DNA of 45,522 nucleotides, from IMG/VR virus record IMGVR_UViG_3300042906_001821, positions 1 to 45,522 of that record. One strand, 5' to 3'. The stretch comes from a virus. A program made the translations under genes and the position numbers. Within the stretch, counting starts at the first letter, position 1. Every line of letters starts with the position of its first letter. Below the pieces are notes generated by a model. That model was not told where the DNA came from. It saw only the letters and a list, made by a program, of their open reading frames with translations, and did no database searches. Below, in pieces: positions 1-45,522 of the stretch.

Positions 1-22
1 GCTGGACAGACGGCGGAGCGCT

Positions 23-1492
23 TTAGAAGACGCCGCCGTCGAGGTCGATGTTGTCGATCGTCCCACCGGTGATGGCCACGTTGTTGGCGTTTTGTGTGGC
101 GATGGTGCCGAGGCCCAGGGTGGTGCGCCCTGCGGTGGCGTCGGCGTCGTCGAGGATGCTGCGGCCGAAGGCGGTCAGGCTCGTGGTGGTGAAGGCGTCG
201 GAGCCAGTGGCGTAGATGAGCTGGTTCGCGCTCGTGGTGACGCCGGCCAGGGCGGTCAGCGTGGCGTCGAGAGGCTGGGCATCGACGATGCCGTAGCCAG
301 ACAGGGTTGTGGGGTTGGTGCCGGCGGTGATGCGGCCGTACGCATCGACCGTGGTCGAGATGTAGGTGCCGGCGGTTATGCCGGTTGTAGCCAGGTCAAT
401 CGAGTCGGCGTTGACGACGATGCGGGTCGCGCTCGCAGTGACGACGTCGAGGGTGTTGCCGGTCTTGGTCAGACCTGCGCCGGCGGTGATTTGGCCGGCA
501 CCCGAGAACTGGGTGAAGGCGAGGGCGGTGGTGCCGAGGGTGATTGTGCCGTCGGTGGTCAGGACCCAGCCGGAGTCGGCGTTGGTGGTGCCGGCCTCGA
601 CGAAGGTGAACATGCCTGAGGTCACCTTTGCCGAGGTATCGGCGTCAGTGGTGCGGGTCCAGGCGCCACCGGAGACAACGGTGTAGAGGCCGTTCTCGGA
701 GGCGGTGGTCTGGTTCTTCACCAGGACACGGTCGCCGGCGCTCAGTGCGATGCCGTCGACGGTCTGGGTGCCGTTCAGCGTGATGTTGGCTGTGGTGGCG
801 GCGCGGCAGGAGTCCTTGACGTCGAGGCCCTGCTTGGTGGCGTCGACGTATGCCTTGGTGGCGGCGTCTTGGGCCCCGGTGGGGTCCGCCAGGTTGGTGA
901 TCTTGCGGCTGTTGAGCGTGACATCCGCGGTGGGCGCGGTCAGCTGATCCAGGCGGTTGGTGCGGACCTGGGTGTCGAAGTCGCTGATCTTGGCGGCGGT
1001 CAGCGTTGGGATGTCGCTGGCAGCCAGGGTGGTGCCGGAGGTGGCCAGGCCCTTCGCGTTGAAGGTGATCTTGGTGTAGGTGCCGGCGGTGACACCGCTG
1101 TTCGCCAGGGTCAGAGCAACCGAGGTCGTACCCGAGCCGGTCGCGCCACCGGTGAAGGTGATTGTTTGGTTGCCGGTGAGGTAGTTCTGCGCCTTCACGA
1201 AGGCGGTGCTGGCTGCCTTGGTGCTGCTGTCGGCAGTTAGCTGGGTGGGGACGATTACGTCCCCGGTGAAGGTCTTGTTTCCGCTGACTGTCTGAGCCGT
1301 GCTCAGCGTGAGGTAGGCACCTGCGCCGGCGATTGCAGGGATGGTGGTTGCTGTTCCGCCGGCGCCGCCGGTGCCCTTGCCGTAGTAGAGGACGTCATCG
1401 ACCTCGTTGTAAGCGAGCTCGGCGTTGGCGAGCGAGGTAGGGGCGCCGGGAGAGCCGCTGGCGCGGCGCTTGATCCTCAGAGTGTTGGCCAT
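23..1492 (-). CDS. Tail fibre protein with modular repeats
   Basis: Predicted 489-residue fibre or appendage subunit, low in Cys and rich in Thr, Ala, Gly and Asn. The N-terminus (MANTLRIKRR, then an ELAYNE segment) resembles the short virion-attachment regions of other fibre genes here. Residues 211-401 form a block starting TKAYVDATKQGLDVK, with DRVLVKNQT, SGWVLTTD and FSGAGQITAG motifs, that also occurs in the 789-residue fibre at 7687-10056. The C-terminal part (LDATLTALAGVTTSANQLIYATG, split here as a known fibre-type motif, then GRTTLGLGTIATQNA) is also of a type common in phage fibres. The ATG start is clear. It is the last gene of the fibre cluster in the window. Fibre identity is secure by composition and context; the receptor is unknown. 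Confidence 0.8.
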   Translation of the reverse strand: MANTLRIKRRASGSPGAPTSLANAELAYNEVDDVLYYGKGTGGAGGTATTIPAIAGAGAYLTLSTAQTVSGNKTFTGDVIVPTQLTADSSTKAASTAFVKAQNYLTGNQTITFTGGATGSGTTSVALTLANSGVTAGTYTKITFNAKGLATSGTTLAASDIPTLTAAKISDFDTQVRTNRLDQLTAPTADVTLNSRKITNLADPTGAQDAATKAYVDATKQGLDVKDSCRAATTANITLNGTQTVDGIALSAGDRVLVKNQTTASENGLYTVVSGGAWTRTTDADTSAKVTSGMFTFVEAGTTNADSGWVLTTDGTITLGTTALAFTQFSGAGQITAGAGLTKTGNTLDVVTASATRIVVNADSIDLATTGITAGTYISTTVDAYGRITAGTNPTTLSGYGIVDAQPLDATLTALAGVTTSANQLIYATGSDAFTTTSLTAFGRSILDDADATAGRTTLGLGTIATQNANNVAITGGTIDNIDLDGGVF

Positions 1493-1511
1493 CTACCGGC
1501 GGAAGAGCATT

Positions 1512-1526
1512 GCCCTAAGTTATCGC
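1512..1526 (-). promoter_or_regulatory. CATAAC-like motif upstream of the last fibre gene
   Basis: Read on the minus strand, GCGATAACTTAGGGC begins 34 bases upstream of the fibre start at 1492. It resembles CTCCATAACTTGGGATG upstream of the fibre at 10056. The gap it sits in (1493-1549) is one of the few non-coding gaps. This is the most diverged member of the motif set and could be chance. Confidence 0.2.
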
Positions 1527-1549
1527 CGCTGTTTGGAGACGTAGGGCGA

Positions 1550-1837
1550 CTAAAAGTTGCCACCATCCGAAAGTGTTGAGGTCGTCCAGACGTTGTTTGC
1601 TTTGAACTTGGAGCTGGAGCTGTCGTAGACAAGGACCGAGCCGTCGGTCACCGCGCTCGTGTCGACGTCAGGGATTTGGCCGATGGAGGCGATGGCAGCG
1701 CCGGGAGCGCCTTGGGGGCCTTCGGTGTAGGCAGTGATGACCCCCGGGCTCGCGGGTGTCGTGATCGCAGTGATCGCACCGTTTTCTTCGGTGATCGTGA
1801 TCTCTGCTTGAGTTGTGGTGACGTTTATGAAGGTCAT
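1550..1837 (-). CDS. Small virion-associated protein with short collagen-like segment
   Basis: A 95-residue protein of unknown exact role. It has a short Gly-Pro-rich run (GPQGAPGAA) near residues 40-48, followed by a DGSVLVYDSSSSKFKA-type segment that I associate with phage fibre or structural proteins. The start ATG overlaps the stop of the upstream 113-residue gene by four bases (ATGA), so the two are probably co-translated. It lies between that gene and the terminal fibre gene and is likely a fibre accessory or small fibre. No catalytic motif is visible. Confidence 0.6.
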   Translation of the reverse strand: MTFINVTTTQAEITITEENGAITAITTPASPGVITAYTEGPQGAPGAAIASIGQIPDVDTSAVTDGSVLVYDSSSSKFKANNVWTTSTLSDGGNF

Positions 1838-2175
1838 GACACAGATGTGTAGCCTTCAGCTGCAAGGATTGTGCCTTCGAGGTAGTACTCGCGCTCGCCG
1901 GCAGGGTTGAGCAGCAGGACGTCGTAGGCGCTCTCGTTGGGGAAGGTGGAGGTGGCGCTGTAGGCCAGGCGAAGTCGTACTCGGCCTTGGGGCCGGTTGA
2001 CGTAGTCGACGGAGAAGTCGGCGTATTTCGTGGAGCGGCCTTGGTCCCAAACTTGGGCAGCGACGGTCCAGCCAGTCAGGTCGATGACGGCTTTGTTGGC
2101 GTCCTTGAATTCCAGGAGGACGCTGTAGTCAGCGCGGCGCTGGAGTTTGATGTTGTAGACCCCAGGCTGGATCAT
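1834..2175 (-). CDS. Small tail/baseplate-type structural protein
   Basis: A 113-residue predicted beta-rich protein (PGVYNIKLQRRADYSVLLEF, then YDVLLLNPAGEREYYLEGTI). This pattern resembles short N-terminal domains of phage baseplate or fibre-anchoring proteins such as the BppU type, in which a small beta-sandwich joins an appendage to the tail. The ATG is preceded by a strong AGGAGGT ribosome site about 8 bases upstream, which fixes the start. It overlaps the next gene by four bases. The BppU comparison is by pattern only and is tentative. Confidence 0.6.
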   Translation of the reverse strand: MIQPGVYNIKLQRRADYSVLLEFKDANKAVIDLTGWTVAAQVWDQGRSTKYADFSVDYVNRPQGRVRLRLAYSATSTFPNESAYDVLLLNPAGEREYYLEGTILAAEGYTSVS

Positions 2176-2206
2176 GACTGTGACCTCCTGAGGCAGTGTA
2201 TCGGCG

Positions 2207-2473
2207 TCAGCGAAGGCGGTTGATGGCCGCTTTGATGGGGTCGTAGAGACCGATTACAGCCTCGATTTCGGTAGGGGAGGCGCGATGGCCGGTGGCGTTG
2301 GAGATGGCGCTGGCGACTGCACCTTGGACCGAGCTCGGGGGAGCGTTGTTGTACAGGAGCAGGGGCACTTCGGCGTCGAGCTGCTTGTACACGGTGGGGA
2401 GGGCGCGGCGGAGGCCCTCATCGAGGGCGGCTTTGAGCAGCGCTTTGGCGATGCGGATGAGGAAGGATTTCAT
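2207..2473 (-). CDS. Hypothetical small protein
   Basis: An 88-residue protein with no family I recognise. Its N-terminus (MKSFLIRIAKALLKAALDEGLRRALP) could form an amphipathic helix, and the remainder looks helical (SSVQGAVASAISNATG, IEAVIGLYDPIKAAINRL). A GGAGG ribosome site lies about 10 bases upstream of the ATG. It overlaps the 87-residue membrane-protein gene by four bases. The setting next to two small membrane proteins would fit a lysis or envelope-related cluster, but nothing in the sequence proves this. Confidence 0.55.
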   Translation of the reverse strand: MKSFLIRIAKALLKAALDEGLRRALPTVYKQLDAEVPLLLYNNAPPSSVQGAVASAISNATGHRASPTEIEAVIGLYDPIKAAINRLR

Positions 2474-2733
2474 GAGGTGGGTCCTCCGAAGGGATTGCGG
2501 GACCGCCCTCGGTCAGAGGGGGTGCGCGCTTGCGCGGGGGAGTCGGTGATGTAGGCCCAGAGGGTGGAGGCGGCGCCGCCGGCGACGGTGAAGGCTTGGG
2601 TCCACTGGTTGCCGCATTGGCCGGGGCGGCGGAGTTCGCAGCTCAGGACGTTGGCGCTGGCCATGAGCAGCATGTAGCTGTAACAGCCGACGAGCAGCCT
2701 GAGGACAAGGGCGACGACGGCGGGGTTACTCAC
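2470..2733 (-). CDS. Small putative membrane protein
   Basis: An 87-residue protein. Residues about 5-29 (VVALVLRLLVGCYSYMLLMASANVL) form a likely membrane helix, and a second moderately hydrophobic stretch spans about 47-62 (AFTVAGGAASTLWAYI). The tail is basic and proline-rich. It starts with GTG overlapping the upstream stop (GTGA). Size, two hydrophobic segments and a charged tail are compatible with a holin, but holins are too diverse to assign from this. No endolysin gene is adjacent. Confidence 0.5.
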   Translation of the reverse strand: MSNPAVVALVLRLLVGCYSYMLLMASANVLSCELRRPGQCGNQWTQAFTVAGGAASTLWAYITDSPAQARTPSDRGRSRNPFGGPTS

Positions 2734-2975
2734 GGGGAGATGGCCTCGAGCTTGGCGACGCGCTGTTCGAGGCCGTTGAGACGTTGGTAGGTCTCTTTGC
2801 GGTCAGCGCGGATGTCGACGTGGAGTTCTTCGAGGCGGACGGCGACGTTCTCGACGGCGGCGGTCAGTTTGATGACGGCGTCGCGGCCTTCGGTGGTTCG
2901 TCTGGTGTTGGCACCGATGCCCATGGCTCCGACGGTGATGGCGGAACCGATGACGGCGGCAAAGACCTCGACCAC
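2730..2975 (-). CDS. Small membrane-anchored coiled-coil protein
   Basis: An 81-residue protein with an N-terminal hydrophobic helix (residues 3-24, VFAAVIGSAITVGAMGIGAN). A predicted coiled coil then covers residues 33-79 (AVIKLTAAVENVAVRLEELH, then YQRLNGLEQRVAKLEA). It starts with GTG. One membrane anchor plus a coiled coil recalls holin-accessory or XhlA-like proteins in general shape, although those have the membrane segment at the other end. It forms an overlapping run with the two downstream small genes. Confidence 0.55.
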   Translation of the reverse strand: MVEVFAAVIGSAITVGAMGIGANTRRTTEGRDAVIKLTAAVENVAVRLEELHVDIRADRKETYQRLNGLEQRVAKLEAISP

Positions 2976-3015
2976 GACCTGAGTGGTTGCTACTCAGTCA
3001 GGCTATCGAGGGTGA

Positions 3016-3159
3016 TTAGCGGCCTTGGCCGCGGAGCTTTTTGCGTCCTCGGCGTTCAGGGCGCGAGTGCTGGCCCTGGCCTTGGGCGGTTGTTTTGGGT
3101 GGGCCGGGTTGGAAGGTGCGGCGGGTAGCGGAGATGCCGGATTTGCTCTTGACGGCCAC
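3016..3159 (-). CDS. Very small basic protein (47 aa)
   Basis: A short gene in the 220-base gap between the coiled-coil protein and the 85-residue acidic protein. Reading from GTG at 3159 to TAA at 3016 gives a 47-residue peptide beginning MAVKSKSGISATRRTFQPGP and ending RRGRKKLRGQGR. It is extremely basic (Arg and Lys about a third of residues) with an ordered Gly/Pro pattern. I recall similar peptides of the form SKSGxxxTRRTFxPGPPK...RGQGR in cyanophages, but could not check this. No strong ribosome site is seen. The role is unknown; nucleic-acid binding would fit the charge. Confidence 0.6.
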   Translation of the reverse strand: MAVKSKSGISATRRTFQPGPPKTTAQGQGQHSRPERRGRKKLRGQGR

Positions 3160-3178
3160 ACCTGAGGGGCAGTTGTTT

Positions 3179-3191
3179 CAGGTTATGGATG
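3179..3191 (-). promoter_or_regulatory. CCATAACCTG motif upstream of the 47-aa basic gene
   Basis: On the minus strand CATCCATAACCTG starts 32 bases upstream of the GTG at 3159. It matches the CTCCATARCYTG motif seen ahead of genes at 10056, 10424 and 35869. It overlaps the last bases before the stop of the preceding gene at 3196. It is a candidate phage promoter element and the function is untested. Confidence 0.25.
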
Positions 3192-3195
3192 GGGG

Positions 3196-3453
3196 TTAGG
3201 TGAGGCCGAGGAGGTCTTTGAGTTCGGCGACTGTTAGGCCGCTGGAGGCGAGTTTTTCGGCGGGCGTCAGCTCGGGGACGGGATCGGGCTCGGGGGCAGG
3301 CTCGGGTACACCGCCTTGCGCAACCCACTCCAGGTACGCCTGGAAGTCGGTGTTGGCGGGGTCGAAGGGGATTGAAAAGCACTCTCCGTTTTCATCAATC
3401 CGCTGGATGACATTCATCCATTTAGGCATCAACCTGTAACTGATGGCGTTCAT
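3196..3453 (-). CDS. Small acidic Pro-rich fibre-partner protein (copy 1)
   Basis: An 85-residue protein starting at MNAISYRLMP, chosen because this ATG lies two bases after the stop of the fibre at 3456, whereas a longer reading would run into that gene. It has three parts: an N-terminal beta-like segment, a SIPFDPANTDFQAYLEWVAQ segment, and an acidic Pro-rich linker leading to LTPAEKLASSGLTVAELKDL. It is a clear paralogue of the protein at 4538-4774, and each follows directly behind a paralogous fibre gene. This pairing suggests a fibre chaperone or accessory subunit, which is inference. Confidence 0.7.
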   Translation of the reverse strand: MNAISYRLMPKWMNVIQRIDENGECFSIPFDPANTDFQAYLEWVAQGGVPEPAPEPDPVPELTPAEKLASSGLTVAELKDLLGLT

Positions 3454-3455
3454 TT

Positions 3456-4541
3456 TCAAAGCTCCGCTGAAATGGTGAGAATTGTGCCGCCTAGCCATTG
3501 GTTCGGGAATGTCATATTAGTGCTTCCGGAAAGGAGAAGGCCGCCGTCAACCGTCGCGCTGCTTACGGACGCTGTGCCAGATCCGCCCCCTGGTTGATAG
3601 TTGCCAACGGCAGGGGTATTCGTGGTAGGGGCCACTCTTTTGGTTACTTTCCAGCGCACCATGCCAACGTGGTAGTTGTAACCACCGCTGACATATGCTG
3701 TAGTTACAGCACCTAGATCCTGTATTTCAAAGTAGCGCTGACAGAGCTGAAGCTCCAGCCCGTAGCTTCTACGCTCAAAAGGTGTTGCAATACTGCCGGC
3801 CTCAAGCTGAACGCCGGTGATGTAGAAGGTGGCGCTGTTGGTGCCGATAACACTAGTAGCACCTGTGGCGGACACACAGTTTGCAGCAGTCCATGCACCA
3901 GCTGCCCCGCTAGTAGCGGAGCCGACCCCCAAGCCAAAGAACACCCCAATTCCGGCGCTGTTGTCAGTTGCCCACGTTCCGGTCGTGTCACCAGCAATGG
4001 TGATTGTTTTGTATTCCCAGGTGTTAGCTGCTGCAATGGAATAGGTGAACGGGTAACTTCTGTTAGCAACTCCATTACGAAGCGATCCTCCAAACGTGCC
4101 AGTCAGACTTGACCGAACCCAGAACGAAAGCGTTACGGTTCTGGCATTGGCACTGCCGAAGTTCAAATCACCAGTGTTGAAGCCTTCTATGATTTGAGAG
4201 ATGTAAGCGAACTGATTGCTTGCAAGCGAAGTGTCTGCAGATGCAACCGTACAAAGCAGTGAGTTTGTGAAACCAGCAGGAGCAACGGTGGATCTCTGAA
4301 CTGTAAATGACCCGTCACTATTATCGTTAGCGGCCCAACGGTCTAATGTGTAGATTACACCGTCGTTGATCGTCACACTCGCCCCAGCGTTGCGCTGGTC
4401 GATCCGCATATCTCCGTTGATGATGCGGTTGCGGGAGGCGAGGACGCCGGTGTTAATGAAGGCGGAGCCGTCGGCGGCCAGCGTGATGGCGTTGCTGGAC
4501 GCACTCGGGTGCTTGATGTTGATGACGTTGATGCTGCTCAT
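3456..4541 (-). CDS. Tail fibre / receptor-binding protein, paralogue A
   Basis: A 361-residue fibre protein. After a short N-terminal attachment region it has the family signature RNRIINGDMRIDQRNAGAS (residues about 37-55), then TLDRW, APAGFTNSL, TVTLSFWVRSSLTGTFGG and GVQLEAG...PFERRSYGLELQLCQRYFEI. The middle resembles carbohydrate-binding jelly-roll domains of phage fibres. The last 80 or so residues are unrelated to those of paralogue B, except that both end in SAEL, consistent with swapping of receptor-binding tips. The gene is visibly less GC-rich than the head genes, suggesting recent acquisition. The start ATG overlaps the upstream stop (ATGA). Confidence 0.85.
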   Translation of the reverse strand: MSSINVINIKHPSASSNAITLAADGSAFINTGVLASRNRIINGDMRIDQRNAGASVTINDGVIYTLDRWAANDNSDGSFTVQRSTVAPAGFTNSLLCTVASADTSLASNQFAYISQIIEGFNTGDLNFGSANARTVTLSFWVRSSLTGTFGGSLRNGVANRSYPFTYSIAAANTWEYKTITIAGDTTGTWATDNSAGIGVFFGLGVGSATSGAAGAWTAANCVSATGATSVIGTNSATFYITGVQLEAGSIATPFERRSYGLELQLCQRYFEIQDLGAVTTAYVSGGYNYHVGMVRWKVTKRVAPTTNTPAVGNYQPGGGSGTASVSSATVDGGLLLSGSTNMTFPNQWLGGTILTISAEL

Positions 4542-4774
4542 GGGTCCAGTCCGAGGAGTTGGCGGAGGTCCTCGACGCTGAGGCCCGAGGCGGCCAGTTT
4601 TTGTTCAGGGGTGAGCTCCGGTGGAGGCGTGGGCTCGGGCGCTGGGTCTGGCACGTTTCCCTCCTCCAGCCAAGCGAGGTACTCCGCGTAATCGCGGTTG
4701 GCGGGGTCGGGTGGGATGAAGGCGCGATCCTCCAAACGGAGGATTGATTCAACTTGGGTGAGTTGGTAAGCCAT
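4538..4774 (-). CDS. Small acidic Pro-rich fibre-partner protein (copy 2)
   Basis: A 78-residue paralogue of the 85-residue protein at 3196-3453. Shared features are PPDPANRDYAEYLAWLEEGN versus PFDPANTDFQAYLEWVAQGG, an acidic Pro-rich linker, and LTPEQKLAASGLSVEDLRQL versus LTPAEKLASSGLTVAELKDL. It starts three bases after the fibre stop at 4778 and overlaps the next fibre gene by four bases. Unlike the fibre genes, this coding region looks GC-rich. It is probably a fibre accessory or assembly factor; the exact role is unknown. Confidence 0.7.
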   Translation of the reverse strand: MAYQLTQVESILRLEDRAFIPPDPANRDYAEYLAWLEEGNVPDPAPEPTPPPELTPEQKLAASGLSVEDLRQLLGLDP

Positions 4775-4777
4775 TGG

Positions 4778-5974
4778 TTACAGCTCCGCGGAACAGGCCA
4801 AAAACTCGCCTGTGCTGGTTTGGTTTCTACTAAACACAGGCAGATTTGCAGTTAAACCAGAGAACCCGCCTTGCTGACTCCAAACGGCGTTAACTGTTGA
4901 GATGGTGTTTGCAAGACTGGACGTACCTCCATTGCTGATGTCACCTCCGGCATATCTCCAGTTAGCAGTTCCACCGGTTTTCCACACAACGGTTGGTGCG
5001 GTTCTCATTGGCACAAAGAACCTCTCTGCAAAAGCAATCACTGAAGTGCTCGATCCATCAACAGAGCCAAAGCACCCGTTGCCCGCCAGCTGGAAGTACC
5101 TCTGACACAAGCTCAGCTCCTGCGCATAGTTCCGGCGCTCAAACGGGGTGGCGACGGTGCCGGCTTCAAGTTGGACGCCGGTGATGTAGAAGGTGGCGTT
5201 CAACGTGTTAAGCAGCGCGGTGCTTCCGGTTGCGCTAAAGCTTGATTGAGCGGCCCAAGAGTTGGCCGTTGAGGAATAAGTGGTGCCAACACCGAGGCTC
5301 CAGTTAATTATCATTCCCTGTGTGTTATCTTTGGCCCAGGTGCCTGTAGTGTCTCCAGGAATTGTGATCGTCTTTTTCTCCCAGGTATTGGCGACTGCTA
5401 TTGAGTATGTGAAAGCATAGGCCCTGTTTTCGCTAGCATTTTGTACGGCTCCGCCGAATGTTCCTGTAACGCTAGAACGGACCCAAAACGACAAGGTTAC
5501 CGTTTGTGCGTCGGCTGAACCCCAGCCCAGGTCTGCAACGTTAAAGCCCTCAATAACCTGCCGAATCATATTATACTGAGTAGCACCTATAGTTGCGTCA
5601 GCTGTAGTCACAGTGATCAGAAGTGAGTTTGTAAAGCCTGCGGGCGCAACAGAACTACGCTGACCAGAAATAACACCATCGCACACACTTGAAACAGGAA
5701 ATCGATCAACAGGCCATAGCGTGTTATTCGAAATTGAGACCGCCGCCCCAGCGTTTCTCTGATCGATCCGCATGTCGCCATTGATAACGCGGTTGCGGTA
5801 GGGGCTGAGCAGGCTCGAGGGGTCGCACCAGGACAGGTTGCCGCTGCCGTCGGTCTGCATCAGGTAGCCGCTGGTGCCGTTGTCACCGGGCAGGCGCAGG
5901 GTGTTGTTGCCGCCGATGGCGGGGGCATCGAGCTCGGTGTAACCGCTGGTGCTGGAGTTGAGGCGGATGGTCAT
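4778..5974 (-). CDS. Tail fibre / receptor-binding protein, paralogue B
   Basis: A 398-residue fibre protein paralogous to 3456-4541. It has a longer N-terminal region (MTIRLNSSTSGYTELDAPAI, then TLRLPGDNGTSGYLMQTDGS) typical of fibre attachment segments, then RNRVINGDMRIDQRNAGAAV and TVTLSFWVRSSVTGTFGG, and ends its conserved part at FERRNYAQELSLCQRYFQL. The C-terminal ~100 residues differ completely from copy A until the shared SAEL terminus, so the two probably recognise different surface structures or variants. The stretch coding for residues after about 60 is low in GC. The start ATG overlaps a possible 17-codon leader. Confidence 0.85.
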   Translation of the reverse strand: MTIRLNSSTSGYTELDAPAIGGNNTLRLPGDNGTSGYLMQTDGSGNLSWCDPSSLLSPYRNRVINGDMRIDQRNAGAAVSISNNTLWPVDRFPVSSVCDGVISGQRSSVAPAGFTNSLLITVTTADATIGATQYNMIRQVIEGFNVADLGWGSADAQTVTLSFWVRSSVTGTFGGAVQNASENRAYAFTYSIAVANTWEKKTITIPGDTTGTWAKDNTQGMIINWSLGVGTTYSSTANSWAAQSSFSATGSTALLNTLNATFYITGVQLEAGTVATPFERRNYAQELSLCQRYFQLAGNGCFGSVDGSSTSVIAFAERFFVPMRTAPTVVWKTGGTANWRYAGGDISNGGTSSLANTISTVNAVWSQQGGFSGLTANLPVFSRNQTSTGEFLACSAEL

Positions 5975-6024
5975 GGGGTTGCCTCCAGGGCGGCGGGATA
6001 GTTCTGAGAAATGATGTAGGTCAT
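5971..6024 (-). CDS. Possible 17-codon leader ORF before fibre B
   Basis: ATG at 6024 opens a 17-residue reading frame (MTYIISQNYPAALEATP) whose TGA overlaps the ATG of fibre B (ATGA), the usual coupling arrangement in this operon. It contains GGAGG just ahead of the fibre start, so the region may only serve as the fibre's ribosome site. It could be a leader peptide or the remains of a longer gene. Support is limited to the overlap geometry. Confidence 0.25.
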   Translation of the reverse strand: MTYIISQNYPAALEATP

Positions 6025-6041
6025 AGAATTAGTGACTAGGA

Positions 6042-6296
6042 CTACCCAGGCTGATTCAGTGATGCTTGATAAGCCGCATAGGCTGCGATTACATCCGGGG
6101 TCCACAGCGCAGTTGCCACAGCTTGCAGTTCGGCGCAGTCTTGGCTCACGTCTTCTCCTGGGGTGCGACAGTGGCGGTGATAAGTACGACCGACTTCAAC
6201 ACCATCTTTCTCCACAATGCTTGCTTCACGGCACTGGATGATGGAGAACGGGGGGATGATTTCAAGTTTGTGCTCTTTACGTTCGGTAAATGCCAT
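6042..6296 (-). CDS. Conserved small phage protein
   Basis: An 84-residue protein (MAFTERKEHKLEIIPPFSII, then CREASIVEKDGVEVGRTYHR). It resembles a small family I know from cyanophage and marine phage fibre regions, but no function is known to me. The pattern is beta-strand rich with a helical C-terminus (PDVIAAYAAYQASL). A strong GGAGGA ribosome site lies about 9 bases ahead of the ATG. It sits between two fibre genes and may be a fibre-linked structural or chaperone protein. Confidence 0.6.
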   Translation of the reverse strand: MAFTERKEHKLEIIPPFSIIQCREASIVEKDGVEVGRTYHRHCRTPGEDVSQDCAELQAVATALWTPDVIAAYAAYQASLNQPG

Positions 6297-6357
6297 TAGG
6301 GGAATCCTCCGGATTCGACAGGTTTAGGGTTTAGTTTTGAGCCATTGCGGGCTAGAA

Positions 6358-7674
6358 CTATGTGAAATACACCAGACTGTGATAAAAACCAACAGTGTTG
6401 GTAAAATCAGAGTCTCTTAGCGACGTATCAGCGTTGCTGTCGTTTACTTTTCTGTAATTAATAGAAGTGCCACCAGCGGCTAACGCATGGACAATTACTC
6501 CAGATGCCGTAAGAAAATGTGCATTTACTGCTGCTGTTGCGTGCAGGAATGAACCGACACCACTGATGGTGAAAGGCAGTCCACTGACCGCAACGTCGCC
6601 AGTTGAGCTTCCTTTATTGCTTAATCTAAAGCCAAGCTGAGCATATACCAATCGTCCTATTCTGGTGTAATAACCAACGGGCGCTGTAGTATACGAAATG
6701 CCAACACTTCCTCCTCCAAAGCTAAGCACCGGTGTCCAAGTACCTTCTTCGTAATCATCCAGCTCGTTAGCTGTTGCCGTGTCACCGTTAAATGTGATGC
6801 CCGCCCCAGCAAGACGCATCTGGCCGGTGGAAGTAATCCTCATCCTCTCCGTCGGGCTGCTCGCTCCGTCGGCGGTAGTGGAGAACACTAATCTCGTCGG
6901 GAGATCATTAACTCCAGGCGTGCCATCAACGGTTGCCTCTATTGCTGCACCGGCAAGCATTTTGGCGCCATCGCTGCCCTGGAAACCCAAGTAACCGAGT
7001 TGATCGCCAGACTGGACAATCGTCTGACCGCCAACGGCGCCACTTCTTTGTTTGGCAAGCAATACAACCCCACCACTGCCACTAGCAGTTGAAGAAGTTA
7101 CTGACAATTCTCTGCCAGCGTTTCCGATGCCTTCTACTTGCAGTGCTGGTGTGTCAGTACCTCCAAAAAAGTCACGCGCAGTAGACGTGCCAACTAAAAG
7201 GCGACCCGAGGTGTCGATACGGGCGCTTTCTAAAAGTGTTGCAGTATTGCCAGCAGTCCCACTTGAGGCTCTTAACCACACGTGATTACCATCTGCAGCA
7301 ATATACACACTAGATGCATTATTTGCTTGATAAATCCAATTTGAGCCATTATAAAAAGCATTTGCTGTTAAATATGTGCCGCCAAAGTTTCCCCAGGAAA
7401 AAAGATTGGCGCCTCCTGCTAATTGCAAACCGCCTACAACTGGAAATGCTGTTGCATCGGGAGTTTTGCCAATCCCTACACGGCCTGAGGAGTCAATGTG
7501 GACTCGCTGGGTGCTTGCGGTTGCGAGGCCCAAGCTGTTGGCGCCAGGAAGAAAAATACCATCGCTGACTGCAGTAGAGCCGGAGGGAATAAATCCAAGT
7601 GCTGTGACTGTGCTGTTACTAACGACGCTGTCGAGGCCGCTGATTGATCCGTTTCCGTTGAGAGTGATAGGCAT
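6358..7674 (-). CDS. Tail fibre protein
   Basis: A 438-residue fibre-type protein. The N-terminus (MPITLNGNGSISGLDSVVSN) is a common phage fibre leader. The middle has repeated SARIDTSGRLLVGTSTA and RMRITSTGQMRLAGAG segments typical of trimeric shaft domains. The C-terminal part starts with DDYEEGTWTPVLSFGG followed by YYTRIGRLVYAQLGFRL, a widely shared receptor-tip-type domain. Much of the gene, especially about 6360-6720 and 7150-7470, is clearly poorer in GC than the window average, which suggests a separate origin from the core operon. Confidence 0.85.
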   Translation of the reverse strand: MPITLNGNGSISGLDSVVSNSTVTALGFIPSGSTAVSDGIFLPGANSLGLATASTQRVHIDSSGRVGIGKTPDATAFPVVGGLQLAGGANLFSWGNFGGTYLTANAFYNGSNWIYQANNASSVYIAADGNHVWLRASSGTAGNTATLLESARIDTSGRLLVGTSTARDFFGGTDTPALQVEGIGNAGRELSVTSSTASGSGGVVLLAKQRSGAVGGQTIVQSGDQLGYLGFQGSDGAKMLAGAAIEATVDGTPGVNDLPTRLVFSTTADGASSPTERMRITSTGQMRLAGAGITFNGDTATANELDDYEEGTWTPVLSFGGGSVGISYTTAPVGYYTRIGRLVYAQLGFRLSNKGSSTGDVAVSGLPFTISGVGSFLHATAAVNAHFLTASGVIVHALAAGGTSINYRKVNDSNADTSLRDSDFTNTVGFYHSLVYFT

Positions 7675-7686
7675 GGTGTAGTACTC

Positions 7687-10056
7687 CTAAACAATGACCC
7701 AAGAGCTTCCACTTGGGATTGTGACCGTGACCCCGGCTGCCACAACTACGGGGCCCGCCGAGACGGCGTTTTTGTTGGTCGTGATGGTGTAGTTCGAGCT
7801 GACGGTTGTGTCGTTCTCGAAGAACACTTGGTCGGAGCCTCCGCCACGGGCCCCACCTCCCACGGCAGACCAGGCGGTGCCGTTGTATCCCTCGAACTGG
7901 ACGATGTCCGTGTTGAAGCGGATCATCCCCGAGTTCGGGCTGCCAGGGCGTTGGGCCGTGGTACCCACCGGCAGGTCGAAGAAGCCGGTTGCGGTGGAAC
8001 TCACGTTCCCGGTGTATGAGACCGCAGGCAGAGTTACCGTTCCTGTGAAGGTTGGGCTCGCGAGCGGCGCCCTCGTGGTGTCCGTGGGATGGACGTGGTC
8101 CTGACGCGAGTAGCGCAGGGACGTACCCACCGCGGCAGTGCCGTTAATTAGGGGCGTGGCACTGCCGGCTTGGCCGACGACGTATGCGGTCGTGGCCAGT
8201 TGGGTGGTGTTGGTGTCTGCAGCGGCGGTCGGTGCAGCCGGGGTGCCTGTGAAGGTGGGGCTTGCGACTGCCGCCCTCGTGGTGTCCGTGGGGTGGACGT
8301 GGTCTTGGCGGGCGTATCGGAGCGAGGTGCCAACTGCCACGGTGCCGTTGACCAGGGGGTTGGCGCTGGCGGCTTGTCCGACGACATAGGCCGTGGTGGC
8401 GACCTGCGTCGTGTTCGTATCTGCGACGGCTGTCGGTGCAGCAGGCGTACCGGTGAACGTCGGGCTCGCCAGGTTCGCCTTTGTGGTGTCTGAGGCGTGG
8501 ACGTGATCGGCGCGGGCGTATTTCAGGGAGGTCCCCACTGCCGCTGTGCCGTTTATGACCGGCGTCGTGCTCGACGCTTGGCCGATCACGTAGGCGGTGG
8601 TCGCCACCTGAGTGGTGTTGGTGTCAGCGACCGCGGTCGGTGCAGTCGGTGTGCCGGTGAGCGCTGGGGACCCGGCGAAGACCAGGGCGCCGGTGCCGGT
8701 TTCGTCGGTAATGGCTGCGGCAAGGTTCGCGCTCGTGTCCGAGATCCCGTAGCCGGCGAAGGTGGTGGGAGTGGTGCCGGCGGTCACCCGGCCGTAAGTG
8801 TCGACCGTGACGGAGCGGTAGGTCCCTGCACCGACGCCGGTTGTGGCGAGGTCGATGTTGTCCGCGTTGACCACGATGCGCGACGTGCTCGCGGTGCCGA
8901 CATCAAGGGTGTTGCCACTCTTGGTGAGGCCGGCTCCGGCGGTGATCTGACCTGCGCCGGAGAACTGGGCGAAGGCCAGCGCCGTGGTGCCCACAACAAT
9001 GGGGGCGTCCGTGGTGAGGACCCAACCGCTGTCTGCGTTGCTCGTGCCTTCTTCGATGAAGGTGAAGGCTCCGTCGACGACGTCGGAGTCCGCGTCGAAA
9101 TCGGTGGCGCGGGTCCAGGCGCCTGCAGCAACGACGTAAATGCCGTTTTGGGAGCCGGTGGTCTGGTTTTTCACCAGGACCCGCTCACCAGCCACGACGG
9201 CGACGCCATCGATGGTTTGGGTTGCCGAGAGCGTGATGTTTGCGGTGGTGGCTGCTCGGCAGGCTTGTTTGACCGTCAGGCCCTGGCGGGCCGCGTCGAC
9301 TGCGGTGGAGACGAAGGCTGTGGTTGCAATCGTCGTGTTGTTGGTGCCTGCGGTCTGGGTGGTGGTCGTGGGGGAGCCGCCCAGGGCAACCGAGGACTTA
9401 ATCGCGGTGACGCCCGCGCTCGTGACTGTGACGTCTCCGCTGAGCGCAGTGGAAGTGGGGACGTTGCTGGCGTTGCCAAGCAGGACGTTGCCGGCGGTCA
9501 GGCTCGCGAGCTTCGAGTGCGCAATCGCTGCGCTTGCGTTGATGTCGGCGTTGACGATCACACCGGAGCTGATCGCGGTGACGCCGGTGTTGGAGATGGT
9601 GACGTCGCCAGAGACCGTGGTCGAGGTCGGGACGTTGCTGGCGTTGCCGAGCAGGACCTGCGCGGAGGTCATCGACGCCAGCTTGGAGTGCGCGATGGCC
9701 GCACTCGCGTTGATGTCGGCGTTGACGATGCTGCCGTCAGCAATCTGGGAGCTGTTGACGGTGATGGAACGCCAGGCAGTCCCGTCCCAGATCTTCAGGA
9801 TGTACTGGCCAGCTGTGGCGGTGTCGAGCCAGAACTCACCGAGTGTGTTGCCTGTGGCGCCGCCTGCTGCAGGGCTGACGTTGGGGGCGGTTGCGCCGAT
9901 GTGCAGGGGGCCGGCTTTGACCAGCGCGCCTGCGGAATCTTTGAAGTAAACGCCAGGACTTGACGCCTCGTAGTTGATGGCGAGTTGGCCGACTGCCATG
10001 GAGGAGGCAACCGGACGCTTGTTCGCCGTCGCAGTGCGGAGATGCTGGAGGGCCAA
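7687..10056 (-). CDS. Repeat-rich tail fibre protein
   Basis: A 789-residue fibre. The order is: attachment segment 1-105 (AVGQLAINYEASSPGVYFKD, GEFWLDTATAGQYILKIWDG); two ~57-residue repeats at 109-221 (NADINASAAIAHSKLAS, VLLGNASNVPTST); the block at 250-436 shared with the fibre at 23-1492; three consecutive 68-residue repeats at 463-666 (SPTFTGTPAAPTAVADTNTT, YARQDHVHPTDTTRA); and a C-terminal domain (FEGYNGTAWSAVGGG, then SNYTITTNKNAVSAGPVVVA). It starts with TTG (10056) preceded by GGGGAG and AAGAG. Such repeats usually build a long trimeric shaft. Confidence 0.85.
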   Translation of the reverse strand: MALQHLRTATANKRPVASSMAVGQLAINYEASSPGVYFKDSAGALVKAGPLHIGATAPNVSPAAGGATGNTLGEFWLDTATAGQYILKIWDGTAWRSITVNSSQIADGSIVNADINASAAIAHSKLASMTSAQVLLGNASNVPTSTTVSGDVTISNTGVTAISSGVIVNADINASAAIAHSKLASLTAGNVLLGNASNVPTSTALSGDVTVTSAGVTAIKSSVALGGSPTTTTQTAGTNNTTIATTAFVSTAVDAARQGLTVKQACRAATTANITLSATQTIDGVAVVAGERVLVKNQTTGSQNGIYVVAAGAWTRATDFDADSDVVDGAFTFIEEGTSNADSGWVLTTDAPIVVGTTALAFAQFSGAGQITAGAGLTKSGNTLDVGTASTSRIVVNADNIDLATTGVGAGTYRSVTVDTYGRVTAGTTPTTFAGYGISDTSANLAAAITDETGTGALVFAGSPALTGTPTAPTAVADTNTTQVATTAYVIGQASSTTPVINGTAAVGTSLKYARADHVHASDTTKANLASPTFTGTPAAPTAVADTNTTQVATTAYVVGQAASANPLVNGTVAVGTSLRYARQDHVHPTDTTRAAVASPTFTGTPAAPTAAADTNTTQLATTAYVVGQAGSATPLINGTAAVGTSLRYSRQDHVHPTDTTRAPLASPTFTGTVTLPAVSYTGNVSSTATGFFDLPVGTTAQRPGSPNSGMIRFNTDIVQFEGYNGTAWSAVGGGARGGGSDQVFFENDTTVSSNYTITTNKNAVSAGPVVVAAGVTVTIPSGSSWVIV
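8059..8670 (-). repeat. Three tandem 204-bp coding repeats in the fibre gene
   Basis: Residues 463-530, 531-598 and 599-666 of the 789-residue fibre are three consecutive 68-residue units, each made of an S-P-x-x-TGTP...TNTTQxATTAYVxGQA half and an INGTxAVGTSLxYxRxDHVH half. Copies 2 and 3 are closest to each other and copy 1 is the most diverged. A fourth partial unit (SPTFTGT) follows. Length change by recombination between copies would be in frame. Confidence 0.85.
9394..9732 (-). repeat. Two tandem coding repeats near the fibre N-terminus
   Basis: Residues 109-164 and 166-221 of the 789-residue fibre are near-identical units with VNADINASAAIAHSKLAS, LLGNASNVPTST and SGDVT...GVTAI in the same order. 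The unit length of about 57 codons differs from the 68-codon repeat further on, so the two repeat sets arose independently. Confidence 0.8.
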
Positions 10057-10086
10057 GCTCTTAACTCCCCGAGGGGATGAGCGTTA

Positions 10087-10103
10087 CATCCCAAGTTATG
10101 GAG
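10087..10103 (-). promoter_or_regulatory. CTCCATAACTTGGGATG motif upstream of the 789-aa fibre
   Basis: On the minus strand the motif begins 47 bases upstream of the TTG start at 10056, inside a 59-base gap. The same CTCCATARC core occurs 51 bases before the start at 10424 and 47 bases before the start at 35869. The constant spacing and the restriction to gaps suggest a promoter or regulator site. There is no experimental support. Confidence 0.3.
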
Positions 10104-10115
10104 GGGGGAAAGCGC

Positions 10116-10424
10116 TCAGAACGTGCCGTCGTCGGTGTTGAGCGTTAGCCACCCGATGGTGTTGTCGACGTAGGCGCGGAAGACAGGGCTGCTGTAAACC
10201 GTCGTGCTCGTGTCGATCCAGAATTCGCCCGGGCTCGGGGTCGCTGGAGCAGTGTTCCCGATGCGAACCCCGGCGATGCGGCGGATTACGTTGTTGCTGT
10301 CCTTGATCGCGAGGAAGGGCTCCGCCGCGTTCCAGTTGATGGCGAGCTCGGAGTACGCGAGGTCGGCGGCGAGGGGCTCTTTGCCCTGGACGCCGCTGTT
10401 CTTGAGGCGGATCTGAAGTGACAT
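10116..10424 (-). CDS. Short fibre-attachment-like structural protein
   Basis: A 102-residue protein (MSLQIRLKNSGVQGKEPLAA, DLAYSELAINW, then GNTAPATPSPGEFWIDTSTT). It closely resembles the N-terminal attachment segments of the fibres at 7687-10056 and 23-1492 (AVGQLAINYE, GEFWLDTAT) but has no shaft or tip. It could be a stand-alone adaptor, a competitor subunit, or a fibre gene reduced to its anchor. The ATG start is unambiguous. Confidence 0.65.
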   Translation of the reverse strand: MSLQIRLKNSGVQGKEPLAADLAYSELAINWNAAEPFLAIKDSNNVIRRIAGVRIGNTAPATPSPGEFWIDTSTTVYSSPVFRAYVDNTIGWLTLNTDDGTF

Positions 10425-10462
10425 GGCCTATGCAGGCGAAGAGGCCCGATTCCGGGCTACTT

Positions 10463-10475
10463 CAAGGCTATGGAG
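10463..10475 (-). promoter_or_regulatory. CTCCATAGCCTTG motif upstream of the 102-aa gene
   Basis: The motif begins 51 bases upstream of the ATG at 10424 on the minus strand, overlapping the end of the preceding small gene. It is nearly identical to CTCCATAGCCTGG at 35904-35916. Between it and the gene lies a small GCCCG-GAAT-CGGGC hairpin (10444-10457) without a T tract. Confidence 0.3.
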
Positions 10476-10665
10476 CCTCGGGTGCAGGCGCTATTTCGTT
10501 GCCGGCGGCGAGCCATTCACGCAGAAGGACGTCGGCGTAGATGTCAGGGCTGCCGTCCTCGGGGTAGGTGGCGAAGGTGGTGCCATCGCTGAAGGTCAGG
10601 CGGACCAGTGACTGGTCAGGCCCTGCCCATTGGGCGGTGGTGATTTTGAGCTTGGCTTTGGCCAT
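10468..10665 (-). CDS. Hypothetical small protein
   Basis: A 65-residue protein starting MAKAKLKITTAQWAGPDQSL and ending with an acidic Ala/Pro tail (NEIAPAPEAP). This start at 10665 was chosen because it lies immediately after the stop of the 1300-residue fibre (10668); the longer reading overlaps that gene in the wrong frame. The body suggests a small beta-then-helix fold (TFSDGTTFATYPEDGSPDIY, LLREWLAAG). Its position directly behind a long fibre, and its acidic Pro/Ala end, are loosely like the small fibre partners at 3196 and 4538. The function is unknown. Confidence 0.6.
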   Translation of the reverse strand: MAKAKLKITTAQWAGPDQSLVRLTFSDGTTFATYPEDGSPDIYADVLLREWLAAGNEIAPAPEAP

Positions 10666-10667
10666 GG

Positions 10668-13600
10668 TTACACCTTGACAGAGACGATCATTCCGTGAGC
10701 AGGGTGCTCGTTGATCACGGACGCACCGCTTTGCTTGTACAAGTAGTAGAGGTCGTGTTTGCCCGCTGATAGTGCGCGCATCCACTGGGAACCTGCAGTG
10801 CTGTTGTCGGACTGCACTTCGCCGTAGAAGGCGTCATCAGGGGGGCCCGAAGTGCTATCAATGCCTGGAGCGACATAACAAACTGCGCCTGCTGCGTTCC
10901 CAGCGGCTCCCGGATTGTTGTAGATGTCCAGGAACGCCGTTGCGAGAGTGTCGCTTGCCTGCACCCAGCTGATGCGTGGGTTGGTGGCGTAGACCGAGGT
11001 CGGGACCACGCTCCAAGCGGGCCACTGCGTCACGTTCCAGCTGGAGCCGAAGAAGTAGACGGCCCTTGCGTCATACGTGTTGTACAGGTTCGAGAGATAG
11101 ATGCGGGGGAAACTGGCGCTGTTGGCCGCAGCGATGGTCCCACCGAGATCGATGGTGCTTGTACCCGCAGAAGTGGTGCGCAGCACACCGACGAGACGAC
11201 GCTCCGCGTTGTTGTTCTTGCAGATAACCCCGTCTTGCGTGGTACGGGCCGGAGGCGTGGTGTCCCCACTCCAGGCTGCGAAGTCAATGGCCAGCACAGG
11301 GTTGAGGATCGTTCCTGAGTTGTACAGGTAGACGTCGTAGTTCTGGTTGGGGGTGTTGGCTGGGCTCAGACTGAAGGTTTGGACGCCGCTGAACTTGAGC
11401 ACGTACCAACGCTGCAGGCTGCTGTTGTAGAGCGCGAGCTCGTTGCCGTTGTAGGGATGGACGTAGAGCGAGGTCGAGTTTGCTTGGTTCGCGCTCGGTA
11501 CAGCACTGCTGCTGGAAAGGCTCAGGCGCAGATTGACCACGCTCTTGATGGCGTCGCCCAGAGCCTGGATCAAGGTGGCGGGGGTAACCGCGAGGGTGTC
11601 CGAGACGAAGGCTTTGACCTCGTCTGCGGTGGCGATCTCGATGATGCCTCTCTGGGTTGTGCTTGCGTCAGGCAGAACACCTGAGGCAAAGGTCATCTGG
11701 GTGACTTGACCGGTTACGGCAAGGCTGCCGCCGAGCGTCGTGGCCCCTTGGACGTTGAGGGTGCCACCGATGGTGATGTTGCTGTTGAAATACGTGGGGA
11801 TGAACTGGTCGCCGTTCAGCCCACCCAGGCCGACGGAGTCGGTCGAGAGATCACGGCCGGTAGAAAGGTCGCGGATCTGGTCACCTTGGACAAGCAGGCC
11901 GTCCTCGGTGAAACCGGTGTTGTAGACCCGGCCACCGCGGACGCTCATGCTCAGCGCGTCGATGCGCAACTGGTCGCTGAGCGTCGTGAATTGGTAGCGG
12001 GGGATGGCTTTGGTGTAGTTGCCGTAGCCCACCCACTCGAAGGCTTGGCCGAAGGCACGGACCAGGCTCGGGCGGTTGAAGGCCGTGGGCCAGGCTGCTT
12101 TGGCGGTGAGCTTGCCGTTCGGAGCGGGCGAGGCTGCATCCGCTGGGTTCCAGTCCCGGGTAGACGAGCTGGTTTGCGGTTCGAGGATCTTGGAGGCCAT
12201 GCTGGCCTGCTCGTATCCCGTGTCCGTGTTGCTGTAGCCCAGCTTGGACATCAGCAGGCCGATCGCAATGAAGTCGGCGCTGCTGCGCAGTTGGGCCAGG
12301 TAATCGGAGTCAGTGGCGAAGGTGATCCCAAGCGTGGTGCTGGTGGGGTCGTTGCTGACGTCCTTGTCGAGGATGATTTGGGGAGCGATGTTTCCCCGGC
12401 TGAGTTCGATGCCGCGGGCGTCGGGGAGCAGGACGGCTGCGTCGACCCAGTTGCTGCTGTCAAATGAGGCGTCGGATCCGCTGGATTTGCGCTTGCGTAC
12501 TCGGTTGTTTTGGACGACCGGGTCAGCTGGGCGGTAGTAGGTGTTTGCGGTGAAGCTGGAGGCAGAATCACCTGGGCGCAGCGTCACCTTGTAGTAGTTG
12601 GTGCTGGCGATGGGGGCGCTGACTGTGGTGGTCTCGACGTCGCTGATGATGAAGACCTCGTTGGCACCGTTGGTGGGGTCGAGCTGGTTGGCCACTGAAC
12701 CAGCGCCGTCGACGCGGAAAACGAAGTTTCCGACTGGCCGGCGGCTGCTGGTGAGGTTGCTGTTGCTGATGATCAGGGCGTATTCGCGTTCTTCGGCGGA
12801 GCGGGTGTCGACGATGCGGCGCAGGAAGACGCGGTTGCCCGCGAGCTCGGTGTTGGTGATCGTGGAGATGTTGTTGTTGCCGTTGGCCTTGACGTAGATG
12901 CGGTTGGGTGTCGCGCTGTTGAACGGCGTGGCGGCGAGCTGAGCGCGGACGTTGACCGCCGTGGAGCCGGGGATGTTGCCGGGGATGTAGCCAGGGCCGA
13001 CCTCGCGGTTCAGGTTCTCGATCCAGATGTAATGGTCTTCCTTGAGGCTGTAGCCCTCGGAGGTCAGCAGGGCGGCGATGTCGATGTTCGAGCTGAGCTC
13101 GATGTAGCCGCTCGCAGAGACGTAAGCGTTGCTCGACAGGGTGCCCAGGGTGATCTGGCGAAGGTTGGTGCCGTCGGTCTTGATTTGGAGGGGGCGACGC
13201 ACGGCGCGGGTGGCGAAGCCGCTGTCCTGGGGGAGGGAGCCGGAGCCGGTGCCACAGCCACGGAAGTTGTCGGACAACAGCGCGTAGTGGCCGAACGAGC
13301 TGTTGCTGTTGTTCATCGAGATCTCGCCGCCGCTGGAGCTCCAGTGGTGGACGGCATCGCCGATGACGAAGTTCGAGACCTCCTGGATGAAGGCGCCTCG
13401 GATGGCCTTGAAGGCAAAGCTGCGGTAGTCAGTGGCGTAGGTGCCGGTCTGGGGGTCGAAGTTGCCGGAGACCTTCAGGCGGATGTTGTTGATGTCCGCG
13501 TTGATGTATTCGCTGTAGGTCGAGATCGAGACCCAGTTGCCACCGGAGTACAGCTCCCAGGCGCTCAGGTCTTTTTGGAGGGAGACGTTGGTGAACTGGG

Positions 13601-14570
13601 CGCAGACCAGGGATTGGAGGCCGGTGACTTCGTTGCCGTCGGCGTAGATGCCGCAGAGGCCGTAGTCGGAGCGGACCGAGCAGTTGAAGACGTAGGGCGA
13701 CGAGCCGACGGTCGTGTCGGTGGCGTTGGTGGGGGTGCCGGCAGGGGCAGGGGCCACGATCTCGGTCTCGCCGGGGCGGATCTCCGAGGCCGTTGTGTTC
13801 AGGCCAAAGGCGGTCTCGATCTTGTCGTAGTACTCCTGGAGGTCGGTCGCGTTGCAGAACTCGAAGCAGCTCAGCAGGTGGTGGCTGCTGGCTGTGCTGA
13901 GGTTGTCCTTGAAGGTGAAGTTGAAGAAGAACGATCCGCCCGTGATCCGGAAGATGGCGCTGCGCCCGGTTGAGGCGTTGCCGTTGGAGGCGGGGACGAA
14001 GGCCGGGCGGATGACGGTCTTGCGCAGGTCCTCGCCGATGATCGAGACGCCGCGGGGCAGGATCAGGCCAGCCTTGCTGGACTTGTTGAAGGAGCGGAGC
14101 TGGGCCGCGCTCGGGGTGCCGTCGCTCCAGGCGGCGACCACCGTGTCTGCGACAGCGTTGTCGATGATGTGCTCACCGACCGAGCAGTGGACAACAACGC
14201 GGTCGTAATCGTCGTTGCTGCTGCCGAGCTGGATGGAGAGGCGGGCGGCCTCGGCGAGGGCTCGGTTGAGGGTTTTGAACGGGCGTAGGGCTGTGTAACC
14301 GCAGGTCAGCTGCTGGTTGACGATTGGGGGTGATGTATTTGCGTTGTAGTTGCCGCTGGCGTAATCGTCTGAGCCTGTTATTGGGTTGACGTAAAGGACG
14401 TAGCGGTAGTTGAGAAAACTGGCGCTTGCAGATGCTGCATCGATATTTGCGTTGCCGATGACTTGCTTGAGAGCGTCAACCACGACGCCCATTTGTCCGC
14501 GGAACTGGGACTGCGTCGCATTGATGTCATCAAGGGCACCCGAGGCACCAGCCTTCGTCAGTTGGGCCAC
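10668..14570 (-). CDS. Giant tail fibre-like structural protein
   Basis: A 1300-residue virion protein starting at GTG 14570. Residues about 58-220 contain PFKTLNRALAEAARLSI, VVVHCSVGEHIIDN, LILPRGVSIIGEDLRKTVIR and SAIFRITGGSFFFNF. This is the pattern I associate with large fibre-like proteins of T4-like cyanophages, where it likely forms a right-handed beta-helix. The middle (YIPGNIPGS, RIYVKANGNNNISTI, NREVGPGY) is of the same type. The C-terminal ~250 residues (SSSAVPSANQANSTSLYVHP, LALYNSSLQRWYVLKFSG) look like a distal domain. Probably a long side fibre; whether it has enzymatic activity is not visible. Confidence 0.75.
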   Translation of the reverse strand: MAQLTKAGASGALDDINATQSQFRGQMGVVVDALKQVIGNANIDAASASASFLNYRYVLYVNPITGSDDYASGNYNANTSPPIVNQQLTCGYTALRPFKTLNRALAEAARLSIQLGSSNDDYDRVVVHCSVGEHIIDNAVADTVVAAWSDGTPSAAQLRSFNKSSKAGLILPRGVSIIGEDLRKTVIRPAFVPASNGNASTGRSAIFRITGGSFFFNFTFKDNLSTASSHHLLSCFEFCNATDLQEYYDKIETAFGLNTTASEIRPGETEIVAPAPAGTPTNATDTTVGSSPYVFNCSVRSDYGLCGIYADGNEVTGLQSLVCAQFTNVSLQKDLSAWELYSGGNWVSISTYSEYINADINNIRLKVSGNFDPQTGTYATDYRSFAFKAIRGAFIQEVSNFVIGDAVHHWSSSGGEISMNNSNSSFGHYALLSDNFRGCGTGSGSLPQDSGFATRAVRRPLQIKTDGTNLRQITLGTLSSNAYVSASGYIELSSNIDIAALLTSEGYSLKEDHYIWIENLNREVGPGYIPGNIPGSTAVNVRAQLAATPFNSATPNRIYVKANGNNNISTITNTELAGNRVFLRRIVDTRSAEEREYALIISNSNLTSSRRPVGNFVFRVDGAGSVANQLDPTNGANEVFIISDVETTTVSAPIASTNYYKVTLRPGDSASSFTANTYYRPADPVVQNNRVRKRKSSGSDASFDSSNWVDAAVLLPDARGIELSRGNIAPQIILDKDVSNDPTSTTLGITFATDSDYLAQLRSSADFIAIGLLMSKLGYSNTDTGYEQASMASKILEPQTSSSTRDWNPADAASPAPNGKLTAKAAWPTAFNRPSLVRAFGQAFEWVGYGNYTKAIPRYQFTTLSDQLRIDALSMSVRGGRVYNTGFTEDGLLVQGDQIRDLSTGRDLSTDSVGLGGLNGDQFIPTYFNSNITIGGTLNVQGATTLGGSLAVTGQVTQMTFASGVLPDASTTQRGIIEIATADEVKAFVSDTLAVTPATLIQALGDAIKSVVNLRLSLSSSSAVPSANQANSTSLYVHPYNGNELALYNSSLQRWYVLKFSGVQTFSLSPANTPNQNYDVYLYNSGTILNPVLAIDFAAWSGDTTPPARTTQDGVICKNNNAERRLVGVLRTTSAGTSTIDLGGTIAAANSASFPRIYLSNLYNTYDARAVYFFGSSWNVTQWPAWSVVPTSVYATNPRISWVQASDTLATAFLDIYNNPGAAGNAAGAVCYVAPGIDSTSGPPDDAFYGEVQSDNSTAGSQWMRALSAGKHDLYYLYKQSGASVINEHPAHGMIVSVKV

Positions 14571-14581
14571 GCGAGATCGGC

Positions 14582-14613
14582 TTATACGCTAAGCGCAATC
14601 TATCGCCGCTATG
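14582..14613 (-). promoter_or_regulatory. Gap with CATAGC and TATACGCT elements before the giant fibre
   Basis: The 38-base gap between two structural genes carries, on the minus strand, CTGCATAGCGGCG (CATAGC at 14608-14613, 43 bases before the start at 14570). It also carries the sequence TTATACGCTAAGCGC on the plus strand at 14582-14596, which matches one arm of the 17-bp near-palindromes at 26750 and 27425. It is a candidate promoter or operator region; the evidence is shared sequence only. Confidence 0.3.
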
Positions 14614-15715
14614 CAGCGCCCATCTTGAGGGCGATTGGGCCTGTTGTGACGAAGTCAGCGGAGCCGGCGATCATGTCTTCCGCCCTCGTGTTGATGGCCG
14701 AGGAGGTGATCAGAATGTCGCACTGGTAGTAGAGATCTCCTGCAAGGCGTTGCTCTGGAGTGCAAGTGTTGTTCGCTGCAGTGCCAGTTCTGTTCTCAAC
14801 CAAGTAAAACTTTGCTTCTGCCTTGCAGCCGTTCTGTACGAGGAGAAGCAGGCGCATCAGGCCGGTGGGGTCTTCGTAGCCGCTGCGGTAGGTGCGCTCG
14901 ATGATGAAGTCCAGGCTGCCTCCGCCGGTGACGATGGCTTTGACGGCGTCGCCGAACTTTTCGCCGACGGCTGTGGTGTCGACCTCGGGACCGCTGAGGT
15001 TCAGGGTCCAGTCGCGCAGCCAGGCTTGGATTTTCCAGGGGCGGCCTTCGGCGCTGTTGGCGGGTAGGACCTCGGCGTTGTCGTAGTCCTCGGAGCCTGG
15101 GTATGCCTGGGCGAAGCTTGGGGCCATGTCGCAGATCGAGGTCAGGCTGACTTCCTCCTCAATGTCGGAGAAGCGATAGTCACCGATGTCGCCGGCGCAG
15201 TCCAGCAGGGCGTTTTGGTAGTCCGGGCTGCCGTCGGCGGCGACGATCATGGCGCCGAAATCCACGTCCTTAAAGACGAGGCGATCCGCCATGGCGCCGT
15301 TGATGGCAGCGGCCTCGGTGCTGTAGAAGCTGACGCGATCCAGTTGGTCGCGGTGCATGTAGACGCTCAGGGCCTGGGTGAAACCGGTGGAGGCGGTGCG
15401 GGCGTAGAACTGCGGGTTGCCGGCGGCGTAGAAAGCCGAGGTCGGGCTCGTCAGGTGGGTGCGGTTGGGACCGAGAGCCCAGTTGCTGCCGTAGTAGACA
15501 CCGTGGCCATCGGGGCAGTCGGCGTAGGTGTCGTTGTTGGTGTCGAAGGGGATGCCGGGCTCGCAGACGATGCGGATGGCGTCGCCGGTCCAGAATGCTT
15601 GGTTGCGCAGCAGGATGCTGCGGTTGGTGATGTTGACGCCGCTGGGGCTCAGCACACTTGCGTCAGGCCAGCCGCGCCGGAGCTTGAGGCTGCCACCTTG
15701 TCCAAGTAGGGGCAT
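14609..15715 (-). CDS. Tail-tip region structural protein
   Basis: A 368-residue protein without a family I can name. It starts MPLLGQGGSLKLRRGWPDAS and continues with NITNRSILLRNQAFWTGDAI, a Tyr/Asp-rich middle and WLRDWTLNLSGPEVDTTAVG. The latter is followed by ALKMGAA at the end. The predicted fold is mostly beta. The start overlaps the stop of the upstream tube-like gene by one base (TAATG). Its place between the tail-tip genes and the giant fibre suggests a tail-tip or fibre-anchoring protein. Cys residues (at least five) are unusual for this region. Confidence 0.6.
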   Translation of the reverse strand: MPLLGQGGSLKLRRGWPDASVLSPSGVNITNRSILLRNQAFWTGDAIRIVCEPGIPFDTNNDTYADCPDGHGVYYGSNWALGPNRTHLTSPTSAFYAAGNPQFYARTASTGFTQALSVYMHRDQLDRVSFYSTEAAAINGAMADRLVFKDVDFGAMIVAADGSPDYQNALLDCAGDIGDYRFSDIEEEVSLTSICDMAPSFAQAYPGSEDYDNAEVLPANSAEGRPWKIQAWLRDWTLNLSGPEVDTTAVGEKFGDAVKAIVTGGGSLDFIIERTYRSGYEDPTGLMRLLLLVQNGCKAEAKFYLVENRTGTAANNTCTPEQRLAGDLYYQCDILITSSAINTRAEDMIAGSADFVTTGPIALKMGAA

Positions 15716-16110
15716 TAGAACCTCCCGCTAACGGTGCCGCTCAGTTGGAACTGGATGCTGCAGCTGATCACTTCGCCCGTCGAGATCTGGGCGCCGACGC
15801 TTGTCAGGACAACGGGGGCCTCGAATTGGATGCCTTGCGTGGTGTTGAGCGACAGGGTCAGGGCGTCGAGGTTGGTCTTGGTGGTGAAGATGGTGTTCAG
15901 CAGGTTGACGGTGCCACCGTCCTGGTTGTCGTAGAGCACGGTGCCGCTGCCGGAGGTGCCGCGCACACCCTCGACATAGGTGCGGTCTTGGTCCCCGAGG
16001 CTGGTGGTTTCGAGGGCGTCTTTGGTGATGTCCAGGCTGAGGTCACGGACTTTGGCTACGCGCTGCCCGTTCCAACGCAGCTCTGCATAGGAAGCGGTAA
16101 GGACTGCCAT
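15715..16110 (-). CDS. Tail tube-like protein
   Basis: A 131-residue protein resembling phage tail-tube subunits: KVRDLSLDITKDALETTSLG, then YVEGVRGTSGSGTVLYDNQD and a final SCSIQFQLSGTVSG. The order of beta strands around an ETTSLGDQ...G.G.G segment is typical of tube folds (lambda gpV and TP901-1 MTP type). It lies far from the 336-residue major tail protein and just after the J-like and M-like tail-tip genes. It may be a distal tube or tip-adaptor ring built on the tube fold. Fold-level confidence is moderate, function is inferred. Confidence 0.65.
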   Translation of the reverse strand: MAVLTASYAELRWNGQRVAKVRDLSLDITKDALETTSLGDQDRTYVEGVRGTSGSGTVLYDNQDGGTVNLLNTIFTTKTNLDALTLSLNTTQGIQFEAPVVLTSVGAQISTGEVISCSIQFQLSGTVSGRF

Positions 16111-16127
16111 TGCCGTTGACCTTGTGA

Positions 16128-16520
16128 TTACAGATTACGAGTGGCTTCGAGACGCACTCGCACGGAACTGCGGCCGTTGAATGCGCTCTCGATGCTGGGG
16201 GCTTCGCTGAAATACCAGCGCAGGCCGGAGCCGGTCTCGCGCAAGAGGACTGCGAGGTCGTTTTGTGCTCCTGCGGTGACTTCTTCGGGAAGGGTGAGGT
16301 CGTCGAAGGTGCCACGGGCCTGTTCGTAGCAGGCCAAGATCGCCGCGGCGTCGCTATCGCTGATGTTGCTGAAGTCGAGATCGAGGCTGGAGCGGCTGCG
16401 CTTGTTGGCGTAGAGCCGGCGGACGGTGACTCCGCTTTGGGCCGTGACCACAGACACCGGGAATTGGCCCGCTTGGTAGGTGCGGTTGCTTGGGCGCAGT
16501 GCGGGGAAAGCTACGGTCAT
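16128..16520 (-). CDS. Minor tail protein, lambda gpM-like
   Basis: A 130-residue protein. The pattern YQAGQFPVSVVTAQSGVTVR..., then LDLDFSNISDSDAAAILACY, FDDLTLPEE, LRWYFSEAPSIE and SVRVRLEATRNL corresponds to small beta-rich tail-tip proteins such as lambda gpM, in which a trimmed grid of residues 'position-distance-width-strength' closes the tube end. The start ATG overlaps the stop of the J-like gene (ATGA). Relationship to gpM is inferred from pattern, size and location. Confidence 0.55.
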   Translation of the reverse strand: MTVAFPALRPSNRTYQAGQFPVSVVTAQSGVTVRRLYANKRSRSSLDLDFSNISDSDAAAILACYEQARGTFDDLTLPEEVTAGAQNDLAVLLRETGSGLRWYFSEAPSIESAFNGRSSVRVRLEATRNL

Positions 16521-19500
16521 TCGCTTATGACCCAGGCCGCGGGGTCGTCCCAGTCCTTAGTCAGGCTAAGAGTGCCGTTTGCTTCGGTCGGGAAGTGGAC
16601 GGCTTCGATGTCGATGGCGCCGTTCTCGGTGAGGCTGATCGATTCCACTTTGTAGGTACGGACCTGGCGGTCGATCCGCTTGACGGCAAAGATGATGTTT
16701 TTGGGGCTAGCAAAGCCGTTGTTGACGATGAGCTGGGTGTCTTGGGGCGGGGTTGAGCCCCGGCTCCAGGCGATCACGTCGTGAGGACCGTCGGCCAGGG
16801 GTGTGGTGCTCACCAGCACGCCATCCGAGGTGACGATGCCGTTGTTGAACTCGTCGTAGTGGGTGACGTCCATCGCCACGCGGATGAAATCACCCGGGGC
16901 CAGGCCGGCGGTGATGCCATCGGGGGTGGTCTGGAATTTGACCGAGTGCGTGATCACCCGGCGCATGCGCAGGACGTACTTGCCGAAGTCGATGGCCTGG
17001 GCCTTGTTGGTGACAGAGTCCGAGAGGTCGTAGGACTCGATGGTGTCGGTAGCGGAGCCTGAGGCTTCGCGGATCAGGAATTCGCGCTCGGTGGGGAAGA
17101 GGCCGGGGTTGGTGGGGTCGTTGCTGGCGCGTTCTTCCCTCCATTTGATGGAGGCTTGGATGGGGAGGCGGTCCGCCTCGTCCATGTACTCCAGGCGGAA
17201 GGTGTTCTCGACGATGTTGCCCGCGGTGAACAGGGCCCTGATTGGGACAGCGCCCTCGGAGGGGAAGCGCAGCGCGGGGCTCAGGGAGAACTTGCCGTCC
17301 TTGATCGTGAATTCGAGGAGGCTGTAGGCGGCGACGTCGGCGGCCCAGACCCTCAGGTTTTGGCGGCCGACCAAGGCGCCGTCGAAGTAGTAGCCGCGCT
17401 GCTCGCACCACTGGGCGGCGTAGCGGAAGGCGTCGGTGTCAATTTGGTCCTCAGTGATCGAGTCGCCTGAGCCGTAGCGGGTGGAGAGGAGCAGGTCCCG
17501 CAGGATGTCGGGGAAGAGGTGGGAGCAGCCGAGGGTGTCGTTCTCGGTGAGGCGGCGGACCTTGAGGCCACCGGTGACGTAGGCAGAGAACTGGCTGAAG
17601 TTCTGCCACTCCACGGAGGAGCGGGCGTTGATGCCGACGATGGCCAGGTTGTCGTAGGTGGGGACGACGGGGTTTTCGGCGATCTCGTTGACGTAGACGA
17701 TCTCGTGCTCGGCGTTGCTGCCTGCGCTGCTGACGACTTCTTCGTAGATGAAGGTCTCGGCGAGTTTGCCCCAGGCATCGACGTAGCTGTTTTCGTCCGC
17801 GAAGGACATACCCATCGAGGTGGTGCGCTCGACGCAGGTGAGCTTGAAGGTTTCGATGGAGCGGATGACTTGTTCGCCGTTGAAGCTGATGTAGACGCCG
17901 TTGCCGTCGTCGACAGTGCGGACAGTGGAGATGCGGCTGTCGAGGACTTCGAGGTTGCCGACAGCGATGTTGTTGCGGATTTCCCAGCCGCTCAGGGGTT
18001 CGAAGCGGAATTCCCAGCGCTTGTTCTGCGGCATTTGGATGCGCAGGTAGTTGAAGACGCTCTGCTGGGTGATGCTGCGGACCCCGAAGCACTGGGGGAG
18101 CATCGTGAATTCGTTGCTGGTGCCGGACTCGCGGTAGTAGAGGCGGAAGAAGCTGTAGCGCTCCTCCGAGGAGGACATCGAGCCGCTGGCGTACTGCTGG
18201 ACCTGGAGGACGTTGCCGCTGCTGATGGTGCTGCCCTGTTTGTTGTAACAGGCTTTGCCGTCGGTCTCGGTGTAGGTGAGGGTGTCGCGGAAGTTGCAGA
18301 GGCCGCTGATGCGGACCCCGAGGCCGGAGCGGATGCCGATCTCGAGGATGCGGCAGGCTCGCATCGTGGAGACGTCACCGAGGGCGACGCGGAAGAGGTG
18401 GCTGCCGTTGGTGGCCGTCTTGCGGGCGACTCCGGATTTGCCGTCGGCGGTGATGTCGGCGGTTGTGGTGAAGTCGGATTGGCCGGCGCGGACCACTGTG
18501 AAGGTGGCTTCGATGCTGGTGCCGCCCCCGAGGGGCAGGAAGTCGGCGTCGCTGTTGAAGACGTCGTCGGAGGGGTTGCGGGCAGTGCAGATCGCGAGGG
18601 CCGATCCGATCCGGTACATGTCACCGACGGTGATGGCGTCGTCCCAGGTGCGCTGGCGGCCGGAAACGGTGGCGGCGACGTCAGCGCATTTCTCGTCGTG
18701 GGTTTCGCCGCCCGCGGATGCGCTGAAGGTTGTGCTGGCGTCCGAGCTCGCGTCGAGACGGTAGGTGCAGGTGGCGCCAATCGTTGAGACGGAACCGGAG
18801 ATCAGGCCACTGCGGCTGGAGAAGAAGGCGTTCTGCTTTTGGCGCAGGGTGTCGGCCGTGATGTCGAGGACGCAGACGACCAGGGCGTCGCCTTGATCGT
18901 TCTTCTTTTTGAGCTGGGCTTGGACTTTGGGGCGGACTTGGGGGTTGATGCGCAGCCCGAGGTTATTGCCGATGGGGCTGTACAGGCCAAACGTCGTCTG
19001 GGTGCTGGGTTTGGTGGCGTAGGAGAAGTCGGATTCGTAGTCGCCGTTGATGGAGCGCAGCTGGTAGACGTCCAGGCCGCCGGAGTTGACAGCGTTGGCG
19101 GGGTCGGCCAGGGCGCTGCGGCCGGCGATGCGGTCGGTGGATTGGATGCGGCCGCCGTTGGGGCGGAAGTAGATCGTGATCCGGGAGCCGGACTGGTTGG
19201 CAGCGTTGTTGGCGAGGTCGTAGCTGCCAATGGAGTTGTTGCCGATGGCGAAGCCGTTGGTGTCGATGCTTTCGACCTCGCCCTCGGCCAGCAGGAAGAT
19301 GGCACGCAGGAGCTGGCTGCCACCGAGGCTCCAGAGCTGGGACCAGAGCAGGGTCAGGTTGACGCGGATGCCGCCGTAGTAGGTGCCATTGATCAGTTGG
19401 CGCCTTGCGTAGACAAGGGGGATCGTGTCGCCGAGCTGGATGATGTCCTGCTGGGCGTCGAAGCCGTAGCGCGGGGCGTAGCGGCGGATGTTGTTGACCG

Positions 19501-19771
19501 TGTCGCCTTGGAGGTTGCGCGAGGCGAGGCGCGGGGGTTCGGCTGGCTTGGGCTTGAAGAAGCTGGCGGCGATGGTCAGGCCGATGGAGATCAGCGTGGC
19601 CACCAGAGCAATGGTGACCAGGGTTTCGAGGCCGGCCTCCACCGCAGGAGCGGGTTGTTCTCTGGCGTTGGCCCGGACCTCCGCCATGAAGTAGCGGTAC
19701 TCGTCCTCGGTGAGGCCGAGCATCTGGGCGAGGTACTTGTCTGAGGGAAGGAGCGGTGGACCTTCAGGCAT
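16517..19771 (-). CDS. Central tail fibre / tip attachment protein (lambda gpJ-like)
   Basis: A 1084-residue protein at the end of the L/K/J-like block. An ATG one base inside the upstream stop (TGATG) is preferred over a GTG one codon earlier. The N-terminal ~70 residues include a hydrophobic helix (TLVTIALVATLISIGLTIAA). The core begins RYGFDAQQDIIQLGDTIPLV and continues through YGGIRVNLTLLWSQLWSLGG, a segment type found in tip-attachment proteins. Later segments (SVEWQNFSQFSAYVTGGLKV, DAFRYAAQWCEQRGYYFDGA, LAPGDFIRVAMDVTHYDEFN) resemble the hub domains of gpJ/Mu gp44-like proteins. It forms the tail-tip hub and contacts the host. Confidence 0.85.
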   Translation of the reverse strand: MPEGPPLLPSDKYLAQMLGLTEDEYRYFMAEVRANAREQPAPAVEAGLETLVTIALVATLISIGLTIAASFFKPKPAEPPRLASRNLQGDTVNNIRRYAPRYGFDAQQDIIQLGDTIPLVYARRQLINGTYYGGIRVNLTLLWSQLWSLGGSQLLRAIFLLAEGEVESIDTNGFAIGNNSIGSYDLANNAANQSGSRITIYFRPNGGRIQSTDRIAGRSALADPANAVNSGGLDVYQLRSINGDYESDFSYATKPSTQTTFGLYSPIGNNLGLRINPQVRPKVQAQLKKKNDQGDALVVCVLDITADTLRQKQNAFFSSRSGLISGSVSTIGATCTYRLDASSDASTTFSASAGGETHDEKCADVAATVSGRQRTWDDAITVGDMYRIGSALAICTARNPSDDVFNSDADFLPLGGGTSIEATFTVVRAGQSDFTTTADITADGKSGVARKTATNGSHLFRVALGDVSTMRACRILEIGIRSGLGVRISGLCNFRDTLTYTETDGKACYNKQGSTISSGNVLQVQQYASGSMSSSEERYSFFRLYYRESGTSNEFTMLPQCFGVRSITQQSVFNYLRIQMPQNKRWEFRFEPLSGWEIRNNIAVGNLEVLDSRISTVRTVDDGNGVYISFNGEQVIRSIETFKLTCVERTTSMGMSFADENSYVDAWGKLAETFIYEEVVSSAGSNAEHEIVYVNEIAENPVVPTYDNLAIVGINARSSVEWQNFSQFSAYVTGGLKVRRLTENDTLGCSHLFPDILRDLLLSTRYGSGDSITEDQIDTDAFRYAAQWCEQRGYYFDGALVGRQNLRVWAADVAAYSLLEFTIKDGKFSLSPALRFPSEGAVPIRALFTAGNIVENTFRLEYMDEADRLPIQASIKWREERASNDPTNPGLFPTEREFLIREASGSATDTIESYDLSDSVTNKAQAIDFGKYVLRMRRVITHSVKFQTTPDGITAGLAPGDFIRVAMDVTHYDEFNNGIVTSDGVLVSTTPLADGPHDVIAWSRGSTPPQDTQLIVNNGFASPKNIIFAVKRIDRQVRTYKVESISLTENGAIDIEAVHFPTEANGTLSLTKDWDDPAAWVISE

Positions 19772-20166
19772 CACTTGAACCTCGCGAAGCTCAGGGGCTT
19801 GAGGGCTGAGAGCGGAACCCAGCTGACCCCGCGCCGGTGGTGGGTGATCAGCAGGCCGTCGTCGACGACCACGCCGACGCCCAGGCCGGCGGGACCGTTT
19901 TTGATCAGGGTGACGGCGTAGGGCTCGGGGCCGGAGAGGGGTTCGGTCAGGTCCGACCAGATCGTTTGCAGTTCGCTCCAGCGGCTGGCGCGGGCGAGTT
20001 CGAACCAGTGCGGGTTGGGTTCGGGGTGAGGGCGGCCGGCCTCGGTGAGGACGGAAAAAGCGACGAGCAGACAGTCCGCTGCTTCTCCTTGGTGGGGGTC
20101 AGCGGCGAGGGCGTGGGGGAGGCCGATGAACCTTCTCCAGGTGGGGATGGTGGCTGTCTGGTTCAT
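19771..20166 (-). CDS. NlpC/P60-like tail protein (lambda gpK-like)
   Basis: A 131-residue protein matching the short NlpC/P60-type tail proteins by position (between L-like and J-like) and by GLPHALAADPHQGEAADCLL, in which Cys32 sits in the usual catalytic-Cys context. Further on, LGVGVVVDDGLLITHHRRGV aligns with the HVGI...DG..IH region, but the usual first catalytic His is replaced by Gly and only the later His pair remains. It may therefore be a structural rather than active hydrolase. Its start overlaps the upstream stop (ATGA). Confidence 0.65.
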   Translation of the reverse strand: MNQTATIPTWRRFIGLPHALAADPHQGEAADCLLVAFSVLTEAGRPHPEPNPHWFELARASRWSELQTIWSDLTEPLSGPEPYAVTLIKNGPAGLGVGVVVDDGLLITHHRRGVSWVPLSALKPLSFARFK

Positions 20167-20636
20167 GAAACGGTGATGTTGCCCGTGCCGGGAACGGCCC
20201 CGACCAGTCGGGTGTGGAGGTAGCGACGGGGGACGGTCCCTTTCACCGCGTCTAAGGGAGAGGTCAGACGAACGTTGATCTTTTGAAGGTCGTGATCAAG
20301 GCGCGTGACTGACCACATTTCTGTCGAAATCAATGCGGTCTCTTGAAATGTATCGCTGTCGAGCAGCACGGTTTTGATCTCCAGCAGCCACTTGGATTCG
20401 ACGGCCTCGGTGAGGAGTTGCATCGAGAGTTGGGTGCAGGGGGTGACGAGGGCGGACTCGGGGCGGTCGCCACCGCGGCTGCTGGTCATGCCGCTCAGGG
20501 CGAAGGGCACGAAGGTGTAGTCGACGTTGTTGTAGGTGCGGGTTTCTTGGATGTGGAAGTTGGCGAAGGCGTAGCTGGTGTAGGCCCCGGCTTTGGTCTT
20601 GAAGCGGATGTAGTTGGCGAGGGCGAGGTTGGCCAT
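20163..20636 (-). CDS. Minor tail protein, lambda gpL-like
   Basis: A 157-residue protein with the organisation of the gpL-type N-terminal domain: TYNNVDYTFVPFALSGMTSS, then RGGDRPESALV, a long strand-rich stretch and VRLTSPLDAVKGTVPRRYLH near the end. Lambda gpL carries an additional Fe-S-binding Cys domain at its C-terminus, which is absent here (only a single Cys is visible). It lies right after the tape measure gene (TGATG overlap) and before the K-like gene, the order seen in lambda-like tails. Confidence 0.65.
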   Translation of the reverse strand: MANLALANYIRFKTKAGAYTSYAFANFHIQETRTYNNVDYTFVPFALSGMTSSRGGDRPESALVTPCTQLSMQLLTEAVESKWLLEIKTVLLDSDTFQETALISTEMWSVTRLDHDLQKINVRLTSPLDAVKGTVPRRYLHTRLVGAVPGTGNITVS

Positions 20637-23600
20637 CAGACTCCGAGGCGGCTACGGACTTTGGTGCTGTTCTGGATGCCGTTGTAGGCAAGGGCGCGGC
20701 CACGCTCGGCGGCTTGGTTGAGGCCGCTGCGGAATTGGTCGGTGGTGACGTATTCGACGTTGTTGATGACGCTGGCCTCGTAGCGGATGTCGATGGGGCT
20801 GGGGTTGGAGACGGCGCGTTGGGCGCGCTCGGTCTCGGTGCGGCGCTCCATGGCCGCCTGGCTGTAGGAGATGGCGGAGCGGTTCTGGGAGAAGGGATCG
20901 GAACCACCGGCTGAGGCACCGCCCATGGCACCGCGGTTGGCGGAGAACAGGTCCTGGTTGGAGGTGATCGTGCCGTTCCCAGCTGGGGAGAAGAGCTCGG
21001 GGCCCTGTTCGCCCACGATGTAGGGGCGGTTGGCGGAGACCGGGCCGCCGGAGGCGCGGAAGAATCCGGTGAAGCCACCGGCGATGCCACCGATGCCACC
21101 GAAGATGCCGGCCAGGCCCATCAGGGTGTTGTAGGTGCCGCCTTTGCCCATCATTCCGACGCCGCCGGCGATGGCACCGGCCCCAGCAGCGATGCCGGCC
21201 AGGCCGCCAATGACGTTGGTGAGGCCCGCCATGCCTTGGCCAGCACCCTTGGCGCTCTCGGCTGCTTTCTTGTTGGCTTCGGCTTGTTGGTTGGTGGCTT
21301 CGGCGGCCTGTTGGGCGGATTGAGCAGCGGCGCCGTTGGCTGCGGCCTCGGGGTTGTCACCGCCTGCTGGGGCGCCGGGTTTGTAGGGCTCGACGGGGAT
21401 GGGTACTGGGCCCGCAGCGCCGGTGCCGCCAAGTGCAGCAGCAACGCTGTTCAGTGCAGCGGTGTTGGCCGAGAGCGCAGCGTTGTTTTCGGCTTGGAGG
21501 GCCTGGGTGGGGTCCTCGACGCCGAAGAAGTCTTTGAAGTTCTGGGCCAGTAGGTCTTCGAGGGGCTTGAACGCGGCGTCGAGGGCCATGTTCAAGAACT
21601 TGTCGGTGATGCCTTCGAGCATCGTGACCATGGCTTCTTGGATGTCGCCGCCGGTCAGGACGGTCTTGGTGAAGCCCTTGAAGCCATCGGTGATCGTGCG
21701 GGCGCTCTCGCGGATCAGGGCCATGGCCTTCTGGAAGTTGGCGACTTCCTTGTCGATGGCGGCGAGCTTTCCGGCGGCAGCGCGGGTGGCTTCAGCGAAT
21801 TTGCGCAGTTCTTCCTGCGCTTGCGCGCTGTTTTTGCCGTACTTCTCCTCGAGCTCGATGCGCTTTTGGGCGATGGCTGCTTCGGCCTCGGCGCGGCGAC
21901 GCAGCATGGGGTCGTCACCAGCGAAGGCTTCGCCCATCGCGGCTGTCCCTTGGACACGGGCGCGTTGGAGGTCGAAGCCCACCTTCTGGGTGGAGGCGCG
22001 GAGATCCTCGACGGCCTGTTGCTGGCGCGTGATCTCCAGGACCTGCTGGCGGAGCTTGCGCTCGGCTTCGAGCTGCTTGAGGTAGTCGGCCTGTTTGGCT
22101 TTGAGGGAGTCCTTGAGTTTGTTGAATTCGGCCTCGGAGAGCTTGCCGGCTTTGCGCTGTGCTTCGGCCTTGGTGAGGATCTCGGCGATTTCGCGCTCTT
22201 GGATCTTGCGCTTGGCGATCTCGTCGACGGAGAGCTTGAGGGCCTCGGGGTCGTAAGCCTGGCCTGAGGTGGCTGCCAGGGCTGCGAGAGCGGTCTGGGC
22301 TTCGACGAGCTGATCCTTGTACTGCTCGACGTTGATCTTGGGGAAGGCCGCCTTGGCGATTTCCTCGAAGGCAGCGGCAGTCTTGGCGTTGGTGAGGGCC
22401 TCTTGGAGTGCGCGGAGGCGCTCCATGGCGGAGGACAGGGAGCGGACCGCGGAGGCGTACTTCTCCACGGCAGGCGCAGCGACGTCCGCGAAGGACGGAG
22501 CTTGGGGTGCTGCCACGGCACTGCCCGGGCCTTTGTAGGCCGAGCCCGGGTCAGCCAGGTGCATGACCTTGTAGCTCTGGCCCTTGGGCCCAGCGATGGT
22601 GGCGTAGTTGCCGCCGAGTCCTTTGGGGTCGCGGGTGAAGTTCTGCAGGGTGTAGCCCTGGGCCAGGTTCAGCGGGGTTCCGGCGGGTCCTGCGAGGTCG
22701 TAGCCCTGATGCGTGCGACCACCGCTGCGTGCGCTGCCGGGTCTATCGGTCAGCGTCAGTTGGCGATTGACGTCAGGGGCAAAGATGGCGCGGGCTTCGG
22801 CCTCGCTGCCAGCGCCGGAGACGTGGAAGTGGGGACCGCTGGAGCTGGTTCCGGTGTTGCCCTGGGTCAGGCCCGTTGCACCACCGACGGGGCTCTGGCC
22901 AGCCAGCTGACGGCGGTAATCCGAGACGTTCTTCTCGTAATCACCGGCGCGCTTGCGGATCTCAGCGATCTTCTTCTCGTTCTCGAGCCGGTAGTCCGAG
23001 ATCTGGCGCTCCAGGTTGGCGGCCTCGATCACCAGCTGTTTCTTGCCGGATTCGATGTCCAGCTCGCCTCGCTCGCGGATGGACAGGTAGTTGTTCAGGG
23101 CGTCGAGCGCTGCAGCGGAGGCGCCTTCTTCGCCCTCGATGAGCTTCTTGTTCGCCTGCTCCATCTGGAAGATGCGGAGCTCACCAGCGGCGCGGAAGAT
23201 GTCGACTTCCTTTTGGGCGCGTTGCTGGCGCAGCTGGAAGAGCTGGTCGTCCTGCTGCTTGCGTAGGTCCCCGATCTCTTTTTCGAGGTTGACCCGTTTC
23301 TCGGCCTCGAGGGTGATCTTTTCGTTGATGCTTCGCTTGTCGCGCTCGCGGTCGACGGCGCTGAGTTGTCCCTTGATCTTCTGCTCTTCGGCCTGGAGGC
23401 CCTGGAGCATTTGGCGAGAGCGCTCCTCGAAGCGCCCGACCTCGGAGCCGGAGAGCGCATCCCAGAACTCGCGCCAGCTCTGGATGCCGGGCTTGAGCTC
23501 GTAGCGGATCTGGTTGATCTTTTCGCGGACTTTTTCGAGGGCGTCGAGGTTCTTGCCGTACTCGGCATCGACGAGGGCTTGCTCGAAGTCGCGGGCTGAT

Positions 23601-25711
23601 TTGGTGGCGCTGTCCGCGGCGTCACCGACGTCTTTGTACTTGGTTTGGAGGCGGCGGAGGGCTTCGGCGGCGCGCTCGGAGCGGGTGGCTTCCTCTTGGG
23701 CGCGCTGGAAGCGGCCGAAGAGGTCCACCAGGACGGTGACGGCGATTTGGATCGCCAGCAGGATCAGGTTGAACTTGACGAAGCTCAGGATTGCGGTGCC
23801 GGCAGCGCGGGCTGCTGCGGTCGTGGCTCCGCCGAAACGGGTCACAGAGACACCGGCCTTATCTGCGGCAGTGCCGGCTGCTGTCAGTGAAGTGGCCAGG
23901 CCCAGCAGCTGCTGTTTCAGGGCTTCAGCAGCGGGGTAGGTGGCGGTGAGCGTGGCCGCGAAGGCAGCGACGACAGCCCCCAGACGGGTGAACGCAGCAC
24001 CGACGGCGATGACCAGGCCACCGAGCAACGTGGCGATCCGGGCGACGAGGCCCTGGACGAAGGTGACAATCGGCGTCCAGGCCGCGATCAACGCGCCGGC
24101 CGCAAAGCCGAGCTTGATCACGGACATCACGCCGATCTTTTCAAGCAGTTGGAACTGCGCAGAGATCTGGCTGAGGTACTGGACGAAGGGAACCTGCAGG
24201 AGCTGGCCGTAGGCGCGGAGGACTTGCCCCAGAACTGCGGAGAACGCGGTGACGGCCTCGCTGAGGTTGGAGAAGATCTGGACGAGGGCTTTGAAGTTCT
24301 CGATTTGGATCGAGAGGAAGCCCTGGGCAAGACGGGCCAGGCCAGCGCCCACCAAACCGATGGACTTGGCGATCTCTTCGAACAGATTGCGCAGCGGCGC
24401 GATGACCGTGTTGGCGCTGGCCTGGAGGGAAGCGAAGGCTTTTTTGACGCTCTCGGTGAGCTGGGCGGCGAATCCTTCGGCACCGGCGCCTATTTGTCCA
24501 AACAGGGCCGAGCCACCGCTGATAGCGCTGAGGTTGGTGCTCAGCAGGGAGCCCAGTCCGCGGCCAAGGCCCTCGCTGATGGCGAAGACCTCTTCGCGGA
24601 TCTTGAAGAGGAAGTCGAAGACTTTGGTCAGGCCCCCGAGCATGGGGTTGAGCAGACCGGCGCCGAACTTCTGGCTGATCAGTTCGCCAAGGTCGCGGAT
24701 GTTGGAGACGACACCGGAGAAGCCTTGAGCGGCGATCCGCTGGCCGGCCACTGAGGCGGCGAGGCGCTCCTCGAGGAATTTGATAACACCGCCGGCCTGG
24801 GTCTTGGCGTTGGCGACGTCCTGGTTGGTGATACCCAGCGCTTTGGCCAGGTAGGAGTCGGTGGTGATGTCACCCCGGAGGATCGAGCCGATCTCTTGGC
24901 GCGCCTGGTACAGGGGGATGCCGAAGGTGCCGAGGGCGGCGGCGAAGTTGATTGCCAGGTCTTCGGCGTCTTTCAGGCCCCCACCGATTTGACCGATCTG
25001 GGAGGCAACGATGCCGAAGACTTCGATCACCTCGTTGGAGGTGACGCCGGCCAGGGCGATGGAGCGCTCTCGGATGCTGTCGATGCGCTTGGCGACCTCG
25101 CCGGTCAGGGCAACGATCTTTTGGTACGGGTCGGTGATCTCCGTGCCGTTGCGGAAGACCTTGTTGGTAGAGGCGAGGGTGGTCTGGGTCTTGAGGATCG
25201 TCTCGCGGAGCTTGATCTCGCGGCCGATGGTCTCGTTGAAGAAGCCACCGAAGGCTGCTTGGACAAGGCCGACCGCTTCCTTGACGGCGAAGAGGGCGAA
25301 GCCGGCCTTGGCCAGGTTGTTGATCAGGCGACCGGCAGCACCGCCGGCGGCCTCGAACGAGTTGGAGAGGATGGCCCCGGCTTTGGCGTTCTCGCGCAGA
25401 GCAGCGGCGGACTCGGGGGCGGAGCGGGCAAGGTTTGCCGTGCCCTTGGCGAGACCCTCGACCTCGCGGACGCGCTCGCCGATTCCGGGGATGTTTTTGC
25501 TGAAGCGGTAGAAGGTCTGGATGTTGTTGCCAGCTTCTTTGACACTCGCGTTGATGTCTTTGAAGCGTTTGTTGATGTCCTGGAAGCTGGAGACATCAAC
25601 CTTGATGTTGCGGTTCTTGGTGGCTTCGGCCGCTGTCTTGTCTACGGCACGCAGTTTGCGCTCCGCGTCCTGCGTTTCCGCTGTGACCCGCAGGCGAAAA
25701 TCTGCCACCAA
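20636..25711 (-). CDS. Tail tape measure protein with embedded M23-like peptidase segment
   Basis: A 1691-residue tape measure protein that sets tail length and is ejected with the DNA. It has N-terminal helices, hydrophobic segments at about 530-670 (VIKLGFAAGALIAAW, LLGGLVIAVGAAF, FVKFNLILLAIQIAVTVLVD), coiled coil at 675-930 and 1090-1400, and a Gly-rich C-terminal hydrophobic part. Residues about 940-1055 are M23-peptidase-like, but permuted: GNTGTSSSGPHFHVSG (H961, H963) comes before THQGYDLAGPAGTPL (H1001, D1005) and YKVMHLAD (H1051). Such domains cut peptidoglycan during entry. Start is TTG at 25711 or GTG at 25708; no strong ribosome site decides this. Confidence 0.92.
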   Translation of the reverse strand: MVADFRLRVTAETQDAERKLRAVDKTAAEATKNRNIKVDVSSFQDINKRFKDINASVKEAGNNIQTFYRFSKNIPGIGERVREVEGLAKGTANLARSAPESAAALRENAKAGAILSNSFEAAGGAAGRLINNLAKAGFALFAVKEAVGLVQAAFGGFFNETIGREIKLRETILKTQTTLASTNKVFRNGTEITDPYQKIVALTGEVAKRIDSIRERSIALAGVTSNEVIEVFGIVASQIGQIGGGLKDAEDLAINFAAALGTFGIPLYQARQEIGSILRGDITTDSYLAKALGITNQDVANAKTQAGGVIKFLEERLAASVAGQRIAAQGFSGVVSNIRDLGELISQKFGAGLLNPMLGGLTKVFDFLFKIREEVFAISEGLGRGLGSLLSTNLSAISGGSALFGQIGAGAEGFAAQLTESVKKAFASLQASANTVIAPLRNLFEEIAKSIGLVGAGLARLAQGFLSIQIENFKALVQIFSNLSEAVTAFSAVLGQVLRAYGQLLQVPFVQYLSQISAQFQLLEKIGVMSVIKLGFAAGALIAAWTPIVTFVQGLVARIATLLGGLVIAVGAAFTRLGAVVAAFAATLTATYPAAEALKQQLLGLATSLTAAGTAADKAGVSVTRFGGATTAAARAAGTAILSFVKFNLILLAIQIAVTVLVDLFGRFQRAQEEATRSERAAEALRRLQTKYKDVGDAADSATKSARDFEQALVDAEYGKNLDALEKVREKINQIRYELKPGIQSWREFWDALSGSEVGRFEERSRQMLQGLQAEEQKIKGQLSAVDRERDKRSINEKITLEAEKRVNLEKEIGDLRKQQDDQLFQLRQQRAQKEVDIFRAAGELRIFQMEQANKKLIEGEEGASAAALDALNNYLSIRERGELDIESGKKQLVIEAANLERQISDYRLENEKKIAEIRKRAGDYEKNVSDYRRQLAGQSPVGGATGLTQGNTGTSSSGPHFHVSGAGSEAEARAIFAPDVNRQLTLTDRPGSARSGGRTHQGYDLAGPAGTPLNLAQGYTLQNFTRDPKGLGGNYATIAGPKGQSYKVMHLADPGSAYKGPGSAVAAPQAPSFADVAAPAVEKYASAVRSLSSAMERLRALQEALTNAKTAAAFEEIAKAAFPKINVEQYKDQLVEAQTALAALAATSGQAYDPEALKLSVDEIAKRKIQEREIAEILTKAEAQRKAGKLSEAEFNKLKDSLKAKQADYLKQLEAERKLRQQVLEITRQQQAVEDLRASTQKVGFDLQRARVQGTAAMGEAFAGDDPMLRRRAEAEAAIAQKRIELEEKYGKNSAQAQEELRKFAEATRAAAGKLAAIDKEVANFQKAMALIRESARTITDGFKGFTKTVLTGGDIQEAMVTMLEGITDKFLNMALDAAFKPLEDLLAQNFKDFFGVEDPTQALQAENNAALSANTAALNSVAAALGGTGAAGPVPIPVEPYKPGAPAGGDNPEAAANGAAAQSAQQAAEATNQQAEANKKAAESAKGAGQGMAGLTNVIGGLAGIAAGAGAIAGGVGMMGKGGTYNTLMGLAGIFGGIGGIAGGFTGFFRASGGPVSANRPYIVGEQGPELFSPAGNGTITSNQDLFSANRGAMGGASAGGSDPFSQNRSAISYSQAAMERRTETERAQRAVSNPSPIDIRYEASVINNVEYVTTDQFRSGLNQAAERGRALAYNGIQNSTKVRSRLGV

Positions 25712-25735
25712 CCAGCGCTATTCGTTATCCGTATG

Positions 25736-26215
25736 CTACGGCCGGCTCTCGGAGGGGGTGATGAGGGCGACGAAGACGTGCATTGGGATTTGGCGGTTGC
25801 GGAGCAGCTCGCTGAGGATGAATTTGGTTGGCTGATCGGGGCCGTCGGCCTCTTGGTTGGAGGGTCTCCAGTTGGGGAAGGGAAGGAAGTCCTCGGGCTT
25901 TGATTTGGGTGCGGCGCGCTTGGAGTTGGAGAAGCCGTGAGCAACCTGCAGCACGAGGTTGGTCAGGCGCGCTGAGGTGATTGCGTTGATGTTCGCCTGG
26001 GCTTTTTCCTGATCGTCGAGCTCGCGCAAGACCCAGCGCACCGTGCTAATTGGGGTGCGTAGGAAACGCTCCGCAGGGAAGTCTGCTCCGAGGGCGGAAG
26101 TGCGGAGGCGCACGTAGATCGCATCCCAGTTGGTGATCGGGGAGCGGAGGTGCGCCTCGGCCTCGGCTAGGACTTCTTCCGGGGTGGGCTGAACTCGGGT
26201 TCGGCCTCCGAATCG
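25736..26215 (-). CDS. Tail assembly chaperone, -1 frameshift extension (gpT-like)
   Basis: Open frame that continues the upstream chaperone after a -1 slip at GGGAAAC. From 26215 it reads RFGGRTRVQPTPEEVLAEAE, AHLRSPITNWDAIYVRLRTS and onward to PSESRP, with no independent ATG near its beginning; the first internal start is a GTG at 26113 that would cut a continuous protein-like sequence. The frameshifted product would be about 326 residues. In lambda and most siphophages such G/GT proteins hold the tape measure before tube assembly. It directly precedes the tape measure gene. Confidence 0.8.
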   Translation of the reverse strand, partial: RFGGRTRVQPTPEEVLAEAEAHLRSPITNWDAIYVRLRTSALGADFPAERFLRTPISTVRWVLRELDDQEKAQANINAITSARLTNLVLQVAHGFSNSKRAAPKSKPEDFLPFPNWRPSNQEADGPDQPTKFILSELLRNRQIPMHVFVALITPSESRP

Positions 26216-26715
26216 TTTCCCGCGTCAGGCTCCGGCCAGCCATCGCGCTCCCAGAGAATCAGGGAGAACACGTCTTCCATGACTTTGGTTGGCATGGCTT
26301 CGGTGTCGTCCTCGCTCCAATCGGGGAGCTTGGACCAGTCGTCGGCGCCTGGGAGCTTGGCTTCTCCGCGGTAGCGCATGAACAGGGTCACGAAGGCGAC
26401 CTGCTGGGCGACAGCTCCGATGGTGTCTTTCTGGAGCTCTTCGAGGTCGCTGGCGTAGTCGTAGAGGAGGTCTTGATTGGCTTCTTCGCCGGCCTGGCTG
26501 AGGAGGTCGACGGCTTCTTTGGTGCTAATTCCTTTGTCTTTTGCGATGCGTTGTGCGAGTTTGATCGAACGGAAGGTGGATTTGGACTGCTTCCGTGAGA
26601 TTTCCTCGATACCCTTTGCTTCGCCAGGCACAAGATCGTTGTAGATCGGGAAGCGGAAGGGGCCGATCTCGTGGTACTTCTCAGGGGAGAAGAGAAGGCT
26701 GGCGTATTTCGACAT
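26167..26715 (-). CDS. Tail assembly chaperone (gpG-like)
   Basis: A 182-residue mainly helical acidic protein (KYASLLFSPEKYHEIGPFRF, then GISTKEAVDLLSQAGEEANQ and VAFVTLFMRYRGEAK). It carries a GGGAAAC slippery site 15 codons before its stop and an overlapping -1 frame. Position between major tail protein and tape measure, size, and the frameshift together identify it as the short form of the tail assembly chaperone. It binds the tape measure and the tail tube subunit during assembly and is not part of the virion in known systems. Confidence 0.82.
   Translation of the reverse strand: MSKYASLLFSPEKYHEIGPFRFPIYNDLVPGEAKGIEEISRKQSKSTFRSIKLAQRIAKDKGISTKEAVDLLSQAGEEANQDLLYDYASDLEELQKDTIGAVAQQVAFVTLFMRYRGEAKLPGADDWSKLPDWSEDDTEAMPTKVMEDVFSLILWERDGWPEPDAGNDSEAEPEFSPPRKKS
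26215..26221 (-). promoter_or_regulatory. -1 ribosomal frameshift slippery site GGGAAAC
   Basis: On the minus strand the heptamer G GGA AAC is in the correct phase (XXXYYYZ with codons GGA and AAC in the zero frame). Slipping back one base gives GGG AAA and enters the frame that stays open to 25736. It sits in the short window between a TGA in the -1 frame just upstream and the TAG of the zero frame. Lambda uses the closely related GGGAAAG at the same gene junction. Confidence 0.85.
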
Positions 26716-26749
26716 AGCGGCGGGTGTGCTGAACCAATTGTACCGCCGA

Positions 26750-26766
26750 TATCCGCTCAGCGTATA
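26750..26766. promoter_or_regulatory. 17-bp near-palindrome TATCCGCTCAGCGTATA
   Basis: The arms TATCCGCT and AGCGTATA flank a single C with one mismatch. The site lies in the 68-base gap between the chaperone start (26715, minus) and the nuclease start (26784, plus), so it could regulate either gene. It matches the palindrome at 27425 and the half-site at 14583. The consensus is TATACGCTNAGCGTATA. Confidence 0.35.
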
Positions 26767-26783
26767 GAGTTGGCGCTGTAGGG

Positions 26784-27326
26784 ATGTGCTGTGTGGAAAT
26801 CTGGAAGCCTATCCCGGAGTGGGGAGACCTCTACCAGGCTTCCTCTCACGGGCGAATCAAGTCTGAAGATCGTGTCAGCACATACGTTCAGGGGTTCAGC
26901 TCTGTCACACGATGCCGAAAAGGTGTCATCTTGAAGCCCATCAAGATGACAACGGGCTACTGGGGCGTGATCCTTTGCCGAGAAGGTACGAGATGCTATG
27001 TCGCTGTCCACAAGCTTGTCACAGCAACGTTTTATGGCCAAAGGCCCTGCGGCCTTGTCACCCGTCACCTAGACGGAGATGTCGACAACAACAGGCTTGA
27101 GAACCTCGTCTACGGCACCGCTCAAGAGAATGCCGACGACAGGCAAAAGCATGGACGAACTTGTCGAGGCGAGCAGCACCCACGAGCTGTGCTTAATGAT
27201 TTTCAGGTTGATGAGCTGAGACGCTTATACGCCGAGACCCAGGCCACAACTCGGGTGCTAGCCCAGCACTTCGGGGTGTCAAGCGTGCGTGTGTCGCAGC
27301 TGCTGAGAGGAGGGAGCCGCCCTTAA
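26784..27326 (+). CDS. NUMOD4/HNH homing-type endonuclease
   Basis: A 180-residue protein on the strand opposite to its neighbours. Residues 7-30 (WKPIPEWGDLYQASSHGRIK) are a NUMOD4 motif. Residues 70-118 carry the HNH core: VHKLV with H76, RHLDGD with H95, NNRLENLVYGTAQEN with N103 and N107. A C-terminal helix-turn-helix (about 156-175, LAQHFGVSSVRVSQLLRG) would add DNA-binding specificity. It is a free-standing mobile nuclease inserted between the tail chaperone and a small gene, and ends flush against that gene's stop (27327). It likely spreads by cutting phages lacking it. Confidence 0.88.
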   Translation: MCCVEIWKPIPEWGDLYQASSHGRIKSEDRVSTYVQGFSSVTRCRKGVILKPIKMTTGYWGVILCREGTRCYVAVHKLVTATFYGQRPCGLVTRHLDGDVDNNRLENLVYGTAQENADDRQKHGRTCRGEQHPRAVLNDFQVDELRRLYAETQATTRVLAQHFGVSSVRVSQLLRGGSRP

Positions 27327-27560
27327 TTACTCATCGCAGAGGGGGAGGTCTACTTCCCAGGCTCGTGTTGCGTCCGGGAGGTTGAGCAGCTCAAGGGGAA
27401 GTTCTACGTCCAGACTAGCGTCGTTATACGCTAGGCGTATATGCTGTGAGGGGATCAGGGGCTCCAGGTACAGGGCACCACAGTGGAGCGTGGAGCCCTC
27501 TACCCGGCAGTTCACTGCGTAGACCGTGTTGATCGGGTTGAGAAGGAGATCGTGGTGCAT
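27327..27560 (-). CDS. Small protein between major tail protein and chaperone
   Basis: A 77-residue protein starting MHHDLLLNPINTVYAVNCRV; this ATG lies just downstream of the terminator at 27570, whereas a longer reading would run through the terminator and the major tail gene. The sequence looks like a small beta domain (LHCGALYLEPLIPSQHIRLA, LDVELPLELL) with an acidic C-terminus. No ribosome site is obvious. It might be a tail-assembly or regulatory protein; the family is not recognised. Confidence 0.55.
   Translation of the reverse strand: MHHDLLLNPINTVYAVNCRVEGSTLHCGALYLEPLIPSQHIRLAYNDASLDVELPLELLNLPDATRAWEVDLPLCDE
27425..27441. promoter_or_regulatory. 17-bp near-palindrome TATACGCTAGGCGTATA
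   Basis: The arms TATACGCT and GGCGTATA around a central A differ from perfect symmetry by one base. It lies inside the coding sequence of the 77-residue gene, about 100 bases beyond the end of the plus-strand nuclease. With the site at 26750 it flanks that nuclease gene. Confidence 0.35.
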
Positions 27561-27569
27561 GACGGCATG

Positions 27570-27594
27570 AAAAAGGCCCCGGAGTTCGGGGCCT
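27570..27594 (-). terminator. Intrinsic terminator after the major tail protein
   Basis: On the minus strand AGGCCCCG-AACTC-CGGGGCCT forms an 8-bp GC-rich stem with a 5-base loop, followed directly by TTTT and CATG. It begins about 25 bases beyond the stop of the major tail gene. It is the clearest intrinsic terminator in the window and would reduce read-through into the chaperone genes. Confidence 0.85.
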
Positions 27595-27618
27595 GGAGGT
27601 AAAGAACCGCGCTCGGGA

Positions 27619-28629
27619 TCAGGCGGTGCGGAAGGTGGTGGTGAAGCCCTGCAGCGGACGCTTGATGCCAGAGGCAGAAGCGTTGCCGTTGGCGTCCACA
27701 GCCTGGGTGATGGCGCCGTCGGCGACACGCAGGCGGTAGATGGTGGCGGCCGAGAGGTTCGCGCTCGGGTTGATGGTCACCACGTTGCTGGCCAGGGTGA
27801 CAGCAGCGTCGACCTTGGCACCGGTGGAGGCCACTTCCAGGCGGAAGCCGCTGCCATCGGTCTGGCCGAGGGCCAGTTGGGTCAGGGCGGCAGTGCCGTC
27901 GGAGGTGTAGGTCACGGTCAGGTCGTTGCCCACCACCACAGCCGAAGCGTTGTCGGCAGGGACCACGGCGTAGCGGCGGGTGCCGCTGGAGGGTGCGGTG
28001 AACAAGAGGCTGGACTGGACGCCGCCGAAGCTGATCGGGGTGGAGCCACCGTCGTAGCGGCCGAAGACGGGGCGGGCGCGGGACATGAGGTCGAAGGTGA
28101 TCTCGGTGAGACCTTCGGCGTTCATGGACTCCTGGTAGTTCTGGATCACCGCGTTGAAGCCGGTGAAGTCGTAGATGTAGTTACCGGAGGAGCCGTTGGC
28201 CTGGCCCAGTTCCTTCAGGAATTCGATGTAGATCTCGAAGTCCTTGTTGTAGCGGGCTTTCTGGATGAGGTTGAAGCCCTCGTCGTAGTTGCCGCGGAAG
28301 GTGGGGCAGTTTTGGCCGGCGGGGATTTCGGCGTCCTTCAGGAAGTAGGCGGTCACCGATGCCTGCACGGAGGAACCGGTGATGACGCTGTCCATCCAAC
28401 CGTCGTCACCGAGGAGACGGAACTCCTGGTTGTTGTCGTTGATCTGGAAGCTGGTCTGGGTGATGCCCTGCAGTTCGACGTAGCTGGAGCCGGCGTCGAG
28501 GGTGGGCAGGGTGATCATGCCGGCGGCGTCGCGGGAAGCGAAGTAGCGGCAGGGGGGTGTCAGGTCCACGGCACGGACGATGGTCCGGTGAGCCTTGTGG
28601 AACGACAGCCCGATGGCGTAGTCGGCCAT
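27619..28629 (-). CDS. Major tail tube protein with C-terminal Ig-like domain
   Basis: A 336-residue protein. Residues 1-225 look like a tail tube subunit (ITLPTLDAGSSYVELQGITQ, then TSFQINDNNQEFRLLGDDGW and LTEITFDLMSRARPVFGRYD). Residues about 240-333 look like a bacterial Ig-like domain (VVVGNDLTVTYTSDGTAALT, VTINPSANLSAATIYRLRVA, then DGAITQAVDANGN), as decorates the outside of several siphophage tails. A strong AAGGAG site lies 11 bases ahead of the ATG, and the gene is closed by a terminator, as expected for a highly expressed gene. Confidence 0.8.
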   Translation of the reverse strand: MADYAIGLSFHKAHRTIVRAVDLTPPCRYFASRDAAGMITLPTLDAGSSYVELQGITQTSFQINDNNQEFRLLGDDGWMDSVITGSSVQASVTAYFLKDAEIPAGQNCPTFRGNYDEGFNLIQKARYNKDFEIYIEFLKELGQANGSSGNYIYDFTGFNAVIQNYQESMNAEGLTEITFDLMSRARPVFGRYDGGSTPISFGGVQSSLLFTAPSSGTRRYAVVPADNASAVVVGNDLTVTYTSDGTAALTQLALGQTDGSGFRLEVASTGAKVDAAVTLASNVVTINPSANLSAATIYRLRVADGAITQAVDANGNASASGIKRPLQGFTTTFRTA

Positions 28630-28641
28630 TGTGGTGACTCC

Positions 28642-29115
28642 TTAAGGGATCGGGGGGTTCAGAACGGCTCCGCGGATGCGGGCCGTGAGGGCCTCGAAGG
28701 TGACCTCGGTCCGGGCCATGTACGTGACTTGGTCCCGTGGGAAGGCGCGGGCCAGACGGCGGCTGATGTCCAGCAGCGAGACCGGCATTCGGGTGCCTTC
28801 CTTGGTGCCGTAGTTCGTGAAGCGGACCGTCCAGGTCTCGAAGGACAGGACTCCGCTCATCGAGCCGGGGCTGGTGATCTCGGGAACGTCCTCGATGACG
28901 CACTCGATGCCGGTGATCGCCCAGTTGGAGGGGACCATCGTGGCGCCGGCGACGTAGACCGCAGGGACGCGGCTGGTATCGGGGAGCGTGTAGTACCCAG
29001 GCCAGGCGGTGTACGCCTTGAGGGTGGAGCCGTCGTCCTCGAAGAGATCGAGGATGTGGCGCTCAAGGGTGCTCCGAAGAGCAGTAACCGGGGGGCAGTG
29101 GGTCGAGATCGTCAT
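28642..29115 (-). CDS. Tail terminator / completion protein
   Basis: A 157-residue protein immediately before the major tail protein. Its N-terminal helix (LRSTLERHILDLFEDDGSTL), beta-rich middle (AVYVAGATMVPSNWAITGIE, LSFETWTVRFTNYGTKEG) and final helix (ISRRLARAFPRDQ) match the plan of tail-terminator proteins (lambda gpU-like). Location after the HK97 gp10-like protein and before the tube protein supports this. It would stop tube growth and bind the head neck. Assignment is by context and pattern. Confidence 0.6.
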   Translation of the reverse strand: MTISTHCPPVTALRSTLERHILDLFEDDGSTLKAYTAWPGYYTLPDTSRVPAVYVAGATMVPSNWAITGIECVIEDVPEITSPGSMSGVLSFETWTVRFTNYGTKEGTRMPVSLLDISRRLARAFPRDQVTYMARTEVTFEALTARIRGAVLNPPIP

Positions 29116-29486
29116 TGCTGCTTCTCCAAGGCAGAGCGCAGCAGTTGGCCGAACTTGGAGGCGGCTCCCTCAAGGGGGGCTTTGGTCCAGGGGCGGCCCG
29201 GGAAGCGCATGCCGGTGGTGGATACGCCGCCCTCGTGGACTTGTTGGGCGTAGTCGACCGGCCAGGTGAAGGTGACGGAACCGTCGGAGTTGACGGTGCG
29301 CGTCTGGCTGGCGCGGAGACGGCCGGTGTCCACGATGTCCCGCACTTGGGGCGGGGTGGGGTACTCCCATTTCACGGAGGAGATCTCCTCGGAGAAGCGG
29401 GCGTCGAGCCAGGTGCCGAGCTCGCGGACCGCTTGGGCGGTGGCAAGTTCGAGGGCTTGGCTGAGTTGCGGTTGGGGGCGGGCCAT
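29112..29486 (-). CDS. HK97 gp10-like neck protein
   Basis: A 124-residue protein with a long N-terminal helix (LSQALELATAQAVRELGTWL), then RASQTRTVNSDGSVTFTWPV, and the typical YAQQVHEGGVSTTGMRFPGRPWTK region in which a HEGG-type turn and PGRPW precede a closing helix (PLEGAASKFGQLLRSALEK). This is the organisation of HK97 gp10-like proteins, which form part of the head-tail neck. It overlaps both neighbours (ATGA and TAATG). Confidence 0.7.
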   Translation of the reverse strand: MARPQPQLSQALELATAQAVRELGTWLDARFSEEISSVKWEYPTPPQVRDIVDTGRLRASQTRTVNSDGSVTFTWPVDYAQQVHEGGVSTTGMRFPGRPWTKAPLEGAASKFGQLLRSALEKQQ

Positions 29487-29884
29487 TAGGTCGGTCCCCC
29501 CACAACGCGGAAGGTGCCTTCGATGGATTGGCGCAGGTCACGCCGGTGGGCGCTGTCCATCGCCAGGTCGAAGATGAGCTCGAAGCGCCCTCGGTAGCCG
29601 TTGATCACACAGTCGGCTTGGGAGCCGTTGGTGATGCGGGGATCGAGGATCGCGGGGCTCAGTAGACGGCCTCGGCAGGAGTAGGTGGTGGAGTCGACTC
29701 CGCTTTCGGGCTTCCAGCTGGGGGCTTGGAGGGTGAAGGCGGCGAGGTACTCCAGGGTCTCGGTGGTCTGGATGGCGTTGCCGGTGGCGGGATCCGTCGT
29801 GGCAAACCCCGTGCCAACTTCGAAGGCCAGCTGGGCGTTACCCCAGGGGGCGTAGTTGGCGAGGGTGGATGCCGGGATGGCCAT
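29486..29884 (-). CDS. Head-tail joining region protein
   Basis: A 132-residue protein of no family I can name. It is mainly beta-like: LAFEVGTGFATTDPATGNAI, TETLEYLAAFTLQAPSWKPE and RITNGSQADCVINGYRGRFE. Its C-terminus (LRQSIEGTFRVVGGPT) is typical of small head-completion proteins. Its place between the gp6-like adaptor and the gp10-like protein suggests a head closure (stopper) role comparable to lambda gpFII or SPP1 gp16. This is inferred from gene order. Confidence 0.55.
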   Translation of the reverse strand: MAIPASTLANYAPWGNAQLAFEVGTGFATTDPATGNAIQTTETLEYLAAFTLQAPSWKPESGVDSTTYSCRGRLLSPAILDPRITNGSQADCVINGYRGRFELIFDLAMDSAHRRDLRQSIEGTFRVVGGPT

Positions 29885-29887
29885 GGC

Positions 29888-30196
29888 TCACCAGGCGAAA
29901 CCGCTGAGGGGAAGGCTGTTTTGGAGCCTTTGGTACTCCTGGCCGTAGAGGGTCGACTCGATCAGGCTCCCGCTGGGGGAGCCGGATGCAGTGCCGACTT
30001 GGAGGCCGATTTGGATGGTGCGTGAAGCCAAGAGGTGGGCGGCCAGGTAGCTGACGGCCTCGGTGTGGGTGGTGCCCCAGGTGGTCGCAGGAGTGGTGCG
30101 ACCGGCCTCGGCCAACGCGCCTTCGATCACCGAGAGCGATTGCTCGCCGAACTCGGGGAAGCGGAGGAGAAATGCGTTGGCGGAGGGGACAGCCAT
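29888..30196 (-). CDS. Head-tail adaptor, DUF4054-like
   Basis: A 102-residue mostly helical protein: FLLRFPEFGEQSLSVIEGAL with the FPEF signature, then TTWGTTHTEAVSYLAAHLLA with the AxxYLAAHLLA helix. This matches DUF4054-type connector proteins (HK97 gp6-like) that sit on the portal. It follows the small gene at 30196 with a one-base overlap (TAATG) and begins the neck block, which fits. Confidence 0.75.
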   Translation of the reverse strand: MAVPSANAFLLRFPEFGEQSLSVIEGALAEAGRTTPATTWGTTHTEAVSYLAAHLLASRTIQIGLQVGTASGSPSGSLIESTLYGQEYQRLQNSLPLSGFAW

Positions 30197-30609
30197 TAGC
30201 CGTTGCCTTCAGTGATGGCGCTGATGCGCTTGGCAATCGCGTTCTTCACCCGGATGCGGGACTCTTTGGCGTCCCACCGACGGAGCTGCTCCAGGTCGAA
30301 GCTGTCCTCAATCAGGCTCATGGCCTGGGTGATGGGCATGTCGGCGATGGAGTCGCTGGCTTCGCGTGGAGCAGCTTTGGTTTCCGTCGGCTCCTCGGTC
30401 TCGATGCGCAGGGCGCCGAGGGAGAGGAGGTTTTTGACCACGTCGTAGTCCTTGATCTGGTTCCAGATGTGCTCGGGGAAGTCACGGGTGACGCCTGAGT
30501 TGACCTGGATGTGATCGGAGAGACCGCCGCCACCGACGAACGAGAAGCCGATGGAACACTCCTTGTCCATCGGGGGGTTTTCGAGCTCGGGGCGGTAAAC
30601 GATGATCAT
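30196..30609 (-). CDS. Small conserved protein after the capsid gene
   Basis: A 137-residue protein starting MIIVYRPELENPPMDKECSI. This ATG was chosen because it follows the stem-loop at 30630-30652; a reading from 30663 would include the stem. Segments include IGFSFVGGGGLSDHIQVNSG, RDFPEHIWNQIKDYDVVKNL and a basic helical C-terminus (RRWDAKESRIRVKNAIAKRI). It may be a head-assembly or decoration partner. I recognise no domain. Confidence 0.6.
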   Translation of the reverse strand: MIIVYRPELENPPMDKECSIGFSFVGGGGLSDHIQVNSGVTRDFPEHIWNQIKDYDVVKNLLSLGALRIETEEPTETKAAPREASDSIADMPITQAMSLIEDSFDLEQLRRWDAKESRIRVKNAIAKRISAITEGNG

Positions 30610-30629
30610 GACTGGGTGAAGATGATGTG

Positions 30630-30652
30630 CCATCCCATTCTGTCTGGGATGG
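30630..30652 (-). other. Stem-loop downstream of the major capsid gene
   Basis: CCATCCCA and TGGGATGG form a perfect 8-bp stem with a 7-base loop, 15 bases beyond the capsid stop on the minus strand. No T tract follows, so it is not a standard terminator. It may slow decay of capsid mRNA from the 3' side or reduce expression of the following genes. Confidence 0.6.
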
Positions 30653-30666
30653 AAAAGGCGCAAAGA

Positions 30667-31584
30667 TTACGCCTTTTCAAGCACCATGGCGCTCTTGGGG
30701 TAGTAGAGCGCGAGGCCACCGATTCGGGCGTGGGCAGCCACGCTGAACTCGAGGGCTTGGCGGAGGGGAGGCAGGAACTCCAGGGGCTGGGGGATGTGCA
30801 GCTGCAGCTTGTCGGGGCTGCGGTCGTACACCACCACGCGGTCCTTGGAGAGGGCGCCGCTGGACTTGCTGGCTTCCAGCTCGTTGATCGGCTCGATGGA
30901 GCTGATCATCGGGTTGGTGCGCAGGAAGAACTCCATCACCGTGGTGTCCGAGGTGGTCGAACGGGGGGTGGTGGAGATGATGCGGTACACGTTGTAGGGC
31001 ACCAGCATCGTGTTGGGCATCTCCTTCATGTTGGAGTTCTGCACGAGGCGGGTGGGCGCTTCGTTCAGGAGCTCCAGCATTTCGTCGGTGGTCACGCCAG
31101 CCGTGTCGAACCACTTGTTCGGCACGGTCTTGTCGACCTGATCGTTGTTGAAGAAGCCCTTCATGCCGGAGGCGGAGTCGCCGAAGTAGGCGATCTCTTG
31201 CACCTTCTCCTCGTAGGCGCGGCGCACGGCGTTGGCACGGCGCTGCTCCAGGTTCATGCCGGGCACCATGGCGGCGGCACGGGTTTCCTGGATGGTGTAG
31301 GCGAAGGAGCCACCGATGCTGCGAACCGGCAGGGTGACTTCCTTGCGGAGCACGTCAGCGCGGGGCAGATCTTGGGCTTTGTCACCAATCACCTTCATCG
31401 AGCCTTGCTTGTCGAAGACGCGATAGGTGAAGGAGTCAGCACCGTTCCCGACCTCGGAGGAGAGGGGGATCAGCTGGCTGTACTTGATGTCGGCGTACTC
31501 GACCTCGAAGGTGCGAGCAAGGATGGTTTCCAGCTCGCGAGCGAGGAAAACGCCGACCTCGTCGTTACGGATTTCAGTGGTCAT
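30667..31584 (-). CDS. Major capsid protein
   Basis: A 305-residue HK97-fold-type capsid protein, by position after protease and cement protein and by size. Sequence marks include VGVFLARELETILARTFEVE, SFTYRVFDKQGSMKVIG, SIGGSFAYTIQETRAAAMVP, NNDQVDKTVPNKWFDTAG and a final QPLEFLPPLRQALEFSVAAH then RIGGLALYYPKSA. It resembles the DUF2184 capsid family. The start MTTEIRNDEV at 31584 with GGAG 12 bases ahead is preferred over one at 31605 that overlaps the upstream gene. Confidence 0.85.
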   Translation of the reverse strand: MTTEIRNDEVGVFLARELETILARTFEVEYADIKYSQLIPLSSEVGNGADSFTYRVFDKQGSMKVIGDKAQDLPRADVLRKEVTLPVRSIGGSFAYTIQETRAAAMVPGMNLEQRRANAVRRAYEEKVQEIAYFGDSASGMKGFFNNDQVDKTVPNKWFDTAGVTTDEMLELLNEAPTRLVQNSNMKEMPNTMLVPYNVYRIISTTPRSTTSDTTVMEFFLRTNPMISSIEPINELEASKSSGALSKDRVVVYDRSPDKLQLHIPQPLEFLPPLRQALEFSVAAHARIGGLALYYPKSAMVLEKA

Positions 31585-31601
31585 GGCAGGAAGCTCCGTG
31601 A

Positions 31602-32216
31602 TCAAGCGTCGGCGGAGTAGGTCATGCCGGGGATGTCAATCTCCAGCAGGACCAGGCCGGCAGCCGAGGTTTCAGACAGCCAGCGAGCACCTGCGGTGAT
31701 CTCGACGGTCTTGTTGGCAACGGCGGTTTTGGTGAAGCGACCCAGGAAGGCGCCGGCGACGGTGCCGCTGTGGTCAGCTTTGAAGAAACGCACGGCATCA
31801 CCGAGGGCGATGGCGGCGGTGGAGTACACCCACACAACACCTTTGGAGACCACGTTTACGGTCTCTTTGTCGGGGTAGCCGTAGCGGCCGTCGCTGTACA
31901 CCGGGGTGGGTACCGGGGTGTAGCTGGAGCCGAGGCTGGCGCCCTCGAGGACCTGAGAGCTGACGGCCATGCCCTGGATCAGGGTGGTGCCGGTCGCGAT
32001 CTCAACGGCCAGGGGGTCGTTGCTGGTGGGGGTGTTGTCGGTGGCAACCAGAACGCCGTAGGGGAGGGCGGCGCCGGATTGGTTGCGGTAGCTGCGGCAG
32101 ACGTAAGCCTGCAGGTCAGCCAGCATGCCCTCGTGACCCTTGATCAGGGAGAGGGGGTAGCTGCCTTGAGCCCCGGAGGGGTTCGCGACAGTGGTGGCGG
32201 TGAAAGTAACGGCCAT
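31602..32216 (-). CDS. Capsid cement / decoration protein
   Basis: A 204-residue protein between protease and capsid, the usual place for a decoration protein. GAALPYGVLVATDNTPTSND, ATGTTLIQGMAVSSQVLEGA and GVVWVYSTAAIALGDAVRFF correspond to the repeated beta layout of structural cement proteins of the gp24 type (related to DUF2190), where a pattern of 'G..V....G....G.A' recurs. It likely binds the outer capsid to stabilise it. Confidence 0.7.
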   Translation of the reverse strand: MAVTFTATTVANPSGAQGSYPLSLIKGHEGMLADLQAYVCRSYRNQSGAALPYGVLVATDNTPTSNDPLAVEIATGTTLIQGMAVSSQVLEGASLGSSYTPVPTPVYSDGRYGYPDKETVNVVSKGVVWVYSTAAIALGDAVRFFKADHSGTVAGAFLGRFTKTAVANKTVEITAGARWLSETSAAGLVLLEIDIPGMTYSADA

Positions 32217-32228
32217 GGAAGGTGCTCC

Positions 32229-33533
32229 TTACTTGGTGGCGGTGAGGGGACGCTTCCAGGCATCCGCCATCCGCGAGCGGTAGGTGTCTACCGGGGAGGC
32301 GGTGCCACGGCCGGCGCCTTTCAGGGCGTCCCGGAGGGAAGCGGTGCTGTCGGCGCGGTCTTCCTTGGTTTCGGGCTCGTCGCCTTCAGCCTCGGGAGCT
32401 TCTTCGCCGGCTTCTGCCTCTTCACCCTCGCCTTCTTCGCCGTCCTCGTCGGAGCGGGCGGCAAGGATGCCGTCCACCACGCCTTGGATGTAGGCGGGTT
32501 CAGCGTCCTCACGCGGCGCGTTGCCGGTGAGGTTCTCGAAGGCTTGGGTGTAGAGGCTGGCGTCGTCGATGCCGTCGAACTTGAAGTCCTCGGCGAAGGC
32601 GGGGGCCAGCTTTTGCAGGGTCGACAGACGAGCGGCGACGAGTTGGTCGAGCTCGGCGGTGTCGATGCGGGGAGAGCCGCTCTCCAGCTCAGCCATGCGC
32701 TCTTCGAGAGCGTCGGCCCGGCCTTCGGCGGCTTCTTTTTCGTAGGCGATGGAGTCGAGGTCGCCCTGGAGCGAGTCGAGCTTGGAGTTCAGCTCGTCGC
32801 GCTCGGCAGTAACAGCTTTGAGTTGGCGCTCCATGTCCCGTGCGAAGGACTGGACCGCCGTTGCTGCTTCTGCGGGCAGATCGATCTCCAGGCCGTCAAG
32901 TTTGACGGTGGCCATAACGGGAGATTCATGTGTACAGGGCTGGAGCGCCGACCCGGGAATTCGGGCCAGATCTGAGTCGAAGGCCACGGCGTCAGCCGCA
33001 TCCATGCGATCCAGAAGGAGACGTACCTCCGGGCCAGCCCGGCCGCGGGGGACGATGGCGATGTGGTTCACCCGGATGTTGCGCTGGATGCCGGCGTACT
33101 CCTCGCCCTCGGGGGTGAGACCGGGGGTGGGGTCGAAATCGACCTTGTAGCCAGCAGACACCTCGGTGGCGTCTTTGCGCTTGATCTTTTCGATGGCGTC
33201 CTGGTCGGTGACGACGAGGGCGACCTCCACGAAACCGTCGTTGTACCGGACTTGGCTACCGGAGTAGCCGATTTGGTACTGCTTGGTGTTCGCGGCGTCG
33301 AGAAGAACGGGCGGGTGACCCCACGTTGCGGGTTTCATGCCGAACGTGGAGAGCGAGTCAGGGCTGCTCACCTCCTCAGGGGGGCGATATTCCCGGACTT
33401 GGGATCCATCTGCACGCCGATAGAGCTGCGTGCCCGTGCGCGCTGCACGACACCAAACGCGGAGGTAACCCTCCTCGGTGGTTTCGCTTCCCGTAATGGG
33501 TGCGAAGTCGTAGCGAGAAACAGATGTTTCCAT
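32229..33533 (-). CDS. Prohead protease (DUF2213) fused to a scaffold-like region
   Basis: A 434-residue protein. Residues 40-175 match DUF2213: REYRPPEEVSSPDSLSTF, the GHPPVLLDA motif with H73, KDATEVSAGYKVDFD with candidate nucleophile S126, and IQRNIRVNHIAIVPRGRAGP with H157. After a linker, residues about 207-310 (MATVKLDGLEIDLPAEAATA then coiled coil) and a very acidic 350-400 region look like a scaffold. An internal ATG at 32915 could yield the scaffold alone, but no ribosome site is evident. It cuts the scaffold after capsid assembly. Confidence 0.85.
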   Translation of the reverse strand: METSVSRYDFAPITGSETTEEGYLRVWCRAARTGTQLYRRADGSQVREYRPPEEVSSPDSLSTFGMKPATWGHPPVLLDAANTKQYQIGYSGSQVRYNDGFVEVALVVTDQDAIEKIKRKDATEVSAGYKVDFDPTPGLTPEGEEYAGIQRNIRVNHIAIVPRGRAGPEVRLLLDRMDAADAVAFDSDLARIPGSALQPCTHESPVMATVKLDGLEIDLPAEAATAVQSFARDMERQLKAVTAERDELNSKLDSLQGDLDSIAYEKEAAEGRADALEERMAELESGSPRIDTAELDQLVAARLSTLQKLAPAFAEDFKFDGIDDASLYTQAFENLTGNAPREDAEPAYIQGVVDGILAARSDEDGEEGEGEEAEAGEEAPEAEGDEPETKEDRADSTASLRDALKGAGRGTASPVDTYRSRMADAWKRPLTATK

Positions 33534-33563
33534 GGGACCACATTACGGGTCCTGTTTGTAATG
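33490..33563. promoter_or_regulatory. CATTAC repeat cluster near the HTH gene
   Basis: CCCGTAATG at 33490-33498 is repeated in inverted form as CATTACGGG at 33541-33549, and a further GTAATG is at 33558-33563. The last two form a 6-bp inverted repeat with an 11-base spacer. They straddle the start of the protease (33533, minus) and lie 33-100 bases ahead of the plus-strand HTH gene. They are candidate operator sites for that regulator, which is inference. Confidence 0.35.
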
Positions 33564-33595
33564 AGTAGCCTTAAACGGTGAGCGAGTAGATCTCT

Positions 33596-33811
33596 GTGGC
33601 CATCCACAGGCAGTTGGCGATGTGTCGTCGCATTAAAGGCTTAAGGGTGCATGCTGGACTGACACAGATGCAGGCTGCAGAAGCGCTTTGTGTCAGTCAA
33701 GCTGCCTATAGCCGCTTGGAAAAGGGAGAAGTTGAGATCTCACTTACAAAGCTGTTCGTTTTAAGCGAGCTTTATGGCATTTCGCTCCACAAATTGATCG
33801 AGGGGATCTAG
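33596..33811 (+). CDS. Cro/CI-type helix-turn-helix regulator
   Basis: A 71-residue protein on the plus strand, inside the head gene cluster. GLRVHAGLTQMQAAEALCVS followed by QAAYSRLEKGEVEISLTKLF is a standard XRE-family HTH (residues about 16-65) and the protein consists of little else. Start is GTG 33596 or ATG 33620; neither has a strong ribosome site. Its stop codon shares bases with the stop of the convergent 67-residue gene (33808-33811). It probably represses or modulates the divergent protease and capsid genes. Confidence 0.8.
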   Translation: MAIHRQLAMCRRIKGLRVHAGLTQMQAAEALCVSQAAYSRLEKGEVEISLTKLFVLSELYGISLHKLIEGI

Positions 33812-34011
33812 GCGTTGTAGACCTCGGTGTGCCAAACGATGGCGCCCTCGGAGAGGAGGCGTTGGCGGATGTCAGCGGCCTCGTGGACGGGGCAGAGCAG
33901 GGTTTGGGCCCCGGCGAGGTTCCAGAACCAGATGCGGGTGTAGGCGTGCTCGGGTGGTCGGGCCGGTTTCACGTCGCTGTCCTGCACACGAGCTCGGGGA
34001 ACTGAGCTCAT
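33808..34011 (-). CDS. Small hypothetical protein
   Basis: A 67-residue protein starting MSSVPRARVQDSDVKPARPP. This ATG, rather than one upstream, avoids overlapping the 284-residue gene ending at 34022. The C-terminal half (AYTRIWFWNLAGAQTLLCPV then HEAADIRQRLLSEGAIVWHT) looks like a compact alpha/beta unit. It ends tail to tail with the HTH gene. The function is unknown. Confidence 0.55.
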   Translation of the reverse strand: MSSVPRARVQDSDVKPARPPEHAYTRIWFWNLAGAQTLLCPVHEAADIRQRLLSEGAIVWHTEVYNA

Positions 34012-34021
34012 TGTGTGGAGG

Positions 34022-34876
34022 TCAGCCCAGCGGTGTTCCGAATGGGCGTTGGCGGGCGGGATCGATGTAGGTCGTGGCGTACTGGTGGATGTAGTTGTCG
34101 CGCCGATCAGGGAAGCGAGGCTTGCGGTAGCCGGGCTCGTGTTTGCGGCGGAGCGCTTCAAGGGTCAGGTTGTGCCGGCGGATGCCACCGGGGATGCCGG
34201 TGTTCTTGAGAGCTTTCTTGGCCTCGTTGAACGCCTTGGGGGTCAGGCGCATCGAGGGGTCGGGGGCGGTGGCTTTGTGGACGGCCTCGGTGACGGCGCG
34301 TTGCGCTGTGCGGCGAAGTGCAGCGGGGCTACCAAGGATCGCCTTGCGACTGCCCTTGAAGGTCAAGGCTGCAACGGCACCGGCGGTCAGGCCAGCGGCG
34401 ATGGCTTTACCGGTGGGGAAGGCGCCGCGTTTGTGGCAGGTCTTGCCTCGGGCGATGTGGCCCTGGCCGCAGGCTTGGCCATCGGCATCGCGGCGGCTGG
34501 TCTTGCCGGAGCACTTCCACTTCGCCCGGGACAAGCAGAGCGGGGTGTTCTTCTCAGCGCCGGAGCAGTCGTAGCCCTCGGATTTCATGTCACCGAAGCT
34601 GCGGGCGCAGTAGCGGTCGCCTTTGTCAGTGCCAGGAGCGATGCGGTAGCCCTTGGCGCCATAGCGGACCTTGTTCTTGCGGCCGGTCTCGGGGTTGGTG
34701 ACGACCTTGGTGTACTTCTTGTCGTCCTCGGTGTCCTTCTGAGCGCGGGGCTTGGCTACGCCCGAGGAGGCGGGAACGCAGTTGGGCACCTCACGCTTGC
34801 CCTTGCGCTTCATCCCGACCTGGACGTAGCCCTTCCAGCAGGCGTCGATGCGGACGGTGGCCGGAGTCAGGGCCAT
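34022..34876 (-). CDS. Cys-rich head-region protein with membrane-like helix
   Basis: A 284-residue basic protein. The N-terminus (DACWKGYVQVGMKRKGKREV then PNCVP) is a segment type I know from T4-like phages. YGAKGYRIAPGTDKGDRYCA, RSFGDMKSEGYDCSG and LCLSRAKWKCSGK add paired cysteines. Residues 136-149 are CGQGHIARGKTCHK, followed at 157-173 by a hydrophobic helix (AIAAGLTAGAVAALTF). The CGxGxIxxGxxCxK motif recurs in the next upstream gene. The C-terminal 100 residues are basic. It may be an internal head or ejected protein. Confidence 0.65.
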   Translation of the reverse strand: MALTPATVRIDACWKGYVQVGMKRKGKREVPNCVPASSGVAKPRAQKDTEDDKKYTKVVTNPETGRKNKVRYGAKGYRIAPGTDKGDRYCARSFGDMKSEGYDCSGAEKNTPLCLSRAKWKCSGKTSRRDADGQACGQGHIARGKTCHKRGAFPTGKAIAAGLTAGAVAALTFKGSRKAILGSPAALRRTAQRAVTEAVHKATAPDPSMRLTPKAFNEAKKALKNTGIPGGIRRHNLTLEALRRKHEPGYRKPRFPDRRDNYIHQYATTYIDPARQRPFGTPLG

Positions 34877-34879
34877 GGC

Positions 34880-35869
34880 TCAGATGGCGAGTTGGTCGAG
34901 CTCGGGGGAGAAGCCGGCGGCGTAGACCGAGTCGCGGCGGCCGGGGCGGTTGTACATCCGCTCGAACTGTGATTTGGCTGTGCGATAGGTGACGTTGCTC
35001 TTGGCAGCGGCGGCGCGACCTACCAAATTTGAGACTCCCCGTTTAAGTCCTGCGGTCGATGGTTTAGGGACGCTGAGTCCTTTGGTGTAGCCACCCCCAA
35101 GCAGATGACCGGCTCCTATAGCTGTTGCTCCAGCTCCGATTGTCTTCAGTCCTTCTTGTTGAAGCACCTTGTTTTTGGTTCGTGCTCCTTTTGCCGCAAT
35201 ACCCGCACCGGCTAAAGACGCAAATGCACCTTCGCGTTGCAGGGCTTTAGAGGCCCCGGCAAAGTTCCCACGCAGTGCATTGACTGCCACTTGTCCGTAG
35301 CTGAATGCAGTGCCAGCACCGCCGGCGATGATTGCTGCATTCTCAAGCGCGCCACGGACGCGGCCACCTTTACCTTGAGGTGCTTGAGCTTTCTGCGCCG
35401 TGCCCTTGGTGCATTTTTCGCCCTCGGAGATCGAGCCGGCACCGCACTTGAGGTCCAGGCGCTCAGCGGCGTCGAGCCGAGAACGGATGTAGGCGCGGGA
35501 GCGGTGCTGGATGCCAAGATCGCAGGCCGCGAGGTACTCCTGCGGGCTCAGGGCATCGTTGCAGTCCATCTTTTTGGCGTAGCTGCCGTCCTTCATGGAC
35601 TTGCCGCAGCTGCCGTCGCAGGAGGCTTTGCCCTTACGGCCCTTGCCCATGCATCCGCACTCGGCATCCATCGGGGCTTTGGTGTTCTTCGCGCCTTTGG
35701 CACTGCGCTTGCGGGAGTGAGGCTTGGCGCCGTCCATCTCTTCGGTGCCCATCTCCTCTTCCTCTTCGCCCTCGGGGTTGATTTCGATCTCGATGGAGGG
35801 CTTGCTCTTGTCGGCGCGGCCTTCGCGCAGACCCTTTTCGTAGGCGGCGGACTTCTTGGTGGCAGGCAT
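34880..35869 (-). CDS. Cys-rich head-region protein with Gly/Ala-rich segments
   Basis: A 329-residue protein. An acidic N-terminus (IEIEINPEGEEEEEMG) leads into a Cys-rich stretch (C71, C73, C84, C88, C103, C116). Residues 142-155 are CGAGSISEGEKCTK, then hydrophobic Gly/Ala-rich stretches at 174-198 (LENAAIIAGGAGTAFSYGQV), 215-227 and 243-258. The DNA for residues about 160-290 (35000-35400) is poorer in GC than its surroundings, hinting at a swapped domain. It may be an ejection or internal head protein, not provable here. Confidence 0.65.
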   Translation of the reverse strand: MPATKKSAAYEKGLREGRADKSKPSIEIEINPEGEEEEEMGTEEMDGAKPHSRKRSAKGAKNTKAPMDAECGCMGKGRKGKASCDGSCGKSMKDGSYAKKMDCNDALSPQEYLAACDLGIQHRSRAYIRSRLDAAERLDLKCGAGSISEGEKCTKGTAQKAQAPQGKGGRVRGALENAAIIAGGAGTAFSYGQVAVNALRGNFAGASKALQREGAFASLAGAGIAAKGARTKNKVLQQEGLKTIGAGATAIGAGHLLGGGYTKGLSVPKPSTAGLKRGVSNLVGRAAAAKSNVTYRTAKSQFERMYNRPGRRDSVYAAGFSPELDQLAI

Positions 35870-35903
35870 AGCGAGCAGGGCGCGTCCGCCCAGGCTGTAT
35901 AAG

Positions 35904-35916
35904 CCAGGCTATGGAG
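35904..35916 (-). promoter_or_regulatory. CTCCATAGCCTGG motif upstream of the 329-aa gene
   Basis: The motif starts 47 bases ahead of the ATG at 35869 on the minus strand. It is followed by CTTATACAGCCTGG, so that AGCCTGG is repeated directly with a 14-base period. It belongs to the CTCCATARC set and sits in a 52-base gap. Confidence 0.3.
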
Positions 35917-35921
35917 GGCCG

Positions 35922-36821
35922 TTAGAGCGGAACCGGCGCGATCTGCTCGAAGACGGCGGCCTTGTTCAGGGCAACAGGCTCGATGCGCGTTGCTTCCAAA
36001 GCACGGGCTACATCGCGCTGATGCGATTTCTGCATAGCTGCGTAGTCCGGGTCGAGGCTGTCGGCCTCGTTTGTCCAAGGGGCGAGGTAACAGCGGCAGC
36101 GCGGGTGCAGGGGGACGCGGATCTCTGGGCGGCGATAGATCTGGCCCGCTCTCGGGGCGCAATAGGCGCAGCTGCGGTCATCCGCCGTGGCGTAGTACAT
36201 CACCAGATCGATGCCCTGGGCGGCGTAGTACGTGTTGGAGGCGTCGTTGTAGGCCCGCAGGCTTTCGGTGCGGACGATGACGTCGGCGCGGGATTTCACA
36301 ACGCCGAGGCGAGAGCGCATGTCGTGGACGATGGCGTCGGTAGCGCGGCCTTCGACGATGCCCTGGGTGACGATCTCGGCAGCGCTGCTGGCGAAGGTCT
36401 CACCGTGTTTGCGTAGGAAGCCCCGGGCCTGGGCGGCGGAGGCGAAGGCGGCTTCGATGGGGATGGTTGCGTCGACGCGGGGGCCGGTTTGCACCAGGCC
36501 GGTGAGCTCGTCGGCGACGGTCAGGCCGTAGCGGCTCGCTGTTTGGACAAGGTTGCGGAAGATCCGGTCGTAGGCGTCGACGCGGTCGGGGCGGTAGGCC
36601 GGGACCAGTTGCCGGAACTCTTGGAGAAGGGCCAGGTTGCGCTGCGTGGGGTCAGCGGCTCCGGTACGCATGTGGATGCAAGCGCGGCGGACGAGGTTGT
36701 TGAAGCTGGTGTCGAGGACGCGGTTGAGCAGGCGCAGCGTGCCGTCCTCGGCTGTGCGCAGGGCCTGGTTGTAGCGCTCAACGACGTCCACGATTGCGCC
36801 CTGCGCTGCTGCCCCGAGCAC
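35922..36821 (-). CDS. Head morphogenesis protein, Mu F / SPP1 gp7-like
   Basis: A 299-residue protein. A long helical N-terminus precedes the MuF signature: VIVRTESLRAYNDASNTYYA, then YYATADDRSCAYCAPRAGQI and VPLHPRCRCYLAPW, in which the paired cysteines and His are typical for this minor head protein family. It sits two genes after the portal, as in SPP1. It starts with GTG and overlaps the stop of the 531-residue gene by 44 bases; an upstream ATG is not available. It probably binds the portal and is carried into the capsid. Confidence 0.85.
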   Translation of the reverse strand: MLGAAAQGAIVDVVERYNQALRTAEDGTLRLLNRVLDTSFNNLVRRACIHMRTGAADPTQRNLALLQEFRQLVPAYRPDRVDAYDRIFRNLVQTASRYGLTVADELTGLVQTGPRVDATIPIEAAFASAAQARGFLRKHGETFASSAAEIVTQGIVEGRATDAIVHDMRSRLGVVKSRADVIVRTESLRAYNDASNTYYAAQGIDLVMYYATADDRSCAYCAPRAGQIYRRPEIRVPLHPRCRCYLAPWTNEADSLDPDYAAMQKSHQRDVARALEATRIEPVALNKAAVFEQIAPVPL

Positions 36822-38373
36822 GACGAATGCCGGTGAAGCCGAACTCGGTGCGGAGCACCTCGAACGCTTCGGCAGGACCGATGCGGCGTCCAGTCAACTC
36901 AGTGGCCGCCTGAGTTGCGAGGCGGTCGGTTACGGAGTAGGTGCTGCCCCGCGTGCCGACAACACGGGTGGCGTAGAAAGCGCTGCTGATCAGTTCGCTA
37001 TGCCCCTCGCCAGCGATGCGGGCGCCGAGGCCCAGTTGATTGGAGAGGTAGCGTCCACGAACGGTATCGGCAGTTTTGATCAGCTCACTAAGCCCAGCAG
37101 CTCGCTGCTCTTTGGTGATGGTGGGAGCACCAGCACTGTTGGAGAAAATACTTCCAAGCTCCTTGTAATAGGAGTCAAAGCCTTTGACGGTGGCGCTGTA
37201 GAGCCGATCAGTGGTGCCCTTGGGCGTACTTTTCATGACGGCGCTCAGGTGTTTCTGCACGTCCTCGGTCATTTGAGTGCCATAGCCACCTGCCCGAGCC
37301 AGGCGCGTTGTGAAATCAGTGATTTCGTCATCGGTCAGGGCCTTTTTACCAATCCCGAAGCCCTGTTGTTTGGCCAGAGCGGTCAGGCTCTGCTTCTCCT
37401 CGGTGAAGTAATTCGTTAGCGCCCTTTTGATCGAGGACGTGTCCTTGGCATCGGCAGTCGAAAAACTGAACTGACGCTGGAGAAAGCTCTGAGCTGAGGC
37501 TTCAGCGAAGACGTTTTCCTTGTTCCGGCCGACATTGGCATTCCAGAAAGCAGCGCGATGTCGTGCTGCCCACTCAGCGTGGTTATTGGAAGGGCTGTTG
37601 TTGACGGTGTTGAGCGCGCTCGAAAGGGCGCTGTGGGCATTGCGGTGCGTTGAGGTCAGGGGTGTATCCGCCAGCCCTGCGGGGTTGAGATCTCGAAGCC
37701 GCTCGACCTGAGAAGTCGGTCCCCAGTTGGTGGAACGCGCAATCTGGAAGGCGTTTTGATCGCGGAAACCCGAGGCCGCAGCTTGAACTGCTTGGCGGCG
37801 AGGACCGAGGATGGGAACGGCGCCCAAAACGCGCTCGACGCCATCGTCAATGGCGGTTTTGACGTTTCGGCCAAACGTGGTGCGCAGGAACGTGGGGTTG
37901 TTGATGCCTTTTCGGAAGGCGTAGCCAAGGCTTGCGACACCGAGCACAGCGCCAATCGCAGCACCATGCTTTTCCAGGTTTTGGCGCAACTGTTTTTTCT
38001 GCTCCAGATTGTTGCCGGGCACGAGCTTTACGACACCGCGCTCGATGGCGCCACGGCCTCGCTGAACTCGGGCTGGATTGCCCTGCAACACACCACGACG
38101 AACTTCGGTCAGGCCGCGTTGGACAGAGGCGGCACCCTTCAGAGGGTCAAAGCTGTGAACACGGAGTTCTGAATTGGTGCCCTGCCCTTTGAGACGGCAA
38201 TCCCAGTTCGGAGGGATGCAGCGCCCACCACATTTGACATTGGGAGGCAAGCACTGAACATTGCGGCGATTGGTTTTGCCAGTGCCAGTCGCTGCAAACC
38301 CTCGCAGGTCGTTGCGCTGCTGCGCTGCCAGGTAAGCCGCGGTGCGGATGGTGGATTGCTCTTGGCTGTCCAT
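36778..38373 (-). CDS. Large Cys-motif protein downstream of portal
   Basis: A 531-residue protein starting MDSQEQSTIRTAAYLAAQQR, with its ATG overlapping the portal stop (TGATG). Residues 41-62 contain C41-x6-C48-x3-C52-x6-C59 (CLPPNVKCGGRCIPPNWDC), followed by a hydrophobic Gly/Ala-rich helix at 137-153 (GAAIGAVLGVASLGYAF). The remaining ~370 residues are helical, with no family I recognise. The coding region is poorer in GC than flanking genes, suggesting separate origin. It may be an ejected or internal head protein, or a cargo module. Confidence 0.65.
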   Translation of the reverse strand: MDSQEQSTIRTAAYLAAQQRNDLRGFAATGTGKTNRRNVQCLPPNVKCGGRCIPPNWDCRLKGQGTNSELRVHSFDPLKGAASVQRGLTEVRRGVLQGNPARVQRGRGAIERGVVKLVPGNNLEQKKQLRQNLEKHGAAIGAVLGVASLGYAFRKGINNPTFLRTTFGRNVKTAIDDGVERVLGAVPILGPRRQAVQAAASGFRDQNAFQIARSTNWGPTSQVERLRDLNPAGLADTPLTSTHRNAHSALSSALNTVNNSPSNNHAEWAARHRAAFWNANVGRNKENVFAEASAQSFLQRQFSFSTADAKDTSSIKRALTNYFTEEKQSLTALAKQQGFGIGKKALTDDEITDFTTRLARAGGYGTQMTEDVQKHLSAVMKSTPKGTTDRLYSATVKGFDSYYKELGSIFSNSAGAPTITKEQRAAGLSELIKTADTVRGRYLSNQLGLGARIAGEGHSELISSAFYATRVVGTRGSTYSVTDRLATQAATELTGRRIGPAEAFEVLRTEFGFTGIRRARGSSAGRNRGRR

Positions 38374-40205
38374 CAGTACGCCTCCCAACCGGCACGAAGT
38401 GCTTCGAGTTCGCCCTCGGGGACAGGGGAGAGCCCTGCCACAGTCTGCCGAGGGAAGAAAGTCGCCACGGCGCTGCGGGCGGCGCGCATTGAGGCGAAGC
38501 CGGTGGCGTAGGGCCCGTCGACGAGGGCGCCGTCGCAGGCGAAGCGGGCTCGGTAGAGCTTGTAGGCCCGGGTGCGATTGGGCCCGAAGATCATCAGCGG
38601 GGCCGAGCTGCTGGCATCGGTGCGCTGGCCATCGGGACCGACGAGGTAACCAGCGCGGATGTCACCGCTGCGGTGCGTTACGTGGATACGTAGGCCCTGG
38701 GCTTCGTAGCGGTCGAAGGCGTCGGTCTTGGCGGTTGGGCTGGGTTGCGGGGCGTCGTCCTCGGGTTCTTCGGGGTCTTCCTGTTCAGCAGCGGGCTGCT
38801 CGGGCGGGACGAGAGCGGCCTGAGCCTGCGCCTCGTAGCCCATCATCTGGCTCTGGAACTGGGCGTCCGTGGTCGCGATCAGCTGCTCGGTGACCGCCGG
38901 GTTGAGCGTCGTCTCCAGGGTGTATTCGGTACCGCCGAAACGGGCTTCGCGCACTTCCAGCGGGTTCAGCACACCGAGGTTGATGTACTGGGCGTCGACC
39001 TGGGCCATTTGCAGGCGCAGGGCGGCGTCCTCGGCTTCGGTCTGCGTGAAGACGTTGGGGAAGTGGACCGTCCAGGAACGCGGGGCACGGCCTCGGGTGG
39101 GACCTTCCTTGGAGAGGAAGATGTACTGGAAGACTTCGGTGATCGGGGTGCGGCAGTAGACCTCCTGCCACTGCTCGACCAGGGAGGCCCAGACCCGCTC
39201 CTCGAAGCGACCCTCTTTGCCGAGGCCACCGGGGGAGTCGCCCATCAGGATCGAGGCCGGCCAGCCAGTGGCGGCTTGGAGGTCCTTGATGAAGGGATCC
39301 GTGGCGGAGGCGATGTTGCTCAGGGCGCGGTTGAGGAACTGCAGGTCCTCTTCCACGTCGACGACCATGCCGCCGTAGACGGAGCGGCTGAGGCTGTTGG
39401 CTTCGAGGCGTTTGCGCAGATCGCCCTCGTTGCCGGAAGCGATGCGCTGGAACAGACCGGGGATCTTGTGGACGAACAGGTCGGCGTCCGTCGTCATCGA
39501 CTCCAGGCCGGCCATTGCCGACTCGTAGCGCTTGTACGCCTCCCAGATCAGCTGGAGGACGGATTGGCCCCAGCCGGTGTTGCGGACGCGGACGTTCCAG
39601 GGCAGGTACAGGCCGTCGAAGCGGGCGATCCGGCTGCTGTGGATGCGGACGTTGACGTAGGAGCCCTGCTGGTCGGGGGTCAGGCGCTGGCTGGTGGTGA
39701 TCCGGTAGTGCGAGGGCTTCGAGTAATCGGTGATCGAGAAGTCCTCGGGGATCAGCTCGTGACGGGATAGGGGCACGTAGCCACGGATGGCGCGGATGCG
39801 CTCAGGCTCGACAGGCTCGGCTGGGTCAAGGCCGTCGTCGATCAGCAGGACCAGGCCGGCGCCACCGTAGAGACGCTGGAGCTTGACGACCTCGGCCAGG
39901 GCGTGGTGAAACTGCGTCGCCTTCAGGAACTCTTCGAACCCGGCGATCAGATCGTTGGCGTTGGCCTCGTCATCGGTGCCGAGGGTGATCGTGGGGTGGT
40001 GCCGGAGGATCTCGTCGCCGATGGCGTCGACGTAGCGGCGAGGGATTCCGTGGCTGTAGAGAGCTTCAAGTTCTGCTTCTCCAAGGAAAGCCTTTGCGCC
40101 TATAGCCGTAGAAACTGTCTTGTCTCTCGAAGGAACTCCCATTCCAGTGAGAATGTTTACGAGTGCCCCGTCGTTCCGGAACTCTTCAGTAGCTGCGTTG
40201 GCCAC
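38373..40205 (-). CDS. Portal protein (DUF1073-like)
   Basis: A 610-residue portal. DGALVNILTGMGVPSRDKTV then ELEALYSHGIPRRYVDAIGD is the DUF1073 entry. The core continues with LQRLYGGAGLVLLIDDGLDP, GWGQSVLQLIWEAYKRYESA, ATGWPASILMGDSPGGL and a long helical VFQYIFLSKEGPT...TEAEDAALRLQMAQ stem. After an acidic Pro/Gln linker (about 465-505), the last 105 residues (LRIHVTHRSGDIRAGYLVGP, FACDGALVDGPYATGFASMR) are an extra domain of unknown role. It starts with GTG; an ATG 21 codons on would cut into the conserved start. Confidence 0.88.
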   Translation of the reverse strand: MANAATEEFRNDGALVNILTGMGVPSRDKTVSTAIGAKAFLGEAELEALYSHGIPRRYVDAIGDEILRHHPTITLGTDDEANANDLIAGFEEFLKATQFHHALAEVVKLQRLYGGAGLVLLIDDGLDPAEPVEPERIRAIRGYVPLSRHELIPEDFSITDYSKPSHYRITTSQRLTPDQQGSYVNVRIHSSRIARFDGLYLPWNVRVRNTGWGQSVLQLIWEAYKRYESAMAGLESMTTDADLFVHKIPGLFQRIASGNEGDLRKRLEANSLSRSVYGGMVVDVEEDLQFLNRALSNIASATDPFIKDLQAATGWPASILMGDSPGGLGKEGRFEERVWASLVEQWQEVYCRTPITEVFQYIFLSKEGPTRGRAPRSWTVHFPNVFTQTEAEDAALRLQMAQVDAQYINLGVLNPLEVREARFGGTEYTLETTLNPAVTEQLIATTDAQFQSQMMGYEAQAQAALVPPEQPAAEQEDPEEPEDDAPQPSPTAKTDAFDRYEAQGLRIHVTHRSGDIRAGYLVGPDGQRTDASSSAPLMIFGPNRTRAYKLYRARFACDGALVDGPYATGFASMRAARSAVATFFPRQTVAGLSPVPEGELEALRAGWEAY

Positions 40206-40238
40206 GACGGTGAAAGCGTGGGAGTTCAGTTCAAATTT

Positions 40239-40245
40239 TATGGAG
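40239..40245 (-). promoter_or_regulatory. CTCCATA motif upstream of the portal
   Basis: CCCTCCATAAAATTTG on the minus strand places the CTCCATA core 40 bases ahead of the portal GTG at 40205. It is the same core as at 10097, 10469 and 35910. It lies in an AT-rich stretch, which would ease promoter opening. Confidence 0.3.
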
Positions 40246-40261
40246 GGAAATCTAAACCTTT

Positions 40262-40375
40262 TCGAATTGGCGAAGATTCAGCTTTTTGGAGCAAGAATTT
40301 AGATTGGCAAGGCGACAATTTGATGTTTTGGCCCAACAATTTAGAATTTCTGCCGATAATTCAGCTTTTAGGCGC
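40262..40375. repeat. AT-rich imperfect direct repeats (~41 bp)
   Basis: Nearly three units in the gap between portal and HNH gene. In plus-strand order they end at 40292, 40334 and 40375. Each ends in a GYTTTTxGGxGC-like stretch (GCTTTTTGGAGC, TGTTTTGGCCC, GCTTTTAGGCGC) preceded by AATTT/GATTC blocks (AAGAATTTAGA, AACAATTTAGA). The units are about 41-42 bases, imperfect, and much poorer in GC than the surrounding genes. They look non-coding on both strands and may be a regulatory or structural site. Confidence 0.65.
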
Positions 40376-40439
40376 AAAGTCTGCGGGGTAAGGGTCCGCG
40401 CTCGGGGGTTCGTAGCCTGGGATAGCAGCCTTGCGCGGC

Positions 40440-40766
40440 ATGTTGGACCATCACATCGATGGATCCCTCCTTTGCTCAAAGCGCACGGCCAAGCTGAGAT
40501 TTCGACAGGGGATCCTGGATTCCTGGGGTGGGGCGTGCGCGTATTGCGGCGCTCCGGCTGGGACGTTGGATCATGTCCGTGCTCGGAGGCGCGGGGGCGC
40601 TTCGGTGCAGCGGAATCTCGTCGCGGCATGCGCCTGCTGTAACCGGGCCAAGGGCTCGGAGGAGTGGACTTGCTGGTTCCGCAGTCAGGTGTTTTGGGAC
40701 AGCACGCGGGAACAGCGGATCTGGTGGTGGACGCAGGGGCCGATGGAGTTACCCGTCAGCGCTTAG
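40440..40766 (+). CDS. HNH endonuclease
   Basis: A 108-residue protein on the plus strand. C33-x2-C36 (CAYC) and C64-x2-C67 (CACC) would bind zinc. The HNH core is LDHVRARRRGGASVQRNLVA, with H45, N59 and ACCNRAKG following. The ATG at 40440 is preferred over a TTG three codons earlier. It separates terminase from portal and faces the opposite way to both. HNH proteins next to terminase assist packaging in HK97-like phages, but those are normally co-oriented. A free-standing mobile nuclease is the simpler reading. Confidence 0.85.
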   Translation: MLDHHIDGSLLCSKRTAKLRFRQGILDSWGGACAYCGAPAGTLDHVRARRRGGASVQRNLVAACACCNRAKGSEEWTCWFRSQVFWDSTREQRIWWWTQGPMELPVSA

Positions 40767-40843
40767 GTCGTTGAGCAACGCGAAGTTACCGATGATCCGC
40801 ACCGCGGCCTCTTTGTAGGCGCTTGCGGTAGTAGCTCGGCATC

Positions 40844-42325
40844 TCAGATGTGTGCGAAGAAGCCGGCGGTGTTGGGTACCTCTGGGATAAGGTGGCAGGC
40901 GAAAGCTAGGGCCATCACCGTGTCGTCGTGGGCGCCGGAGGCGGCTTCGCGGTTGCCGGATTCCTTTTGCTGGAAGGCGCGGAGCTCGTCGCTAATTACG
41001 CCCTCGGGGAAGATCAGCTCGTCGTGCTCCATCAGGAACAGGATCCGATCCGTCGCCACGATCTTGCTGGGGCGACTGGTGTTAAAAGTTTCGATAGCGT
41101 AGTTGGGCAGGATGTTGGACAGCGCCTCTGCGATTACGGCGCCCATTGCCTGCTTCTCCACGATTACCCGCTCCGGAAGGTAATCCTCGATGAGGCTTTT
41201 GACGTGCTTCAAGCTGTACTCGGTGCTGCGACCGTTCTCGCGGTACATGCCCACGACCTCGTAGGGCTTTTCGGTGATGTCCAGGACGACCGCTGTGAAG
41301 TAGTCGTTGCCGCCGGCGTTGGGGTCCACGCCAATCACGTAGGTGCGACCGATGGAGCCACACTCGCGCCAGTGGCCTCGGGCGGCGCGGCGCACCAGAT
41401 CCGAGGGGAACACCTGGGTGTCGGTGGCGCCGAACGCCAGCTCGTACTCGGAGTCCCATGCGGCCTGGGTCATCCGGCGCGACTCGCGGGTGTTGCGCGC
41501 CCAGTTCGGGTCGTGGCCGTAGAGCGGATGCTGGCTGTAGTGGATCGCGACGCGGTTCCAGGAGTCCTTGACCTGGGCGAGGCGGGCGTTGAGCTCCTCG
41601 ATGCGCCGGCGCCGGACGTACTCGTACCAGTCAGCTGGCGTGCCCTGGTGCCAGAGCTGGCCGAACCAGTCGAGCTCGGTGTCGGGCGTCGAGGTGACGA
41701 TCACCTTGGCGTTCTCGCCCACCATGGACAAGGTGGGCATGGCGCCCCGGTAGATCTCGGCGGCACCGTCGAGGAAGGCGCCTTCGTCCATGAACAGGAC
41801 GGAGCAGCTGGGGATCCCCCGCGCTGCGCGCGGTGAAGCAGGTAGGAAGTACAGGGTGCCCCGGCCTTCGATGGCGATCTGGGTGTTGCTGTCTGTCAGG
41901 TAGCGGATGGATTCGCCCTCGATGCTGTTGGCCATAGCGCGGACGCGGCGGCCGAGCTCGGAGGCGTCCTGCTGGGTCTTGGAGAAGACCACGGCAGCGA
42001 AGCCGCGCTCGGTGAGGGCACGGCAGAGCAGATAGGAGCACACCGTCTCGGAGGCGCCCATCTGGCGGGACTTGTTGATGATCGTGTTCGGGTGCTCGTT
42101 GATTGAGCGCACGAGCTCGACTTGGTAGGGGTAGGGGTCGAAGGGGGCGACGGTGCCACCGGTGCGGATCCAGGTGCGTCGTGCGAACGACGGCCAGTCC
42201 TCGACGCCGGGGAGCTTGGTGACGCGCACGCCCGGGTCGAAGTTGGCGGAGCGGGCTTTGCGCTTGGCCAGTTCGAGCCGGAGCTTGTCGGCGCGGCGTT
42301 GGAGCTGGGCGAGGGAGGCGGTCAC
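40844..42325 (-). CDS. terL: Terminase large subunit
   Basis: A 493-residue DNA packaging ATPase and nuclease. The ATPase has a deviant Walker A at residues 85-93 (KSRQMGASE), Walker B VLFMDE at 176-181 and the STP coupling motif at 212-214. The RNase H-like nuclease has D334 (VIGVDPNAGG), E390 (RVIVEKQAMG) and D467/D468 (GAHDDTVMALAFA). Start is GTG, overlapping the stop of the small subunit (GTGA). It translocates DNA through the portal and cuts the concatemer. The length is normal for the family. Confidence 0.95.
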   Translation of the reverse strand: MTASLAQLQRRADKLRLELAKRKARSANFDPGVRVTKLPGVEDWPSFARRTWIRTGGTVAPFDPYPYQVELVRSINEHPNTIINKSRQMGASETVCSYLLCRALTERGFAAVVFSKTQQDASELGRRVRAMANSIEGESIRYLTDSNTQIAIEGRGTLYFLPASPRAARGIPSCSVLFMDEGAFLDGAAEIYRGAMPTLSMVGENAKVIVTSTPDTELDWFGQLWHQGTPADWYEYVRRRRIEELNARLAQVKDSWNRVAIHYSQHPLYGHDPNWARNTRESRRMTQAAWDSEYELAFGATDTQVFPSDLVRRAARGHWRECGSIGRTYVIGVDPNAGGNDYFTAVVLDITEKPYEVVGMYRENGRSTEYSLKHVKSLIEDYLPERVIVEKQAMGAVIAEALSNILPNYAIETFNTSRPSKIVATDRILFLMEHDELIFPEGVISDELRAFQQKESGNREAASGAHDDTVMALAFACHLIPEVPNTAGFFAHI

Positions 42326-42795
42326 TCGTCCTCGGGATCAGCGGATTTCAGGAGATCCAGGTCCTCGCCGTCGGGCTCGGGGACGGGCTCGGCAGGGATC
42401 TGGAGCAGGCCGTAGATCTGGTGCTCCAGGTCGGACACCGTGCGCTCGAGGAGCTTGCGCTCTTGGTAGGCGGCGGCGCCGTTGAGCAGGGCGCGGGAGG
42501 CGGCGATGCGGTCGCTGGCGCGGGCGTTTTCGTCGTTCATGATCGACGTCAAGGTCGCGATGGCCTCGGGCATCAGGGCGACGTTGCGCGACTGGGAGCT
42601 GTCGATCAGCTCCTGCTGCATGTTGTAGATGGCGCGCTGGACGGCGGGCCGCTTGCGCCAGTTGTAGAGGGTCTTTTCGGCGATGCCGAGGGCGCGGGCG
42701 ACCTCGCGGCAGGTCTTGCCGCGTGCCAGGAGGTCGGCAGCGAGGCGCTCGTTCTCGCGGAGGCCGTCGACGATGTTGGGATTGCGCGCAACCAT
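42322..42795 (-). CDS. terS: Terminase small subunit
   Basis: A 157-residue protein directly ahead of the large subunit. RLAADLLARGKTCREVARAL then GIAEKTLYNWRKRPAVQRAI is a helix-turn-helix that would bind the packaging site. The rest is helical (MQQELIDSSQSRNVALMPEA, then ASDRIAASRALLNGAAAYQE), typical of the oligomerisation region. The tail is acidic (PEPDGEDLDLLKSADPEDE) and may contact the large subunit. Position and HTH make the call firm. Confidence 0.85.
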   Translation of the reverse strand: MVARNPNIVDGLRENERLAADLLARGKTCREVARALGIAEKTLYNWRKRPAVQRAIYNMQQELIDSSQSRNVALMPEAIATLTSIMNDENARASDRIAASRALLNGAAAYQERKLLERTVSDLEHQIYGLLQIPAEPVPEPDGEDLDLLKSADPEDE

Positions 42796-42876
42796 GGCCG
42801 GATCGTTACTGACGGGAACGGGTAGTTACCGCCTCTGGGCACAGCGTAACCAGTTCAGGACAGGTTGGAAAAGGGC

Positions 42877-43116
42877 CTAGGGGTCGGGGCGCTGGAGCTT
42901 GGTGGCGTAGTCCAGGGCGGCGGCGAACTCGTACAGGGAGCGGTGGTCGTAGCGGTCGAGGTTGGACGCGATGGCGCGCCGCGCTTCATCGGCGATGTGG
43001 GCGAGGACAGCGCTGACGCCGGCGTGCTCGGGGGAGGGGTGCGCGTCGGCAGCGTGGGTGGCACGGGTGTAGGTGGCGACCAGCGCGTTGAGGTCGTAGC
43101 GCGGCTCAATCGTCAT
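42877..43116 (-). CDS. Small hypothetical protein ahead of terminase
   Basis: A 79-residue protein starting MTIEPRYDLNALVATYTRAT at 43116. This ATG is used because a longer reading overlaps the zinc-ribbon gene out of frame. It overlaps that gene by 11 bases. The body is helical (GVSAVLAHIADEARRAIASN, then LYEFAAALDYATKLQRPDP). The family is not recognised. An 81-base gap with no clear signal separates it from the terminase small subunit. Confidence 0.6.
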   Translation of the reverse strand: MTIEPRYDLNALVATYTRATHAADAHPSPEHAGVSAVLAHIADEARRAIASNLDRYDHRSLYEFAAALDYATKLQRPDP

Positions 43117-43369
43117 GGGGTTGCGCGACCAACTGGGTGAAGTGATTGCGGAAATTTGCCCATTTGATCTGGACCGTGCGGTAGCGCCAGCTGACCGTGC
43201 CGCGGGGGGCGACGATCTCGGCGTGCTGCACTGTTTGGAAGTGGTGTCCGCAACTGGGGCAGTCGCGGCGGCGCCAGAAGTGGCCCTCGGCGCTGCGGTT
43301 TGTGCGAGTGATGTCACTGACCAGGCAACCGCACTCGGGGCAGGGCGGGCCCATCCGATTGACGGCCAT
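43106..43369 (-). CDS. Zinc-ribbon protein, NrdR-like N-terminus
   Basis: An 87-residue protein with PPCPECGCLVSDITRTNRSA, then RRRDCPSCGHHFQTVQHAEI. C10, C13, C37 and C40 form a zinc ribbon with the layout of the N-terminal domain of the ribonucleotide reductase repressor NrdR (CPxCG...S...R...RRR.C..CG..F.T.E). The ATP-cone domain of NrdR is absent; instead there is a basic C-terminus (YRTVQIKWANFRNHF). It may bind DNA or RNA; the true target is unknown. Confidence 0.7.
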   Translation of the reverse strand: MAVNRMGPPCPECGCLVSDITRTNRSAEGHFWRRRDCPSCGHHFQTVQHAEIVAPRGTVSWRYRTVQIKWANFRNHFTQLVAQPHDD

Positions 43370-43488
43370 TACTCGTGCCAGACGTCAGGGGCGTAGGGGG
43401 AAGCCGTCGGTGCCAGAGGGCTGGTGGCCCAGCGGGCGGCGGCGCCGAGGGCGAGGCCCAGGGCTAAGAGCAGGAGGGTGCGCTTCAT
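43369..43488 (-). CDS. 39-residue membrane or secreted peptide
   Basis: A short gene starting MKRTLLLLALGLALGAAARW. It has a two-residue basic lead and a Leu/Ala-rich core typical of a membrane anchor or signal peptide, and then a short TSPLAPTASPYAPDVWHE tail. It overlaps both neighbours: its start shares bases with the stop of the 26-residue peptide gene and its stop with the start of the zinc-ribbon gene. The function is unknown. Confidence 0.5.
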   Translation of the reverse strand: MKRTLLLLALGLALGAAARWATSPLAPTASPYAPDVWHE

Positions 43489-43565
43489 CGGAGCTGGGTG
43501 AGGTAGATGGTGGCGGCGAGCATTCCCACCAGCCAGGTCAGACCGAAGACGATTACGGGAGGCAT
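43485..43565 (-). CDS. 26-residue membrane peptide
   Basis: ATG at 43565 to TGA at 43485 codes for MPPVIVFGLTWLVGMLAATI followed by YLTQLR, a single membrane helix. It starts three bases after the stop of the upstream 58-residue gene and its TGA overlaps the next ATG (ATGA), exactly like accepted genes in this operon. With the 39-residue peptide it forms a pair of tiny membrane proteins. Confidence 0.45.
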   Translation of the reverse strand: MPPVIVFGLTWLVGMLAATIYLTQLR

Positions 43566-43568
43566 GGG

Positions 43569-43745
43569 TCAAGGGCCGGGCTCGTAGAGGAGGTGGTTCC
43601 ACCGCAGGAGCTGGGTCTTGCGCTCATCGATCAGATGGGCAGAGCTGACGGTCGAGCAGGGGCCGCCTTTGGGGAGGCAGATGCGATAGCAGTCGTGGCC
43701 GTGGGAGTCGACGTAGTACTCGACAGAAAGGTCGTCGGGGCTCAT
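43569..43745 (-). CDS. Small hypothetical protein
   Basis: A 58-residue protein starting MSPDDLSVEYYVDSHGHDCY at 43745, where ATGA overlaps the upstream stop. It has DCYRICLPKGGPCSTV with three cysteines and ends LRWNHLLYEPGP. No family is recognised. The overlap on the 5' side and three-base spacing on the 3' side support it as a true gene. Confidence 0.55.
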   Translation of the reverse strand: MSPDDLSVEYYVDSHGHDCYRICLPKGGPCSTVSSAHLIDERKTQLLRWNHLLYEPGP

Positions 43746-44080
43746 CGCACTCGGGTGTAGGAGGCGCGGCGCACTCGGGTGCGGAAGAAGTCGCGGAGCT
43801 CTGGCTCGTTCGCCATGAGCATGCGGGCGTAGAGCGCGGTGTAGTTGTTGTTGAGCTTCCACTCGGAGCACTTGTCCTGCGTTTGGAGGGCGCGGTGGAA
43901 GCGGACGACCTCGAACAGGGCTTTGATGCCGTAATGGCTGCGACCTCGGCGGCGGAGCTCCAGGGCGTGGTTCCGGAGCTCTTCGTAGACGCGAGGGTTG
44001 GAAACGTGGAACGCCCAGAAGTCGTGCTCGATGCGGTCGGGCTGCGTGCCCAGGAAGTCGCTGGTGGGGGCGAGGGTCAT
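43742..44080 (-). CDS. Conserved phage protein of unknown role
   Basis: A 112-residue protein: RIEHDFWAFHVSNPRVYEEL, LRRRGRSHYGIKALFEVVRF, then CSEWKLNNNYTALYARMLMA and PELRDFFRTRVR. I have seen this FWxFHxxNPxVY...GIKxLFEVxR...KLNNNYxxLYARxxM...PELxxFFxxR pattern in many phage genomes, without a known function. The many aromatic and basic residues suggest nucleic acid contact. It overlaps both neighbours by four bases. Confidence 0.7.
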   Translation of the reverse strand: MTLAPTSDFLGTQPDRIEHDFWAFHVSNPRVYEELRNHALELRRRGRSHYGIKALFEVVRFHRALQTQDKCSEWKLNNNYTALYARMLMANEPELRDFFRTRVRRASYTRVR

Positions 44081-44277
44081 GGCAGCGGTGCCTCGTCTGT
44101 GCAGGGCTCGTTGCCGTACTTGGCCCAGAGGCCGGTGTAGGTCTGATGCGCGGGGTGCGCGGGGTCGTGGCGCCCGTCTCGCTCGTAGAGCGCGTCGAGG
44201 CGGTCCTGCCGGGCTTGCTGGACCAGGGGGTTGCAGCCGGGCATGAAGCGGTGGGGTTGGGTGGCTGTCGCGTTCAT
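44077..44277 (-). CDS. Small hypothetical protein
   Basis: A 66-residue protein starting MNATATQPHRFMPGCNPLVQ, with QARQDRLDALYERDGRHDPA then HPAHQTYTGLWAKYG following. It is rich in charged and aromatic residues and probably helical in the middle. Small phage proteins with RDRLDALYERDGR...HPxHxxYTGLW patterns are familiar to me from cyanophages, without a role. The start at 44277 avoids overlap with the upstream gap. Confidence 0.55.
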   Translation of the reverse strand: MNATATQPHRFMPGCNPLVQQARQDRLDALYERDGRHDPAHPAHQTYTGLWAKYGNEPCTDEAPLP

Positions 44278-44323
44278 GAATGGGATAGAGCGGGGCAAAC
44301 GATAAGGGTGATGGGCGGGGTTG

Positions 44324-44587
44324 TCAGCACTCCGCGGGGTCGCGGAGGAGGCGCTTGAGCCTGCGGTTGAAGGCTTTGGCGCGGGCTCGGTCGTAGCTGG
44401 TGTGGTGCCAGTGGCCGCACCAGGGACAGAGGTAGGGGGTCACGGTGTAGCCGCGGCGTTTGGCGAGGGCCATGGCTTCGGGGCGGGTGGTGAAGGCCGC
44501 CTTGGTGGAGCACATGGCCTCGGCTTTGGCGAGGAAGGCGTCGTCGTCGAGATCGAGGGGGTTGATGTGATCGGGGGTGTGGGTCAC
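44324..44587 (-). CDS. Small zinc-finger-like protein
   Basis: An 87-residue protein with an acidic N-terminus and AMCSTKAAFTTRPEAMALAK, then YTVTPYLCPWCGHWHHTSYD. C54, C57 and the nearby His residues could bind zinc, with the layout of short phage and bacterial proteins that have a YxCPxCGxWHxT end. The C-terminus is basic (RAKAFNRRLKRLLRDP). It starts with GTG overlapping the upstream stop (GTGA). It likely binds nucleic acid; the role is unknown. Confidence 0.6.
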   Translation of the reverse strand: MTHTPDHINPLDLDDDAFLAKAEAMCSTKAAFTTRPEAMALAKRRGYTVTPYLCPWCGHWHHTSYDRARAKAFNRRLKRLLRDPAEC

Positions 44588-44751
44588 TCGTCCTCGGGGC
44601 TTTGCAGGGCGGCTCGCTCCATGCGGAGATTGTCGGACGCGGTGGCAAGGCTTTGGGCGAGGTTGCCGAGGGCTTCGAGGAAGGGGCCCACGACTGGGGC
44701 CAGGGCGAAGCTGTAGGTCTCGGTGAGGCGGAGGGGGTCAGGTCGGGTCAT
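44584..44751 (-). CDS. Small hypothetical protein
   Basis: A 55-residue protein from ATG 44751: MTRPDPLRLTETYSFALAPV, then a helical Leu/Ala-rich middle and an acidic end (MERAALQSPEDE). It overlaps the upstream gene by 14 bases and the downstream gene by four. No family is recognised. Support rests on operon geometry. Confidence 0.45.
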   Translation of the reverse strand: MTRPDPLRLTETYSFALAPVVGPFLEALGNLAQSLATASDNLRMERAALQSPEDE

Positions 44752-44929
44752 GGAGGGAGGGCATGTGGAAGGTGCCTGCGGGGATGAAACGGAAGCTGAA
44801 GCCCCGTTCACGCAGGTTGTTGTTGGCACGGAGGATCTCTTGCTCCGTGGCGCAGGTGGTGTAGAGGGGGATCCCTGTTTCGACTTGCATGAGTTGGTAC
44901 GCAGCAAAACCAGCCATGGAGATGTCCAT
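44738..44929 (-). CDS. Small hypothetical protein
   Basis: A 63-residue protein (MDISMAGFAAYQLMQVETGI, then TEQEILRANNNLRERGFSFR). A second ATG four codons on (44917) could also be the start. The sequence suggests a beta-alpha-beta unit. The 106-base gap upstream (44930-45035) shows no clear element. The function is unknown. Confidence 0.5.
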   Translation of the reverse strand: MDISMAGFAAYQLMQVETGIPLYTTCATEQEILRANNNLRERGFSFRFIPAGTFHMPSLHDPT

Positions 44930-45035
44930 GTCGAAACGGCTGCCGGAACGGCGCGGGTCGGGTTGGGAAGAAGGGCGACGCTTCTACCGGCTCAGGCGGG
45001 GGAGGCGGACGCTGTTTCCAGTTTGTCGGGGGTGG

Positions 45036-45446
45036 TTAGCCCCTATCCCTGAGCAGGTAGCGGAGGGTCGTGGGATCCCTGTCGTCGTCTGAATCGCCCT
45101 CGGGGAGAGACTCGAGGGCGACGAGGAGGTTGAGCAGGTACTGGTCCATGCGGGCCAGGTGGGTGGCGGTGTCCACCCATTCGGTGTCGATCTCGTCCTC
45201 GGAGTCGATCAGGTTCGCGTTGTGGAGCAGGACGCTGGTGTTGAAGCTGCGCCAGAGGATGAGGACGAAGCCGACGAATTGCTGGAAGGTGCGGTCACTG
45301 AGCTCACCTTTGGTGAGTTCGGTGTGGAGCAGGCGGACCAGCTTTTGGTTTCGGGGTTCGAGCTCGTCGTAGCGGGGGTAGAGCTCGCGGATGGAGGAGT
45401 CCGCGAGCGCTTCGAACAGGGCCTCGGGAGAGTCGGGGATTTGCAT
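45036..45446 (-). CDS. Hypothetical helical protein
   Basis: A 136-residue protein, the most upstream complete gene in the window. SPEALFEALADSSIRELYPR, then YDELEPRNQKLVRLLHTELT and LARMDQYLLNLLVALESLPE are strongly helical. The middle contains a hydrophobic patch (FVGFVLILWRSFNTSVLL) that could be a buried core or a membrane helix. It has acidic C-terminal residues. No family is recognised. The last 76 bases of the window carry no complete gene. Confidence 0.55.
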   Translation of the reverse strand: MQIPDSPEALFEALADSSIRELYPRYDELEPRNQKLVRLLHTELTKGELSDRTFQQFVGFVLILWRSFNTSVLLHNANLIDSEDEIDTEWVDTATHLARMDQYLLNLLVALESLPEGDSDDDRDPTTLRYLLRDRG

Positions 45447-45522
45447 CGGACTGGCCCGGCTACTCCAGCGTATGGGGGCGTGCTCGGGGCGGGGATGGGG
45501 GTGCCCGGAGCCGGGAGGGCGT

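Follow-up and report, generated by a model that had tools for sequence, protein, structure and literature searches.

Residues ~945-1056 of a phage tail tape measure protein (TMP) are very probably an M23-type (lysostaphin/LytM-like) metallopeptidase domain in circularly permuted form, which sits in an exchangeable hydrolase slot and is predicted to cut host peptidoglycan at infection. What appears to be new here is an M23-type TMP hydrolase with permuted topology in such a slot; M23-type domains in TMPs are already known. The domain was found in a virus record from IMG/VR that is 45,522 bases long (62.6% G+C) and is called the window below. The gene that encodes it and the part of it used to collect relatives are as follows.

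20636..25711, minus strand: TMP gene, an open frame of 1691 aa with a TTG start
24392..25384, minus strand: TMP residues 110-440, overlapping the region common to the Nodularia, Planktothrix and Aphanizomenon phage TMPs; query of the TMP survey

Judged by its family matches and its position in the tail module, the 1691-aa frame at 20636..25711 is a siphophage tail tape measure protein. It matches the PHROG tape measure family phrog_10574 (E 1.2e-7), and annotated TMPs of Nodularia, Planktothrix and Aphanizomenon siphophages match it with E down to 1e-44, at about 36-42% identity along a stretch within residues 70-440. The gene is adjoined by tail and head genes: a J-like central fibre lies at 16517-19774, minor and major tail proteins were matched, and a major head protein lies at 30667-31605, with portal and terminase farther along.

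According to the main text of the M23 review PMC9662197, the zinc in these peptidases is held by the His and Asp of H(x)nD and by one His of HxH, the first HxH His is proposed to activate water, and another His belongs to the site. The corresponding elements of the TMP are these.

22820-22876, minus strand: TMP residues 946-964, TGLTQGNTGTSSSGPHFHV, the native C-terminal block, here first; in the profile alignment it falls on the last part of native M23
22823..22831, minus strand: HxH motif H961-F-H963, with H961 proposed as catalytic and H963 as a metal ligand (roles after the main text of PMC9662197)
22712..22819, minus strand: linker, TMP residues 965-1000, connecting the end of the native C-terminal block with the native N-terminal strand; predicted to contain two short helices and one strand
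22670-22714, minus strand: TMP residues 1000-1014, THQGYDLAGPAGTPL, which includes the HxxxD motif
22697..22711, minus strand: HxxxD motif HQGYD, with H1001 and D1005 as proposed metal ligands
22550-22573, minus strand: TMP residues 1047-1054, YKVMHLAD, in which H1051 matches the third active-site His of M23

Both metal motifs of M23 are thus present, H(x)nD as H1001-Q-G-Y-D1005 and HxH as H961-F-H963. H1051 fits the third active-site His in the profile alignment, yet it comes after HxH and not ahead of it. The order in the TMP is HxH, HxxxD, HL, compared with HxxxD, YxHL, HxH in native M23, and because this linear order is not the native one we file the domain as a permuted relative of M23 and not as a standard member. 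The entire 1691-aa TMP has exactly four histidines (H961, H963, H1001 and H1051), each of them a motif residue. The original prediction, of an M23 metal and catalytic set (H961/H963, H1001, D1005 and H1051) with the final block moved to the front, therefore stands; a second HxH past residue 1051, which it had named as a sign to the contrary, is absent, the TMP being without any further His. Both HxH histidines, the His and Asp of HxxxD and the His of HL are invariant in a 10-row alignment (window included) and are again among the invariant residues of a 17-row alignment.

In the proposed topology the native final block (GNTG.S.GPHxH) would lead and be followed by a linker of ~36 residues that runs on into the native first strand. 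The hairpin that natively connects the YxHL strand with the HxH block would be absent, which places the new chain ends there, and the flanks would attach at that point. Such a domain would do the same job as a native M23 domain with its chain opened at another place.

Related TMPs indicate that the domain occupies a defined slot, bounded as follows.

22910..23224, minus strand: upstream flank of the slot, TMP residues 830-934; blastp detects it in 67 of the 80 related TMPs surveyed (the best 80 of 178)
22481..22909, minus strand: exchangeable slot, TMP residues 935-1077, which here holds the permuted M23-type domain
22277..22480, minus strand: downstream flank of the slot, TMP residues 1078-1145, used in the flank comparison

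The survey aligned TMP residues 110-440 with named relatives and kept the best 80 of 178. Setting aside 13 TMPs without the upstream flank (short contigs) and 3 that are cut, 64 slots were readable and held 46 distinct cassettes. The rules for flanks and classes are motif patterns written after reading the sequences, and the resulting classes (counts out of the 64 readable TMPs, from the best 80 of 178 relatives) are descriptive and not a test.

Permuted, HFH type: 10
Permuted, GPHLD type (GPHLD ... AIDIAVP ... LHG; GPHLH in L083): 19, plus L066, which is cut and starts like this type, was left unclassed by the script and is counted here
Permuted, L105/L106: 2
Permuted, L123, with HxD and HxGID: 1
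Lysozyme-like (ESYGGxY..GKYQI): 14
YHQD type: 6, and YHQD plus Phage_lysozyme2-like: 2
Native-order M23 (L094/L095 and L113/L114; 2 distinct): 4
WVHGHF type: 2
NlpC/P60: 2
Phage_lysozyme2-like (tail lysozyme) alone: 1

The survey of related tape measures proposed with the original prediction thus finds the permuted M23-type domain in 33 of the 64 readable slots (best 80 of 178 relatives), 20 of them of the GPHLD type. This type is counted as permuted because it matches the permuted phage domain profile at E 8.8e-10 (74 columns) and an alignment containing the window family at E 4.4e-10 (122 columns); doubled and set against native M23, it aligns over 19 columns only, with the junction uncrossed. 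On slot representatives, Pfam recognised PF18013 in L085 (5e-16), NLPC_P60 in L098 (1.7e-5) and native-order PF01551 in L113 (4.1e-11, positions 2-96) and L094 (6.2e-8, positions 30-88 only); 6 of 10 representatives, the permuted L105 among them, gave no Pfam family at E 0.1. PHROGs returned endolysin families for L057, L070 and L069 and no match for L058 and L074. The YHQD, YHQD plus Phage_lysozyme2-like and WVHGHF types make up 10 domains of no assigned family among the 64; compared with M23 by hhalign, the YHQD and WVHGHF cassettes reached probabilities of at most 0.4 and 31.7, respectively, too low to assign them to that family.

At the nucleotide level, L019 (permuted) and L088 (WVHGHF) agree at 24-29 bases in each block of 30 as far as the slot. 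The agreement drops to 8-13 over the first 60 codons of the slot and is 7-12 close to its end; about ten codons ahead of the downstream flank it returns to 21-29 and continues so from there. Read in this way, the pair has sharp nucleotide boundaries at either edge of the slot. At the upstream edge, L019 and L087 likewise fall from 25-30 to 8-14 identical bases per block. Downstream comparisons of L049 with L053, L058 and L068 gave no identity, apparently being out of register, and were left out; L049 against L069 was partly clear. The TMPs of PaV-LD, CL131, kac68v162 and 2AV2 have 1-3 His and no M23 motif, and their flanks are weakly alike at best.

Hydrolysis by the embedded segment is putative and is proposed because PF18013, NLPC_P60 and native-order M23 domains replace it in the slot. 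The domain is most likely an exchangeable peptidoglycan hydrolase carried in with the TMP at infection. Packed inside the tail tube, the TMP would leave the tail at infection, the domain would then cut the peptide cross-links of host peptidoglycan, and the cut wall would let the TMP, and then the DNA, cross. Phage virions employ M23 domains at entry, as set out in the main text of PMC9662197.

The fold could instead be a permuted M23 domain that is catalytically dead and serves the tape measure as a binding or spacer module. Non-cleaving LytM factors with an M23 fold are known, for example EnvC (listed in a table of PMC9662197), and the second HxH His is lost in the related GPHLD variant that occupies this slot in other TMPs. 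Against this, all five expected residues are present in the window domain and unchanged through the 10 rows, in a TMP with no other His, and recognised hydrolases occupy the slot in several relatives, so that we consider a dead fold unlikely. Within the window family dN/dS is about 0.09-0.27 (dN 0.025-0.18 versus dS 0.09-1.9, nine pairs), and this purifying selection suggests that the domain is used.

The permuted order recurs among phages. A domain search found ten IMG/VR loci of the window family and an alignment search four more; 13 of these 14, on contigs from many metagenome numbers, have an unbroken frame with HxH, HxxxD and HL in this sequence, several of them being identical or nearly so and two having the window sequence in the domain. 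L020, on the same contig as L032, is frame-shifted within the domain, after HxH. A third scan with the window-family alignment gave the same 14 loci and no additions. Textbook motifs in the same permuted order are present in S-TIM54, first found through a non-significant tblastn match (E 2), and the order (HxH block first, HxGxD later) is also seen in the cyanophages S-TIM66 and S-TIM5. Scanning viral contigs for GPHxH followed by HxGxD 105-135 bases on yielded 14 stretches: 11 permuted domains in frame (of which 8 are distinct or nearly so, and L037 ends before the last motif), one frame-shifted copy of the window family (L032) and two chance matches in the wrong frame. A second codon version of the scan yielded 6: a native-order M23 with another domain behind it, and 5 permuted ones, of which three are identical. 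Combined, 16 of 20 stretches are permuted; since both scans demanded the permuted order, the result speaks for the existence and recurrence of such proteins and not for their frequency. A scan of viral contigs with the S-TIM54 domain gave 5 stretches, none confirmed. In genome contigs the window-family alignment gave 328 stretches, none confirmed, and the strict permuted pattern gave 1, a native-order Streptomyces M23 with an out-of-frame partner; these scans were narrow queries, with one codon choice and exact motifs.

Several of these proteins differ in architecture from the TMP. The PF18013 tail lysozyme is also found on the permuted-domain proteins of L029, L030, L041, S-TIM54 and S-TIM66, and in L125, L128 and L129 the permuted domain is joined to what we take to be a P2 gpD-like hub protein. 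Occurring in other virion proteins, the permuted order is therefore not special to tape measures. As a separate observation, S-TIM54-like proteins have, upstream of their permuted domain, a segment that resembles a decayed M23 half, a candidate trace of permutation by duplication: in S-TIM66 the best M23 stretch found by Pfam (453-487, profile 45-79) lies in this segment, but profile comparison of the region reached a probability of 21.9 over 25 columns only.

A tape measure protein must travel through the tail tube, and the original prediction saw in the permutation an unusual tape-measure design, an adaptation that might let the domain open and thread through the tube. The location of the domain in a tape measure agrees with this idea; no result here favours threading. 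Native-order M23 fills the same slot in 4 of 64 sister TMPs (L094/L095 and L113/L114; best 80 of 178), as do other enzyme types, and permuted domains are carried by other virion proteins with the tail lysozyme domain. The permutation is thus neither confined to the tape measure nor needed for it; the design claim gains no support, and threading is a very unlikely explanation. With native order in sister TMPs and permuted order in other virion proteins, the permutation itself may be neutral.

Membership of the M23 family is most apparent when profiles are compared. Pfam at E 1 finds no M23 in the whole TMP, and the 146-aa domain does not reach the PF01551 gathering score of 28.7 bits, whether unaltered (14.0), rotated (15.4) or doubled (18.2), its Pfam alignment taking in profile positions 2-54 only and leaving the junction uncrossed. 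The doubled family profile (10 rows), compared with a native-order M23 profile of eight domains from the phage collection, gave a single alignment across the junction, from the native first strand to HxH, with a score of 77.8 (E 3.5e-12); the best of 100 column-shuffled controls scored 19.1. Shuffling the HxH block alone, 100 times, gave a maximum of 69.7 and a mean of 63.0, and the portion of the family profile that needs no rotation scores 62.3-62.9 against native M23. Together with the TMP family matches, this junction-spanning alignment bears out the part of the original prediction that places an M23-like domain, its final block moved to the front, inside a tape measure. Without rotation, the window family matches a profile of ten other permuted phage domains with E 6.8e-17 over domain positions 20-125 (TMP 949-1054); as 8 of those 10 loci had been picked by the permuted-order pattern, the match is homology and not independent proof of the order. 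Doubled and searched against PF01551, the S-TIM54 domain scored 83.9 bits (9.2e-24, profile 2-90 of 96) and the S-TIM66 domain 46.6 bits (4e-12, profile 2-87), both crossing the junction and exceeding the gathering score, and the window-family locus L021 reached 4.3e-4; doubled L022 and undoubled L010 had no M23 match in Pfam.

AlphaFold models of the domain reached pLDDT 80.9 and pTM 0.76 with 10 sequences, and 81.9 and 0.78 with 17. On our own reading, the strand order in both appears to be that expected of a rotated M23 domain. Foldseek gave neither model a PDB match at E 0.001 or better, and no M23 chain is among the PDB matches listed for either; sequential aligners handicap permuted domains. 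With VIA-align, residues 34-130 of the second model aligned to 635-725 of 9k2v_A, a cyanophage A4 pre-ejectosome chain (Z 3.3, a weak value that unrelated folds also reach; rmsd 3.4, 81 aligned, 25% identity). The match covers TMP 968-1064, which is the native-order part without the HxH block, and phmmer matched the sequence to the same stretch of 9k2v_A (641-717, E 0.0038). For the first model a LecB lectin was at the top, Z was at most 3.4, and neither M23 nor 9k2v_A is among the matches listed. In BFVD the top Foldseek match was the P60 internal virion protein L0CQF1 (E 2.5e-3, prob 1.00, but TMq 0.43 and rmsd 11.1).

The sub-threshold single-sequence Pfam score, confined to the N-terminal half of the profile, and the lack of a PDB match by Foldseek at E 0.001 would both fit two unrelated look-alikes of M23 halves lying next to each other by chance, with no permuted domain at all. 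This is highly improbable, as the junction-spanning profile alignment outscores 100 of 100 shuffles, S-TIM54 and S-TIM66 combine the same order with high M23 scores, and the unrotated homology (E 6.8e-17) is to a profile that includes both of them. A mis-assembled or frame-shifted native domain as the source of the permuted order can practically be dismissed, for the frame shift of L020 (the L032 contig) stands against 13 of 14 IMG/VR loci, from many metagenomes, that are open in the same order, and against S-TIM54, S-TIM66 and S-TIM5, which share it.

A literature search whose coverage left out most subscription journals and preprints turned up no description of an M23 or LytM domain in permuted form. 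The main text of the M23 review PMC9662197 describes the motifs in one order only, with 0 occurrences of 'permut'. In the accessible text of the other papers, 'permuted' refers to genomes (PMC5513430 and PMC5259590), to NlpC/P60 (PMC6403190) and to another superfamily (PMC12419801).

Taken further, the permuted M23-type domain of the window could belong to a largely phage-borne, anciently permuted M23 branch that spans sipho-, myo- and podophages, includes an HxD variant whose metal site is altered, and travels as a cassette by way of a TMP slot dedicated to hydrolases in aquatic siphophages, where it is swapped for unrelated wall-degrading enzymes at sharp boundaries. We hold this broader reading tentatively, as a possibility somewhat short of even. 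If true, a phage line could alter how it cuts the host wall and retain the same tail. Cell-wall hydrolases of the M23 family are common, and a recurrent permuted branch would be missed or half-annotated by linear profiles, as by Pfam here; virion hydrolases of aquatic phages may be under-called. The slot is a natural swap series in one scaffold, with sister TMPs that have well-conserved flanks and different domains, and would allow a direct test of whether host range, or the growth stage open to infection, depends on the embedded enzyme, and of whether the topology of the fold affects tail passage.

Compared with M23 proper (PF01551; lysostaphin, LytM), the window domain has the HxxxD and HxH motifs, the third His and the neighbouring glycines in common, whereas its HxH comes first, the native termini are joined, the YxHL-HxH hairpin is absent and the score is below gathering. 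The proteins of S-TIM54, S-TIM66 and S-TIM5 (UYE97289.1, UYE96869.1 and AEZ65701.1) resemble it in having the HxH block first and HxGxD later; unlike the window TMP they are of about 1000 aa and annotated as virion structural proteins, and those of S-TIM54 and S-TIM66 have a C-terminal PF18013 tail lysozyme. Synechococcus phage P60 gp33 (YP_009173811.1), which we equated with BFVD L0CQF1 by name and protein length, has GSTGPHLDVK first, then FGVDFATPDG and FVHG last; this podophage virion protein differs in having HxD for HxH and in being without an exact HxGxD, and is possibly a podophage version with HxD.

Other TMPs carry enzymes of this kind in other forms. Those of Thermus phage P23-45 (stolb2), Rhodococcus phage Trina and Streptomyces phage Circinus also have an M23 domain within the TMP, in contrast to the window in the standard motif order. 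In mycobacteriophage TM4, motif 3 is likewise a peptidoglycan-hydrolysing segment embedded in the TMP, dispensable for viability and an aid in infecting stationary cells (PMC1796659); it is a different motif from that of the window, and the main text of PMC1796659 has 0 occurrences of 'M23'. The internal protein of cyanophage A4 (9k2v; A-4L AGR48555.1), the best sequence match among solved chains, shares with the window an M23-like domain in a virion protein of a cyanophage, but has it in native order and is a pre-ejectosome protein.

The commonest occupant of the slot, the exchangeable segment of the tape measure protein (TMP), is a variant of the permuted M23-type domain in which GPHLD replaces GPHxH, found in 20 of the 64 readable slots among the best 80 of 178 relatives.

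TMP residues about 920-1100: GPHLD-variant permuted domain (related loci L058, L068, L090, L096, L103, L112, L115 and others)

Where HxGxD is expected, the variant has ...H.RRSGGGAIDIAVP, and the two replacements together suggest that its metal site has been changed or lost. One member, L083, retains GPHLH. In the family sharing the window's own permuted domain, L020 and L032 are a single contig, on which the TMP is frame-shifted directly after the HxH motif, reflecting either an error or a broken gene.

Two further slot types carry scattered histidines and aspartates, one with the pattern WVHGHFQT..SIDLFVP..GHL (L069, L088) and the other with YHQD..DAIDFY.P..LIHG (L061, L062, L074, L078, L079, L082, L086, L092). 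A Pfam search of one representative of each (L069 and L074, respectively) returned zero family matches, and L069 hits the endolysin PHROG phrog_34252. Both types may be additional kinds of metallopeptidase. As we read their sequences, the slots of L061, L105, L106 and L113 seem to hold a tandem pair, a peptidase-like followed by a lysozyme-like domain; among these four, Pfam gives a hint of the second domain, a weak one, in L113 alone.

Elsewhere in the window, one gene product matches many PHROG families.

Window 23-1492, minus strand: 489-aa protein

Separate stretches of it match head decoration and tail fibre families, and the protein looks mosaic.

Permuted M23-type domains also occur in other carriers. 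In L125, L128 and L129 one is joined to the end of a protein that we take to be baseplate-hub-like. In proteins like the virion structural protein of cyanophage S-TIM54 (L012, L023, L028, L029, L035, L041), a stretch faintly resembling a decayed M23 C-terminal half lies approximately 150 residues before the permuted domain and may be the remnant of a duplication that gave rise to the permuted order. A podophage virion protein may be added.

L045:22777-25779: gp33 of Synechococcus phage P60

The C-terminus of this protein resembles an M23-type domain in permuted order, with HxD as its motif.
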